From: Arthonia radiata
Lineage: Eukaryota; Ascomycota; Arthoniomycetes; Arthoniales; Arthoniaceae
Direction: 5' to 3'
DNA: 64,000 nucleotides
NCBI GenBank assembly: GCA_002989075.1
Contig: PSQN01000004.1
Span: 1,922,001 to 1,986,000 of the forward strand
Position 1 is the stretch's first letter, and every line of letters begins with the position of its first letter. Under the pieces are notes generated by a model. That model searched no databases and had not been told where the DNA came from. It saw only the letters and a list, made by a program, of their open reading frames with translations. A program made the translations under genes and the position numbers. This document shows positions 1 to 64,000 of this stretch, in pieces.

Positions 1-2
1 GG

Positions 3-404
3 TACCTCTACCACCGCTCCAAGAACACCTACGTCCTCCGCCACGCGCTTACAGAGGGGAACCGCATGGGCTGGCGGCTTGCACCCTGGGTGGTGCTCTT
101 CTTCGGGGTGGAGGAGTCGGTGGATACGCTGAGGCTTGGGGAGGGCGGCGGGGATGAAAGGAAGGATTTTCTGAGTACCACGGTCGCAGGCCTGACGGTC
201 GCGGGGGCATTTAGTACGTGGAGAGGTTTGGAGATGGGGATGGCGGCGAGGATGGCGCGGTTGGGGCTGGGCGTGGGCGTGGGCTTTGGGTTGGCGCAGG
301 ATGCGTTGCATCTTTGGAAGGGGCAGCGGTTGGCGTGGGTGGAGTTGGGGAGGAGAATGGTGGGGCTGGGCAGGGCGGAAGGGAGGTTGAGGGAGGGGAC
401 GTGA
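3..404 (+). CDS. Tim17/TIMMDC1-like membrane protein, 3' fragment
   Basis: The reading frame is open from the first bases of the window to a stop at 402-404, so the 5' end lies outside. The 133 visible residues contain a short basic segment (YLYHRSKNTYVLRHALTEGN) and then small-residue-rich hydrophobic stretches (GWRLAPWVVLFFGVEESVD and TVAGLTVAGAFS). The order of a 'GxR' turn, a hydrophobic helix with acidic residues and an A/G-rich helix resembles the Tim17/Tim22/Tim23 superfamily, in particular TIMMDC1-type complex I assembly factors of the mitochondrial inner membrane. The family assignment rests on pattern resemblance only. An unrelated small membrane protein is possible. The C-terminal third is Gly/Leu/Arg-rich and not diagnostic. 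The gene converges on the prenylcysteine oxidase gene. Confidence 0.5.
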   Translation, partial: YLYHRSKNTYVLRHALTEGNRMGWRLAPWVVLFFGVEESVDTLRLGEGGGDERKDFLSTTVAGLTVAGAFSTWRGLEMGMAARMARLGLGVGVGFGLAQDALHLWKGQRLAWVELGRRMVGLGRAEGRLREGT

Positions 405-1232
405 GTGCATGGGGTAGAAGGGAAAGAGAATACAATCGTAAGATTTGACGTCTGGGAATACATTGAAAAAGTCTATGATGATCAGCCGAAAGCACGGCTG
501 TGTACGCGCTGATAAGAACATTACGCGCATTAAAAGCATTGGACAAAGAGCGATTCGTCGTTGAAGGTTAGGAGTTGGAGAGCAAGAAGTGACACAGTCA
601 AACAAACATCAGTCGACTAGAAGGGTCAAATCAGTGATTCAGACGTTCTGTATTCGTCCTTCTGTCAGGATGCTGGCGGCACATAGACAAGATTACGCGG
701 GTGGAGCAAAGCAAGCAAAGACTCGAGCAGTGACAACCGCTCACAAGAAGTCGCGTGCATGCTCAAGCGCCGGCGGATTGCACCTCGAGACACTTTCTAT
801 AAGCACAGGAGCATCGGGTAGGGTGAGATGGGGCGCAGGTATGGGAGAGCTGCTTGAGAGAAACAGTTGACGTTCTGATCATATGGGAGCAGATTGACAT
901 GGCGTCTGTCAAGTGGGATGGCTGAAGCGAGGCAGAGCCGCAGGAGAGTAGTGAGTGATGGACGCTTGCTAGCATATGGCTTCGAGCACAGCGAGGTGGG
1001 ACGACTTTGAAGCAGACTTAGTAAAGATGTAGTCTTGATCTGGCTGAGACGTGCATGTAGTTCAACGCATTCTCGGGTATGTGACCGTCGTTGGTACCTG
1101 TGAAAAGTTGACCGGATGTGGTCGCTGGCATAGCTCTATCTCTATAGTAAGAGCGGTTCAGTGTAGTCGTCTCGGTCGTCATAAGCAGTCGTACCTATTC
1201 GTACACATTACATACTCATACAAATGCAGCCG
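405..1232. other. Convergent intergenic region, no gene seen
   Basis: About 830 bases lie between the stops of two convergent genes. I find only short unsupported ORFs, no tRNA-like B box and no repeat. It presumably holds two 3' untranslated regions. Confidence 0.5.
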
Positions 1233-3062
1233 TTACAGCTCACCCTCCTCACGCGCCTTGTAATCATTTGCTATTCCCTGCTGCTCCTTCTGCCAACCAT
1301 CTGCCTAGGGAGAAAATGTCAGCACAGTTTCTTCCCAAGGTCTTTCAGGTTCCAAACAAAGTGTCTGGAGCCAGCGCCAGCGCGCTAGCTGCCTGACAAA
1401 GGTTGTAAGGCAACAGAAGGGAATGCCTGGATGCTCTAAGACTTACCATCATTTTCGCGACATTCTTACCCATAAGCGCACTCGTCTCCATCGTACTGAT
1501 GAAGCCTTCTATGGCGCCTGTATACCACAAGCCATCACCACCTCCTGTCTTGCCATCAAGTCGCAACGGCTCGAAGGTGTCTCGCGGATATTCGATAGGA
1601 TAGCTGAGCCACTTTTTGCGGTACATCCAGGTGATGTCGCCATCGCTGATGCTGTCGTCGGACTGCAGCTCGAGGTCGAAGAGCCTTGCGAGGAAGGCGT
1701 CAGAAACGGATGTAGGCGTGAATATCTTGTAGAGCAGCTCAGGGTTGCCTGTGGTCGGGTGAGTTACCGCGCGAAGGGTGGAAACAGAGAAGAACTCGGG
1801 TATCTGGTCCTTGCACTCGATGCTACCTGGCGGCTGGGCGCAGTCGGGCATTGTAGTCAAGAAGGTCGTCGGCACCGCGTCAATCTGACTGAGATTGAAG
1901 TAGTCGCGGGATAGTGGTAGAGCTGTCGTGAATAGCGTCACGTGCAGTGTCCTGTACTCATCGTTCCTGGGCATGTGCTTCAGGTCGGCAGCACTCCAGT
2001 CGATGCCAGTCTGATGGAACGGAGTAGCGACCACGACGGCGTCGTAGGCGTTTTTCTCAGGAGAAGACTCCCCTTGCGCTTCGAGAATGTAGCCTTCTGC
2101 GTCTGCATCGTTCTTGCTGACCGATGCAATCTCAGTCTCCAAGCGAAGATTTGCATGCGCTGCTTCCGCCATGCCAGCGAAGATCTGCCAATTGCCACCA
2201 TCGACAGACACAGCTCCATCGGTTGCCATGCTAACCATGCTTTCGACACCGTGGATCTCGTCGAGGTTCGACGCATAGTTGACGCGAGTAGCAGCTTGCA
2301 TGATCTCCCAGGCGAACTTGCCGTCCAATCCGTTCGCTTTCAGGTATTCCCAGCCTGTGGTATTTGTCACCGTGCGCAGCTTTATGGTGGATACAGCTGA
2401 CGTGAGATCATTGAACGGAAACAGCGGCCACTCGTACATCTTGAGGAATTGTTCAACCACGCTGTTGACGAGACTCTGAACACGCAATGGTGCTGTACCG
2501 AAGCGAAATAGCAGCCGCAGCTTGCGCCACCATCCTTCTAACGGATTTGAAGGCGTGCTGATGGAGTGTGTGAGGCGGATGGAGTTGCCATCCCAAATGC
2601 CCAGCAAATTGTCGGGGTCTTCTTCTTCTGTGTCGTCTGTGGACAGATTGAAGGCTTGGACGGCATCTTGAAGGATGTGATTGACCGACACAAATATCGA
2701 GCCGCCAAGTTCCACAGGATAGGCTGAGCTGTCGTATGCGTTGACGGTTGTACTGCGACCGCCGACATAAGAGTTGCGCTCGTAGATGGTGATGTGAAGG
2801 GGGATGTTGGCTTCGTCCGCGTATTGACGGAGATGAAATGCAGTGGATGTGCCTGCTGAGCCGGCGCCTGTTCATGCCATCAGTATATTTGCCTTAGTTG
2901 CCAGCTTTTCATTGCCGCACCTATGATTGCGACTCGCTTCTCGGTATGATCTGTGAGGACAGTCTGCTCTCCTGGGGTCGGAGGGTGAAGCGCAGCGGCG
3001 ACTACGCAAAACCAGACAGCTAAAACGAGGTACAGCGGTGACCGGGCTGAGATTTGCGCCAT
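1233..3062 (-). CDS. Prenylcysteine oxidase (prenylcysteine lyase), three exons
   Basis: This predicted FAD-dependent thioether oxidase releases the isoprenoid aldehyde and cysteine from prenylcysteines left after turnover of prenylated proteins, in the lysosome/vacuole or secretory path. Exons are 2921-3062, 1447-2867 and 1233-1304 (544 aa). The ATG at 3062 starts a hydrophobic signal peptide (about residues 1-24). The first intron (2868-2920) splits the Rossmann motif, and splicing restores VAIIGAGSAG at residues 44-53. The remainder matches the prenylcysteine lyase family (YERNSYVGGRST, PVELGGSIF, a late GLWYTGAIEGFISTMETSA segment). The second intron (1305-1446) is exactly 142 nt and is one of the introner-like elements described separately. 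The last exon adds 23 charged residues ending REEGEL. Without the second splice the frame would run to a stop near 1345. Confidence 0.9.
1305..1446 (-). mobile_element. Introner-like element 1 (142-nt intron of the prenylcysteine oxidase gene)
   Basis: This phase-0 intron starts GTAAGTCTTAGAGCATCCA and ends with TGTGCTGACA followed by a pyrimidine-rich stretch and CCCTAG. It has the same length as the introns at 4445-4586, 37971-38112 and 38722-38863. It shares with them the 5' block (offsets 1-16), CAGCTAGCGCGCTGG (56-70), CTTTGTTTGGAA (86-97) and the branch-site block (121-130). Hand alignment with the 38722-38863 copy gives about 90 identical positions of 142 with no gap. A host function other than splicing is not evident. 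Confidence 0.85.
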
Positions 3063-4283
3063 CGTGTTGCTATGATATGCGGTAGTTGTTGGAATGGTGA
3101 GCTTATGGTGAGGATGCGAAAGGAAACGTGTCGTATACGATGTGGTTCAACTCGGACATCTGGCATGCGCATAACTTGGTAGATGGGCGGCAAACATGAC
3201 TGTAACACTGTGTTGGTCTCCAGACCGGCTGTGAGAGCTTAGCCCACTGGATGGCAGAGGACGACGAAGGTCGAGAGGTGGAAGATGGCAGTACGTACAT
3301 AAGTGCTGCCGTTTCTTGGCGCCTCCAAAAGCTTTGCCACCTGCAGCACGCCTCCCCCTTGAACTTGTGCCTCTTCTCTTTAGTCTTCACCCACTGTTGC
3401 TTTTGCTTCGTGCGATACGGCGGTCGCATGCCATTGGAAGGCTCCTGGCTGGCTGCGACAAATGAATGACAACCACCTCGGTGAGATGTAGAGAAACGGA
3501 GAGTTGCACTGCTCTAGACTCATCCCACGGCCTGTCAGTCGCTGCCACAGCGATGACAGAAGATTACAGCTGGCCCATCCGCGAAGCAACTCATCGTCCG
3601 CAAAATGGCTTTTATTTGCTCTCCGATCATGCGACACAAGACTGCCTTGACGGTGGGACCACTCGCTGGCCGTCGCCACGGCTGCGTCGCTCACAGCTGA
3701 ACATGGCTTACTTCTTGCCAAGTATCACTGCTGTGATCGTAGGCACCAGGTTCGACGCGCCCTTGATCGCAAATACTTCCTAATTGACTTTCCTGCTGTC
3801 TGTGTATCAGCTCTTGATGGATCTACGAATCCGAGGCTCATTGGTGCGCCCCTTGTCCGGTAGACGCGAGGCTGCTATGGCCTGGCGTTTGTTGGCTCTC
3901 GGCACGCAAGACCACTACTCCACCGCGTAAGCTGACAGCCCGCGTCTCGATATGAGCATTACTCGCATCAAACTCTGGCCCGACTGTCGCACACTCGTGC
4001 CAGTAAGCCCGAGTGTCTCGCAGAGCTGATCCCTAACCCGCCGTGCCAAAATTGCGTCTCCGCGATCTACCCGCTCGACTACTAGAATATGACGCCGCAT
4101 CCGGACAATGCGCCCCTCAGACCATCACTCATCAGTGGCGTTAGTGAGTAAGAGGCGGCCCCCATGTGCCATAAAGTATCGGGTGCTTTCCAACTTAATC
4201 TTTGTCCCTTGTCTCTTTCTCCTTTTGCGCGTTATGGACCGTGGGGCAAGGTGAAGTGGCCTGCAATACGTTGACCCTGTAAG
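3063..4283. other. Divergent promoter region, no gene seen
   Basis: About 1.2 kb separates the prenylcysteine oxidase start (-) from the rhodopsin-domain gene start (+). ORFs here are short and have no family resemblance. A CCCTAACCC telobox-like string lies at 4031-4039. A CT-rich run at about 4197-4222 could be a core-promoter pyrimidine tract of the rightward gene. Confidence 0.4.
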
Positions 4284-5582
4284 ATGGTTTACGGTGAGAA
4301 CGACCGTGGTCCCACCCTCAACGCAGTGAGTTGGGGGTTGGCTGCTGTAGCGACAGGTAGGTCAATATCCCAATACACTGCGAGACGTCGATCATAGCAG
4401 TCGATATGCATGCAAGTCATCAAGCTAATAATATGACGCACGCAGTAAGTCTCAGAGCACCCACACATAACGATTTATGGCCGCAAAACTTTCACTGAAC
4501 AGCTAGCGCGCTGAAGTTGTCTCAAAGAACACCGTTTGAGAATTGAACAAACTTCACAAGCGGCTGTGCTGACATCCATTGCTCAGGTCTTCGTTAGTCT
4601 GCGGATTCTGTCTCGTACTGTCCTTTCCAAATTCAACGCCGGCCTGGATGACTTCTTTACACTGTTCGCGCTCGCAGTCATCATCGCGGTGGCCGTGGTG
4701 GCGTCGATAGCCATTGATGCTGGCCTCGGGAGGCACATCACAGACCTCTCCCCTCAAAAGCAGAGTGATGCAGTCTACAAACTCTCCATTCTCAACTCCA
4801 TCGGTGTCTGGACCTATGCGCTTCCCAAACTTGCCATGGTTGCGCTACTGCAGCGCATCTTCAACCTCAACAAGGGCGTGCTCATTTTCTTTTGGACCCT
4901 CTGCGGCATCTGCTTAATTTTGACGATGGCCATCTCCGTCCTCTGGTTCGAGCAGTGTCGGCCTGTTGCGCATCAGTGGAATCCAGTCCAAGTGCCGGGC
5001 ACGTGCTTGCCAAAGCATGTGATTGTTGACCTCGCTTACTTCACATCCGCTTACTCCGCCTTCCTGGATTTGCTCTTTGCACTCTATCCGCAGTATATCA
5101 TCTTCAACCTCAACATGCGCCTATCCAAGAAGATCGCCGTTGGGTCTGCGATCGGTCTGAGTGCCATCGGAACTATTGTGGCGTCCTACAAAATGGCGCT
5201 CTTCCCAACACTAAAGAAAAGCATGGATCCTACGTGGGATCTAGTCCCCTTGCAGCTATGGGGTATCGTGGAAACGGACGTGCTCCTGGTGTCAGCATCG
5301 CTGCCGACCATTGGCCCTCTGATCAGAACGGTAAAGGAGCAAACCAGCAAGCTGTACAAGATGTCGATGACCCGGAGTCGGCGCACGGGTGCGAGCGAAG
5401 AGCCGCAAAGCATGGGGACCAAAGGCACCGAAACTACGCGAGGAGGGGATTTCAAGCCGCTCAGTTCGACAGACGACATTGCGCTCAGAGACGTAACGTG
5501 GCAAGGCAAATCGGATGAGGAGCAGGGTCTGCCGCAGACGAGCTTGCCGAGGCCGATAGGAGGGCCGGCTTATGATTGGTGA
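4284..5582 (+). CDS. Fungal rhodopsin-domain integral membrane protein
   Basis: The predicted seven-helix plasma membrane protein belongs to the fungal 'rhodopsin domain'/Pth11-like family, whose roles are largely unknown (some are surface sensors). Exon 1 is 4284-4356 and exon 2 is 4588-5582 (355 aa). The N-terminus MVYGENDRGPTLNAVSW followed by a helix and FVSLRILSR is the family's opening. A conserved acidic loop (AGLDDFF), a Trp-rich middle and a Cys-containing extracellular loop (EQCRPVAHQW) follow. After the last helix comes a polar cytoplasmic tail of about 80 residues. The intron is a nested stwintron (see the separate entry). The apparent ATG at 4536 lies inside that intron and is not the start. 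A single intron using donor GTAGCG at 4347 would also keep frame but leaves three residues fewer before the conserved LR. Confidence 0.8.
4357..4587 (+). other. Stwintron: intron split at its 3' splice site by an introner
   Basis: The external intron has donor GTAGGT at 4357, branch-like GCTAATAATATGAC near 4424-4437 and the bases CA at 4443-4444. The internal 142-nt intron runs 4445-4586. Removing the internal intron joins CA (4444) to G (4587), recreating a CAG acceptor. The second splice then joins ACAG to TCTTC in frame (Ala-Thr-Val-Phe). Direct splicing from 4357 to the internal acceptor at 4586 would instead run into a TAG within four codons. The spliced protein has 18 residues between RGP and LR, which is the spacing I expect for this family. 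Confidence 0.7.
4445..4586 (+). mobile_element. Introner-like element 2 (internal intron of the stwintron)
   Basis: It is 142 nt, starting GTAAGTCTCAGAGCACCCA and ending GGCTGTGCTGACATCCATTG then CTCAG. It shares CAGCTAGCGCGCTG at offsets 56-69 exactly with the 1305-1446 element and has about 89 identical positions of 142 with it by hand count, with no gap. It lies on the opposite strand of the window from the other three copies. Confidence 0.85.
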
Positions 5583-5749
5583 CGCCGTCATAGTAGATAG
5601 AGGACTAATCGAGCATTACTACCAACTCGAAATATCTGACAAGCGTTGCTACCGATTCGGAACACAAGAGCAGGATTATTGCAAGCCAACTAGAGCACAT
5701 GGACTGACAACAGCTCATAGTAACCCGACTGTCTCAGGCCAGCCCTCAG

Positions 5750-8700
5750 CTACTTCCCCACCTTTGGCAGAGGGCCGTCAAAGTGCAACTTCCACGTCGT
5801 CGGGAACGGGAAGTACTTGCCTTCATCCTCCGTCATGTAGGCGTAAAACCCGTCTTCTCTCGGTACCTTCTTCAGCACACCCTGCGGCCCCGGTGCAGGT
5901 CTCAACCCCTTCAAGCCCGCCACCACCTTCAGCATCGCCGTCAAGCCCACCATGCTCGCCTCCATCCCTAGACACCTATGCGGTCCCACACCATAATGTA
6001 TGTAATTCTCCATCGGACGATCCAAGCGCACCTCCAGCGGATGCGGAAACACCTCCGCATCCTTGTTCGCCTTCACAAACGACACAAACACCTTATCTGC
6101 CTTCCTCACCTCCTTCACCCCGGAGAATCCCGTATCGTCCACCCGCACATCCTCCGTCGCGGCCCGATACGACCCGAACGTCCCATGCAGCCTAATCCCC
6201 TCCATCGCGTACCGCAATATCTTCTCATCCACCTCCTCGCCCTCCTGTTCCGCCAACTTCACAATCTCCGGCCAGTGCTGCTGCCCATCGCCCGCGAGGT
6301 AGAAATCCACAATCTGCGTAATCACCTGCGCCTGATTCGCCACCATCGCCGTCGCCGTCGGAAAAATCTGACTCCACGCGACATCCTGCACGGTTCCCCC
6401 GAACTCCAGCAGTTTCCGCACCATGTGCGCGCCGTAGTCTGCCAACGGGCCATTCTGCTGGTGCAGCTTGTCCGTAATGCCAGCCAGCCAGCCCGTCTTG
6501 CTCACGAAGTTGACGTTAGCTTCGATAAGCGACCCCAGCTGCTGCGCAACGGAGCGGGCGCCGAGCGCGAGGGGAAACGTCTTGACGGGGTCGACGTCGA
6601 AGAAGATGAAGGCGAAGATGAGGGAGAGGACGAGGAAGAGTTCGTGCTCGGTGTAGATGCCGCGGGGTGTGTGCGCTGTTTTGAGCGGGAGGGAGAAGAC
6701 GGAGGCGGCGAAGTGGGTGTGGGCGAGGTTGCCGACGCTGTGGGGGTGTGTCAGTTTGAGATTTTCAGGTGAGGTAGGATGTGGCGGTGGAGAAGGAGGA
6801 GTTAGATGGGTAAGAGTAAGTTGGCAGAAGAGTACTCACTCGCGCGTAAAGTCCACCTGATACACCCCTGCGATCTTGACCGCCTTCTCTGCGACGAGCT
6901 GCTTGGTGATGTGCGTGTAAAAATCGCGGATGTGCCGGTGCCACTGATCTTTGTATAGACTCTGGGCCATCTCCGACCGCTGCTTGCCGTAGAATCGCGT
7001 GTCGCCGCTCAACATGAACTCTCTCCCCCCCTTGCCGAAGACGTACTCTGTCGCGTCGCCCCACGTCACTTTGAACTTCGCTTGATCCTCCAGCACCTGA
7101 CGCACGCCTTTGTAATTCTGCACCATCACCCTTCCGGGCATGCGCTTGGGCCTGTCATACGAGTAGTGCGACTCCCGGCCAAGATGCCGCATGATCTAGA
7201 TATCAATGTCAGCAGAATTGTTTCTCAGAACAAACAGTGACGCTTCAATGAATACATACCTTCCGGTTCTCCTCGGGCACCGTCATGGGCATGTGCGCGT
7301 AGATGCTGTTCGGCTTGAAGTGCTGCGGGAACGCACGAATGAATAACTTGTAGAAGTTGCAGCCCTGCTCGACGTCGAAGTTGTACTGCACCTCCGAGAA
7401 GCCCCAGTTCGTGAGGTTGCGTGGGGTGTAGTCGATGGTGTAGAAGCGGTCGCCTCTGACGAGTGCTACGGCGTCTGACAGGATGGCGCGGGAGATGGTG
7501 TATGTGGGCGAGATACCCACGCCGACGGGGCCGCCTTGCTCTTTGGGTATGGGCTCCTTCGCTTTTTCAGCGATAAGACCGGTGTACAGCTCGATCTTGT
7601 CGGGATGCTCGTATAAATGCTTGAGCTGCTCGAAGACGGTGGGGTCGTCGTTCACGTCTTCAAAGGTCTTGTGCGCTTTCAAGCCGAAGAACTTGCGGAA
7701 CTCGTTGAGCGAGGCGAGGTCCCAGGCGCGGGCTTGTCGCATCCCGAGGATCTCAATCGACTTCATGACCTTAGGGATGTGGTTTGCGCCGAATGCGCCC
7801 GCAACGTCTTCGACGGAATCGCAGATGAGGTCCACAAGCTCGTCGTCGGAGAAATTACCGTTGTCCTCGCGCATCAGACCGTGGAAGTCACGTTCATGCG
7901 GGTCGTCGGGCATCTCTGTCTCCCACTTTGAAAGACCAGCGAGGAGCTCTGGCATCGCCACGTCCTCTGCGGGCTTGCCCCACATCTTTTTGAACAGAGC
8001 CTGGGTCCAGCGATCGTCCTTCTCGCTAATGGCGGAATGCCAACGGTAGACGAGCGCAAATTCGGCGGACACTTGATTGCCCATACCTCGCGGTGTGCCG
8101 TCTTCGTTGAAACAAGTGTCACTCTCTTTGACGCGTGGATCGAGCGTCCAGGTGCTGTTGCTGCGGTTGAGGTTGATGATGGTCCGGACGTAGTCGATAA
8201 GCGTAATGTTCATGTAGAGGCCGGACGTGACCAGTCGGGCGGTCTGGAAGACGTCGTTGTCGTACTTGGCCCAGGCTTGCTTCAGCTGTCCTGGAGGAAG
8301 GTTCGCGTTCGGCTTGTTGAACTTACCTCCCTGGTTGATGATCGCTAAGTTCTTGGCGACGTAGTTGTGGAAGCGATTGAACATGATCAAGATCACCCCA
8401 CACCCAGGTGGGAAGGTCAACAGACGATGCTCACAGAAGCAATCGGGCTTCAGTTTTCCGTCCTCGAAGGTTCTGATTCTGTCTTGGTCTTCTTGCACGT
8501 CGCCATAGAGTGGGGAGAGATCGAGGTATGAACTTGTTTGCGACTTGCTGAAGTCGTCGTGGTCAGTCTGGAACAAGTCATGGATGATTACCGACGCCCA
8601 GTAGAAGATAACACTTGAGTTCTTGTTCGGGTGGGGTCTGAAGCTCTTCCGCTCGAAGATGCTATCGAAGACGAAGCCTGGATCAGGTAGTGCTCCAGGT

Positions 8701-9464
8701 TGAAAAGTCTCAGGCTGTACCGTCCGAGCGTACGGCATGTTGGCCTTGCCGATGTGAGGAAACATTATATTGTTACCAGAGCCATCTGCCTTTCGAAACT
8801 TGAAGTCGTCTCCGAGATAGGACAGTGGTGGATGCTGTAGTGAGTTGTAAAGTTGGTCGACAAAGGTGTTGGTCAGTTCCTTGCGGTGGATTGACTTGTC
8901 CGGAAGATCTGCCACAAGCTGGATGACACGCTCCATCTGCCCAAAGGTCAGTTTTCGGACAACACGTCGGCCAATTTCCATACTTACCAGCATAGTCTTG
9001 TCGTCTATCGGGTCCTTGCCGACCTCAAGCTTCTCCCTGAGCGTCTTCACATCGCCCAAGCCGATGGTGCTGAGTTCCTTGAACAAGCTCGGATGCGGGT
9101 CCTCCTTCTCATACGAGCCATCACCCATATTCTCAGGCATGGGCCGCATCGAGTGTGAGACGAGGTTGCTGAGTGAGTCCAGGGCCTTGGCTATGTCCAC
9201 TCGGCTGTGGCCATGATCAGGCGGATCGGGATAACCAGCGACGGCCTCCGATCCTCCTTTGTCGAACTTCGTAGCATCACCTTGCGCTTCGTCACCACCA
9301 CCGCTCTTGGTGTAGCCATTGTTCAGAGGCCAGCTGTCACCGCCGGTCTTGCCATTAGTCATAGACATACCGTTAGCCATGGACTTGCGTTTGGCTTTCT
9401 TGTCTTCCCCATTCTTGTCCTTGTTGCGGACCGCTTGCGAGAAGCGCCTAAAGATGGCCGACAT
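5750..9464 (-). CDS. ppoA: Psi-producing oxygenase (linoleate diol synthase), dioxygenase-P450 fusion
   Basis: This predicted bifunctional enzyme oxygenates linoleic/oleic acid at C8 in an N-terminal haem dioxygenase domain and isomerises the hydroperoxide to a diol in a C-terminal P450 domain. Such oxylipins (psi factors) balance sexual and asexual sporulation in Aspergillus. Exons are 7260-9464, 6840-7195 and 5750-6737 (1182 aa). The dioxygenase shows the distal His in FQTDHDD (residue 302) and the catalytic Tyr/proximal His motif YRWH (473-476). The P450 half has EGIR, an ANQAQ motif typical of diol-synthase isomerase activity, and the haem-thiolate loop GVGPHRCLG with Cys about 1109. Keeping that Cys argues for a PpoA/LDS type over the PpoC/10-DOX type, whose P450 lacks the Cys. 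Introns are 7196-7259 and 6738-6839. Whether it makes 5,8- or 7,8-diols cannot be read from motifs alone. Confidence 0.9.
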
Positions 9465-10850
9465 GCTGAGCCTCTACACGCGTATGATGACAAGTATTCT
9501 GTCAGACAGTACGAAAGACCGAATCGAAAGACAAAGAATCAGTACGCTCCTTTCTAGAGGCATTTCGCTTTTCACATGACAGGATCATTGCAGATCCATG
9601 CAACGGATCAGCAAATAGTCCAGTGACCCCTCTTCCACGCTTGGCTTTCCGACGAAATAGCAAAACGCGTGGTGTGGACGATAGCTTTGCTCCACAGGCC
9701 GTTGGAGCTACACGTAGTCCAACGCCCGGAAAGATATGGCGAGCGAGCATGCACGAAGAGTCTCAAGGCTGCAAAGCCAACCATCATGTTGCGATTGCCG
9801 CTGCATGCCATTCTCGGAGGGCTGGCAGGCATGATCCGTTTGCTGCTCAGCTGGTCCTTCCCTCAAACTCCACTTCATTACAAATCCTGTTCGAGTGACT
9901 TGCCCCAGCAAGCGAGAGTGTGAGCAATGAACTTTCACCATTTACTTACCCACAGCTGTCTACCCAAAGCTGTCGTTAACCGTCTCACCCCACTGTACGT
10001 ACCGCGGATAGCTTTACCCGTCCTTCGCCTGGTTCTTTCCACGTGTACGTGTGCGGTGATGTACCAGACTTCAAGCGCCGATGTTGCGTCGGCTGGGTGT
10101 TGTTCAGTTTTTCTCAACGATCGGGGAAGTATGTCCAAAGATCTGAGCCTTACGAGTTAGTGTAACGGTCGCCTAATTAGTATTTGGGTTACACCAATGG
10201 CAGCGGAACCGTTGTCAGCCCGTCGATCCCCCTGCGCTATACGTGGCAGCGGATAATTCGATCTGGCTGTGTTTGTAATGGTCTGAGCGTTTACCGTCCA
10301 TATTAGGCCTGCAACTCAGCCTCGTCAGGCCTTGAGCTCACGCTGGTTGCTCGTTGAATGCACATCACGAACGGTGTGCTCGTGCAAGCCATTGTCAGGC
10401 TTTCATGAGACTCAACTCCTCACGAAGGTGAGTATGCAAAGAAAGTCCATCTGCACAAGCTGTTCACGTCCATCGTCGATCAAGTTGCTCAACGCATGCC
10501 GGCGGAAGCCTGCGTGAAAGTCTCGCATAGATGCAACGTGCTGTGCGTTTGTAGTCATGCCCCGCTCTTGTCAATGCTGAACGGCAAATTGGTGCGGTTA
10601 GCACATCTCCAAGACGTAGCGGTGGCCAAGCAGTGCAACCGTGGGCAGTCGAAGGTCTGAGAGCCAATGATCCGTTATCAGTGTCTCGCTAACCTCGCTT
10701 GATGCTGCGATCTGAGAGCGAGGGCCCGGGCTGCTTGATCTTATGTCGCAAATTCTCGAAACTCGGGTGTTCTAATGACAGTATGAATTCTACATGACGG
10801 CTCCTCGGCTTTGTTGGGATGCTCGAGAAGGAACCTGCGCCAAGTGAATC
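9465..10850. other. Divergent intergenic region, no gene seen
   Basis: About 1.4 kb lies between the divergent starts of the oxygenase and the DUF2235 gene. Only short ORFs without family features are present. I found no tRNA and no clear repeat. It probably contains both promoters. Confidence 0.45.
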
Positions 10851-12706
10851 ATGGAGAGCGAAAACAGACCTCGCCCACGTCAGCTTCGAGCTTTGATCTT
10901 GTGCTTCGATGGCACAGGAAATAAGTTTGGCGGCAACTCCGGCGACTCCAATATCATCAAGATTTTTTCGATGATAGACAGACAAAGCTCCAAAATCCAC
11001 AGCTACTACCAACCCGGGATTGGGACCTACATCGAAGACAGCGCTTTATCCAAAACTAGTCGACTGGCTCGACTGCGATCATGGTATATGAAAGCTAAAG
11101 ACCAGGCCGTTGGCACCAGCTTCGACCGCCACGTGATGGGCGGGTATGAGTTCTTGATGGAGAATTACAAGGCAGGAGATGATTTATACTTCTTTGGCTT
11201 CAGTCGTGGAGGTACGTCCGAGGCCCAAGTCGCCCATGTCTTCATAACTTACCAGGGAACAGCTTATATAGCCCGCTTCCTCGCCCAGATGCTGGATGCA
11301 GTGGGTTTGCTGAGTAAAGGCAACGATCAAATGATGCGCTTCGCATGGAAAGCGTTCGCTGAGTGGCAAACGCGCCTTGACGAAACCGAAGAACAAAAGA
11401 GGAAAAAGAAAGAGACTTACGAGTTCATGCGTGCTTTTCGAGAGACGTTCTCACGACCCGTTCGGCGCATCAGATTCCTTGGTTTGTTTGATACTGTGGT
11501 AGGTTTCATGCCTCCCCTCTACTGCCTGTGTTGAGCTGGCAGAAGCTTATACTCGTCCTACAGAATAGCGTTCCGCGCTTCGAAACCGCGTGGCTGAAGC
11601 GCACGAGGTATCCCTACACAGCAAAAAGCTCAGCGAAGGTGATCAGACATGCTGTTGCTATCGATGAGCGGCGAGCAAAGTTCAGACAAAACTTGATATC
11701 GCAGAAGAAAGTCGAATCATCGTCGCAAGTGCTCAAAAAAGAACAGAGCGAGGCGCGCAAGACCAATGGTCACGAGGAAAAAGACGATCGTGCATTTTTC
11801 CCGCCACAACGCAGTAACACCGCTGACCTACGATTCAAGCCAACAAGACGCAACGCTCTAATTCCGCCAACATCGAAAGCTGTCTCGCGTCGCCCATCCG
11901 CAACGTCAATAAACTCTACGACGGTTATGCAAGAGCCCTTGAATGCCGAGGAATACAATGGCGACGATGATGACGACGACGACGAGATTGCACAGCAAGA
12001 CCTCCAAGAAGTATGGTTTCCAGGTTGCCATGCTGACATCGGCGGGGGTTGGCCACAAGAGCCTGGCCTGGAGGCGGGCCTGAGTTACGCGCCACTGCTC
12101 TGGATGGTTCGGGAGGCACACAAAGCTGGCATGCCTTTCGACGAGAGAAGGCTGCATGATGCCAGCTACCTGCTGGATGATGTTGAGCCGGAACCATGTT
12201 CGACGTCTGACGCGTCTGATCTTGTGCCTGAGATTCGTATTGAAGCCGAACAAGATGATGGTCCGAATGACAGCTGGACGGCAGGCCACGAGCTCCTTCA
12301 CATTGCGAGCACACGCGGTATGATTCATGACTCTTTAAAGCTTGGTCGTGGCACACCACAAAGCGGAGTCCTTGCGTGGCGGGCCATGGAGTACCTTCCG
12401 TTTCGCAGGATGGATCTGAGACCAAACGGCACCTGGGAACCGATTAGATGGCCGTTGCCATGTGGCGAGACGCGTGACATTCCCAACGATGCGTGGATAC
12501 ATTCGACGGCACTGAAGCGAATGCACGCTGACGACACGTACCGGCCTGGGAATCTGATCATTGGGGGTGGCGGGCGAGGTGTAAGAGTAGCTCCTGAGAG
12601 CTACGGTAAAGGTAGCTGGGAAATCTTGCGCGAACAGGGAAATCCAGTGGGTGAGGTGTTGATCCGGGCGAGGTCTAAGAATGGGGAGGTGGTCAATGGG
12701 TCGTGA
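10851..12706 (+). CDS. DUF2235 (Tle1-like) alpha/beta-hydrolase domain protein
   Basis: This family has an alpha/beta-hydrolase fold shared with bacterial Tle1 phospholipases. The substrate in fungi is unknown. Exons are 10851-11211, 11263-11498 and 11564-12706 (579 aa). The N-terminus carries LCFDGTGN, the family signature. Splicing of the 51-nt first intron rebuilds the nucleophile elbow GFSRGAYIAR with Ser118. LGLFDTV (acidic residue) ends exon 2. The late motif FPGCHADIGGGW supplies the candidate catalytic His/Asp region. A low-complexity poly-Asp run (DDDDDDD) and a basic insert separate these two parts. The first intron length is a multiple of three, so the unspliced frame stays open. 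There is no signal peptide, so a cytosolic location is likely. Confidence 0.85.
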
Positions 12707-13038
12707 GGGGCTTTCTGCGCGTATGATGGAAGGAGTAACAGCCCATGGCGATGGTGCTCAGTGCGTTTGAAGGCAGTCCTGCATGTGCTGCTCTCAATGT
12801 GAACCCATTTGCCGTGGCCGCAGATTGCGATGTAGTAAAGAAGGACAGGACTAGTGTGATCAGATCCAGGCTTGGCGCCAAGGATACGTACGAATTTGTC
12901 TCGTCACACTTTAACGATCATTACTCCTTGCAATAATAATGTGAGATACTGCTGATGTCAGTAGCCTTGCTGGAGCTAGCCACACTCCAAAATCATAGCC
13001 CTGTCAAACATCAGCGCTGGCCCTAGGATCTTGTGGTC
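12707..13038. other. Short intergenic region, no gene seen
   Basis: About 330 bases separate two same-strand genes. There are no supported ORFs. It likely holds the terminator of the DUF2235 gene and the promoter of the SGT1 gene. Confidence 0.4.
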
Positions 13039-14799
13039 ATGGCAGATTTCCCGAGACCCGGCGAGGAAGGATTCACGTCCTTTCCACAGCACGCTGCCGA
13101 TGATGTTATCTCCTACCAAGTCTTTCTTCCGAATCAGAATGACAAGTCATCAAGACTGACACGGTTACGAGAAGTTCTCAAGACCGCTCAAGGTCTGGAA
13201 AGCGGGCTGTTGAGTGACTACGTCTGGCATCGGGAGAGCTTCAGCATCCATCTTTCCAACGAGGAGCCTCAGCTTCATTTGGTCGGAAGAGTGGAGTTCG
13301 GAGACTCTCTCGCTGATGAATGGGCTATCGTTTATCTGATGCGGGAGCTTAGTCGAAAGTGTGATGATTGCTGGATTTGCTTGCGCGATCAGGATGGCCA
13401 GTTTCTCTTGATCGAAGCTGCAAACGCTCTGCCAAAGTGGATCGAGCCAGATATTGCATCTCATCGAGTGTGGCTTAACAACGGACGGCTACTGATCTTG
13501 CCCCCTTCCTTGGAGCGTCCCACTGATCTCAATACATCTCCCACAGAGGTAAGCCTTGTGAGCGCCCTTGAATTCGTCGGCCGAAGCCCCAAACATCTCA
13601 TACATTCGCCCATGATAGAGGCTGAAGCGTTCTTCCGGCTCGAGAAATACCCTAAGCAGATTCAAGATTCATTGCACACCGGTAAAGTGGTCGTACCTAG
13701 AAAGCTTGCTTATATTACACACTCTGCTCCTGCTTCTATTAGCGCAGCTGTCGAAGCGTTTTGTACGAGCCGTCAGAGATTGGAACCGGCTGTAAGAGGT
13801 CTTCAGTGCCAACGCTTCCCTATGGAGGATCTCGTGAGGATGAGCGTGACTTTCAATCGAACGAGCTTTGCGCAGTTAAAGAGTCAGCATTTGGAGCCAT
13901 TGGCGTGGGATAATGACCGGGGAGAGGATCACGGCTGGAACACGTCTCAATTAGAGGTTGGCATGAAGGTGAGTCTCGGCTACGAAGCGCTGACCGTGAA
14001 TCCGGCATTTGAAAAAGACCAAGTCACCAGAACTGTCAATGTCCTCTTCAGTGACATTGAAGATGATGGCGAGACGCTGTCCACGGACGAGGAGATCTCG
14101 AGATGGTCGCAACGAGAAGATAGGGAAGACTGGCTTGATGTGGACTTCGAACACTTCGAAAAGGAGCTTTCTGGCCAAGCCAAGCCGTCTACGAAGCCGA
14201 GCTTCAAAGATGACAACGCCCAAGATACGCTAGAAAAACTAGTCGCACAGTTTCAAAATCTTCTTCAGAACGATGCTGAGGCTGACACAGAGGCTGCCCA
14301 TTTTGGTGGCGACTCAGATAGTGAAGAGGAACAACATAGCTCTGATGAGGACCAGGTGGCGTCCTTCAATGAGGAAGAATTTCAGAATAGCATGAACGAA
14401 ATGATGGGCATTCCTAAAGCCGGCACCGACAACGTGCGGCAAGCGCAGCATCCCCGAGTTCACGAGATTGAAACAGAAGAAGACGACGCCGGTGAAGCAA
14501 GCGTAGATGACGTTCAGCAGATGAGCGTTGACGACATTCAGCAGATGATGCATCAGATACAGGTCGAGCTTCAAGACGAAGGCGCGCTCGATCCCAACGA
14601 CCCAGATGCTCTCAGAAACGCCTTCATGCCCGATGATAACGACACTGGCAGCGAAGACCCTCGCTACTCACTGGCCAAGGGATTTTTGAGCAGTATCAGG
14701 TCGCAAGGAGATGTGGCTGGCTCGGGTGGTCATACAGCGCAATCTGTGAAGCCATCGAGACCCAGGAAAGAGTCGAACAGCGACAGGGTGTCAGCGTGA
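13039..14799 (+). CDS. SGT1/ecdysoneless (ECD) family protein
   Basis: This single-exon gene of 586 aa is read from the ATG at 13039. Its homologues (S. pombe Sgt1, animal Ecdysoneless) are linked to transcription regulation, pre-mRNA splicing and cell-cycle progress in nucleus and cytosol. The N-terminal half shows the conserved family blocks: a DVISYQVF start, DEWAIVYLMRELS, CWICLRDQDGQFLLIEAA, LPKWIEP, and NRVW-like HRVWLNNGRLLILPP. The C-terminal third is strongly acidic (multiple EE/DD runs and the repeated unit DDVQQMSVDDIQQM), typical of ECD acidic tails that bind partners. Length is within the family range. It is not the unrelated co-chaperone also called Sgt1. Confidence 0.9.
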   Translation: MADFPRPGEEGFTSFPQHAADDVISYQVFLPNQNDKSSRLTRLREVLKTAQGLESGLLSDYVWHRESFSIHLSNEEPQLHLVGRVEFGDSLADEWAIVYLMRELSRKCDDCWICLRDQDGQFLLIEAANALPKWIEPDIASHRVWLNNGRLLILPPSLERPTDLNTSPTEVSLVSALEFVGRSPKHLIHSPMIEAEAFFRLEKYPKQIQDSLHTGKVVVPRKLAYITHSAPASISAAVEAFCTSRQRLEPAVRGLQCQRFPMEDLVRMSVTFNRTSFAQLKSQHLEPLAWDNDRGEDHGWNTSQLEVGMKVSLGYEALTVNPAFEKDQVTRTVNVLFSDIEDDGETLSTDEEISRWSQREDREDWLDVDFEHFEKELSGQAKPSTKPSFKDDNAQDTLEKLVAQFQNLLQNDAEADTEAAHFGGDSDSEEEQHSSDEDQVASFNEEEFQNSMNEMMGIPKAGTDNVRQAQHPRVHEIETEEDDAGEASVDDVQQMSVDDIQQMMHQIQVELQDEGALDPNDPDALRNAFMPDDNDTGSEDPRYSLAKGFLSSIRSQGDVAGSGGHTAQSVKPSRPRKESNSDRVSA

Positions 14800-15813
14800 C
14801 GGCAATGGTGAGGCGGGGTTGGAAGATCTCGAGATGATGTTCTCGCTTATTCCAAGGCTGGAAAAGCCCGCACACATTGCACATGAGTAACAATGCCTCA
14901 TCGCCGAAGTGCTTGCACTGGATTCAGAATCGACGGATGTGGAGATATCTTGTGCCTTCAATGGACCAAGCAGACTATTGAGCGGTCTATGCACGTACGA
15001 ACTTTCCATGTTTCGCTCACGTTGCGAAATGAGACGCCCTCGTCAGTCCGAGCCGCTGCATTCCACGTTTGCATTCTGAGCTTCACGGTCTGCATCTTTT
15101 GGTCTCCGTGCAGGAGATGTCAAGCCATCCAAGTACAGCTCCGTGAGAGCGGGTTGAAACAAGATTATGAGCGATAGACCTCCCTCCAAGAGCGAAGTAA
15201 GGCGTTGTAGTTCGCAGCAACTGCGGCCGTTTGCGCGAGGCAGTACTGACAACTAGATCAGTCTTGACGTCCATGGCCCATAATCTGAGGACGATGAGGC
15301 AGGATGAAGCTACCCAGCGCGGCTATCAATGCCCCTGCAACACAGCACGATCTCACGAGTTTCCCACCGCTGCGGCCGGGCTCAAGTGATGACAAACAGG
15401 CCGGCTAGACCCAGCAGAACATTTTTAGAATTAAGAACGCTGTGGAAGACGGATCGAATACATCGGTGCATACGCGAATACGCCCCCTTCCATCCTTGCC
15501 AATTGTCTGCTTGGACTTCACGCGCTTGCCTCAGTCTTCTGTGTATGGAGGCATGCTGCAAACAAAACTGTTAGATGCGCACCTCATCTTGACAGGATGG
15601 AGAAAATTGCAAGCATAGAGCTGCAGGGCGATCCCGGGTGGCGTGCCTCGTATGAGCAAATAATTTTGCCCGGTAGGTAGAAGAATGGGCCACGGTCGAC
15701 GATCATGCTCTGTCATTCAACACATAGCTCAACATTAACACCGTGGTATCATATCGCACCTCCACTTCCGCTGACAACTCGCCTCTAAAGCCCCGTGTTC
15801 AGTCCTCGCTTTT
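14800..15813. other. Convergent intergenic region, no gene seen
   Basis: About 1 kb lies between the stops of the SGT1 (+) and Kap121 (-) genes. Short ORFs are present on both strands, none with family resemblance or paired splice signals. There is no repeat or RNA gene that I can support. Confidence 0.4.
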
Positions 15814-18800
15814 CTATCCAACCACCTCCGCACACTTTCTCCTCGTGTTCTCCTCCATCCCCTCAATCGCCGTCCGCATCTCCACGCCACCACCTTGGCC
15901 CATCGCAACCCCATACAGCCGCCTCAACGTCGCCTGCGCCCGCACCATCTGCTGCCCTTGGATTACCTCGCCCGCCAGCGCCTCCGCGATATCCTTGACC
16001 AACTTCGGCGCCCGACTCCAGCAGGCCTCGAAGTTGCCCTCTACCAGCTCCGCCAGGTAGCCGTACGCCCACGGCGCCGCCTCGTCGTCGTTCGTTACCG
16101 GCAATGTACCTAACCAAGCTTCTGCGATCTGCTGCATGTTGTTAATGCTGATGCCGTATTTCGGGCAGTACATCATAACCTTTGCAATAGCGGCGCTGGC
16201 ATTTTCTGTGGCGTAGACATGCTCTTCTTGTCGCGCGACGTCGCCTTCACATGAGCTGAAGAGGTCCGGTAACTTGGAGACGGCGTATGCTGGCCATGGC
16301 GTGTTGCCGCCTCCGTACTGTGCGGCTACGCCAATGCCGTAGCAGGCTGCTTGCCTATTCGCCGCATTGGGGTCTTTGACACCGGCGTCAAGGGCGGGTC
16401 GGATATAGCCGTCCATGAATTCGACCGTGGAGGAACCGGGCCAGAATTCGAGCGCGTCGTCATAGATGCAGAGGGACCATTGTCGCATCGTGGGTTCTGT
16501 AGGCTCGTTGGAAAACTGTGTGTAGAAAGGTAGGAGTTTCCGCCAGTAAGGGATGAAAGCGGTCTTTTGGTATCGGGACATGTTGTGGAAGGCTTTGTTC
16601 ATGTCGGAGAGAAGGGCGGCGTCGTCTTCAATGGCGAGCACCATGTCTTCTGAATCCTCGTCTTCATTCTCCCACTCTGCGTCTACGGATGACGCGCCGT
16701 TTGTGGTAGGCTTATCCGCGCCACGCTCCTCGGCACGGTCTTTAACGCGAAGTTGATAGTCCTCGAGGGCGATCTTAGCGCCGTCGATGAAGCGCTGCAT
16801 GTGCTCTTCCGTTAGGCAACCTTCGCCCATGACTTCGAGGCATTCATAGAAGCATTCGTAGATCTCCGCGAGGTTTTCGACTTGTGGCTCCTCTTTCAGT
16901 GCATCTAGAACCTTGTCGATCGTGCGCGTCCAAAGGTCGACAGTGGCGGGATCTTGCACACCGTGTGAATCTTTAAAGGCATTGAGGAGCTTGGGAATGG
17001 CAGTAGCAGCGGCAGCGCGGACTGGGTCGTGGAAGAAGAAGGTGAGGGATTGGAGAACGACCTCATCCATAAGCTGCAAGACGTAGGGTTCGAAAGCACC
17101 AGCGAGGTTTTGAGCGTAGACGCTGATGAGTTCAATGGCCGTATGCTTGTCGTCCATTACAGCGGTGTTGATTCGGATGAATTTGCCCTTCAGAGGAACC
17201 AATTCGAAGCCTTCGTCGCCTTCGTATTGCGCGGCTTCTGCCTCGTCATCAAGCATTTGGATGTCCGCTTTGGCGGATGCCATAGCCATGAGGGGCGGCA
17301 TGACTCTTGGGAGGTATGGCAGGAAGTCAATGCCCATGACACGGCACATGCGTCCCCATGAGTGAAGCAGGTAGTTGGCTTGCGGATCGTCTGCTTCAGT
17401 GATGTTGTTCTGTATTGCATCCAAAATCTGCATCATCGTCATTGCGTCTTGGCCCATTTTGTCGCGGCCGACAGCGAGAGCTATTAGAGTAGCGCATTCC
17501 ATGGCTTTTGATTTGAGCAATCTTGTCTCCTTTTCTTGTGGTGCTTGGAGAGCTGAGATTAGTAGGGGCATCAAGACATCGTAGTACTGCGAGAACGCAG
17601 CCTCAGCGGAGTCTGCGACTGTTGCAATGGTCGAGAGTGCTTGCTCTTGGACATACTTCTCGGGGCGCTGTAGGAGGGCATGGAGGCGCGTGAGCAGGTC
17701 AGGAAGGAAGGGTTGTAGTACTTCGCTATCAGCCTCTTCGCAGAAGTTGACCAGAGCAGCTGCGGCATGGGATTGAACTCGCGGTTCGTGGGCTTCCAGC
17801 ACTTTTGTGAGTGCGGGCACCACTCGCTGCGAGTACTTCTCTTGCATAGTCCCTGCAAAATCAGTGCTCATCTGACCAAGCGCATTGCAGCCAGCCCATC
17901 GTACACGAGGATGGACGTCACCCAAGGCTGGCATGATGAGATCCAGAACTCGATCGAGCTGCTGCTCCATCAGCTCCTTGCACCCTTCTGAGATTGCAGA
18001 AATGGCCATGAGCGCGGCGTGCTTCTCCTGCCACGAGGAAGAGTTGAGCATTTTTGGCATCCATTCGAACGTCGGTGGGAGGAGAGTCGGGCCGCCAAGC
18101 TTGTTGGCTAAACGATCCATCGTTTGCTCACCCGCGACGTGATTAGCGTCGCTCTCGTCTTGGTCGAGGTCTTCTGCCTCATTCCAAGCCGAAGCGTCCT
18201 CATCACCCACACCGACGTCAGTCATCAATGCCAAACATTGCATCACCATCTCCGTTGTATAGCTAGAGTCTTTCTTGCACATGGCGGGCGCGTTGTCCGC
18301 AAAGGTTGCCATCAGCTCGAGCGCGTTCTGTCGAACGGTGTCGCCTAGCTCCTTATCTTTTATCACGCCGACCGAGAAGGTAACGAGATCGTGGAAATGG
18401 TCTTTGAACATCTTGGGGGCAAACTCCGCCAGGACAATGACCGCCAAGAGCGCGCGTGTCAGATTCTCCTCGTCGCTCGAGTTGCGCACTGTCGGCAAAA
18501 TGGACAGAATCTCGGGAACGAGATAGTGATACTTCTTCTGCGCATTCTTGTTGAGCTGCTCGAAGAATGCAGCGAAAGCCTCCATGGCGGCAAGACGAAC
18601 CTGCAGTGTTGTCAGCGCAGTCGCTGGAGCCGTGACTCTTCGCGATGTATCATACTGAGACATCTGCATCCTTGAAACCTTGTTGGAAAACTCCCATGAC
18701 CGCCTGCTCGTGTTCTTTCTCAATGATCTCAGGCGTTGTTGCAAACACTCTGAATGCAGCTGAGCGTTGACCAGAGTCGGTGGATCGAGAGAGGTTGCTG

Positions 18801-19378
18801 AGCGCCATCAACAGCTCATTCCAGCTTTGACCTGTTTCGTATGGGATGTGTCAGTCGCTGCGACAATGCCTTGCAAGCTCGTGGACCTATCATACCCAAA
18901 TCTGTATACTGCCTTGCGATCTCCGCCACCGCATCGCCAATCTTGTCCCGCACATTGTTGAGTTGCTCCTGCTGGAGACATTCGAGCATCTTTGATCTGG
19001 TGACGTTTTTTGTCGTCTCAGAAAGCGTACGATAGAGCTCGACCGTGGCGTCCTCATTATCGTCGGTCTTGATCTTCTTGTTCTTATTCGACATGCGTCG
19101 GAAGAGGACCGCTGCGAACGTTCGCATCTAAACCGGAAATGGAGGTCAGGGGTGAAGCCGCGGTACAATATGCATGGTCGACTCACAGCGGGGTCTGGAG
19201 AGCGTTGGACCTGCTCGGAAAGGCCAACAAGCAACGCATCTGGCTGCGCTTCGAACCACTGGGTGTTGAGCACGGTTTCGGCGTCACTGCGCAGAACATT
19301 GTCCGGGTTCTGCAACGCTTGCAGTAGCTGTGACAGCTGCGCAGCTTTTGCGTCGTCACCGAGAATGGACTGAGCCAT
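15814..19378 (-). CDS. kap121: Importin beta family karyopherin, Kap121/Pse1 (importin-5)
   Basis: This nuclear import receptor is made of stacked HEAT repeats that bind RanGTP, cargo signals and FG nucleoporins. Exons are 19187-19378, 18896-19127, 18656-18831 and 15814-18600 (1128 aa). The N-terminus shows the importin-beta N domain (PDNVLRSDAETVLN, RTFAAVLFRRMS). HEAT helices follow with typical turns (LELMATFADNAPAM, QEKHAALMAISAISEGCKE, HPRVRWAGCNALGQMSTDF). An acidic stretch after residue 250 (DEDASAWNEAEDLDQDESD) is like the acidic loop of Kap121. The introns are 59, 64 and 55 nt, and all restore frame within conserved text. Importin-4 or other Kap paralogues are less likely given the whole-length match to Kap121/importin-5. 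Confidence 0.9.
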
Positions 19379-20394
19379 GTGGAAGAAACTTCCGAAATGT
19401 TCGAAACGGGCTGCTAAAGGAAAGGTGCGCGCTTTCGCGCATGCAGACGCGTTAGGAGCGCAGTGTCGGACAAATTACGCGCTTGAATCGGCTTAAAAAT
19501 AGCTAAGACGCGAACGCAGATGAGCGTTGAATGGAGACGTAGTGAGAGTGGGGAGTAACGGTAGCAGACAATGAAGACGTGTTTTGAAGAAGCCTCTCTA
19601 GCAAAATTATTTAGGCCAAAGTAACAGCCCCGACTTGATTGGCTGAAAAGGATTGGGCGACTAGAGACGCTAGCGGTAATAAGGCTGAGCCAAGGATCAC
19701 CTCTTTGGCCCCCTCCTCCCTCTGCGACGACAACTGCTCTCGCACTCTCTCCTTCGAACTGCCATCTGGCCTCACTGCACTTGATCTGGAATCAGACCTG
19801 CCCGTTGCTATATTCCTTCGCAAGGTCATGACACATCCTTGTCACTAAACAGGATGCAAGTGTCTGTGATGCCTATCCGAGACTATCGTACATGTGCTCC
19901 TGACGGTCTCTACAGTCAACGAGTTCGTTCACCAAGACCGAGTGTAATCGACGATGGTGCTCGGGGTGTCTGCTTCTCCGTAAGGCAATTTGGCGGAATC
20001 TCGTGCGCTGTGCACGGATTGTAGGCTTTCTCGCAACACGTCAGCAAAACTTGTAATCGGCGTCATTGATGAAGCATATGACTGAGTCGACTCGCAATGG
20101 GCAAGGTAAGCCTTGCTCGAGCACTTTGGATGCTTGCATGCTGCAAATTAAATGTCGATCTGTCGTTTGTTGCTACGCCACCACATCCCAGCCGCTCTGT
20201 CTCTTCCAGAAAAGATTTCTTTTCCGCATCTTTCTTCGTCGGTTGCCACACTGCTTGAGCTACATTGTCGACCCAGCTTCGATTGTGGCTGCCCATCTTT
20301 TCGAATATGCTGTCTTGATCGTCTCAAGACATTCATTGATCCACAACCTTGTGTATCTTAGTAAATTGCCAGGCGACTTAACAGCCACGACGAT
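19379..20394. other. Intergenic region upstream of Kap121, no gene seen
   Basis: About 1 kb. It should hold the Kap121 promoter (-). ORFs of 60-116 codons occur on both strands but show no family features and no start or splice support. Confidence 0.4.
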
Positions 20395-20993
20395 ATGTTG
20401 CACCTCCCCGGTTTGAAGGATCTTGGTCGTCCAAAAACGAGACCTCACGAGATTCAGCTACATGATGTGAGTGGAGTTGGCTACGAGGAGAAATTGTCCA
20501 TACTTGGCTCTGGAACCGTTCGAGAGCTTGACGAGCTGCATGTTACTCGCATCCCAGCAGTATATGAAGCGCAGCATCAGGTCATCATGGGGGAATTGTT
20601 GGGCAAAAAACTGGCAAAGGTCGAGCTTGTGTACGTACCACACTGGCTTGTCCACCACCCTGCTTGGACTTCTGTGCTTCACTAACTATACGTAGTGATA
20701 TCGGTACTTTTCACTTCAATCAATCCACTCCAAAAGCTGGAGCAGCGAATCACTCGACGGAGAAGGCAGTGGACTTCAGAGCTGGCGCGGTCAACTTCGT
20801 AGCTGAAGATGACAACACCACACAAGGTTATGTTGCCCTGAACAAGCACTTCCAAGATAAAACCACTATTGGTTTTCGGGATGACGATACAGGACATCGG
20901 CAACAGAGCGACTACAGATTCCAGGCAGATCAGGGTGCGCCTGCGAGTGTCAAGCATCACCACTTTCATTTCCGGAGCAGGCCCAAACTCTGA
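20395..20993 (+). CDS. Unrecognised two-exon gene
   Basis: I do not recognise this product. Exons are 20395-20630 and 20696-20993. The 65-nt intron has a strong donor (GTACGT), a CTAAC branch sequence and a TACGTAG acceptor, and it joins the two open frames in phase (KVELV then DIGTFHFNQ). This is the main evidence that it is a gene. The predicted 177-aa protein is hydrophilic, with no signal peptide or membrane helix, a D/N/Q-rich middle (EDDNTTQGY) and a His/Phe-rich end (KHHHFHF). Antisense ORFs overlap but lack comparable splice support. Upstream exons cannot be ruled out. Confidence 0.45.
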
Positions 20994-22165
20994 CGACGGC
21001 CTGACCGGCGTGAGACCACGCAGAAAATCTCGTTCTGAAAGCATAAGTTTACAAATTGCCAATCATGTCCTCGGTGGAAATAGCAGAGCCACGGCGACTA
21101 CACCGATCAAACCACTTTTACGCGAAGCGGCGTGAACAACATGCCCCCAGAACGAAATCTGAGCAGTCGGAAGCAAGATGCACTCGTCAGAAACGGCTGT
21201 GTTGAGGCGGCCTGTCACGGGTGGAAGCAGTTGGTAGTCGCGGAATGATTTTACAGGCACACAGACCTGTAAACAGGTGCGCAGCTTCGTGTCGCTCGTG
21301 TCGCAAGAGACTGTCGGGTTCAAGCTAGCTCATTGATCAAAGCCCTCAGGTACGGAATTTAGGAGTACAAGCAGCAAGTCGTAAATCTGCTTTCTAACAA
21401 CAGTCTCAAAGAGTCGCGTCCCGCGTGGCCGGGATTCATTCCATCAGCAAACGCAATGAAAAGGGTTCCGTGCGCTTCTGGTCAGTAAACTCTGAACATC
21501 AGAAGCGCATGCCGGATTCAATTGGGAAACAATCGGTAAATAATTGCAAACCGAACGAGCCCACCATCAGATCGAATCTGCAATCAAAACGCTCACAGGC
21601 AGAAGCCAGTCCATTACCTTTGCGTTCTGCACACAGGCCTGGTGAGCTGCGGCGAACTCACTCAATGGAACAATAATGTTTTCGTCACATTACCGCACAG
21701 CCACGTACCATGAGTACTCAGTCTTGTTGCATGAATCTCCAGAGCATGACCATGCCGTACAAGTTCTTTCAAAAAGGCAGCCATCATTCCAGTTTCCGGC
21801 GGAAGCAAGATACGACCCGTGACAGCACAGGCAGAGGCAGAAATGCACCGAAGACGGGCATTTGGATTTATCTACCACGTATAGAAAGCAGCTTCCAGCG
21901 CTTGGTACATGACACCTCAGCAGAGACGTTCAGTCACCTGTCTATCATCTCGCTAACTCGCTCCACGTTCGTGTTGTCGTTCCCGTTCAGCAAGGACCAT
22001 CGCCAATGCGGCTATTGTGAGCCTAGAAGCCTTGTATAACCACGTCGACTACTTCATCAGTTGGAAGTTCTCGGCAGATACTGCGGCTATTCAACGTTAT
22101 TGCAGCCAGCCCAGGTTGAACACGAATTCAGATACACAACATCAAAGAGGATAACGGCATCGAAG
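20994..22165. other. Gene-poor region
   Basis: About 1.2 kb. Several ORFs of 60-110 codons occur on both strands, but none is supported by composition, splice signals or family resemblance. It is not obviously AT-rich or repeat-derived. Confidence 0.35.
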
Positions 22166-22588
22166 ATGCTCGAAGTCGTGTACGAAATGATGAATTATCC
22201 AGACCAAGACACAGAAAGCCGGGTCATCATCGATTGTAGAAGATGCCTGATCGAGATCAAAGACGAGTATCTATCCGTCTTGCACAAGTTGCAGGACATA
22301 CTCAGAACTCAAACACTATCTGTAGGCAACGTGTACAGTTTCAGGCCCCACCTTCTTGAGTTCACGCCCAGCAGAAGTCATCACAGACACATACAATGTG
22401 ACCTGCTGTGTTACATGATGTCGCTGAAGAGGCGCGCATCGGACCCTAGGGTGAACCTGTACAGCAGTAGAGCTGGAACGTGGTTCGAGCCGGAAGACCC
22501 GACGAGGAGACCGTATCCAGACGTTGTGCAGTATTGGTGTATACAGCTCGAGCATGAGGCTGCTGTGAGACCAGAAGGTCAGCGATGA
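22166..22588 (+). CDS. Small protein of an unnamed DCxxC family, copy A
   Basis: The function is unknown. The frame is read from the ATG at 22166 (140 aa) and is open further upstream without another ATG, so the start is uncertain. A DCRRC motif is followed by a predicted amphipathic helix (EYLSVLHKLQDI), an aromatic LLEFTP segment, a His pair and a basic helix end (MSLKRR). The same order of motifs occurs in the two ORFs downstream at 23236 and 24322, on the same strand and at about 1-kb spacing. I therefore treat the three as diverged tandem paralogues. There is no signal peptide. It could also be a degenerating copy. Confidence 0.45.
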   Translation: MLEVVYEMMNYPDQDTESRVIIDCRRCLIEIKDEYLSVLHKLQDILRTQTLSVGNVYSFRPHLLEFTPSRSHHRHIQCDLLCYMMSLKRRASDPRVNLYSSRAGTWFEPEDPTRRPYPDVVQYWCIQLEHEAAVRPEGQR

Positions 22589-23235
22589 TCGTTGTTGCTT
22601 ACACTTTGTCCGAGGGCTTTCTTACTTGTGCCACACTGTCACTTTACGATTGCCCCGCCGATCTTTTTAGCGGTACACTATCCAAGCTGAGCGCATTATG
22701 GCTACAAGCTGAAGCACAGCTGTACCTGCCAGCTCATGATGATTGTGTGACGATGCATGTCGAGGAACGCAAATTAGCAGAAACCTGTCGATGAAGTCGT
22801 TGCCTCGATCTGCATTGTGCAGATAGCATACCTCTCTCACGCTGCGCTCAGATTGATGGCGGAGCAAGAACTGGATGCAAATCCGATACCTCGATTCACA
22901 ATGGTGCGACCAGGTCTACGAGCTTACGAATCGGGATTATTGTGCGACAAAACGATCCGTGCCGATTGCAGACCGTGACGCGAGTTGATCAGTAAGCAAC
23001 ACGTCACCTGCAATTCCAAAAAGCTCGAGACATCAGCTTTGGACTAATTGAACCTGGGAATGACCTTTCTGTCCGCTCATGCTTGTTCCTCCCATGCTTT
23101 GGTTATCACCGAGCAGATTTTTCCTTTTTGGCGCCTGTTTGAGATTACTCACCTGGGCTCGCTTTCAGCAAGACTCGCTGCGTGTCACCTGGGATCAATT
23201 AAGCTTCAACAGAGGTATAGGCACGCGTGGCTCAA
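22589..23235. other. Spacer between small paralogues A and B
   Basis: About 650 bases. I see no supported gene. It is probably promoter and terminator sequence. Confidence 0.35.
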
Positions 23236-23640
23236 ATGTTACATCTCCTCACACCGATCTCGCCAGTGGCACCAGCCAATGCGCCTGTTGTCAGCAAGGA
23301 CGAACGCCGTCGCCGCATCTCTGACTGCATGAATTGCGATCTAGATATCGCCAAAGAGTACGAGAAGTGGGTGAAGGCGAAACGAGATGAGACCTACGAC
23401 CCTCCTGATCGTGGCACATGGAAGGAGTATCATCATGAGAAAGTCTTCGAGTTCATACCGCCCCAAGTCCACGACCGCGAGGAGCGCGAGGAGAAAGACG
23501 GCGAGCTAGAAAGGCTGTTCCTTGAGCTGTTCAAGAAACGAGTGAGAAGGGTCGCTGGCTCATCCAATCTACTTCGGTTGCATCATGTATACGAGCCGAA
23601 AACCCCAAAGGAAGGGCCGCCAAAGCGCGTCATTGCGTAA
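23236..23640 (+). CDS. Small protein of an unnamed DCxxC family, copy B
   Basis: The function is unknown. The protein is 134 aa from the ATG at 23236 (the frame extends a few codons upstream without an ATG). It has a Pro-rich N-terminus, DCMNC, a charged helix (IAKEYEKWVKAKRDE), VFEFIPPQVH, an acidic stretch (EEREEKDGE), and LFLELFKKR. These line up with DCRRC/LLEFTP/LKRR of copy A and DCSAC/RIFHYTSF/VFKKHR of copy C. The highly charged composition suggests a soluble intracellular protein. Two Cys four residues apart alone are not enough to call a metal site. Confidence 0.5.
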   Translation: MLHLLTPISPVAPANAPVVSKDERRRRISDCMNCDLDIAKEYEKWVKAKRDETYDPPDRGTWKEYHHEKVFEFIPPQVHDREEREEKDGELERLFLELFKKRVRRVAGSSNLLRLHHVYEPKTPKEGPPKRVIA

Positions 23641-24321
23641 TTCTGAGGCTCGCTTTGGGATCACGTAGTTGGATGCTCCTCGGTAAGGGGAGCTTTTTGT
23701 ACCACGTTCTCAACCGCAGACTGAACGTTCCAATCTGCACGCACCTTGCATGAGCGAAGCATGGCCGTTCATTGTTCCAGTCCTTGATGAAGTCCGATCA
23801 AAGACGGTGGCCGGAGCGACGATGCACCCTGAAGACCACAAAAATGGATTCACAGCATCGACCACTCGCAGTACCATCGAGAGGGAGCTGGCAGGATGCT
23901 AGGCATCTGGCGGCGCAGTCTATCTCGCTAGGAGACTGATGATGGTAATGTCTCGCCGTAATAGCTTGTCATTCGACCGGAACAAGATAAAGACGCGACG
24001 AGCCCTTCCTATATGGCTCTTTCTACGAGTGCCACGTCGTCTCGTCGTCACAGGGAGAAAGACATCTTAATGTATAGCTTTTGTTTTTCGATACTAAAGG
24101 CTCTTCGCTCGTTAGCTGATATTTAGTAGAATCACATACGGTGCACTCGCCTCCCAAGACGTATTCGTGTATCAGTTTCAGAGTTGTCAATCAGTCCACA
24201 CTACATACAGGCAATCACGCTCTTTCTATCTTTGATCGGACAAGAGCAGCGCGATAGTATCACTGCATAAACCAGACAGTAGTACTCTTCCAAACTCACT
24301 TATCATATCCAAAACAGCACA
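23641..24321. other. Spacer between small paralogues B and C
   Basis: About 680 bases with no supported gene. The last 300 bases before copy C are pyrimidine-rich in places and may be its promoter. Confidence 0.35.
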
Positions 24322-24663
24322 ATGCACCCCCGCATCTTCGACTGTAGCGCCTGCACACCACCCGAGCTTGCCAACCTCTACGAAGCCTACGTTAACGCCG
24401 TCATCTACGAAGTCTACAACGTCAGCACTCGTGACGCCGTGGTGGAAATGGAACCCCGGATCTTCCACTACACGTCTTTTCCGGCCAGCACGCACGAACA
24501 GGACGAAGAATTTGAGACGAAGGTCCTGGCGGTCTTCAAGAAGCATCGGCAGGGCCTCGATCGAATGCTGCATCTGGCGGAGGGGCACCATCATTATTGG
24601 CCGATCAGTCCTAGGGAGGAGCCGATGGACGTTTATCGGCGGCGGCAGGCTGTAAATGTATAG
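24322..24663 (+). CDS. Small protein of an unnamed DCxxC family, copy C
   Basis: The function is unknown. The 113-aa ORF begins at an ATG in a good context (CACAATG). It opens almost directly with the motif (RIFDCSAC), then ELANLYEAYVNAV, RIFHYTSF, a His/acidic patch (THEQDEEFE), VLAVFKKHR and a His-rich stretch (GHHHYW). It is the shortest of the three related ORFs and lacks the longer N-terminus of copy B. Codon use looks coding (mostly C/G third positions). An antisense ORF of similar length overlaps but carries no recognisable motif. Confidence 0.5.
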   Translation: MHPRIFDCSACTPPELANLYEAYVNAVIYEVYNVSTRDAVVEMEPRIFHYTSFPASTHEQDEEFETKVLAVFKKHRQGLDRMLHLAEGHHHYWPISPREEPMDVYRRRQAVNV

Positions 24664-25138
24664 GCATCGTCAGCACGTCACTCGCGCCGAGCAGTTGGGC
24701 ATGCTTGCGAGCTCGATGAGCGCACGAAATCCTCTCGCCATCTCCTCACGCGCATCAAGTCTCAAGGCCCAAGTGCCATCTCATCTCATACGCGACGCGT
24801 ATGAACGGCACCAACAATCCCCGGCCACGCACAGGTGTTGAGGGTACTTTGACGCGCTCTACTGGGCCATAAAGCGGGGATATGTGACGCACCCGACACG
24901 CGAGGAGGGGATGGATCGCAAAGTGTTGCGCGCGACTGAGCTGCAACATGCTCGATGATGACTTGAGGCACTTCCTGCAATGCATTACATATGCTCGGTT
25001 GATCTACCGAGTAGGCAGTAATGCACGTTTCTATTGCTTCGAGAACAAGACAAGCCGGAGCAACTCGGTTCTGCAAGACGAACGCGTGGGATATCATATT
25101 GCTCAACTCACCTCTCGCTCTTACCTCAGCTCTCACAG
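24664..25138. other. Convergent intergenic region, no gene seen
   Basis: About 475 bases between copy C (+) and the CBS-PB1 gene (-). Nothing is supported apart from presumed 3' untranslated regions. Confidence 0.35.
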
Positions 25139-27183
25139 CTACCGATTCCCACTCCGTCCCATCGCAAACACGCCCACAATCACCACCGCCAGTACCGCAA
25201 CCGCACCCGGCAATAATAGTTCGTTAGGCACGCCACTAATCACCTGCTCCTGCTCTTGTTTCTGCGCTCTTCGTCCTTTCCGTGACTTTCGTTCCGCATC
25301 CTCGTCCTCGCTACCCAACTCCTCACTCACAAATCGTTTTCTCCGGTCCCTCAACTCCCTGCTATCCGATAAGCCAGGCTGCGGCTCCACAGTCGATGAG
25401 TGCGGCGGCTTCTCCGGATCGTGCACAAACAGATCTACCTTTTCTTTCTTATTCTTTCGCGCCATGTCTATCGCCTCGAGTAGATCTTGGTCCGTGGTGA
25501 TGGAGACAGTGTCGCCTTCGTTGTCCAGATAGCTGAGCGCGAAGCCTGACCGTCCCATCTTGCCCTCTGTGACCTCTGGCTCGCCGCCGACTGCGTCGAT
25601 TTCATTGCCCAGTTTCGCTTTGACGTTCGACACGAACTCCTCCATCCCGCTTGATGCTACAACTTGCAGCCTGTGCACCCTGCCACTTGGCGCTTTGAAC
25701 TTGAATGCGAATGGATTTTCTTCTACTGGTGTCAGACCCGCGACCACACTACGATCCTCGAGGTCATCACCATGATGCGACGCGCTCTCATTCGGCATAA
25801 CGCTGTCGCCTCTTTCAAAGCCCGGTCGTGGCTCTTCGGGCGAGACCGCGGATCTTGTGATAGGCGTGCGCGGCATCCCGCTGCCTTGCCCTGACACCTG
25901 CGATTCGGTATCATGATCCATGCTGAGCCAGAACTTCTGCCAGGCGGGCCCTTCGCCCTCGCCTGTGGACATGCTGTTGATCTGGTCGAGGGTCGCATAG
26001 GTGAGCTTAAGGACGTCGACCATACCTACAATCTCGCCGGCATCGCTCATTACGGGGAGGTTCAGGTAGTGGCCGTCGTGCATCTTGCGCAATGCGGCTT
26101 GAATAGACATGTCCATCGGCGCGAAGTCCGGGTGCGGCGTCATCACACGGACAACGCTGGTCTTCTCGGGCTCGAGCGCGGCGGCAATAACGCGGAGTAC
26201 GACATCTTTGCTTGTAAAGATGCCGGTGATGGAGCCCTGATCTTGCACGAGGACGGCAGTAGTGTGGTGTTCTTTCATGATTTGCGCGGCTTCTTTGACG
26301 GTCGTGCGTACGGAAACGGTGGCAGGTGGGAGACCATTCAAGACAGATTCAAGTGTAGGTCCAGACATCTTCTGTCGAAGCGCTTCGACATACTGGATGA
26401 TTTGCTGAGGTTGGCTGGAGCCGAGCTCGGCTTGTACGCCCTGGACGGCATCGTACAAGGCGCGTGAAGAGGAGTAGGCGCGCTCGAGCTTCTCCATAGC
26501 GTCGTAGAAGCATTTCGTAATATCAAGAATGCCGGAGATGTCGTGGTTTTCGTCCATGACTGGGAGATGTCGAAAGCCTTTGCGTACCATGAGGTCAAGG
26601 GCATCTGTCGCGCTCGTGTCTGTTTTCGCACAGAGAGGGTTCTTCGTCATGATATCTGCAATCGTGACGCTTGTGGCCTTGATACCCGCACCAACAACTC
26701 GAAATGCGAGGTCCTTGGCTGTAAAGATGCCTGCTATTCTTTCGTCGTCGTCTGTTACCAAGACACAGTCTTCTCGCTTGGCTGCCATAAGCTGCGCAGC
26801 TTCTGCGACAGTCATCGAAGGTTTGATCTGGAGCGCTTGACTAGGCTTGAGCGACAATACCGAGCCTGGCGGGGCTTTGCGCGTGGTTCGAGAGCGTGGG
26901 ACGCCATTCTTGCGCTTGTTGAGGTTCTGTTCCGCTTTGATGCGGATAGCCTGAGGTTCGATCAGCGGTGCATACGGCTTCAGTAGCATGCATTTATCCA
27001 TACTTCGTCGCGCTTGGACTGTTTCGCTCGGCTTGCGCTCAGCGTTGAGCCCCCGGCTTCGCTCATTCCTCCACCTGGCGTTGACGGTGCATGGCCGTCA
27101 AGAGCTGGGCGAGGGATGCCCGAGGAGTTGTTATATGATTTCGAGGCCTTGGGAGTGCCTCTGACCGTGCCGACGCCAGACAT
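25139..27183 (-). CDS. CBS and PB1 domain protein with C-terminal membrane anchor (Mug70-like)
   Basis: Exons are 27004-27183 and 25139-26950 (663 aa). The 53-nt intron joins SKRDE to AIRIKAEQN, a conserved junction of the family. Four CBS motifs occupy roughly residues 100-410 (for example TVAEAAQLMAAKREDCVLV and SIQAALRKMHDGHYLNLPVM). They form two Bateman modules that usually bind adenine nucleotides. A PB1 domain follows (FKFKAPSGRVHRLQV... and DGDTVSITTDQDLLEAID-like acidic loop), a heterodimerisation fold. The C-terminus is a basic stretch and a single hydrophobic helix (LLLPGAVAVLAVVIVGVFAM) followed by only six residues, which suggests a tail-anchored protein. S. pombe Mug70 has the same CBS-PB1 order. 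The ligand and membrane are unknown. It shares a divergent promoter with RPS26. Confidence 0.88.
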
Positions 27184-27432
27184 TGTTGATTTAAGAGTCT
27201 TCTGACAGCGTGTGGTAGTGGATAAAGAGTCAGACAAGATCAGATGCGCACCTCACGCGTCACAAAGTTTCTCGTGGTTGCTAAGGGGACCCTCTCCCTC
27301 CGCTCTCCGCCGATCCGGGATGTCCCGCTGCCAAGACTTAAACCCACGAACGAATTTCACTGCACCGACCTCACCGTCACCATACGCGCCGCGTCTTCTG
27401 AGACTTGGATCATCACACACAACACCGCCAAC

Positions 27433-27929
27433 ATGGTCAAGAAGCGCGCATCCAACGGTCGTAACAAGAAGGGCCGTGGTCATGTCAAGCCCGTCCGCTG
27501 CTCCAACTGCTCGCGATGCACACCCAAAGACAAGGCCATCAAGCGATTCACCATCCGCAACATGGTCGAGTCGGCCGCCATTCGTATGCTCGATCTCACG
27601 GTCTTGTTCGTCGTGAAACGTGTCGGCTGACTGAAAGCGCAGGTGATATCTCTGACGCCTCAGTCTTTGCCGAATACGCCGTACCCAAGATGTACTTGAA
27701 GCTTCAGTACTGCGTCTCCTGCGCCATCCACGGAAAGATCGTGCGGTACGATATTTGTCTTCTTTACTAATGGTATCGACGTTCCTGACAAATCCGCAGT
27801 GTCCGATCCAGAGAAGGCCGCCGCAACCGTGCTCCCCCACCACGGGTACGATACAACAAGGACGGCAAGAAGATCAACCCTCAGCAGGCGGCGAGAGTGG
27901 CAGGCGGCGCTGGTCAAGGAACCGGATGA
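27433..27929 (+). CDS. rps26: 40S ribosomal protein S26 (eS26)
   Basis: eS26 is a small-subunit ribosomal protein near the mRNA exit channel. Exons are 27433-27583, 27643-27745 and 27800-27929 (127 aa). The start [19 protein letters not shown], the zinc-binding Cys pairs (CSNCSRC, later YCVSCAIH), [20 protein letters not shown] and the basic tail [13 protein letters not shown] are diagnostic. Both introns (59 and 54 nt) split Arg codons and restore them. The start codon lies about 250 bases from that of the divergent CBS-PB1 gene. Confidence 0.97.
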
Positions 27930-28300
27930 AGGATTAAAAGGCACTCTGTGATGATAGGCGTGGAATGCAATGCAGCGGGTTCTCGTCAATTGATGGACGA
28001 GCCATCAAGATTGCACTGAGCTCTACATGCACGGGATGACTGATCCAGCGGAGGTCGTCAGTGACTGTCATAGAATGATCGAAGTCTCACAATACATGAT
28101 TGTGCGCTGGCATGAATCCGTCCTTTGGTGTCTGAAGCGCTGGTCATCCTCCAATCGTTACGGCTTCTTTGCTCGTGATGGCCAACATATAGCTCTCCTC
28201 TCTGCGCCGTTACTATGCGTTGCCCATGCTTTCACAATATGTGCTCCTGCATCAATGAATGCAAGGCGCTGCCAGAAATTCGACTTTTTGTTGGAATCTC
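27930..28300. other. Convergent intergenic region, no gene seen
   Basis: About 370 bases between the stops of RPS26 (+) and eIF3k (-). No supported gene or repeat. Confidence 0.4.
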
Positions 28301-29207
28301 TCAAGCAGGCTGCTCAAACCCCCTCCTCACAACGCGCGCAAACTGATCAAACTTCACACTCTCCCGCACCACCGTCCCCTTCGCCTCATTATCCTTGTTC
28401 GTGGGCACCTTCACCATCGCCCCCTCCACCCTCCACCCGCACACATCGCCCACAAACTTTTCAAACGCGCCCCCGTGCAGTTCCAGCCAGTCCTCCAAGA
28501 TATCCCGCTGCACCTCTCGTACTGCCTGGCTCACCGTCGCCGCTATCCGTACGCGCATCAGCTCGCCGAAGCCACTGACGCCGGCTGTGAGATCTGTGTA
28601 GAGATCATCGCTGCGCAGGATCCGCCAGAAACCCTTGTAGTCGGCGGCTGAGAGGAGTTCGTTGAGCCTGGTAAGTTTTTGTACCGCTTCAGCAAGAGGC
28701 GGCGATGCGGCGTTCTGTGGCTTGTTGAGGAGCGTAGAGGGTGGTAGGAGGTGGAGACACAGTGAGAAGTCCGGGGAGGGGAAGACGGTGAACGCTTTGA
28801 CGAGGATGCCGGTGATGGATTCTTCGTGAGAGAGATGCGGATTAAATTGGTATCTGGGGACACTGGTCAGTCACTGCGCTTGCGAAAGTACTTTGGAGAT
28901 CATGTAACAGAATAGACTCAGATAGAGCTAATAAGAAACGTCACAAGCGCAAGGCGCATCAGATAATAGAGAACGTTGTGGTAAGTTTTGTTCATCATTG
29001 TAGACAGGAGCATGGGGATATCAGAAAGGCAAGGTCGTACAATTTTAGTAGAGCGAGATTGGCGTAGCAGTCGTATGTCTGGTTTTCGCACTGCTGTTGG
29101 ACGTATTCTTGGAAGACTTGTGTGGTTTGTGGGTTATATCGGTCTAGGCCGTTGAGGATGGTATCGATGTGCTCTGGTCGGTCGGGCGCCTCATCAAAGG
29201 CAGGCAT
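28301..29207 (-). CDS. Eukaryotic translation initiation factor 3 subunit K
   Basis: eIF3k is a PCI/MPN-type subunit of the eIF3 scaffold that helps assemble the 43S pre-initiation complex. Exons are 29041-29207 and 28301-28853 (239 aa, the usual length). The start at 29207 gives [19 protein letters not shown]-led longer frame lacks an ATG. The N-terminus ([30 protein letters not shown]) and the joined [10 protein letters not shown] are strongly conserved. The PCI region follows ([34 protein letters not shown]). The single intron (28854-29040) is 187 nt, longer than most here, and is not of the introner type. Confidence 0.93.
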
Positions 29208-29466
29208 TTCGGATAAGAGCACGCTCTAGATTGGATCTAGTTGAACCGCCAACATGTTTCGCATCGATGGAGAGCGCAAAAGAAAGGTGGGTGTGATTTG
29301 CGAGAACGACGGCATGACATCACGTGCCCGCGCGCCGCACAAAAAATAGCGTGTTTTGAGAACGCGACCTCGAAGATGTTTCGATGGCCCGGAATGTTCT
29401 CTCACATTGGTCATACTACTATGTACATCGCTCATTGACTACTTTGCTTCTTGAAACACATCTACC

Positions 29467-30425
29467 ATGCCTAAAGCGACTGCGAACCGCACCATGCAGA
29501 CAGCCCGCTACGTTCCCCTCAAAGAACGTAGCGCGAACGCTTCTAAACAAGAGCAGGTACCGTCTAACAAGGAATCTAAGGATACCATGGCTGCTAAGCA
29601 ACAGCAGCCTACTGAATCCGCGCAGAACAAGACAGCAGCGTCGGGCGCCAGCGGCAGTCACTTGACTCTTCCCACAGCGCAATCTAACTACCTCGTCCAG
29701 GTCCGACTTGACACGGTTGATGACCCCAACGTGACGCGCATCTTATCTCTGCCACCGACTCTGAAATTCTCTCAAATCCACCGCGTCCTCCAGATCGCGT
29801 TCAACTGGGCTTCGATCCATGCCCACTCCTTCGAAGTCTGGACATCTGACTTCCAAGGGATGACCATGAACTCTCGGCCCATGGTGTCAACAGGCTTCGT
29901 ATTGAGACGGATGATATGCTCGACTTGGGTGGCACGGGCGGCGACGACACGCCAACAGTGAACGAGAAAGAAATCACCCTCGAACAGGTCTACGAAGACC
30001 CGAGGTTCAAAGGCAAAGCGGTCATCGAGTATGAGTACGACCACGGCGACTCATGGGCGCACATTTTCCGTCTCCTTGGACGTGCATCTGCCGACCTGAA
30101 CACACAAATGCATGCCCCAGAAGGCCTCAAGGTCTTCTGCATTGGTGGCGAGGGTCACCACGTTGCTGAAGATTGTGGGTCTGGCCCTGGATGGGCCGAC
30201 CTGAAAGAGGCGTTCAAGAAGGGAAAGAGAGGCGATCCTGATGACACGCGAGGCTGGTACCAAAGTGATTGCGCAAACGGTGGGAAGGAAAAGTTTGATC
30301 CCTACCAATGGGACATCTTCGAGGTGAATGAGAGGCTAGCGAAGGCCTTCAGTCCAGAAGTGTTGGGATTGCACCCCGCTACAGCGCTCTCCGAGGATTT
30401 AGACGATAGTGAGGAAGATTATTGA
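29467..30425 (+). pseudogene. pRiA4b ORF-3-like protein with a frame break
   Basis: The product belongs to the plasmid pRiA4b ORF-3-like family (function unknown, widespread in bacteria and sporadic in fungi). The first frame (29467 to about 29850) gives a low-complexity N-terminus, then YLVQVRLDTVDD and the conserved HRVLQIAFNWASIHAHSFEV. The second frame (from about 29850 to 30425) gives LRIETDDMLDLGG, the conserved YEYDHGDSWAH, the Cys-containing GEGHHVAEDCGSGPGW and WDIFEVNERL. The two frames overlap but need a shift around 29836-29906. No good intron fits; only a weak GTCTGG...TGAG candidate (29836-29906, 71 nt) restores frame. It may therefore be a frameshifted gene, a sequencing indel or an odd intron. 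Both halves are well preserved, so the break is recent or artefactual. Confidence 0.7.
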
Positions 30426-30705
30426 AGTTGGTGCCTTGATGTACTCGTAGTACGATCACGTGACGGATAAGTGTTGACTCACTGTCAGGCATTAGTGGGT
30501 GCTGTGTCTCGGGCCTGTAAGTAAGACGTTAGGTATGCTTGCCCACTCAAGCGGCTGAGACGCCTCTTCGTCTGAGGTGCTTGGGGCCAATCGCATTGTA
30601 GTTGCGGCTATTGAAGCGCGTTGACATTGCTTTGTACCTTGGGAGCTTTCGCGCAGATAGGCTGATGGTCGTTTTTGCTGCAGGACTTGGCCTTGCATGC
30701 AGCGT

Positions 30706-31956
30706 TCATCCAACCCCCCAGCATTCTACACCTAATATCTCGAAGCTGCCTTTGCCGGCGCCAGTGCCGCCGCTTTCGGACTCTTCGCTGAGTGGCTCAT
30801 TCCCAAAAGTGGGGCAGCTCTGACTGATGCCCTTGTCCAGGCTATTGTCTAGCCAGAGTCCATAGTGGCCGTCGCCTCCGCCTATGCTGAAGAAGCCTTG
30901 TTCGCAGAAAATAAGATAATCGTTCTCTCCACTATAGGGGAAAGCTTTGAAACGTATCCTCTCCGGCGTGCTGAGCCCAGATCGCGGTGTTGCTGTACCT
31001 GAGTCTGGCATGGAGTCTGCGCCGAGCAGGCCATTGCCGTTCGCAGATATGGCTCTACCGGGCGGCCTACTCCTGTTTGATGATACTGTAGTTGTAGATC
31101 TCGTGGCATGCGTTGTGTCTTCGCTGGGCGGCGGTGGCAGGTCGCCCAGTGTCGGTATTTGCGGAAGTACTGCTGCTCTCCACAAGAAGCATTCGCCATG
31201 TCCATAATAGTGCCCACCACTAGGCTTTGGCGCGTCTGTAAGGTATGCGCCGAAAACACCTCCAAGACTGTCTTTTACTACCATGACGAAGCCACCCTGG
31301 TATTTCGACACGGTATGGGCAGTCGCGCCGCCAAATTCTGAAGAGTTGCATGCGGAGTATAGCGTGCTCAGTGACGATCCATCCTGCTCCAGTGAGAACG
31401 CAAGCCGCCATTCATTCACCAATTGTAGTCGCGGTGGGACAAGCAACCTGATCTCTTCAGCGACAGTCCGCGCAAGTAATCGTGCATCTGATCGGGTGGA
31501 CGTTTTGTATCCGGTCAAGGTGAGGGGTGTAAGTGGAGGTGGCTGAAAAGGTGGCGTTAGATGCCGTCGCGGAGGCGTAAAGCTACCGTTCCACGTAGGC
31601 GAAAGAGGTGAGTTGAGGTTCGAGGAGTTGAACGTGGAAGCGGTTGGTGACAACGAGGAGGTGATGTCTTGGGAGGACAAACGTCGCCATGCGGAGGACA
31701 AGGTGTGCCTCACCGGATATGAGAGATAGTTTGAAGCGCGTTGAGATGCTCCGTTAATGTTTTGCTGCCATCTCGGCCCGCGACTCGCGTCGACAGGCGC
31801 GTCGAAGTCTTGCTCTTTTTCGTTGCGATTCAGGCGCGATGCTTGCGGGGCTAGCGATCGTGAGGGAGGGGTATGTGAAGGAAACGGTCGTGCTACTGAA
31901 ATATTAGTGGGGATAGGCGGGTCCTCGTTAGGATCTGAGTCTAACAGAGAAGCCAT
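30706..31956 (-). CDS. oxr1: TLDc domain oxidation-resistance protein (OXR1)
   Basis: TLDc proteins protect against oxidative damage and bind the V-ATPase, where fungal Oxr1 promotes disassembly. This is a single exon of 416 aa from the ATG at 31956; the frame extends upstream but only with non-ATG codons. The first 170 residues are Ser/Pro-rich and disordered. The TLDc domain is clear: RLLVPPRLQLVNEWRLAFS, SLSTLYSACN, GGFVMVVKDSLGGVFGAYL, a HYYGHGECFLW motif, YFPYSGEND-like FKAFPYSGENDYLIFCE, and the closing GLWLDNSLDKGISQSCPTFG. A Ser/Thr/Pro insert of about 65 residues interrupts the domain after FLWRA, as in many filamentous fungi. Confidence 0.93.
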   Translation of the reverse strand: MASLLDSDPNEDPPIPTNISVARPFPSHTPPSRSLAPQASRLNRNEKEQDFDAPVDASRGPRWQQNINGASQRASNYLSYPVRHTLSSAWRRLSSQDITSSLSPTASTFNSSNLNSPLSPTWNGSFTPPRRHLTPPFQPPPLTPLTLTGYKTSTRSDARLLARTVAEEIRLLVPPRLQLVNEWRLAFSLEQDGSSLSTLYSACNSSEFGGATAHTVSKYQGGFVMVVKDSLGGVFGAYLTDAPKPSGGHYYGHGECFLWRAAVLPQIPTLGDLPPPPSEDTTHATRSTTTVSSNRSRPPGRAISANGNGLLGADSMPDSGTATPRSGLSTPERIRFKAFPYSGENDYLIFCEQGFFSIGGGDGHYGLWLDNSLDKGISQSCPTFGNEPLSEESESGGTGAGKGSFEILGVECWGVG

Positions 31957-32284
31957 TGCAGGAGAATTTTTGGATGCAGAGGGATTGTGTATTGACGATT
32001 CAGGAACGCGCACAAAGCCAATAGAGGTCTCGTTTCAGCCCTTTCGGAGCTCATCACTGTGCCGCAATGGCGTCGGGAGCACCCGCTGTCTGAAACAACG
32101 CCCCGTGGAAGGGCAGGTTAGGCAGATCTTGACGGGATTATATTGTGGCGAGTGTTGATCAACAGGGCAATGCTAGGACATTGATTGAACCAATGGAGAT
32201 ACCAATATCGGAGCATGTAGGGGTTTGGAACATCTCGGCGATAGCATACACATGTCAATGGAGTGATTCAGCCTCCGACCGCAT
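31957..32284. other. Intergenic region between OXR1 and Hop2
   Basis: About 330 bases. It is presumed to be OXR1 promoter plus Hop2 3' end. Nothing further is supported. Confidence 0.35.
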
Positions 32285-33371
32285 CTATTCGTCCAGGCCC
32301 AGCCTCTCCTTGATGTCGGCCTCATTCACACCCTCAACATTGACCAGCACTTCCGACAGCATCGCCCACATCTCTTTCTCGATCTTCAGCCTCCTATCCG
32401 CTTTGAGACTCCAGTAACGCTCCCGCTTCTGCAATGACTCTTCCTCCTGTTTTGTCATCACTTTCGCCAGCCCTTCTCCTTCCTCCATTTTTCTCAACGG
32501 TTGCAAACGAGCTTCGAGCTGTTCGTGTTTGGAGGTCAGTGTGGCTATGTCGGCACTAAGTTCGGCGGTGGTGAGCGAGGTGGATGTCAGGGTCGCGAAC
32601 TGTGTCTTGAGATTTTTGAGCATTATCTGCAGCTGTGTAGTCTCGGCTTGGAGAACTTTGGCTTGCCCTTCTAGTTCGGCGACTGTGAGACCTTCCGCAG
32701 ACTCGGGATCGGGCTGCGCAGTGAAATACATCAGCTACGAGCTGCGGGTGCGCTACGCCCCAGATGTCGCTCATACTTGTATAGCATGATAAACCAGCTG
32801 CTTGCCAGAAGCCCGTCCTTCGATGACTTTGCGTTCGTGTAGGTCTTTGAGGTGCTTGGTCGCGGCGGCTGGATTTTCATCACGTCAGCAAGACCTTCTC
32901 AGCCGCCTCAGGCCGAGTCACCGTGAATGAGTTGATAAGCACCTTTGGTCACCTTGTTGTGAAGGTTGGCTGACACGTCAGTGGCCTTCGTAGGTTAGTG
33001 AGGCAGAAATAGTGTTGCCTTTATTGAGGGCGTACCGAGTACGGTCGACTACAGGACAAAGCATTCCATCAGCAATTGTCTGACAAGGAAATCGACAGCT
33101 AGAACATGATCGCAGAGTGTCGTGATCGTCAGGTGTGCTTTGATGATGAGGCCATCGCGAGTGACTGACTTTTGCTTCCCTGGCGGTAACTGTCATTAGT
33201 CGCAATTCTTTCACGGACCGAGACTTGATGGCGCATACGAAGGTAGTCAACAATCATGTCCGATGCTGGATCCGTCACTCGTCAGATTTCAGAGGCCGAG
33301 CAGAGAAAGCACTTCACCGACATGCCTTCATCGCCAGTCTTCTTCTCCGCCTTCTCCTTGCGAGGCGCCAT
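32285..33371 (-). CDS. hop2: Homologous-pairing protein 2 (Hop2/TBPIP), seven exons
   Basis: Hop2 works with Mnd1 to stimulate Dmc1/Rad51 strand invasion between homologues in meiosis, in the nucleus. Exons: 33326-33371, 33239-33265, 33170-33179 (10 nt), 33036-33048 (13 nt), 32943-32985, 32777-32868, 32285-32713 (219 aa in total). Splicing produces an unbroken winged-helix domain: DYLRKQNRPYSATDVSANLH then NKVTKAAATKHLKDLHERK, and GKQLVYHAIQ. A coiled coil (ELEGQAKVLQAETTQLQ...) and the C-terminal helices follow. Intron 1 is a GC-AG intron (donor GCATGT); the others are GT-AG of 59, 121, 50, 74 and 63 nt. The fit of every junction to the conserved N-terminus is the evidence for the two microexons. 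A strict GT-AG model for exon 1 gives a stop. Confidence 0.88.
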
Positions 33372-33744
33372 CTCGTTGTCGAAGGATGCCTGGCGGTAAC
33401 AGACAGCTCTTCAGGCGATGATTGGTACGAAGAAGAAGAGCAGGGATGATCCGATCAATGGTGGCAAGGGAAGATGGCAACATTCGGGCCGGAAAATAGT
33501 TGACACCAGGACAAGCGGTGAGGGAGGGTGAGAGCGCGACCCTCAGACTCCACTCTTCACGAAAGACTGCTTGCTGAGATCCCTTGCACTATTAGCATGT
33601 ACATGTCTCATGCCTTCTCTTGTTCAGCAATCATCTGATGCATTTTAAGTCGTACATTAAGGATGACACTTGGTGTAGTTTGCCACTCCCAAGTACTGGT
33701 ATCAAAACGCCGCCATCCCCCAATCTGTCAGCATAACTCTGGAA
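33372..33744. other. Intergenic region between Hop2 and Skt5/Chs4
   Basis: About 370 bases between two genes on the minus strand. It should contain the Hop2 promoter. No other feature is supported. Confidence 0.35.
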
Positions 33745-36518
33745 TCACATCACAATCTGCAAGGACGTTAGCGGATTCGAGGACATCACACAGTCGGCAA
33801 GAACTAAATACTCACACATTCGCCCTCGTTCTTTGCATTTGGTACTCCCATCTGATCAAACGTCTTCGGCCCTGAGCCTGGCGGCCTGGATTGCGCTGGT
33901 GGTGGACGCGACGCTGCACCGGGCTTCTGGCCTGAAGACGGCGGAGCGCCGGATTGACTTGATACTGGTCGCCCGCCTTGCTGCGGTCTTCCTGATCCCA
34001 TGCCCTGTGACGAGCTAGGCCGTGATGGCGGTCTTCCTCCACCCATCATCGGTTGCTCGGGCCTGAGCATGCCCGGCACTTGCGGACCAGGCGTGCCGGT
34101 CATAGGCGGCTGCGACGGTCTTGAGTCGAACCCCTGACGACCTCCAGGCGCAGTAGGCGGTCGACTCATCTGCCCTGGCGGAGGTGTGGCATGCGCTGGT
34201 GGTGCGTATGGACGAGCACTCTGAGGCGGATAAGCTTGCATTGGCTCCTTTGGTGGTCGTGGAGGATATGGGCCGGATTGGGGTAGAGGTGCGCCGTGGC
34301 CAGCTACATTTGGCATTGAGCTGAGACGCTGCGGTTGCTGGCCATAGTGTCGACCGGCGTTCATGTCGCCGGTGCTTTGAGGGTGTCGAAGTGGTTGTTG
34401 TGGGCCTTGCCCATACCCTCCGGCTGGAGGCGGCGTGCCATGACCGTATTGACTCGCGGGCGCTGGAGAACCAAAGCCTGGTCGTCCACTGTTTGGCGCC
34501 TGTGCTGACATTGGCCTTTGTCCTGGTGGGCCGCCAAAAGCCTGGCCTGATGGCGCAGGTGAATCGTAGCTGCTGTTCGGAGGTGCATTGTGTCCAGGCA
34601 TGGCGACCCGACTGTCGGGGTACGAACCTGGTCCCCCGTGCCCGACGCGATCGTCGGTCGGATATGGCACAGCGGATGAGCTCCGAGGCGGAGGCGTACC
34701 ACGACCAGCTTCGTCAATGATAGATGGCAGCTGCTGTCCGATCCGTTGCTTTAATCGTGGGGGCCGGTTCCCCCTTTGCGACGCGTGGACAGATTTGATC
34801 CGTGACACAGCAATGTTGTTGTGGTCTTGCATCGACAACGCGCCAGTGCTATTGAGGCGTCGTAGTCCGTCGGCGGCTTCCTTGCTGCCGTCTTTTGCAG
34901 CTTTTTCGTACCATGCCTTCGCGTTCTCAACATCTTTGTTCACAAACCAGCCAATCTCGTGGAAATATCCCATGGCAAACTCGGCAGCCGGGAGTCCGCT
35001 CAATGCCGCTCGTTGTGCGTATTTGTAGGACAGCTCGTGATTGATTTGCAGGATGTTTTCATGACCGATCATGAACCACTTGCTAAGCGCCATCTCTGCT
35101 TCAGGTTCTCCCTGTCTCGCTGCTAGTGCGTTGTAGTGTATTGACAGCAACGGATTGAATTCACAATGCAGCGAAGCCACTTCGTATGCAGAGCCCATCT
35201 TCAGCTGTGCTTTACAAAAGCCCAGCTGAGCGGATCGCTCAATATAATAGCGAGCCCCATCAAGGTCTTGTGGAAGTAAATGATCTGGGATGTCAATCTG
35301 GGGCAAGTCTTTAGCCTGCAGCATGCCAAATACCTGAGCACTGAATTAGCCTGACTCGTGGCGACAGTGATACTTGCAGCTCACGTAAGCACCCTGAGGA
35401 GCATTGTCGTCCGCTGTATCAGCAGCGAAGCGGATGAGCTGGATGGCTCGCTGCTGATCTTGCGGTTGACCTAGCTGACCGAGAGCGTACACCATGCCCA
35501 TGCGCTGTCGACGGTCAGTGAGACGTGAGAGGTAGCATTGAGTCATTACTAACGTAGCAGCAAGCAGAGTCGCCAGCGGCTTCACCAGCTCGGAAATGCT
35601 GCAGCGCTGTGGCCGGGTTGCCAGTGGCCTCAAATTGCATGCCCATCCGATATTCTGCGCGTGGGTAGCCAACCTGAGCAGCCTTGCTAAAGCAGTTGAA
35701 CGCTTGTCGTTTGTCTTCCACGTAGCCAAATTTCCCAAACTCGTACCACATGCCCTGCAAGAAGAGAGCTCGAGGATGCTCTTGCGTAGCCATGTGCGAA
35801 ACGATGTTGAGCGCATCTTGTCGCAGCTGCCGTTCAGCCGTGGGAGTGCTCGGCCTGGGCCTTTGTATTGGCGCCAGTCGCCTGTCTTGTTCTGCGGCCA
35901 CATCGGTATAGTTCAGAGCATCGGTGGCCCAACCGATCTGGTCTTCGAAATTCGAGGAGCTGAGTATCGGCACTCGATCGCGCTCAAGCCTTGCGCCTCG
36001 CTCGTCTGCTGATTCTGGTACGTTCTCGGTACGAAAGGGAAGCTTGGGTATGCTGGGGAAGGTCTGTTCTTCTTGTTTTGGCGGTTGACCATAAGGTGGT
36101 GGCTGGTTCTGTGGGGTGGGGATGCTGCTAGCGGAGGAGACGCTGTAATTTGAGGGTGTGTATGATTGTTGCGGGCTTTGAAGTCCAGGCCGAGCGCCAG
36201 GAGCGGGCGTGCCGTGATCGTTGAGGTCGAGGTTTGCGAGGTTCGTCTGAATCTGGCCGGGCACTCCTGGATTAATACTGTAGAAAAGATGATCCATTAG
36301 TGAAGATCGAATGGGATTGGCAAACATGACGAAAGTCTGAGCAAGAGGGAGTCTGGCGGGTTCACGCGCACGCCGCCGGGTCGCAGGCGCTAGTGCTTAT
36401 AAACATACCGTTGCGGAGCCGGGGAAACGAGGTTATTGTCAGGAGGTTGGGGGTGATAATCATTCTGACCTGGCCCTGGGGCCCAGGTCGATCTCATGTC
36501 ACCTCCATAACCGGACAT
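33745..36518 (-). CDS. chs4: Chitin synthase activator Skt5/Chs4, Sel1 repeats and CaaX end
   Basis: This regulatory partner of class IV chitin synthase (Chs3 in yeast) recruits and activates it at the plasma membrane and septum. Exons: 36409-36518, 35554-36277, 35385-35504, 33816-35333, 33745-33756 (827 aa). The ATG at 36518 begins MSGYGGDMRSTWAPGPG. The in-frame ATG at 36327 lies inside intron 1. A disordered N-terminus is followed by Sel1 repeats (about residues 170-440: ALFLQGMWYEFGKFG, AEYRMGMQFEATGN, AQLKMGSAYEVAS, EFAMGYFHEIGWFV). A long Pro/Gly/Gln-rich tail follows. The final 12-nt exon adds Ile-Val-Met-stop after GEC, creating CIVM, a farnesylation-type CaaX box as in yeast Skt5. 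Retaining the last intron (33757-33815) gives CVSI instead. Confidence 0.93.
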
Positions 36519-37350
36519 GTTGGGGGCTTAGAGCTGAGGAGCATGAGCTGAGACACAGCGCATGAACGGACAGAGGGGGTGAGGGGACTGTCGCCGAAAG
36601 GAGAGAGAGGTAGCTGGAGGTGAGACGGAAGAGTTGGATGGTGGTTGGTTGGTTGTATGCTGTTGTCGCAGTCTCTTCGGCAACGGAGCTGATCGCACGT
36701 GGAGGGAGAAGCGGCCGGCGCAAACGATCGCTAGCGCCGGAGGATGAAAGCTTGGTCTTGTGCAAGATGTCTACTCATCTACGCAATCACCGTCTGACAG
36801 GTCAAAACATCTGTTGCAAAACGAGAGACGGCGTTACCTTCAGACAGCTTTCATGAAAGAGGTGGTGCAGGAGCATGGTTCTTGAAATACATCCACGACA
36901 TGCATCATTGCCACACTGCTTGGCAGCTCATCAGCCACTCGGGGGCGCAGACTTTCATCCCGTATCTCGAAACAACTGCCCTCGCCAACATCTTTAATGC
37001 AAGCGCGGTTCAGTTCGGTACAGTCGTTGTTTCTGTGCATAGGTTGCCGGCCGCAAAGCGCATGCTCATAATCAGATGCTGAGCTACTCTAGCAGACAAG
37101 AGGACGAGCCAGGTTGGAGCACATGCGCAAGAGCGACCTGATGTTTAGAACGGTCGCAGAGATGCTGAAGAGCTGGCTTGGCCATAACTTTCAGGCATTA
37201 TGTATTTGCTTATGCTACACAAACGCTCGGCTGCTAGCTTCCTTTGACGATGCAGTCTTCGTTGATGAGACGGTGTAGACCGTAGACGCCCTTGTTCCCT
37301 GTGAGCGATGCATCTGCAAGCTCTGCTGATGGCCAGTACACACCGATGAC
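36519..37350. other. Upstream region of Skt5/Chs4, no gene seen
   Basis: About 830 bases holding the Skt5/Chs4 promoter and the 3' end of the next minus-strand gene. A purine-rich run (36595-36620 on the plus strand) lies close upstream of the start. No supported ORF. Confidence 0.4.
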
Positions 37351-39833
37351 TCAATTGTTTGACTTCATTGCGCGCTTGAACGTAGAGGAAATGAACCGTG
37401 TGCCAGTCATCGCCGGCGGTGATAATGAGCCACCACTACGGGGCTGTTGCTTGATGGTCATCGGCTGCACTTCTTCGATCTGCGCGTACTGTCAGTCAGA
37501 CTTGCTCGTCATTGTTCACCACATTAGACCCTGACCTCTCCATCCTCCTTCGTCTCCTCTGCAACGGCATCTATCATCCTGTTGAGATAGTCATCTGCAG
37601 GTCCCATCCGCGAAACGCTGGATCGATGTGGCAGCGTAACCGCCCTCGTTCCCTGTGAGGATTTACGGCCGTTCCCAGAGCCGCCATGGCTACTACTCGA
37701 TGTCGGCTGCCAATCGATCAGTCTTCCCTCTGTCATCCGCTCATCAACGGGCTGTCTCTGAGCTGCATTGCGCTGCGTGTCAACACCAGCCCACCACGGG
37801 TGTTTCTCAGCAGCGTTTCCGAGACGGTTCATCGCGCTCGATCGGCCTGCCCCTGCCAGTGTGGGAAAGCCGCTGACTCGAATCGGAGCGAGTTGTTCGC
37901 GGTTTGCGCCAGTGCCTGCCGTATTCTCGTAGTACGGTTGAGCTGCCCGGGGCCCGCGAGGAGGCTCGATCTAGAGAAAAGTGTCAATAGAGCAACATCT
38001 GAAGAATGTTATATTTTCCAAAAACGTGCGTTAAGGCGATGCCGTCGCACCGGCTGCAACGCATTGCCTTTTCAGGCAGCGGAACAAAGTGTGTGGATGC
38101 TCTGAAACTTACCTGTAGCGGTGGGCTATGAGTAGGTCTCAACGAGGCTGTGGCGTGGACTTCCGAGTCCGTGAAGCCCAAAGCGAGCATACTCTTCTTG
38201 AGAGCACCCGTGCGCGCCAAGGGTGGAATGCGGGTGAAGAGCCGATGACACCACTCTTCGAGCAGCCAGAAGCTGTGGTACATTTGCGCCGAATAGGGAT
38301 CGAAGCCCAATGACTGTACATGGACGGGCCTCGTCACACACTTGGGTGGGCCTTCCTCGCACTTGCCGTACGATGCGTTACCCAGGAGATTCCTTAAAGA
38401 CCAGGCAATGCAGACATTGGCGATCTCGGGGACCCCAAAGTCAGCAGGATCTTGGAGCGCACGACGCATTGTGCGGTGGTTCTCGAACCCCCACTTAATC
38501 AGAGCAGCTGTCGTAACGAACAGAATGACCTCAATGCCGTGCTGCCTGGGGCAGTTCTGTTCCATGATTGTCAGCTGAGATTGCGTGTTTCTTTTGACCT
38601 TGTCTGAATAGGTATTTCTTGGAAGGCAGGAGCATGTAACTTACTGAGTTTTGGCAGCCCTTAGGGTGACTCTCTTGCTTGCAAGGGTAGAGCTTGTTGT
38701 AAAGGAATTCTTTATCATAACCTACGAGTAAGATGTCAGCACAGCCCGTTCTGGAGTTTAGTAGAATTCCAAACAAAGGAGTATAAAGCGGCGCCAGAGC
38801 GTAGGCTGCCCGGCAACGACTCTTGAGCGACAGAACGGATCGTATGGCTGCTCTGAGACCTACCCTTGGACAGAAGCTGGTCGAACCACAGCTTGTGACA
38901 GTCATAGATGGGTGACAATCTTCCGTTGGTGATAGTAAGCTGGGCAAGCCTTTCTGCTGGTATGCCTGGATGGGAATGAGCAATGCTCGCGACGTCGGGC
39001 CCCGGCACCGCCGGAAGAATAGCTGGGGCTGCCTTTTCAAGAGGACAGTAGCTGCTGATCGGCGGTACGGTCAGTATGAGTTGAGTTTGGAGAAGCTCCT
39101 CCATTCTGTTCACATACCTCGTGGTCGATGGACGATAGTAGTTGTTGACCACGGACGGTCGGTAGGAATCCATCGCCAGGCAGCGCGGCGCAGCACTTTG
39201 CCGAGAGCCTGCACCAACGCCGATACCATGGCGCGTTCCCTCAAAAGGAACCATCGCCATCCTGTTGGCATCCTGACTGTGCCCCACAGTCGATGAAGGG
39301 CCGGCTTGGGCGCGCTCCTAAAGTTTCGGGTGTTAGCAGAAGAATTATTTGGACCTGAACAGCATTGCCATTGGAGTTCCTAGGGGCTTTATGCGCGTTA
39401 TTGCATGATGCCAGCGATTGAGATCTTGATTGGGCCACGCAGGAGGCTGTGGACCTACTTCTTCAAGCTCGCTCGTCAGGCGAGCGCGCTTCCGACTCTT
39501 TGTCTTCTGATTATGGAGATCTTTCACGGCTTGGCGAAGAGCTTCTTGGATTCCGACATCTGGAATAAGTCGAATTAGCATTTCTACCGCTAGTGATTGG
39601 AAGCCTGCCGAACTCCTTTGGTCCCGATATCAGATGGGAAGGAGCGGGGCGTCTGATCTCGTACCTTGACCACAGTAGCGGATGGCATAAGAGGCGTCAT
39701 CACCATCATCGATAGGGTCCAGCTGGAGCTGCGAGAAGAGTTTGAAGAACTCGACTTCAGATGCATCAGGCCGGGCGGTGAGCGCCCGGTACTGCTCCGT
39801 GCTGAGGACGAGACAAAGTGGTCTCGATGCCAT
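37351..39833 (-). CDS. Unrecognised multi-exon gene carrying two or three introners
   Basis: The family is not recognised. Inferred exons: 39665-39833, 39459-39559, 39118-39317, 38864-39054, 38645-38721, 38113-38556, 37536-37970, 37351-37479 (581 aa). All junctions keep frame. The 63-nt intron 39055-39117 is frame-neutral and therefore less certain, as is the last one (donor GTCAGG; otherwise a stop occurs at 37524). Visible features: MASRPLCLVLSTEQYRAL start, a basic helix (HNQKTKSRKRARL), a Cys/His cluster (YDCHKLW, YPCKQESHPKGC, then NCPRQHG) that could bind a metal, a helical region (EVILFVTTAALIKWGFE, IANVCIAWSLRN), and a disordered Ser/Arg-rich tail. Introns 37971-38112 and 38722-38863 are 142-nt introner-like elements. 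Confidence 0.7.
37971..38112 (-). mobile_element. Introner-like element 3 (142-nt intron)
   Basis: This phase-0 intron is between PPLQ and IEPPRGP codons. It starts GTAAGTTTCAGAGCATCCA. At offsets 87-97 it has a TTTTTGGAA block in register with the other copies, and ends with TATTGACACTTTTCTCTAG. It is the most diverged of the four clear copies but equal in length and alignable without gaps. Confidence 0.75.
38722..38863 (-). mobile_element. Introner-like element 4 (142-nt intron)
   Basis: This phase-1 intron splits a Gly codon (LLSKG then YDKEF). It starts GTAGGTCTCAGAGCAGCCA. It shares CTTTGTTTGGAA (offsets 86-97) and TGTGCTGACAT (121-131) exactly with the 1305-1446 copy and ends CTCGTAG. 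It lies only about 600 nt from element 3 in the same gene. Confidence 0.85.
39318..39458 (-). mobile_element. Possible degenerate introner (141-nt intron)
   Basis: This phase-0 intron joins SELEE to ERAQAG codons. It has donor GTAGGT, a TGCTAACA branch block near the 3' end and acceptor CTTTAG. Its length (141 nt) and weak matches in register (GTAGGTC then CAG near offset 10, ACGCGC near offset 61) hint at a decayed member of the 142-nt family. The match is too weak to be sure. Confidence 0.35.
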
Positions 39834-41011
39834 GGCGTGCGAACGATCAGACAGGAGAGTGGGGTTCAGATCAATGATGAGCGATGGGAGAGCAATTCGA
39901 AGGAAACAAGAGAATAGATAGTGGAAGTGCGCGCGACAAAACGCGTCATGAGGAAGGAGCGGTCTCCCCTGGCAACCAACGGTGTTTACCATCAGCGTTC
40001 TCACATGACCATGGCAAGTGAACTTATGTGACGAGCGCAATCCATTGATTGAGAGATACATAGCTAAACACTCGAGCATCGCATTCACAAAATGTGCACG
40101 CCGGAGTCATAGATAAGAATGGTGGGATTTCCCGGACGTGATCGAAGTAACTACAAGCCTGGTGAGCTGCTGCAGGTGTTAGGATAGGTCACCGGCTGCA
40201 AAGGGCGCGTTCACATTCATATGCCGAGGATCCTAGGCTAACAGACGAATGGGTGACGTCGAGCGTAGGTGTAAGAGGATGCTGATACTGAGAATCGTCG
40301 TGGAGATACCAGAAAGCCAGCGTAGCTGGAACTCTGGAGACTGCGAGTTTGCTTGTCCTGCACAGAAGCTCTGCTAAGGATGACTCGACGACTGGGTTCA
40401 TTAATGGGCCGGCAAGCTATTCTGACACGCACAGCACCACCTTTTGGTTGACATCAAACGAATCACCCACCTTGCCTGGCGGCAGTCTTTATTGCTCGTC
40501 TCAGAGTCAGCAACGAAGAAGGGCTCCCCTGATGGCCCGTCAACCGCTTTTTGATAGCTCTGCACGTTCACGTCTGTCTCGCAGACTTTTGCTCGAAGCT
40601 CAATTGATGATACGCCGCGCACTTGACAAAGAGAGACGCAAACGTCCTATGACCAAGGCTTTGGAATTCCGCTCGTGGTGGGGTCGAAGAAAGTCAGCAC
40701 GTGAATCCCTCCACCACAGATCTCTGCGAAGGCGCCATGATAGCATAGCATAAAGTTTCCGTTGGGTGTGAGGGTCAGGAGAGGCTGGCCATGGTTGGAA
40801 GGGTCGAGGTGAAGTGGTGAAGTGGTGAAGTGGAAGCGACGCGTGACTGAGGATGAGACGCGTCTCGGGAGAACAGGACCCGATCTTGGCAGAGGTGTAT
40901 TGTTTACAGTGCAACGGACGTAAACATGCACAACCGCATACTTTTCATAGCATCTTCTTTTGGATCTTTTGGTCGCGCAGCGAACGTGCTGGGAAATCAG
41001 AAATCGTGGCA
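39834..41011. other. Divergent intergenic region, no clear gene
   Basis: About 1.2 kb between the unknown multi-exon gene (-) and the spindle pole body gene (+). ORFs of 104-152 codons exist, but none has recognisable features. A short tandem run of the 9-mer GAAGTGGTG (three copies) occurs at about 40811-40834. Confidence 0.4.
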
Positions 41012-44000
41012 ATGGTTGTCCCAGCCATAGATACTCCGCGCACTGACTTTGCCGCCTCCTTCACGCAAAATGGCCACCAGCTTGCCGACTTCACTCAATC
41101 ATCTATTCCATCTCCGTCCAAGGAAAGAAACGACCTCGTCCAAGGTTTGCGACGCCATCGAGGACTCGAGCAAAGGACGCCGCGATCACGGTCGGTATTT
41201 GCAGAGCGCAACAATCTCGCAAACGGCAAGCCAGAGTTCACGCCGTTGTTGAAGAGCGCAACCCGCAACCGATCGGCTTTTGCGGGCAAAGAAAACCTTG
41301 CTATCAATGGACATAAGCCTACTACACCCGCGGGGTTCCGCGAAAGCTACAGAAGCGACCTGCCAGACCTGCCGGAACATTCCTCGGTCTTGTTTGAAGA
41401 TGATACCGCTAGCGAGCAAGGCAAGTCAGCCACTCCGCAGCTACCGCATAGTAGCAGTAGTGTGGTAGCGACACCCGTTCCGGCGCTTGAGAGCAAAGGC
41501 CGAAACGGTCTAGGAGAAGCTCAGTATGGAAACCTGCGCGAACAAGAGGCTGTAAGTCCTTGATGCGTCCGAAACTCTCTAACGTGGACATTAATTGTGT
41601 TGTACAGCGCGTTGAGCAGCTCGACAAGGAAAACTTCGGCCTGAAGCTCAAGATTCATTACCTTGAGGAAGCATACAGAAAGAGCGGCAAAGAGTTCCAC
41701 GATGGCTTAGTAAAGCAACTCACCGACCTGCAGGTGGACAAGGTTACGTTGCAACGCGATCTCAAACACTACCGTCGGCAGCTTAGTCAAACCCAAAAGG
41801 AGCTCGACAACAAGCGCAAGACGGGGGACGCATCCGTCGACGCAGAACTTCAACGACTACAGCAAGCACTGTCAGATCGAGAGGAGGAAGTGAGGAGGCT
41901 GCAACACAGCGCAGATACAGCGGAAGATTGTCGAAGAGAGGCCGAAAAGCTACGCGATGAGGTTGGCGACCTCGAACATGAATTGCGACAGAAGGACCAG
42001 GAGCTCGATGAGAAGGATGAGCAGACCGAAGAACTCCAACGGTCAAGTGCTTCATCGCAACAGGTTGAAGATCTAAAGGCGCAGCTTGAGGAGCGCGAGG
42101 ATGATATCAAAGGCTTGCAGGATGCGTTACGAAGTGCAAGCGCTGATCATGACCGAAAGCTTCGGGAAAAAGATCGCGCGCTCGAATTGAAAGATGATGA
42201 GGTACGCGACCTGGAAGAAGAGCTCAAGAGCGCCAGCCGTGAGGAATCATTCGCAGCCAAAAGTCGCGAGATTGATGGTCACCAAGCTGCGATCGATCGC
42301 CTGCGACAGCAGCTTGAATCGTCTGCTGCAAAAGCCAAACAGGAACTCGCGGATCTCAGTTCACAGTTAGAGCAAGCAGAACGGAGAGCAGCGTCTGAGT
42401 CGCGGCAACGAGAAGGGGATGTCGACAAACGTGACCGTGAGATACGCACTCTGGAGCAGAAGTTGTCCAACGTTGAAGGCCGCAGTGAGGCAGCGGAGAA
42501 GCTTCAAGATCAAATTTCTGACCTCGAATCAGACCTTCAACAGAAGGAACGAAGCCTTGAGGAGAGGGAAGACCTTGTTGATGACCTCAGAAGCAAGATT
42601 CGGCAGATTGAAAGTGACTCAGATGAAGAGCTAATGGCCGCGCAGGATCGCATCCAAGAACTCGAAGTCGAGCAGGAGCGGAACCTCAAGGATCTGCAAG
42701 CGCTTCGAGATGCAGAGAACAAGGGCGATGCAAGCCGGTCGCAGGCTTTGGAGAGTGCTCAAGCCCGCATCGAAGAGCTTGAAAGTGCCTCTAGCCAAGC
42801 TCGAGAAACGGAAAGGCACCTGCAAAAAGAGACGCATCGTCTGCGGGACGATGTGAAGCATCTCGAGAACGAGCTAGACGAGAAGGAGAGTGCAGCGAAA
42901 GACAACACCAGCACTTGGGACCGACAGCGACGTACGCTTGAGGCTGATCGTGCACGAGCTAACGAGAAAGTAAAGAGCCTGGAGAGCGCAATTTCCCAAC
43001 TTCGTGAATCCGAAGGTACATTATCTGGCAAAGAAATGGCACTGCAGAAAATGCTGGAGGATGGCAGGAACCAGCATGAATCAGACTCGTCTGCCATGCG
43101 GAAGCAGATTGACGAGGCCACTGCCGAGCGTGATCAGCTCAAGTCTTCTTTGCAGAAGACCACCGCCCAGCTTCGTGATGCAGAGTCTCAGGGCTCTTCT
43201 GCCTCCCAGGGCGTACGAACTCTGCAAGATAAGATCCATTCTCTCGAAGACGAGATTGATGTCATGCAAACAACACACGATGAGGAAGCCTCGCGCTCGG
43301 AGGACGAGCTTGCTGCTGTACGCTCCGAGGCGGAGTCTCTGCGCCGCCAACTGTCAGGACTGAGGCAAGATCTCGCGAAGGCACAATCCAATCATGCCGC
43401 TGCCAAAGCAGCACTCGTCGACTTGCAATATTCGAACAAGCGCCACACGCCGAGCCCCAAGACTACACCTCCCGCCGCTCGTCAAATGCGTCAACGAGTC
43501 CAACAGCTTGAATCAGACATGCAGGCGGCAGCCAAGCTTGAGGCCGAGCTCAAAGAGGTTGACGATGAGCGGCGAGCTTTGCAACAGCGTCTTGAAGAAG
43601 CTGAAGCACGCCAGAGAGCATCACCCGATGACGCCGCCACGCTCGTCGACTCTGCTTCACCTTGCCGATCGCCCTCCCGCCAACGCACTTCAGAATCTGA
43701 ACTGTCTTCCCTTCGATCTCAGCTTGTCTCCCTCCACCAAGAACGCACCCAACTCGAAGACGACCTTGACCTCCTCACTTCTGATCTCGAAGTCGCCACT
43801 TCCGCCCGTGATGCCGCACTGACTACAGTCCGCGACCTCCGTAAACAGCTTGCCGACGCCACCCGCGCCGCAGACCACAAATATCACTCTCAAGTCGCCG
43901 AGTACGAACGCGACATTGCCAACCTCGAAGACGAACTCTCATCCGCCCGCGCCGCGCAAAGAGAACACGAGATCAAAGCCGACTCCGCGAACGCTACTGT

Positions 44001-44811
44001 CGCACGTTTGCGTAAGCGCCTTGAAGGGGCGGAGAATGACCTTGCCACTTCACGTGCACGCGAGCGGACAAGCAGTGAAAGCCCGGAGACGGGTCGACGA
44101 GAGCGCAGAGAACTGCAGGATGCAATCCGCCGCGCTGAGCGGAAGGTCGACGATCTACAAGCGCAACTGTCAGACCGCGACGCTGAGGTGCTGTCAACGC
44201 AGTCGCGTTATTCGGACCTGCAAAGTCAACTACAGACTCTGCAGAGAGATCGACGGGCCGCTCTTGCACGCGCGCAGAATCTGCAGAGTGAACTCGCCTC
44301 TCTGCGCGCGTCGTCAATTGACGATATCGCGTTGCAGAAGCTGCAGAATCGTCACGCTGCTGAACTTAGGGGGTTGGCTAAGCAGATCGAATACCTGTCT
44401 GCCAAGTGCTCGCGCGCAGAACGACTTCGACAAGATGCGGCCTTTGCGAAGGGTTACGTTGCCAAGGTGGTCGAGGTCTACGCGCGAGTACACAAGATGG
44501 ACCTCAGACTCGTGCGTGAGATGGGTGTTCATGTCCCGATCGAAGGGGAGCAGGTAGTGAGCACGCCGAAGAAGTTAGGTGGTGGCGTTGACGCTACGCC
44601 AAGAAGTGTGCGAAAGAGGCCTGTGCAAGAGGAGGTTGTGGCAAGAAGGAGGGAAAAGAGGCCAAGTCTGAGGCAAGTGGCTTACGTGGTTAGAGCGGCA
44701 GTGAGGATTAAAAAACGGCAAGAACATTGGGCAGAGTGCAGGAGGAATCATGAGAAGGTACTGGGAAAATGGCGAGCACTGAAGGAGGAGAGGAGGGCGG
44801 GCAAGGTGTAA
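41012..44811 (+). CDS. Spindle pole body coiled-coil protein, CM1 and PACT-like (Pcp1/PcpA type)
   Basis: This is a microtubule-organising scaffold that recruits gamma-tubulin complexes to the spindle pole body. Exons 41012-41551 and 41608-44811 (1247 aa). Exon 1 is a disordered, SP/TP-rich N-terminus. The 56-nt intron leads directly into a CM1 (centrosomin motif 1) segment: VEQLDKENFGLKLKIHYLEEA. About 850 residues of heptad-repeat coiled coil follow. Near the C-terminus, LAKQIEYLSAKCSRAERLRQ and KMDLRLVREMGV resemble a PACT domain, with a basic tail. CM1 plus PACT suggests Pcp1/PcpA (Spc110/pericentrin-like) rather than the ApsB/Mto1 type, which has CM1 but a different C-terminus. Long antisense ORFs come from the repetitive coiled-coil composition. 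Confidence 0.82.
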
Positions 44812-45102
44812 TTGGATATTGTAATGGTGCCTGGGTATTATTTCGTATCGGATACGTCCTGTGTTCGGGATGAATGAACGGTTTCTCAATCTAACCAAGG
44901 TGTCAGACCCTTGTATCTTGCAACACGTTTTGTTCTAGATATCGTGGATCGTGCGCACGTGTCTCATCAAGATGGACTGTACATCGCCCCCTCAAGAGTT
45001 CTCAGGATGCGAGCGGTGTGGAACTCTGTTGCTCGACGCGAATACTGCATGATGAACATGTACTGCAGCTCAACAAACTGGTACTGGACATATTGCCGCA
45101 CG

Positions 45103-46770
45103 TCAGATATTCCTATCCTTCTTCTTCTTTCCCCTTACATTGCCCGGCTGCCCATACTTCTCTTGGGCAGGCGGCGCGGCATGGCCAAAGTCCTTCAGAT
45201 GCTGATGCATGCGCGTTTTGCTGGGGAAGGCAGCCTGACACACTGCGCACTTGAATTTGAGCTCTTCATTTTCGAGTGCGGCGGCTTGGGCGGCTTTCTT
45301 CTCCCGCTTCGTTGCGGCTTTGCCTTTCTTGGGTTCATTCGTGAGCGGTGAAGCCGGCGTGGACGCTGTAGTCGAGTTCTCATTATTGGCGTGCCTGTCG
45401 TGGCTCGTTGAATGTTTTGTGTCATCGAATGTGGTGTCTTTTAGTGTCGTAGGCAGATGGTCTCCTGAGTCTTGGTCTTCATTCGTCGTCTTGTCATCTT
45501 CATCATCATCTTTTTCAATGTGCGATCTTTTGTCTTCATTCAGAGCTTCTGAGGCGTTCGCTTCTGGACTTTCGACATCCTCTACTTTAGGACCACCGTC
45601 CGCACCCTTCGGGTCCACGTCATCAGCCTCTCCATCAGTACCATCGTTCTCCTCGCCTTCATCTTCATCCAGCCCCACGCGATGCCCTTCGTTCTTTAAC
45701 TTCCTCTTCAGAGCCTGCACGGCCTTTCTATGCTTATTGCTTTTCTCATGAGTCTCATACTGTTTTTCACTCTTGAACACCTTCCTGCACGCCATGCACT
45801 CGAAATGCTCTTCCTCGCTGCTGCTCTCATCGAACGTCCCCTCTTCCACACCCTGACCTACCGGCTCTTCGTCCTCTCTACTCCTCGCCCACGCCGGCAC
45901 AGCACCCTCAGCATCTTGCCTTGCGCGCTCATTGGCTGCACGCATGCGCGCTGCCTGCGCTCTACTCGCGTCTTGCAGGACCTTCTGTCGCTCTGCCTCC
46001 GTCTGCGTATTCGGGGTATATCGCGGATCTCTTTTCCTCACAAAAGCAATGAGACTTCTCACCGCGTCATTGAACTCCGCGATGCCTTCCCTTCTGAAGC
46101 GTGCGTTCTCTTTCTCGATCAGCCTCCTCATGCGCCGATCTTCCGCATCGCTCGTGCGATACTTGTCCTGCCATGCGAAGCTTTTGACTGTACTGAACCC
46201 AGACCATGCTGCGTAAAACTGCCTGACGCCCTCATTGTGTGTGTCGTCCTTGTGCCCAAAGCTGGGATAGTCCGGGGTGTCCTCATCTTGTTTGCGCGCT
46301 GCCAGCTCCTCCTCGTGTGCCAACTGCTCAAAGAATTCTCGCAGGAAGCCGAAGAAGCCAGAGGGACTGTCGTCGTAGGTCATACCGCCGTGGAACTTGC
46401 ACAAAAGTCTTGTGACGTCGTCCGCGCTCGTGAGGCCCACACTTGACTCGTATCCAGCTCCCCCATTTTCGGCGGAAGCGGTAGGATCGATATCGCGCAG
46501 TATTGCATCCTCGTGCGAGTCGTACCAAGCACGCTCTTGCGGGTCCGAGAGGACTTCGTACGCAGACTGGACTGAAGCAAATTCGGCGGTTGCAGCTTCT
46601 TCGCGACCGTAGTTCCGATCGGGGTGGAGTGAGAGGGCCTTTCGCCGGTAGGCCTTCTTGATCTCGTCTTCTGTCGCAGACTTTTCGACTTCTAGGATCT
46701 CGTAGTAGGATGTCTTGACCTCTTGAGCAGGTGCACGAGAGCCGCCGGAGGTGGACTGGCCGGCGCCCAT
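45103..46770 (-). CDS. jjj1: J-domain and zinc-finger co-chaperone Jjj1 (DNAJC21)
   Basis: Jjj1 stimulates Hsp70 to release the shuttling factor Arx1 from pre-60S ribosomes in the cytosol. Single exon, 555 aa. The J domain lies at about residues 20-90 ([20 protein letters not shown], catalytic HPD in [10 protein letters not shown]). [16 protein letters not shown] and the following charged helix match the Jjj1/DNAJC21 core, where DNAJC21 has the YxxW motif. A first C2H2 finger ([19 protein letters not shown]) and a second near the end ([20 protein letters not shown]) flank an acidic low-complexity region. The C-terminus is poly-basic (GKKKKDRNI). It lies downstream of Pom152 on the same strand. 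Confidence 0.93.
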
Positions 46771-47102
46771 GTGCTTGTTCGGTCGTAACAGGGGACGAAA
46801 GGCGGTTCAAGCGTTCTGAATGATAGGCGTGAGCCTATGCGAGTTGAGAACTGTTCCGGCTAATGCTTTAGCTATAATTCGCGATCACACAAGGTTTCAT
46901 AAGAAATTCGTTCAACTCCGGACAACCACTTGACGTCACGCGTCCCATTCGTGTCAAAGTGACAGGGTGATAGGCAAGCGGTAGAAATCGCAAGAGATGC
47001 AAGCTTACACAGAGGAAGTAGAGAGTTACTAATCATTTTAAAGTCTCAGACTATCATTGCCGATCGCTATGCTTGCCAACGCCTCGCTATGCAGACTTTT
47101 TT
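46771..47102. other. Intergenic region between Jjj1 and Pom152
   Basis: About 330 bases with the Jjj1 promoter and Pom152 3' end. No gene seen. Confidence 0.35.
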
Positions 47103-50100
47103 TCACAGTTCCAACAAATGCTCATTCTCCTCCGGTGCATCCAATACCCTTCCTGCACCTTCCGGCGCAGAACCGCTCACAGTCCCTTCGTAACCGGGCC
47201 TTGCAAAGCTGCAGAAGTTGTCACGAATTGCTACTACCTCGTAGATGCCCTCCTCCGACTCCGTGATGGTCTTGCTCATGTCATTGCTCTTCAGCGTTCG
47301 CGTATCCACAACCCGACCCTGTTTGTATCCACCGGTTGCGCTCTTTTGCTTGATCATCTCGCTGCGCGTGTACGTATAGTGGAAAGGCGGGACACCTTCG
47401 AACTCGAATGTGACATCCACCGATCCTCCCGCATGAATATCGTAGCGCGCAGTCTTTCCCTTGCTCACCCGCACGCGAGGGAGATCATGAATGATTCTGC
47501 TTACGTCTTTGACATCCGCTTTGCAGCCGCTTCCTGCGTCGCTGACACCAAGAATCGTGAAGTTGCCAGGCTTCTCCGCTATCCGCTTGAAAGTTGAGCC
47601 GGCAACTGAAGCCTTCTGGTTGGAGCCGCGGAAGTTATAATAGACAACGAAGGGTGGCGTACCCCCCAAGCTAAAGCCAAGTCTCTCCCCAACACAGTGG
47701 TGTATACGTCGAGTCTCCGCGGGCGTGAGTGATGGCGCCTCGTTGACTGAAATCTGCACGCGAGGCGCTGCATTTCCGGACGCCTGCAAGGCCTTTTGGC
47801 TGGACGGAATTGCAGAGGGAGGGTCGTAAAAGCGTTCGCAACCTATACCGTCTCTGATGCGGCGGACTACGACATTTGAAGTGCCACTTTGGAGCGCCGA
47901 ATGAGGTATTTGCAGAGAATGCGTCAGTGAGGGTATGTTTGGGATTGTGATCGTCTTAGGCTTAAGTGCCTTGCTTGATGCTTGATGCCTGATCTCAACA
48001 TCAATAGTGAAAGGCGGCTGGCCCTGGAGCTTGACGGGAATGGCTTCTGATGCTTGTGAGGACTCGGGGCTTTTATTCTGGCAGAAGCTGTGGACTTTGC
48101 CGGGATTCGCGAAATTGGCTGCAGGACGGCTATGTACACGTTGTTGGATGGTAACGGCTTGATGTTTTCTTGAGTTATGATCGTAGTTATAGTCAGCCAG
48201 CTCCGTGAAAACGTAGTCATAGACACCGGCGTGGGCTGTGTCCATCTTGATCTGTGCTGCGTTGCCAGGCACATTCATCTGCACTGAAGGTCGTACAGAC
48301 TTTGATCCACGCTCTGGGACGATATGCTCTTGATATTTCAGTTCGTACGGTGCGCGTCCGACAAGCGCGATGTCCGCAGAATCGTCGACGCCCTCGCAAA
48401 CGTCTGACCGTAAGAAAGTATTGCCATTCTGTTTCATGAAATCGCTTTCTGATATTACGATTTGTGGTCGGTCGACCCATCGGACATCGAATGTTCGAGC
48501 AGCCGCATCGACAGTGCCTGGACAAAGAGCGTCATTCACCCCAATGAGCTCGTAGGTACCAGGATGTTGCACTGGCAGTCCATCGTTTGCATTTCGTAGT
48601 GTCTTCGAAGCTGTTGGCCCAAAGAGGAGGTTGCCGGAGCTGTCGTTTACCGCATGACGGAAATCCACTGTCCAAGGACCCTCGCCGACCAAGCGAAGTG
48701 GAAGCTGCACATGCTTGGACTCGAGAGTGCGGACGGAACGCTTTCCGTCAATTTGCGCAAAGGCTGCACGAGGTCTTTGATGGCGTACTGAGACTTTGGC
48801 GTCCTGTTGCAAAGCCTCGCGGCATCCTTGACCGTCGCTTACACCAATCAAGGCGAGCGAGTATTCACCACCCTTGGTGAGGCGATCGGTGGTGATAGTG
48901 TAGGCCGAGGCTGCAATACCATCGACTTGACGCTTTGTTCTCTGCTTGCCATGTACAAGTTCGTACTCCAAAGTCCAGGGGCCGTCACCTGAGAACGAGA
49001 CCTCGAAGTTGACGGGTTCGTCAATACATGTGGTACGAGCAGGGGTCCTGTGCGTGAAGCCGGCGTGCACCGATGGCCTAACATCCTGCTCAAAGACCAA
49101 ATTTCGCTTCCTTAAGTCGATCCCCGCGTAAAGATGATCGTCCAGGGTAATCAGCTTGTACGTCCAATGTCCGGCAGAATCCGGCACCAGCTCAAATTTT
49201 CCTCTCGGACCATCGAACGTCCTGATCTGGCTCTCGGTTGGACCATTATTTTTCTGAGATGTGTAGAGGATGGTGTAAGGAGGCGTGCCCGTCATGTTCA
49301 AGTCGACGCGCACGCCGACTTGGCGATTTGCACATTTGTCAACTAAGCCCTCGGTCTTGAAATCGATGTTTGGTGCGGGAGGATTAGCAAGCAGGAACGT
49401 AGACGGCTCTTCAACCTCCCCATCACAATGATCCGATCTGACCGAAGTCAACGTATATAAACCAGGCTCAATAACATTTTCGGCCTGTCCTGCCTTGGTC
49501 CTGAAACTTCTCTGAGCGGCATTGATGCTGTGCTCGCCGTTGTCATCAAGTGCGTCTGACGGAGTAAACTTGTAGTCCACGGAATATTCGCTGTCGATAT
49601 GTGACTTCTTATGGGAATGAAATTTGAGGGGAAAGCGAACGCGTTCGCCTGCAGCCACACGAATGGGATTCTTCGTGTAATGGCCATCCAAAGAAACGAT
49701 TGGACGCTCGTGAACAGCAAATGAATCTTCGAGTTGCCAATTTCTGGGCTTCGCAGTCTCCCGCTCAGCTCTAGGGTCGTTGTACGATACGATGTTGCCA
49801 AGGGCGTCCGTGACCTCGTCGACTGCATAAGACCACAAACCACTTCGCGACAGGGTCTCATTCAGGGGGACCTCCACCCGCTTCGGCGCAGCCCAAGTCA
49901 GGTCAGTCTGTGAAGCGCTGACCAATGGACCTGCTCCTGGATTTCGGACCAGAGGTGACACAAAGTCTTCGGGTTGAATGCTCTGATACGTGATGTCCCG
50001 ATCTTCGCCATTGACGGTCTTGCGATATTTGATTTTGAGGGGCGCAGACCCCTCCACTTCGATGGCAATATTCGACAGGTCCCCCCGACACCTGTTTGGA

Positions 50101-51117
50101 CCGGCAGGCTTGACGCGCGCACGTGGACACGGTACCACCACAGCCTCTGAGAGTGGGTGGCCGACTTCGAGGTTAGTTTCATCAATGATTTTATCCAATC
50201 TGTACAGGCCAGGCTTCGATATTGAATGCTGGAGCATCTGCGCACCCGAGGGGTCTCTGTGTCCATTCTTAAGCATCTTTCGAACTGATGAGGGACCGAT
50301 CTTGATCGTTTCGTTGTAAGATGTTTCCAGATCGAATCGGATGAGCTCTATCGAGTTCGGCTTTGTCTGATTGACCTGCAGCGGCATGGCCACTGAGGAG
50401 AAACGAGATGGCTCTAGGCATAATGGAGCTTTTGAAGGGTTGAGGAGAGCGGACCCTTCAGGAAGGACGTGGATCTCGTATTTTCCAAGAATGTGTGAAG
50501 GGTCTTGGAGTAGAGCCGCGGGCTTCACGAGGTTCTCTGAGATTGCGATCTCCCTATCCCACAAGACTTTTGTAAGCGCAACCAAAGCCGAGCCGAGCGG
50601 TATCTAGACAGTCGTCAGAACAGCGATCCATCCCCAGATTGTAGGCCCTACTTACGGGTATCCTGAACATTAATATCGCGTCAAGTATCGAGTGGAACAT
50701 GAAGAGAATCATTATCGTCGTGGAGCTCCATTCCAGCCATGGAACTCGTAAACTGGGTAGACCGAAAAGAAAGGTGCAATCGATGGCGATCCATTTCAGA
50801 AACAGCCAGAATGACTCCTCCTGATCTTGATGTAGTTTGAAAAAGTCGTAAAGCCTCCATAGCAGCAAGAGAACGTAGATGCCGGCAAGATACAGGCGCT
50901 GGGATGGAGCGTCGATGGTGTCAAAAGAGATGAGGGGAGCGTCCGCGGTGCGTTGTTGAGGATTCAGCGACTTGATGTCTGCTACACGGGGACTGCCAAA
51001 GCTCGAGACGCCAGTAGCTGGTGGGCCATTGTGAAGTGGCTGCTGCCTCTGGGGCGTTCGGCGCGATGATGGTGGAGTGTTTGGGTATGCGGATCGAAGT
51101 CTTGGTGTGCGGTCCAT
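47103..51117 (-). CDS. pom152: Nuclear pore membrane protein Pom152
   Basis: Pom152 is a transmembrane nucleoporin forming the luminal ring of the fungal nuclear pore. Exons 50656-51117 and 47103-50603 (1320 aa). I start at the ATG at 51117 (MDRTPRLRSAYPNTPPS). The longer upstream frame has no ATG. The N-terminal nucleoplasmic part is Ser/Pro-rich. Hydrophobic helices follow at about residues 75-150 (RLYLAGIYVLLLLWRLYDFF, IAIDCTFLFGLPS, TTIMILFMFHSILDAILMF). The rest is a long perinuclear-lumen region of repeated Ig-like domains, recognisable by recurrent 'PP(Y/F)-x-(I/V/L)-x-Y' strands (GTPPYTILY, GTPPFVVYY, GVPPFHYTY). The 52-nt intron joins FRIP to IPLGSALV. It is divergent from Utp22 with only 263 bases between starts. 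Confidence 0.93.
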
Positions 51118-51306
51118 GGCATGGCTAAGGCCTGGGGATAGATGTGAAGGACCGCTGGAGAGTGACGGGTTCCATTGATGTGACTGAGTTGTTGACCTGC
51201 TCAGCCGGATGATTACAGCGGCGAAAAAAAGCGTTGCGACAGAAGTGAAGCACACCAAACAGATCGGCGCGTAGGCCTATTCAGGACGCGATTTCATCTC
51301 GTCAAT

Positions 51307-51315
51307 TTAGGGTTA
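51307..51315. promoter_or_regulatory. Telobox (TTAGGGTTA) in the Pom152-Utp22 promoter
   Basis: A TTAGGGTTA nonamer lies 66 bases upstream of the Utp22 ATG. Telobox-type sites are bound by Tbf1-like factors and are found in promoters of ribosome-related genes in several fungi. Use here is an inference from position and from the neighbouring ribosome-biogenesis gene. Confidence 0.35.
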
Positions 51316-51380
51316 CACCCTTGCCCACATTAGATATATCAACCACCATATTCCTGTGTGAAATACAGACGTCTCACAAG

Positions 51381-54300
51381 ATGGACGACCGCCCATTGAA
51401 GAAGCGCCGCTTGTCACCGCCGGAAGACGAAAATCCCGTGGATGGCAACGGTGATGCTTCAAATTCAGATGAGGCATCCGATGGGGATCAAAACTCATCG
51501 GACCAAGACGAACATGCTTTTGACGTTGATGGACAAGCACGGCCCGGTGGCCACGATGAAGATGTTCATCCCCTCGCCATTCACGACAGCGTCCGGGGCA
51601 TTGCTAGTAAAGGCATATCGCTGCAGCAAGCAAGCAACTCTTATGAGGCCTTGGACGGTTTCAAGCTTCAGGTCCAGGAATTGCTGCGCTCTATGACTCC
51701 CAAATTCTCTGCATCGGCAACTCATCTGGAACCAATGTTGAAGCGTGTGAAGAATTTGATCATGAGCGCTGAGACGGTGGGACCTTTTCGAGCCGCGAAG
51801 GCTTCTGTGGCGTTCTCAAAGTGTCACGGCGTTGCCGTACCCTTTCCAGACCCTCAGCCGGCCCCAGATGGTAACCATCAATTCTCTTTCTTGAAACCAG
51901 ACACGGTGCAAGTGATCGGGGACTATGTCACCCGTATGGCCATAAAGGAAGATGGACTCTCACGAGTAGATGTCGCGGTGCTAATGCCGCAGACGCTGTT
52001 TACTGCCAAAGACTATCTCGACTACCGATATTTTCACAAGCGTGCGTTTTATCTGGCAAGACTAACAGCCACTATTTCGGAAGCACTGAATGACGAAGCT
52101 CAATGCAAGTACGCCCTGAGCGACGACAATCCCCTCGTCCCAATACTGCTCATTGAGCCAATACGAGGAGATAAGGAAAGTCCTTTTGCTCGCTCAAGAA
52201 CTTGCATCCGCATTCTACCTCACGTCAGAGATACTCTCTTCGCACAGGACAAGCTCATGCCGCAAAGTCAATGCATCAGAGACCTGAAGCCTGCTCCGAC
52301 GCCGTTCTATAACGCTTCGCTGGCCCAAGACACAGCAACCCTGTCTTTGCAGAAGCTGTTCGACGAAGTCGTTGAGACTTGCGATGGATTTCGTGACGCT
52401 TGCAAGCTCGGACTGATATGGATGAGACAGAGGGGTTACAATAGCTCCGTGACAGGAGGTGGATTTGGAGGTCGAGAGTGGTCGAGTCTGGTTGCCATGC
52501 GCCTGAGAGATTCCAAATTCATGGGGTTGCCCTTGTTGACGCCGAGTCTAGATGGCGTGCAATTATTTAAGGCTACATTGCAGATGCTGGCGATGCACGA
52601 TCTTGTCAAGAAGCCACTTGGACTAAACAACCCCTCTGAGCAGCTCAATGCTACCGGTCCCGTGCTCTTCAGCTCCAGCCTCAACCTCAACGTCCTTTTC
52701 CGGATGACCGTTTGGTCGTATGATCGATTGAGATTGGATGCCCAGATTAGTTTACGCGTGCTCAACAAGAGCGCACCGAACGCGTTCGAGTGCTGCTTCA
52801 TATATCGAGTCGATGAGCCGCTTTTGAGATATGACTATGCAGCCACCATACCTACAGCTGCCGTGGAGCCCAGAGTGTTTGTGCGGTCGGACGAACCCAA
52901 GAGTATCTTCAAATTGAGAAGGCTCCACCAGGTTTTCGGCAAAGGCCTGGCCGATCGAAAAGCAGAGCTATTTCTGACTGCCCCAGAAGCTGCTCCTTGG
53001 AAGATACGGCAGGCGCAGGCTTCCTTGGACAAAGACGCTAAAGTCACTGTGAAAATTAAAACCACACCCGCGACGTTGTCCCGGAAGGTTGACCGCGGTC
53101 CATTGACAGAGGACGCGGAAGCAACTGCAGCGTTCCGAAACCTTTGGGGTAACAAAGCCGAGCTTCGACGTTTCAATGACGGTTCGATTCGAGAAGCTGT
53201 GGGGTGGACGGCACGAGAGCCGCGCAAGCTGTTGCATCAAATAATGTCCCATTTATTGAGCATTCACTTCACGGCATTGGCCGCTAGAGAGCTCATGTTG
53301 ACCGGAAATGAGTTCGATCAGGCTACAGACAATTTTGATTCGAGCTTGACTGCTTTCGATCCTGCCATGGCGATGTTTGAAACGTTGCAGAGCGACATTC
53401 GCTCCTTGGAAGAACTGCCACTTCAGATACGTCAAATCAGGCCTGCCAGCTCGACTCTCTGCTTCACATCCCGGACCATTCCTTCGCCATCTCACTCTCA
53501 TTCATTTAACCCTATCGATGTCACTGTCCAGTTCGAAGGATCTGGCCGATGGCCTGACGACCTCACGGCAGTCCAAATGACGAAGGTCGCCTTTCTTCTG
53601 AGCATGAGTGAGCTGCTTCGGGCCTCGTCTAGCAAAGGTTCGACGAGGATAGGCGTCGAAAATCAATCCTCGCAAATACTCAACCGGTGTTTCCTTGCAG
53701 TGGAGTATCCTCAAGGTATGGTCTTCCATGTTCGCATTCATAATGAGCGCGAGCAGGCCTTGCTGGAGCGTCAGCTCAAGAATAGAATGCTGAGTCCAAA
53801 AGAGCGCGAAGAGACGGCTGCTGCACTTGCTTCATACAAGAGAACCTTTGAGCGACGGCCTGCTCACGTGAGTGCTATGCAGGTCCTTGTAAGACGACAT
53901 CCAGTGCTCTCGCCAGCGGCACGTCTTTTAAAGCTGTGGTTTAATGTGCATCTCCTGCACACCCACGTGTCCGAAGAGCTAGTGGATCTCATCGCCGCAC
54001 ACGCCTTCGTCAATCCGTATCCCTGGTCTGCACCTACGACGGCAATGACTGGCTTTCTTCGCTCTCTGTTCTTCTTGTCACGATGGGACTGGCAGCATGA
54101 GCCTCTTGTTGTGGACTTCAATGGTGACATTAGCAAGGAGAATAGAGATACTGTCCAGACGCGATTCGAGGCTTGGAGAAAGATCGATCCTGCGATGAAC
54201 CGCGTGGTGCTTTTCGCAGCCGCCAACTCTGATACTGACGGTACGACGTGGACTGAGTACGTCCCGAGCAAGGTCATAGCTGGCCGCATCTCTAATCTAG

Positions 54301-54716
54301 CTAAAGCTGCAACAAGCTTGATACTGAGGGATGGTGTCGATCTGGAGGTTGATAGGCTCTTCAAACCCTCCATGAAGGACTATGACTTCGTTTTGCATCT
54401 AGCCAGCCGGAAACCCCCTCCCCAGAAAAGCAACCCAGACAAGGGCTACGACCCGGCTGTACTCATTTTGCAGGATTTGCAGACGAGCTATTCCGAGGCT
54501 GCGGTCTTTTTCGCTGACCTCAGTCAAGCGAACGTGATCGCGGGCATATGGCATCCGAGCACGACGCAGCGAGCTTGGAAAGCATCTTTGCCGTTCTCCT
54601 CTACTGTTGACGACACTGCTCACGGCCAAGCGAGCATTAACAGAGGTGCAACGCTGACTGAGATGGCCCGCCTTGGTAGAGAACTGATAAGCTCTGTGAC
54701 CATGAACGAGGGCTGA
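51381..54716 (+). CDS. utp22: U3 snoRNP/90S pre-ribosome protein Utp22 (Nrap)
   Basis: Utp22 is an inactive poly(A)-polymerase/CCA-adding-like scaffold of the UTP-C complex (with Rrp7 and CK2) in early 18S rRNA processing in the nucleolus. Single exon, 1111 aa, from the ATG at 51381 (MDDRPLKKRRLSPP with a basic nuclear signal); upstream in-frame codons lack an ATG. An acidic N-terminus is followed by the Nrap domains: SRVDVAVLMPQTLFTAKDYLDYRYFHKRAFYLA, YNSSVTGGGFGGREWSSLVAM, HQIMSHLLSIHF, and RLLKLWFNVHLLHTHVSEELVDLIA, ending near ADLSQANVIAGIWHP. No introns are seen. Confidence 0.95.
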   Translation: MDDRPLKKRRLSPPEDENPVDGNGDASNSDEASDGDQNSSDQDEHAFDVDGQARPGGHDEDVHPLAIHDSVRGIASKGISLQQASNSYEALDGFKLQVQELLRSMTPKFSASATHLEPMLKRVKNLIMSAETVGPFRAAKASVAFSKCHGVAVPFPDPQPAPDGNHQFSFLKPDTVQVIGDYVTRMAIKEDGLSRVDVAVLMPQTLFTAKDYLDYRYFHKRAFYLARLTATISEALNDEAQCKYALSDDNPLVPILLIEPIRGDKESPFARSRTCIRILPHVRDTLFAQDKLMPQSQCIRDLKPAPTPFYNASLAQDTATLSLQKLFDEVVETCDGFRDACKLGLIWMRQRGYNSSVTGGGFGGREWSSLVAMRLRDSKFMGLPLLTPSLDGVQLFKATLQMLAMHDLVKKPLGLNNPSEQLNATGPVLFSSSLNLNVLFRMTVWSYDRLRLDAQISLRVLNKSAPNAFECCFIYRVDEPLLRYDYAATIPTAAVEPRVFVRSDEPKSIFKLRRLHQVFGKGLADRKAELFLTAPEAAPWKIRQAQASLDKDAKVTVKIKTTPATLSRKVDRGPLTEDAEATAAFRNLWGNKAELRRFNDGSIREAVGWTAREPRKLLHQIMSHLLSIHFTALAARELMLTGNEFDQATDNFDSSLTAFDPAMAMFETLQSDIRSLEELPLQIRQIRPASSTLCFTSRTIPSPSHSHSFNPIDVTVQFEGSGRWPDDLTAVQMTKVAFLLSMSELLRASSSKGSTRIGVENQSSQILNRCFLAVEYPQGMVFHVRIHNEREQALLERQLKNRMLSPKEREETAAALASYKRTFERRPAHVSAMQVLVRRHPVLSPAARLLKLWFNVHLLHTHVSEELVDLIAAHAFVNPYPWSAPTTAMTGFLRSLFFLSRWDWQHEPLVVDFNGDISKENRDTVQTRFEAWRKIDPAMNRVVLFAAANSDTDGTTWTEYVPSKVIAGRISNLAKAATSLILRDGVDLEVDRLFKPSMKDYDFVLHLASRKPPPQKSNPDKGYDPAVLILQDLQTSYSEAAVFFADLSQANVIAGIWHPSTTQRAWKASLPFSSTVDDTAHGQASINRGATLTEMARLGRELISSVTMNEG

Positions 54717-55821
54717 TCCAGTCAATGTCAAGTGTGTTTAACTTGCTTTAATGCATTTGAGCTGAAGTACGCCCGATTAATCGAACATAGATTCGATGCT
54801 ATAATGCCACCTTGCCACGGTGCTCACGATACCAAGGAATGCTTACTTTACATGCATGAATGGCCTTCCTGTAATCCCGCACTCAGTTGAATCCCGGCGG
54901 ACTCCGAAGCTTTTGCGCTTAGCTGTCCGAAGGCTGGGGTGCCAACAAAGACCAAGCTTATTAACATCGCATGGCACAACACTTTGGCAAAGTCGACCTG
55001 CTTCCGAGAGTTGAAGATGACTGCGTACAGGTGAGCGTGGCAACAAATGGCGTAGAGCGAAGCCAGCTTTGCACGAGTTGGGACAAGTGAGAATGGCGCG
55101 GTGCATGCTGAGGGCGAGGGTGTCATTTCTTGATACATGAGTGTAAGACTCTACTGTCGCGCTTGCCCTGGTGTCCAGCCTCAGGGTGACGGAGGGAAAG
55201 CGTGGTTTGCTTGCAAGGCCGGCAAAGGGGCTCAAGTAGTATCACTTGTTCTGCGAGACCGTTGCTCGGACGAGTGCAAAATTTCCTCATATCTCATGCA
55301 GCACTGAGGGCACCTGCAGAAAAATATAGAAGCCGGTATCGGACCGGGGGCCTCGTTATAAGTCAGCGAGAAACCACTAGAGCTATAGCAATCATGAAGT
55401 AAAAGAGTGCTTAGTGCCCGTATCGACACGATACCCTGAATCTGATTATTCGCGTTCCAGAGTCTGCTTCTCGAATACACGCAAATCCGACTAGTAGACA
55501 CATTGATTGAATCTCGAACAGAAAGCAAGCAGTAAATAATGAAAATACTGGCATGGCTAGGACACGGTAGCTTCTAGTGTCGATATAGCGGGATGCAGCA
55601 TATTAACATATACTGCTGGCCTACGACGCGATACTAGACAGTCCAAGCCTTTCCACGTAGCTAGATCCGCCCTAAAATTGTCGAGAGTGAGACCCAGAAG
55701 CTGGGGCAGCAGAAGTTTGTCAATGCGAACAGCGCTGGTAAGTGTGTGTGGGCTCCGCCATCTGCTGTTTTGAAGGTCAAGGATGTTTCGATTGTCTGGC
55801 TTGACATCCATCGTTCCAACT
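54717..55821. other. Convergent intergenic region, no gene seen
   Basis: About 1.1 kb between the stops of Utp22 (+) and cystathionine gamma-synthase (-). ORFs of 64-130 codons lack motifs or splice support. No repeat or RNA gene noted. Confidence 0.4.
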
Positions 55822-57707
55822 TTATCTATTTTCATACCTCGCATCTAACGCTTTTAAAGTAACTCGCAACCCTTCCAAAAGCCGCTCTTTTTCTTCCAGT
55901 CCTACGCTGAAGCGAATCAGCGCGGCCGGCACACCCAAGCTTTCTGCCCACTCCAGCTCGCCGTAATGCGCGAGCAAGACAAACGGACTCGCAAGGGTGA
56001 AGTTCGTGCCAAGGCTGGGACCCTTTGCCATTTCGAGCGCGTCGTAGAAAGCAGCAGCATCTTCTTGGCTGTGGAACGTAGCGCTGAGTAGACCGCCGTA
56101 ACCTCCCTTTTCCGTTCGACAGGCGTCGTAGTTGGGTCGGGTATTAGACGTAGTGGGATAATAGACGTCCTTGACATGCGGATGTGAAGATAAGAGCGAC
56201 ACGATGGCTTCTGCATTTTCATTGATGCGAGCGATGCGGCTGATGAAGTCCCGACTGTTCCGCTCAAGGAATATCGCGTCCTCGGGCCAGTACGTATCTT
56301 GGTATTCACGGTCCCAAGCTCCTTTCAGCCTGCGGTAATGCGGAGAGCTAGGATTGAGTATGGCGGCACCGCCCATGACGTTCGAGTCGCCCGAAAAAAT
56401 CTTCGTGAGAGACGAGACCAGGACATCAACGTATGGAAGAATGTGGACGTTGAGGAAGTTGCCAATCGTTTCATCAACGACCACCAGAAAAGCATAGGTG
56501 TGGGCCAGGTCGCGGATTCTTCGGATATCGGGCGTTCGCAGTAATGGATTGGATGGAAATTCACAGAACAACGCCAGGAAGCGCTCGCCGGACTTCAAGC
56601 GCCGTTCGAGGTCGTCTAGGTCTGCGGCGTCCCCTGTGCCGTAGAACAAGCATCCACTGGGATTAAACTTTTCCAAAACTTTCAAGGTATCGATATACGG
56701 GAAGCCATAACAGATGGCTTGCTGCTGTTGGGCGGCGTCCAAGTCAGCAGCCGCCATGATGGTTTGATGGGCGTTGAAGATAGCGTTCATGCCGCCTGGG
56801 TAGAGATACACATCGGATATTGACAAAGTCGAGCGGTGGTCTGAAGGCTGCTCATCCAGATTGATGGGCTCATTCAAGGACTTTGGCAAATCGACCGTAG
56901 AAGTCAAAGACCCTGCAATCCGCCGACGAATGGCAATCTTAGCCTTGTCTGTCATCTCCAGATTCAGATTACGGCCGTATCGCTCCTCCACGAAGCGCAC
57001 TTGCTCGCCTTGATCTTGTCTTCCATTTACTCCATTGACATCTACCTCTTGCAGCACAGTATTAAGTGCGCCACCCATGTCGCTCGATGCCTGCCTTCTG
57101 TACCGCTTGGGCCCTTTGCATGCGCTTGACATATCCTCGGTCTGGGTCTTGCTCAAAAGCGCCCCTTCCTCCATCATTTTCCTGCAGTAATCAGCTCGTC
57201 GGCCTGAAATGCCTTCACCAGTATGTTGCCAAAATGTTTTCGCTAGCTTGGCGCATTGCTTCGGATACAGCGCCGCGGAGAGTTGCAGTACTCGCGCAGC
57301 AGCATCGTCCGTCACACCCGGTGCTGGCACGAACTCCAAGATCCTGATTGCAACTGCGTCTTGCGAGCTTCCCTGCTTTCTCACAAAGTCGCGGAATCTC
57401 GATGCTGCTCCAGGGCAAGGGAACAGTATAGCTGCTTCGGTGGGGCGTCCATGGCGCTGCAGGATCAAGTCCGCGAGCGCAATGATGGGCTTCTGGACAA
57501 AGAAGCGGGGGTAACCGGTCTGCATCTTGGAGACAACCCAGTGCTCGCCCTCCTCGTAGCCGACATTTGCGCGCCATGTTGGCAGAGAGACGCTGACTGC
57601 CTATGGGTTAGATCAGTCATTGCGCAATTGACTCTGGTACATGGTAAACGCACATGCGGCATGTCCGCCGGTATGGGCTGGCCCAAAGTCGCTTCTGCCA
57701 ACGACAT
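55822..57707 (-). CDS. Cystathionine gamma-synthase (fungal type)
   Basis: This PLP enzyme of transsulfuration joins O-acylhomoserine and cysteine to make cystathionine on the way to methionine. Exons 57654-57707 and 55822-57600 (610 aa). The 53-nt intron joins ADMPH to AVSVSLPTW. The fungal-specific N-terminal region (residues 1-220, GYEEGEHWVVSKMQTGYPRF) precedes the Cys/Met-metabolism PLP fold: YLYPGGMNAIFNAH, YGFPYIDTLKVLEKF, VVDETIGNF (the Asp binds the PLP ring N), and SSLTKIFSGDSNVMGG with the PLP Lys. SLGTNFTLASPFVLLAHY and LIRFSVGLEE close the domain. The length and split N-domain match yeast Str2 and Neurospora homologues better than cystathionine beta-lyase. Confidence 0.92.
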
Positions 57708-58153
57708 GATTGCAACTAAGACGAAACTCCTCTGCCAACGTAAAACAATCGACAGGATAGGGAAAAAGAATTCATCGATGTCGGACCGGTATGGCTAGCG
57801 TGAGTCGTATACGCTAGCGATCTCTAGCGTGGGTTAGCTCCCGTGGCGCATGTACCAGCCATCCCGATTATCGATCAGTGTCAAGCGTGATGTGCTTCCA
57901 AAGTGATGGCAATAGGCATCAGGTGAGGCAAAGGAAGGTTATGATGGCACTGGTTGCCTCTACAGCGGTCGAGCAAACATCTGCGCGTTCACATCTGCCT
58001 TGCGATCTTTTTTGCCATCTACATCCGTCGCAACTATCATACAGCCAACATCTATTGCTGACGGCCGGAAGAAAAACTCGGATCGCTTCTACATACGCGT
58101 CTCCAACCAACGCGTAGCACTAATCGTGACAATTCAACTTCACCAGTTGAGAC
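57708..58153. other. Divergent promoter region
   Basis: About 450 bases between the divergent starts of cystathionine gamma-synthase (-) and the UCH gene (+). It contains the CTAGCG repeats listed separately. No gene is seen. Confidence 0.4.
57794..57830. promoter_or_regulatory. Inverted repeat upstream of cystathionine gamma-synthase
   Basis: GCTAGCGT (57794-57801) and ACGCTAGC (57811-57818) form a perfect 8-bp inverted repeat with a 9-base spacer containing the last bases of a TGAGTC (one base off the Gcn4/CpcA core). A third half-site CTAGCGT follows at 57824-57830. The cluster begins about 87 bases upstream of the gene's ATG. A regulatory role is inferred from the arrangement only. Confidence 0.3.
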
Positions 58154-59737
58154 ATGGCTCAGGATGAGGATAGCGCGGTTGTCCAGGCGCACGCAGAGAA
58201 CATGTTCCAGCCACAGCTCAACGGCGACGCCAAAGTGTCTGGGGTGAACGGCGGTGAAACCCCATCAGACCACAAAGACAAAGCAGAAGAGCCCGCGCCT
58301 CATAATGGAGCCAATGGCACAAAGCGCAAGTCCGAAGACCGCGATGAGGATCCGATCACCGATGCACCGCTCAATAAAAGCCCAAAGCTACAGAATGCCG
58401 AGCACGCGGAGACCAGCGTCAAAGCATCTTTAGATACCGAGATCAATAATTCTGACCGCTATTGGAATCGCGATCCACTCTCCCCCCTTCGCGACGACGA
58501 CAAACAGCGCTGGCCCGGGTTTCGCGAGATCGAGACTGATCCCGAAGCTTTCGAGTCCATGCTGCGCATGCTCGGCGCGCGGGGACTCGCTGTTCGACAC
58601 GTATTTGGCTTGGATATCGACGACCTACTCACGCTGCCTCAGCCTATTGTGGGCTTCCTCTTCTGCTTTCGCCATCGTGGCGACGACGAGACGAATCAGA
58701 TCGACAGCTGCCCTGATGACATTTGGTTTGCGAATCAAACGCACCGCTGGCTGTGTGGGTCCAACTCACTGATCAATATCATTTTCAACATCCCGCATTT
58801 GACGTTGGGCGAACACCTGGAGGCGTTTAAGGAGTTCACGAGAAACTTCACGCCGGCACAACGAGGTGAAGCTGTGGGGAATTACGACTTTTTGAGGCAG
58901 GTGCACAACTCCTGCCTAAGGAAAATGGAAATCTTGCTTGGCGATGTTGCACTCATGGAGGAGTACAGCAACCGGAAGCCAACAAAAAAGGCACCAACAG
59001 CTGAGGAGAAGCCTTCGACGCCGTCCAAGGGGAAAGGCAAAGGGAAGATTAAGGCCAAGCCCAAGCAAAAGAAGAAGGTCGTCAATGAGGATGCTGTAGA
59101 TGATGACGCCGCCTACCATTATGCCGCCTATCTGCCCATTCAAGGAAACATCTGGAAACTCGATGGTCTTGACCGACAGCCATCCAAACTTGATCAATGT
59201 GACAGCAACACTTGGCTTGCGGTCACCGCAAAGATCCTGTTCGACCGCATCAGTGAGGTCGACGACGAGGCCGGCTACAGCATCCTAGCCATCTGTCGTG
59301 AAGACGACAAACTCAAAAGCTTACAAACGGAGCTTGCAGGTACGATCTCCATGCTGTCATTCATTCACGACACTTTGTCAACATCTCCAGAACCGCATGG
59401 TGAGCAAAAGAGAGCGCCGACTTCCGGGATTAGGGCTCCACACAAGGAGCTTGGAATCACGCAGCACGACCTCGACGAGGCTGCTGACGTTCCAGCAGAG
59501 GTCATGAAAGCCGTCACCGACAGCGACTGGAGTAGGCTTCGAGCTGTGCGCGATGAGGTCATGGTGGATCAGAACCAACTGGTAAACGAAGTAAGAAGGG
59601 AGCAAAAGTCGTTCAGTGAGGATGAGGAGAAGATGCGTCTTACCCGGCATGACTACGAGCCGCTGATACGCACATGGTTGGAGATGCTGGGCAATAAGGA
59701 GGGCATCATTCGAGAGATAGTGGAGTCTTTGAACTAA
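58154..59737 (+). CDS. Ubiquitin C-terminal hydrolase, UCH37/UCHL5-like
   Basis: This cysteine deubiquitinase of peptidase family C12 resembles the proteasome-associated UCH37 (S. pombe Uch2). Single exon, 527 aa. A disordered N-terminus of about 100 residues precedes the fold. The oxyanion Gln195 and nucleophile Cys201 (NQTHRWLCGSNSLINI), His322 (YHYAAYLPI) and Asp337 (LDGLD) form a complete catalytic set. The segment between Cys and His contains a Lys-rich insert at about residues 274-310 (KGKGKGKIKAKPKQKKK) in the position of the active-site crossover loop. The C-terminal helical tail (HDYEPLIRTWLEMLGNKEGI) resembles the ULD tail that binds Rpn13/Adrm1. BAP1-type relatives are an alternative. 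Confidence 0.87.
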   Translation: MAQDEDSAVVQAHAENMFQPQLNGDAKVSGVNGGETPSDHKDKAEEPAPHNGANGTKRKSEDRDEDPITDAPLNKSPKLQNAEHAETSVKASLDTEINNSDRYWNRDPLSPLRDDDKQRWPGFREIETDPEAFESMLRMLGARGLAVRHVFGLDIDDLLTLPQPIVGFLFCFRHRGDDETNQIDSCPDDIWFANQTHRWLCGSNSLINIIFNIPHLTLGEHLEAFKEFTRNFTPAQRGEAVGNYDFLRQVHNSCLRKMEILLGDVALMEEYSNRKPTKKAPTAEEKPSTPSKGKGKGKIKAKPKQKKKVVNEDAVDDDAAYHYAAYLPIQGNIWKLDGLDRQPSKLDQCDSNTWLAVTAKILFDRISEVDDEAGYSILAICREDDKLKSLQTELAGTISMLSFIHDTLSTSPEPHGEQKRAPTSGIRAPHKELGITQHDLDEAADVPAEVMKAVTDSDWSRLRAVRDEVMVDQNQLVNEVRREQKSFSEDEEKMRLTRHDYEPLIRTWLEMLGNKEGIIREIVESLN

Positions 59738-60460
59738 CAGGTGCAAAAGCAGGAATAAAATCCATCAGCGGAGCTTTGGAGTTCGTGAACTGCATCTGCA
59801 TTGCATCTGAAATTAGGAACCAAGAGTGATACCCATGGGCATGAAGTTTGCCGGCGTTGTTGAGAAACGTCATTGCACATGATAGGACATTATGGATGGG
59901 CGACAGCAGGCATTGGCTTTAGCAACCACGACAGTGATGACTGCATGCTTCAGCAGATTACCCAACTGGCTTTAGAGCTTCCAAGCAGGTGTAAATTGAT
60001 GCCGTGAAAATGGAAGCAGACCTGACCTGGATGTCAAACAGCTCGTGTACGTTCACCAAGTTCCCATGCTATGACATATTCTTATAATAATGCCTCGCTA
60101 ATAGCAAGACATCCTGCTCGCCGTGCCATTTGGAAGACCACATGGCTCGTATGTTCTCGAGGGGTGTTGCGATCTTCAAGGGAATTTATTGATAAACAGA
60201 GCTTTGGTTGTCAGGGCTTGGTAAACATGCGGTAGCGGAGTTATTGAAGTCGTTCGAGAAAGATGCACAGCAGGCTCCACGTGTGTTCTCAAGGGTACAT
60301 GTCTGGCAATATTAACCTGGCACCTTGGAGGAGAAGCCGAGGCTCTTAGGTTTGATACGTCCTGCCGATGTACAGCCAAAATGGCGTCGTCACCCGTAGC
60401 ATGCTCGAATCAGCCGCAAGACTGCTGCCGACGCCCAAACGCCACGCGCGTAGGATTGTA
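59738..60460. other. Convergent intergenic region, no gene seen
   Basis: About 720 bases between the stops of the UCH gene (+) and Smc6 (-). No supported ORF, repeat or RNA gene. Confidence 0.4.
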
Positions 60461-63400
60461 TCATGCGCCAGGCAAATTCAAAGTCGTCTGTCCACGCTCT
60501 GGATCATTCAGCCTGTTGATCTTGACGTCGTTCCCATACTCTACGCCACCCATCGCCTGCGGCGTGATCAGGATGAACTGCCTGCCCACAGACTGCCTCG
60601 CACTCTGAATCATTAGCCGCATGCTCATGTCTCGATTGACGGAGTCCATGAAGACGTCGAATTCATCGAGGCAGCGTATTGGGCTACCCATGGCCTCCCA
60701 CAACGCCAACAGCATGCAGACGGTGCTGAAGCTCTTCTCACCTCCACTCAGTGTCTTTGTCTGCCGCCCCTCGGAGTTGCGCGATCGTTTGGTATCTGGA
60801 TTCACGTCGAGGGTCAAGGTCTTTTTTTTGTGATTGATCGTCATTTTGCCGACGAACCCTCTCTCTTTCATCAGGCTCGCAAACTCTAGTCGCGCACGCA
60901 CTGTGATGTTGTCGCGAAAGTGCTTCCAGACCGCTGTACGGTCGCGCAATGTCATCGTCAGCGAGTGCATCAGATCCATTGTCATCCTGAACTGCTTTTC
61001 GGCTTCCAGCAATTTCTTCTTGGCCTCTAGATACGCCAAGTGGACTTGCTCTTTGTTGCCGCCGGCTTGCTCGTCATGACGATCTATCTCCTTATTCAGC
61101 ATGTCCATCTTCTTCTCGATCTTTTCGTAATCCATGCCCTCATCGACAGGCACGCGTGCGCAAATCTCTGCGGCAGATCTTGTGAACTCTTCAACGCGGC
61201 CTGCCTGATCATCGCGATCCCGTTCGGCACGCTCGACGTCTCTCCCACAATCTATGCGCAAATGATCTGCCTCGTTCTTTTCTTTCAGTGCGCGTGTGCG
61301 GTTGCTGCGATACTTTTCGATATTCTTTTCAGCCTCAGCTATGGCAGATTCCCTGCCATTGAGCTGCAAGATCAACTGATCGAGAACGCGCTTGTTGTCA
61401 CGATTCTGAAGAGCGGTGTCTTCTTTTTCTTGCGTAGCTGCGTCGAGCTGCTGCTTCAAGTGTTCGACTTGCTCCTTGTGCTCATCGAACTGTTGCTTTA
61501 AGCCATCGAGCGCACCATCTTGTGGCTGCATGGCTTCTAGTTCACCCTTCAACTCGGCAATGCGATCTTCGGTCCGCTGACCGCGAAGACGCAAGTCTTG
61601 ACCCCGTCTTTTATGCTGTTGCAGAGCTTGTGCAGCCGACTTGACAGCTTCCATGCACTCTCTCTTGTGCTGCTCGGCTTCATAAAGCTCGTCCTTCAAT
61701 GCTTGTACAGTGTCTTGCTGTGAACGTATGGCGGCTTCGTCGTCAGTCTTCATGCGTAAGCGCTTTGTCCACGGATCAACAGGCTCCATTCTCTGACCGC
61801 TCCGCCCTTGCTGAAAGCGAAATCCTCGGCCACGCTGCCGAGGATGAGGGCACATGATAGCTTTGCAAAAGTTGGGTAGCCCATGCTCGGACAGTTGAAT
61901 TGCTTCGTCTTGAGTCTCGACCAGGATCGTCTGCTCGATTGAGGAGTTGATCACGAGCTGGTTTAGGACCAGCTCATTGTCTATGTCAAGCACACGAAGG
62001 ATAGTATTGAAGCGCTGGTCTGGCTCTTTCAGAGATGAGATGCGGAAGTCGGCGTTTGCCACCAGTACGTGGGATGGGCATTTCAATCTGGCCAGAAGAT
62101 CTGACAACCGCTTTTGGTCCTGCCGATTCGTGACGATGAAGTTGTCGAGCTGGTTACCAAACGTTTTTTCAATCATGTTCTGCCAATTAGGCTGCTTGTT
62201 GCGAACGTGGAAGGCGAGGGGACCGATTGGCTTGCGACTAAACCCAGAATCCTGTTCGATTGCCTTCAGCACATTACGCATGCTCTGGTGAAATGCTGCC
62301 AGTTGGTCGCGACTGTCGGTTTGCATCTCTCGCAATTGCTTTTGAGCTTCACTAACGGCGGCTTGCTTCCTTCTTTCTTGCGTACTGGAGCTGCCCTGTT
62401 TTTCCTGGGCGGTTCTGTGGTCGTTTTCTAGTTGCTGCAAAGACGAATCGTGCTCGCGCTGTTGCTCACGATTGCTCTCAACGGTTTGCTCTTTTTCGCG
62501 AATCTCGTTGCGCTTCTCGTTTTCGCGACCATCACTGCGGTCAGAAAGACGCTGATATTCTGCTTCGATGGCTTTCTCGGTCTCGGTCATGCGCTTGCGT
62601 TCGCTGTCGAGTGTGCCCTTGATCTCACGTAACGTCGTGTTCGCATCAGCAATTTCTTTCTTGACTGCCTCAAATTTCTCCTTGGCCTCACGGTGGCTTT
62701 CATCCAAGGGGCTTTTGTCCTGCTTGAGCTCTTGAACTCCTCGTTCGGCTTCCTCAGCGACCTGCTCAGCTTGAGCAAATCGAGCTTCGGTGTTGTGGAA
62801 TGCTTCTTGTGCGCGCCGTACGCGCTCCTGCTGCTCCTCGATCGCCTCTTCGAATTGCTCAAGCCCGCGCTCTTCTCCTTCTACCTGCGCCCAAGCTGCT
62901 TGGCGACTGTACTTTCGGATCTTGTCACGAACACTCTCCGACTTCTGCGAGCGTTGCAACTTCTTCTTTGCTTCGCCGTACTTCCCTTTCAGTGCCTGGC
63001 AATCGTCTTTGGTCGTGATCAAAGAATGCTCGGCGTTGTCAAGTTGTTCGCCCAAGACGCTGTAGTCGTTGTCCAACTGCTCTAGCTGCACGCCCTTCAT
63101 GAAAAAGCGGTACTTGTCGGCGTTGGATGAGTTGTTCAGAAATTGTCGGGCTTGGTCCTGAGTCAGTACATTCACGGGGTTATCGAGTTGAAGAGCGAAG
63201 AAATCCGTGATTTCGTCCAGCTCCGTACGCTTGGTGCTTATGATGCTCTTGCCATCTTTGCTCTTGATTTTGAAGCCACTCCCGCCATGAATATTGAAAT
63301 GTCGCTCAACAACAATACAATCGCCATAGAGATCTCGCTTGTAGGCAGCCATCCCTTGATTCTTGATCTTCACGGTCAAGATCGCAGTCCTGCATTGCTG

Positions 63401-64000
63401 TTAGTACGTCTCCACTCTTGATATCAGACACTTTTCTCACTCCGCGCCTTCTCTGACAAAGCTCTTCAAACTCTGTCCACGGTTCGTCGATGTGGCTTTG
63501 CCGCCCAGACACAGAGTGATGGCTGTCAGCACCGCGCTTTTGCCGCTGCCGTTATGACCGATGATGAAGTTTATCAGCGGACCAAAGTCGACGTCAAGCT
63601 TGCGGTGGCACATGAAGTTCTGGCACGTCACTGATTGAAGAATGCCGCAGTCTGCTGCCTGATTTTCGACGTTCTGCTGGTCCTCTTTGCGACGCATATA
63701 CTCTTTGGCGGCTTCGTCAAGGAGCTCAGCGTCTTCGTCGCTGTCGACCTCAGGCTCCTCATCGCGCGCATCGGTGTAATTCTGCAAGATGTTGCCTGAC
63801 GGCTCATACTGGGTGGAGGCGAAATCGGCTTCGCTGAAAGCGGTGCTCTCACGAGATCGACTGTCTTCGGACAGTACAGAAGAGAGTCTTGGTCGTTTGC
63901 TCTGTAGTGGAGGTTATTAGGGGTTGTTGCGCCTACGGCGCATGACAGGTACGCACCTGGGCAGCAGCACGAAGGTCGGAGGAAGCGCTCTCAAGGACCT
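60461..64000 (-). CDS. smc6: Structural maintenance of chromosomes protein 6 (Smc6), 5' truncated
   Basis: Smc6 is an ATPase subunit of the Smc5/6 complex in DNA repair, replication-fork stability and rDNA maintenance. Visible exons: 63957-64000 (continues beyond the window), 63441-63901 and 60461-63389; introns 63902-63956 and 63390-63440. The N-terminal ATPase half shows [19 protein letters not shown] and Walker [10 protein letters not shown], then [12 protein letters not shown]. Splicing restores [17 protein letters not shown]. Long coiled-coil arms flank a hinge region near the middle. The C-terminal half has the signature [20 protein letters not shown] and Walker [11 protein letters not shown]. 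The initiator ATG is not in the window, and the visible N-terminus ([18 protein letters not shown]) is disordered. Confidence 0.95.

Follow-up and report, generated by a model that had tools for sequence, protein, structure and literature searches.

In the 64,000 nucleotides of Arthonia radiata DNA analyzed here (the window), a gene with a fungal rhodopsin domain (PF20684) carries two intron-like pieces that overlap by a single base. We judge it likely that they form a bimodal stwintron, which arose when an introner inserted immediately upstream of the last base, a G, of an older phase-1 intron (CA^G). In our view an older intron and an introner that landed one base inside its 3′ end gave birth to the locus, or at the least make it up today.

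Anatomy of the locus

The anatomy of the locus, its repeat family, and its reading frame can be read directly, and all features given here lie on the forward strand. Exon 1 (4284..4356) comprises 73 nt from ATG 4284, reads MVYGENDRGPTLNAVSWGLAAVAT plus G, and ends in phase 1. It is followed by an 89-nt intron, probably the older of the two (4357..4445), with GTAGGT as donor (4357-4362), a branch-like CTAAT (4425-4429), and CAG as acceptor (4443-4445). The final base of this intron, G4445, is also the first base of the 142-nt introner (4445..4586), which has the donor GTAAGT (4445-4450), a branch-like CTGAC (4569-4573), and a CAG of its own (4584-4586). The overlap of the two is this one nucleotide, and neither lies simply inside the other. 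Directly 3′ of 4586 stands GTCTTC, the G of which (G4587) is the putatively displaced base: it would complete the acceptor if the introner left first and would start exon 2 if the 89-nt intron left first. Exon 2, with its stop codon, runs from 4587 to 5582 (4587..5582) and encodes the PF20684 domain.

The original prediction had placed both pieces exactly to the base. It had also described the acceptor CAG as split by the introner; A4444 and G4587 do flank the introner, but the acceptor itself is intact, since G4445 completes CAG. Absent from it were the one-base overlap, an in-frame model with GTGAGT at 4326, and an open frame from ATG 4433.

Excision of both pieces creates an ACA|GTC joint (Thr-Val-Phe) in frame and a 355-aa protein, the PF20684 domain of which scores 137.6 bits against a cut-off of 27. 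Direct joining of 4356 to 4587, that is, excision of 4357-4586 in one step, reads GGT CTT CGT TAG and so ends in the early stop that had been foreseen.

A stwintron is recognized by a splice element of one intron that is interrupted by another, and this is what is seen at G4445, provided that both are spliced. Donor, branch, and acceptor motifs are present in both introns, and one-step excision from the external donor fails, with 20 other single-intron models remaining open. The two Gs at the 5′ edge and the G past the final acceptor (G4356, G4357, and G4587) are those of the bimodal type. The donor GTAGGT of the 89-nt intron is off-consensus at one place, departing from the GURWGY quoted in PMC9024468; 3 of the 70 introner donors tallied have this sequence.

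How might the locus have arisen, and how would it be spliced?

In the birth that we propose, a member of the introner family would have inserted at CA^G of an older phase-1 intron in the rhodopsin-domain gene. The introner's initial G would have rebuilt the old acceptor CAG at the moment of insertion, and the displaced G would now sit behind the introner's own acceptor; with that G replaced from the introner itself, such an insertion could be viable. The pre-mRNA would then contain two complete U2-type introns, 4357-4445 and 4445-4586, with one base in common.

Were the introner to leave first, A4444 and G4587 would complete the acceptor (the [A2,3] reading). Were the 89-nt intron to leave first, G4356 and TAAGT would form a GTAAGT donor with 4586 as its acceptor (the [D1,2] reading), and the sequence is equally readable either way. 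Both routes would lead to an identical mRNA with the joint ACA|GTC; if the splice instead ran straight from the 5′-most donor to the 3′-most acceptor, a frameshift and a stop would result. The order of removal is not forced, since the acceptor is restored by the G at the introner's start and a G also closes exon 1. As far as the sequence indicates, either intron can be removed first to give the same mRNA, and the earlier view that the introner is required to leave first is not supported, G4356 and G4587 being interchangeable.

The introner family

The first search of the organism's own genome (33.5 Mb) with the 142-nt piece returned 20 other matches. Two consensus queries gave at least 50 and at least 46 matches (with 40 of 152 candidates scored for the one and 40 of 130 for the other). 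At E values up to 1e-3 the introner has 88 matches in 56 sequences, 87 of them distinct (one place is present twice) and the window copy included, a figure that is a lower bound for the genome. When the window introner and 16 copies were aligned end to end, which omits 4 of the 20 other copies as partial or unclear, 17/17 rows started with GT and ended with AG. Many copies in different places, the ends of which coincide with GT..AG, are what is expected of an introner.

Exact removal of the introners left 36 of 53 arrays open over 90 + 90 nt (the other 17 fail), compared with 23 and 19 when the removal was shifted by 1 or 2 nt and 3/53 when the arrays were left unspliced; this test omits 15 of 68 distinct arrays, which are without clean outer sites. 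Such restoration of the frame supports the introner copies as real introns.

The window introner is degenerate, with 73.9% identity to the consensus (20th lowest of 82), so the insertion event would not be recent. Its folding does not differ markedly from that of shuffles (z −0.77), and 9 pairs and no covariation were seen in the 17-copy consensus; we therefore make no structural claim for it. Its sequence letters were found in no paper in the literature searched.

Some further observations may be recorded. Three more copies lie on the minus strand of the window (1305-1446, 37971-38112, and 38722-38863), with 84, 65, and 70% identity to the consensus. Copies with a GC donor instead of GT occur in L044 near 2999 and in L083 near reverse-complement 209, and in L101, within a stretch unlike a simple gene, parts of introners lie near each other on the two strands. 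The PF20684 domain has 158 matches in the same genome, exon pieces being counted separately.

Is the two-step product right?

It is important to remember that reading frame alone proves little here, because 20 single-intron and 269 double-intron GT..AG models from ATG 4284 keep the frame of exon 2. The two-step splicing of the original prediction does explain the protein and uses canonical-looking sites. Against profiles of paralogous proteins, 277 distinct products from 291 models were scored.

When the profile is built from L009, L096, and L097, first place of 277 goes to the two-step product at 55.7 bits; the single intron 4330-4560 reaches 53.9, 4347-4586 reaches 43.3, 4326-4586 reaches 24.3, and the downstream-ATG product 22.0 bits. 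With a profile of L009, L028, and L031, the two-step product is second of 277 at 29.0 bits, after 4330-4560 at 29.7 and ahead of 4347-4586 (19.0) and of 4326-4586 and the downstream-ATG product (12.7 each). Of the two, the latter gives the fairer comparison, since the two-step protein had served as the query that found L096 and L097; L009, L028, and L031 came from a PF20684 family search. All five paralogues combined place the two-step product first, at 51.6 versus 50.1 bits for 4330-4560. Judged from these sequences, protein fit is sufficient to reject 4347-4586, 4326-4586, and the downstream ATG, but does not separate the two-step product from 4330-4560.

Conserved spacing between GP and LR had been put forward as a further argument. 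Counted between GP and the R of LR, it amounts to 22 residues both for the two-step product and for 5/5 uninterrupted paralogues (L009, L028, L031, L096, and L097), a sixth paralogue, L095, being without the GP motif. The mean hydrophobicity of the first segment over 19 residues is 1.82 in the two-step product versus 1.52, 1.06, and 0.96 in three rivals.

The alternative that survives best, and an improbable one, is a single long intron ending at 4586 that starts either at GTAGCG (4347..4352) or at GTGAGT (4326..4331), with a slightly shorter protein and no stwintron. Both versions keep the frame, and GTGAGT is a canonical donor that recurs in 6 of the 70 introner donors tallied, compared with 0/70 for GTAGCG. 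They would cost the first hydrophobic segment 3 and 10 residues, respectively, their profile scores fall short of the two-step product (43.3 and 24.3 versus 55.7 bits; 19.0 and 12.7 versus 29.0), and the closest paralogue, L026, is predicted to splice at the position equivalent to 4357. The joint of 4346 to 4587, which uses GTAGCG and had originally been named as the outcome to watch for, is thus disfavored.

We find it harder still to credit a gene that starts at ATG 4433 (4433..4435), in which the introner would be an ordinary exonic insertion (MTHA|VFVSLR) and the older intron would be absent. The frame is indeed open when the introner alone is removed. Against this, exon 1 from ATG 4284 and its L026 counterpart are alike in sequence, length, and start, and the shortened product, which is without most of the first hydrophobic segment, scores 22.0 versus 55.7 bits (12.7 versus 29.0).

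The single intron 4330-4560, which protein fit leaves standing, would use the donor GTTGGG and an AAG acceptor within the introner, the 3′ end of which would be translated (AVLTSIAQ). It is in frame, has the same GP-to-R spacing as the two-step product, and matches it closely in all three profiles (53.9 versus 55.7, 50.1 versus 51.6, and 29.7 versus 29.0 bits). What speaks against it is splice-site quality rather than protein fit: the donor is poor, inspection by eye found no YTRAY-like branch within 4520-4560, and the introner's own donor and acceptor would go unused. Taken together with the predicted splice of L026 at the 4357-equivalent position, this makes the model very improbable. The remaining GT..AG combinations among the 20 single and 269 double models were considered and rejected.

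Which intron came first?

The two-step product, which we prefer, leaves two orders of arrival to be weighed, and here the closest paralogue found is informative. L026 (37-44% identical) ranks directly behind the gene itself among the matches, and its predicted structure has a 73-nt exon 1 ending in phase 1, followed by a 55-nt intron (GTACGT..CTAAT..TAG). Past this predicted intron, VILR aligns with VSLR of the window gene, so that the position and phase are the same as those of the 89-nt intron. The two exons 1 are identical at 11/24 residues, a level reached in 0/20000 shuffles. Seven single-intron models keep the frame of L026, and the one with the predicted 55-nt intron leads them narrowly (8.4 versus 7.2 bits). 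Comparison of the 89-nt intron itself with that of L026 detected no similarity beyond chance (340/500 shuffles were at least as good).

In L026 a first exon of equal length is followed by a predicted plain intron that agrees in position and phase with the 89-nt intron, which is therefore probably the older one. The introner was thus probably preceded by an intron at exactly this place and in this phase, as judged from one paralogue (not an ortholog), the intron of which is predicted. The original prediction had likewise described an introner landing in the acceptor of another intron, and with L026 this has become the probable course of events.

In the reverse order, the introner would have come first, into an exon (ACA^GTC), and the 89-nt intron would have appeared later inside its donor, a [D1,2] birth. 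The sequence reads equally well in this direction, the exonic and intronic insertion contexts are alike (A^G), and 5/6 paralogues examined (L009, L028, L031, L096, and L097) have no intron at the 4357-equivalent position. The predicted intron of L026 at the exact phase-1 position counts against it, as does the fact that the 89-nt intron is not a repeat: the piece 4357-4445 has a single match in the 33.5-Mb genome, itself. We regard this order as unlikely to a high degree. An in-register birth (CAG|GTAAGT..CAG|TCTTC), as in the introner arrays, with a later shift of one base has in its favor that zero-gap head-to-tail junctions are common in the genome (16), but it requires loss of a G on the left and gain of a G on the right, compared with which a single CA^G insertion is simpler, and we give it hardly any credence.

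Do introners land on splice junctions?

The proposed insertion before the G of an acceptor can be set beside the other introner copies in the genome. Among the copies examined, 16 zero-gap head-to-tail junctions were found (AG|GT, with a zero-length exon), at L041, L043, L047, L049, L052, L055, L057, L072, L077, L079, L081, L083, L087, L092, and L093. Adjacent copies have a mean identity of 0.637 versus 0.657 for other pairs, and a neighbor was the nearest relative in 0/32 tests. With neighbors thus no more similar than copies paired otherwise, the arrays look like independent landings, and tandem duplication as their source was rejected on the same figures. Zero-gap junctions also resemble recursive splice sites.

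Intron borders are often of the G^G kind. Solitary introner copies favor G^G (14/41), with G as the preceding base in 27/41, and the A^G site is uncommon (2/41, window copy included). A hunt for copies preceded by A gave 51 pattern matches, 12 of them with A directly before an intact GTAAG, and 10 of these 12 were inspected (the window, L072, L093, and L098-L104). By eye, the introner lies within exon-like sequence in L098, L099, L102, L103, and L104; L100 has no introner match. In L101, L093, and L044 (L044 from outside the pattern list) the introner looks as if it overlapped by one base with another introner, or with an intron-like end, in front of it; the junctions, read by eye in L044 around 3140, L093, and L101 around 342, are CTAG/GTTAAG, TTTTAAGTAAGT, and TTTAGTAAGT. 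Among the 10 inspected, with L072 unjudged, no second case of an introner behind an ordinary unique intron was recognized besides that in the window.

A further search gave 74 matches, seven of which were inspected (L105-L111). In L105 a second introner match ends 4 nt upstream, in L107 an intron-like end lies upstream of the introner (by eye), and in the other five no neighboring introner or intron-like end was seen. Separately, L045 has at reverse-complement 3001-3299 an introner and an intron-like stretch with a single G between them (TTAG|G|GTAAGT), which may be a one-base exon or another complex intron.

We tentatively suggest, at somewhat less than even odds, that introners in this genome repeatedly land on splice junctions, where in-register landing would give arrays and landing one base off, before the acceptor's G, would give one-step stwintrons thanks to the G that the introner carries. 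If this is true, introner mobility would be a general source of stwintrons that can be observed directly.

Relation to known systems

For the origin of stwintrons, PMC5639578 offers in-place maturation (stwintronization) or break repair. At the present locus the two partners are distinguishable, since one is a mobile intron present in many copies and the other is a resident intron whose position is matched in a paralogue, so that the birth event is readable from the sequence. The case illustrates how simply nested introns might come into being, and it offers a one-base rule: when an introner lands just ahead of an acceptor's G, the resulting stwintron can be viable from the outset.

No description of an introner landing in the splice site of a resident intron was found in the accessible literature, most subscription journals lying outside the search. 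As far as these searches show, the new element is a recognizable introner as one stwintron partner, and we make no claim to priority. The bimodal [D1,2]/[A2,3] type has already been described, in the alternative oxidase gene of Helminthosporium solani (PMC5639578). Like the present locus, that stwintron has two overlapping U2 introns, two exclusive excision orders that lead to one mRNA, and a G at both outer edges. The difference is that one partner here is a recognizable repeated introner and that splicing here is deduced from the sequence. For the lipS and bioDA stwintrons, treated in the same source, the likeness is an internal intron that arose inside a pre-existing intron at a conserved position; stwintronization or break repair is proposed for it, and the paper's text does not name an introner.

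The introner-like elements (ILEs) of Dothideomycetes (PMC4457414) are similarly repeated, intron-sized, GT-to-AG elements in unrelated places, and three of them lie 1, 8, and 3 nt from the positions of regular introns in other species. Here, in contrast, the target would be the 3′ splice site of an older intron and, within the arrays, other introners. Finally, the sister stwintrons of Hypoxylaceae (PMC8469720, PMC9024468, and PMC12403724) combine nested introns with introner-like spread, as does our case. There, however, a whole [D1,2] stwintron spreads as a unit, whereas here a simple introner would have joined a resident intron.
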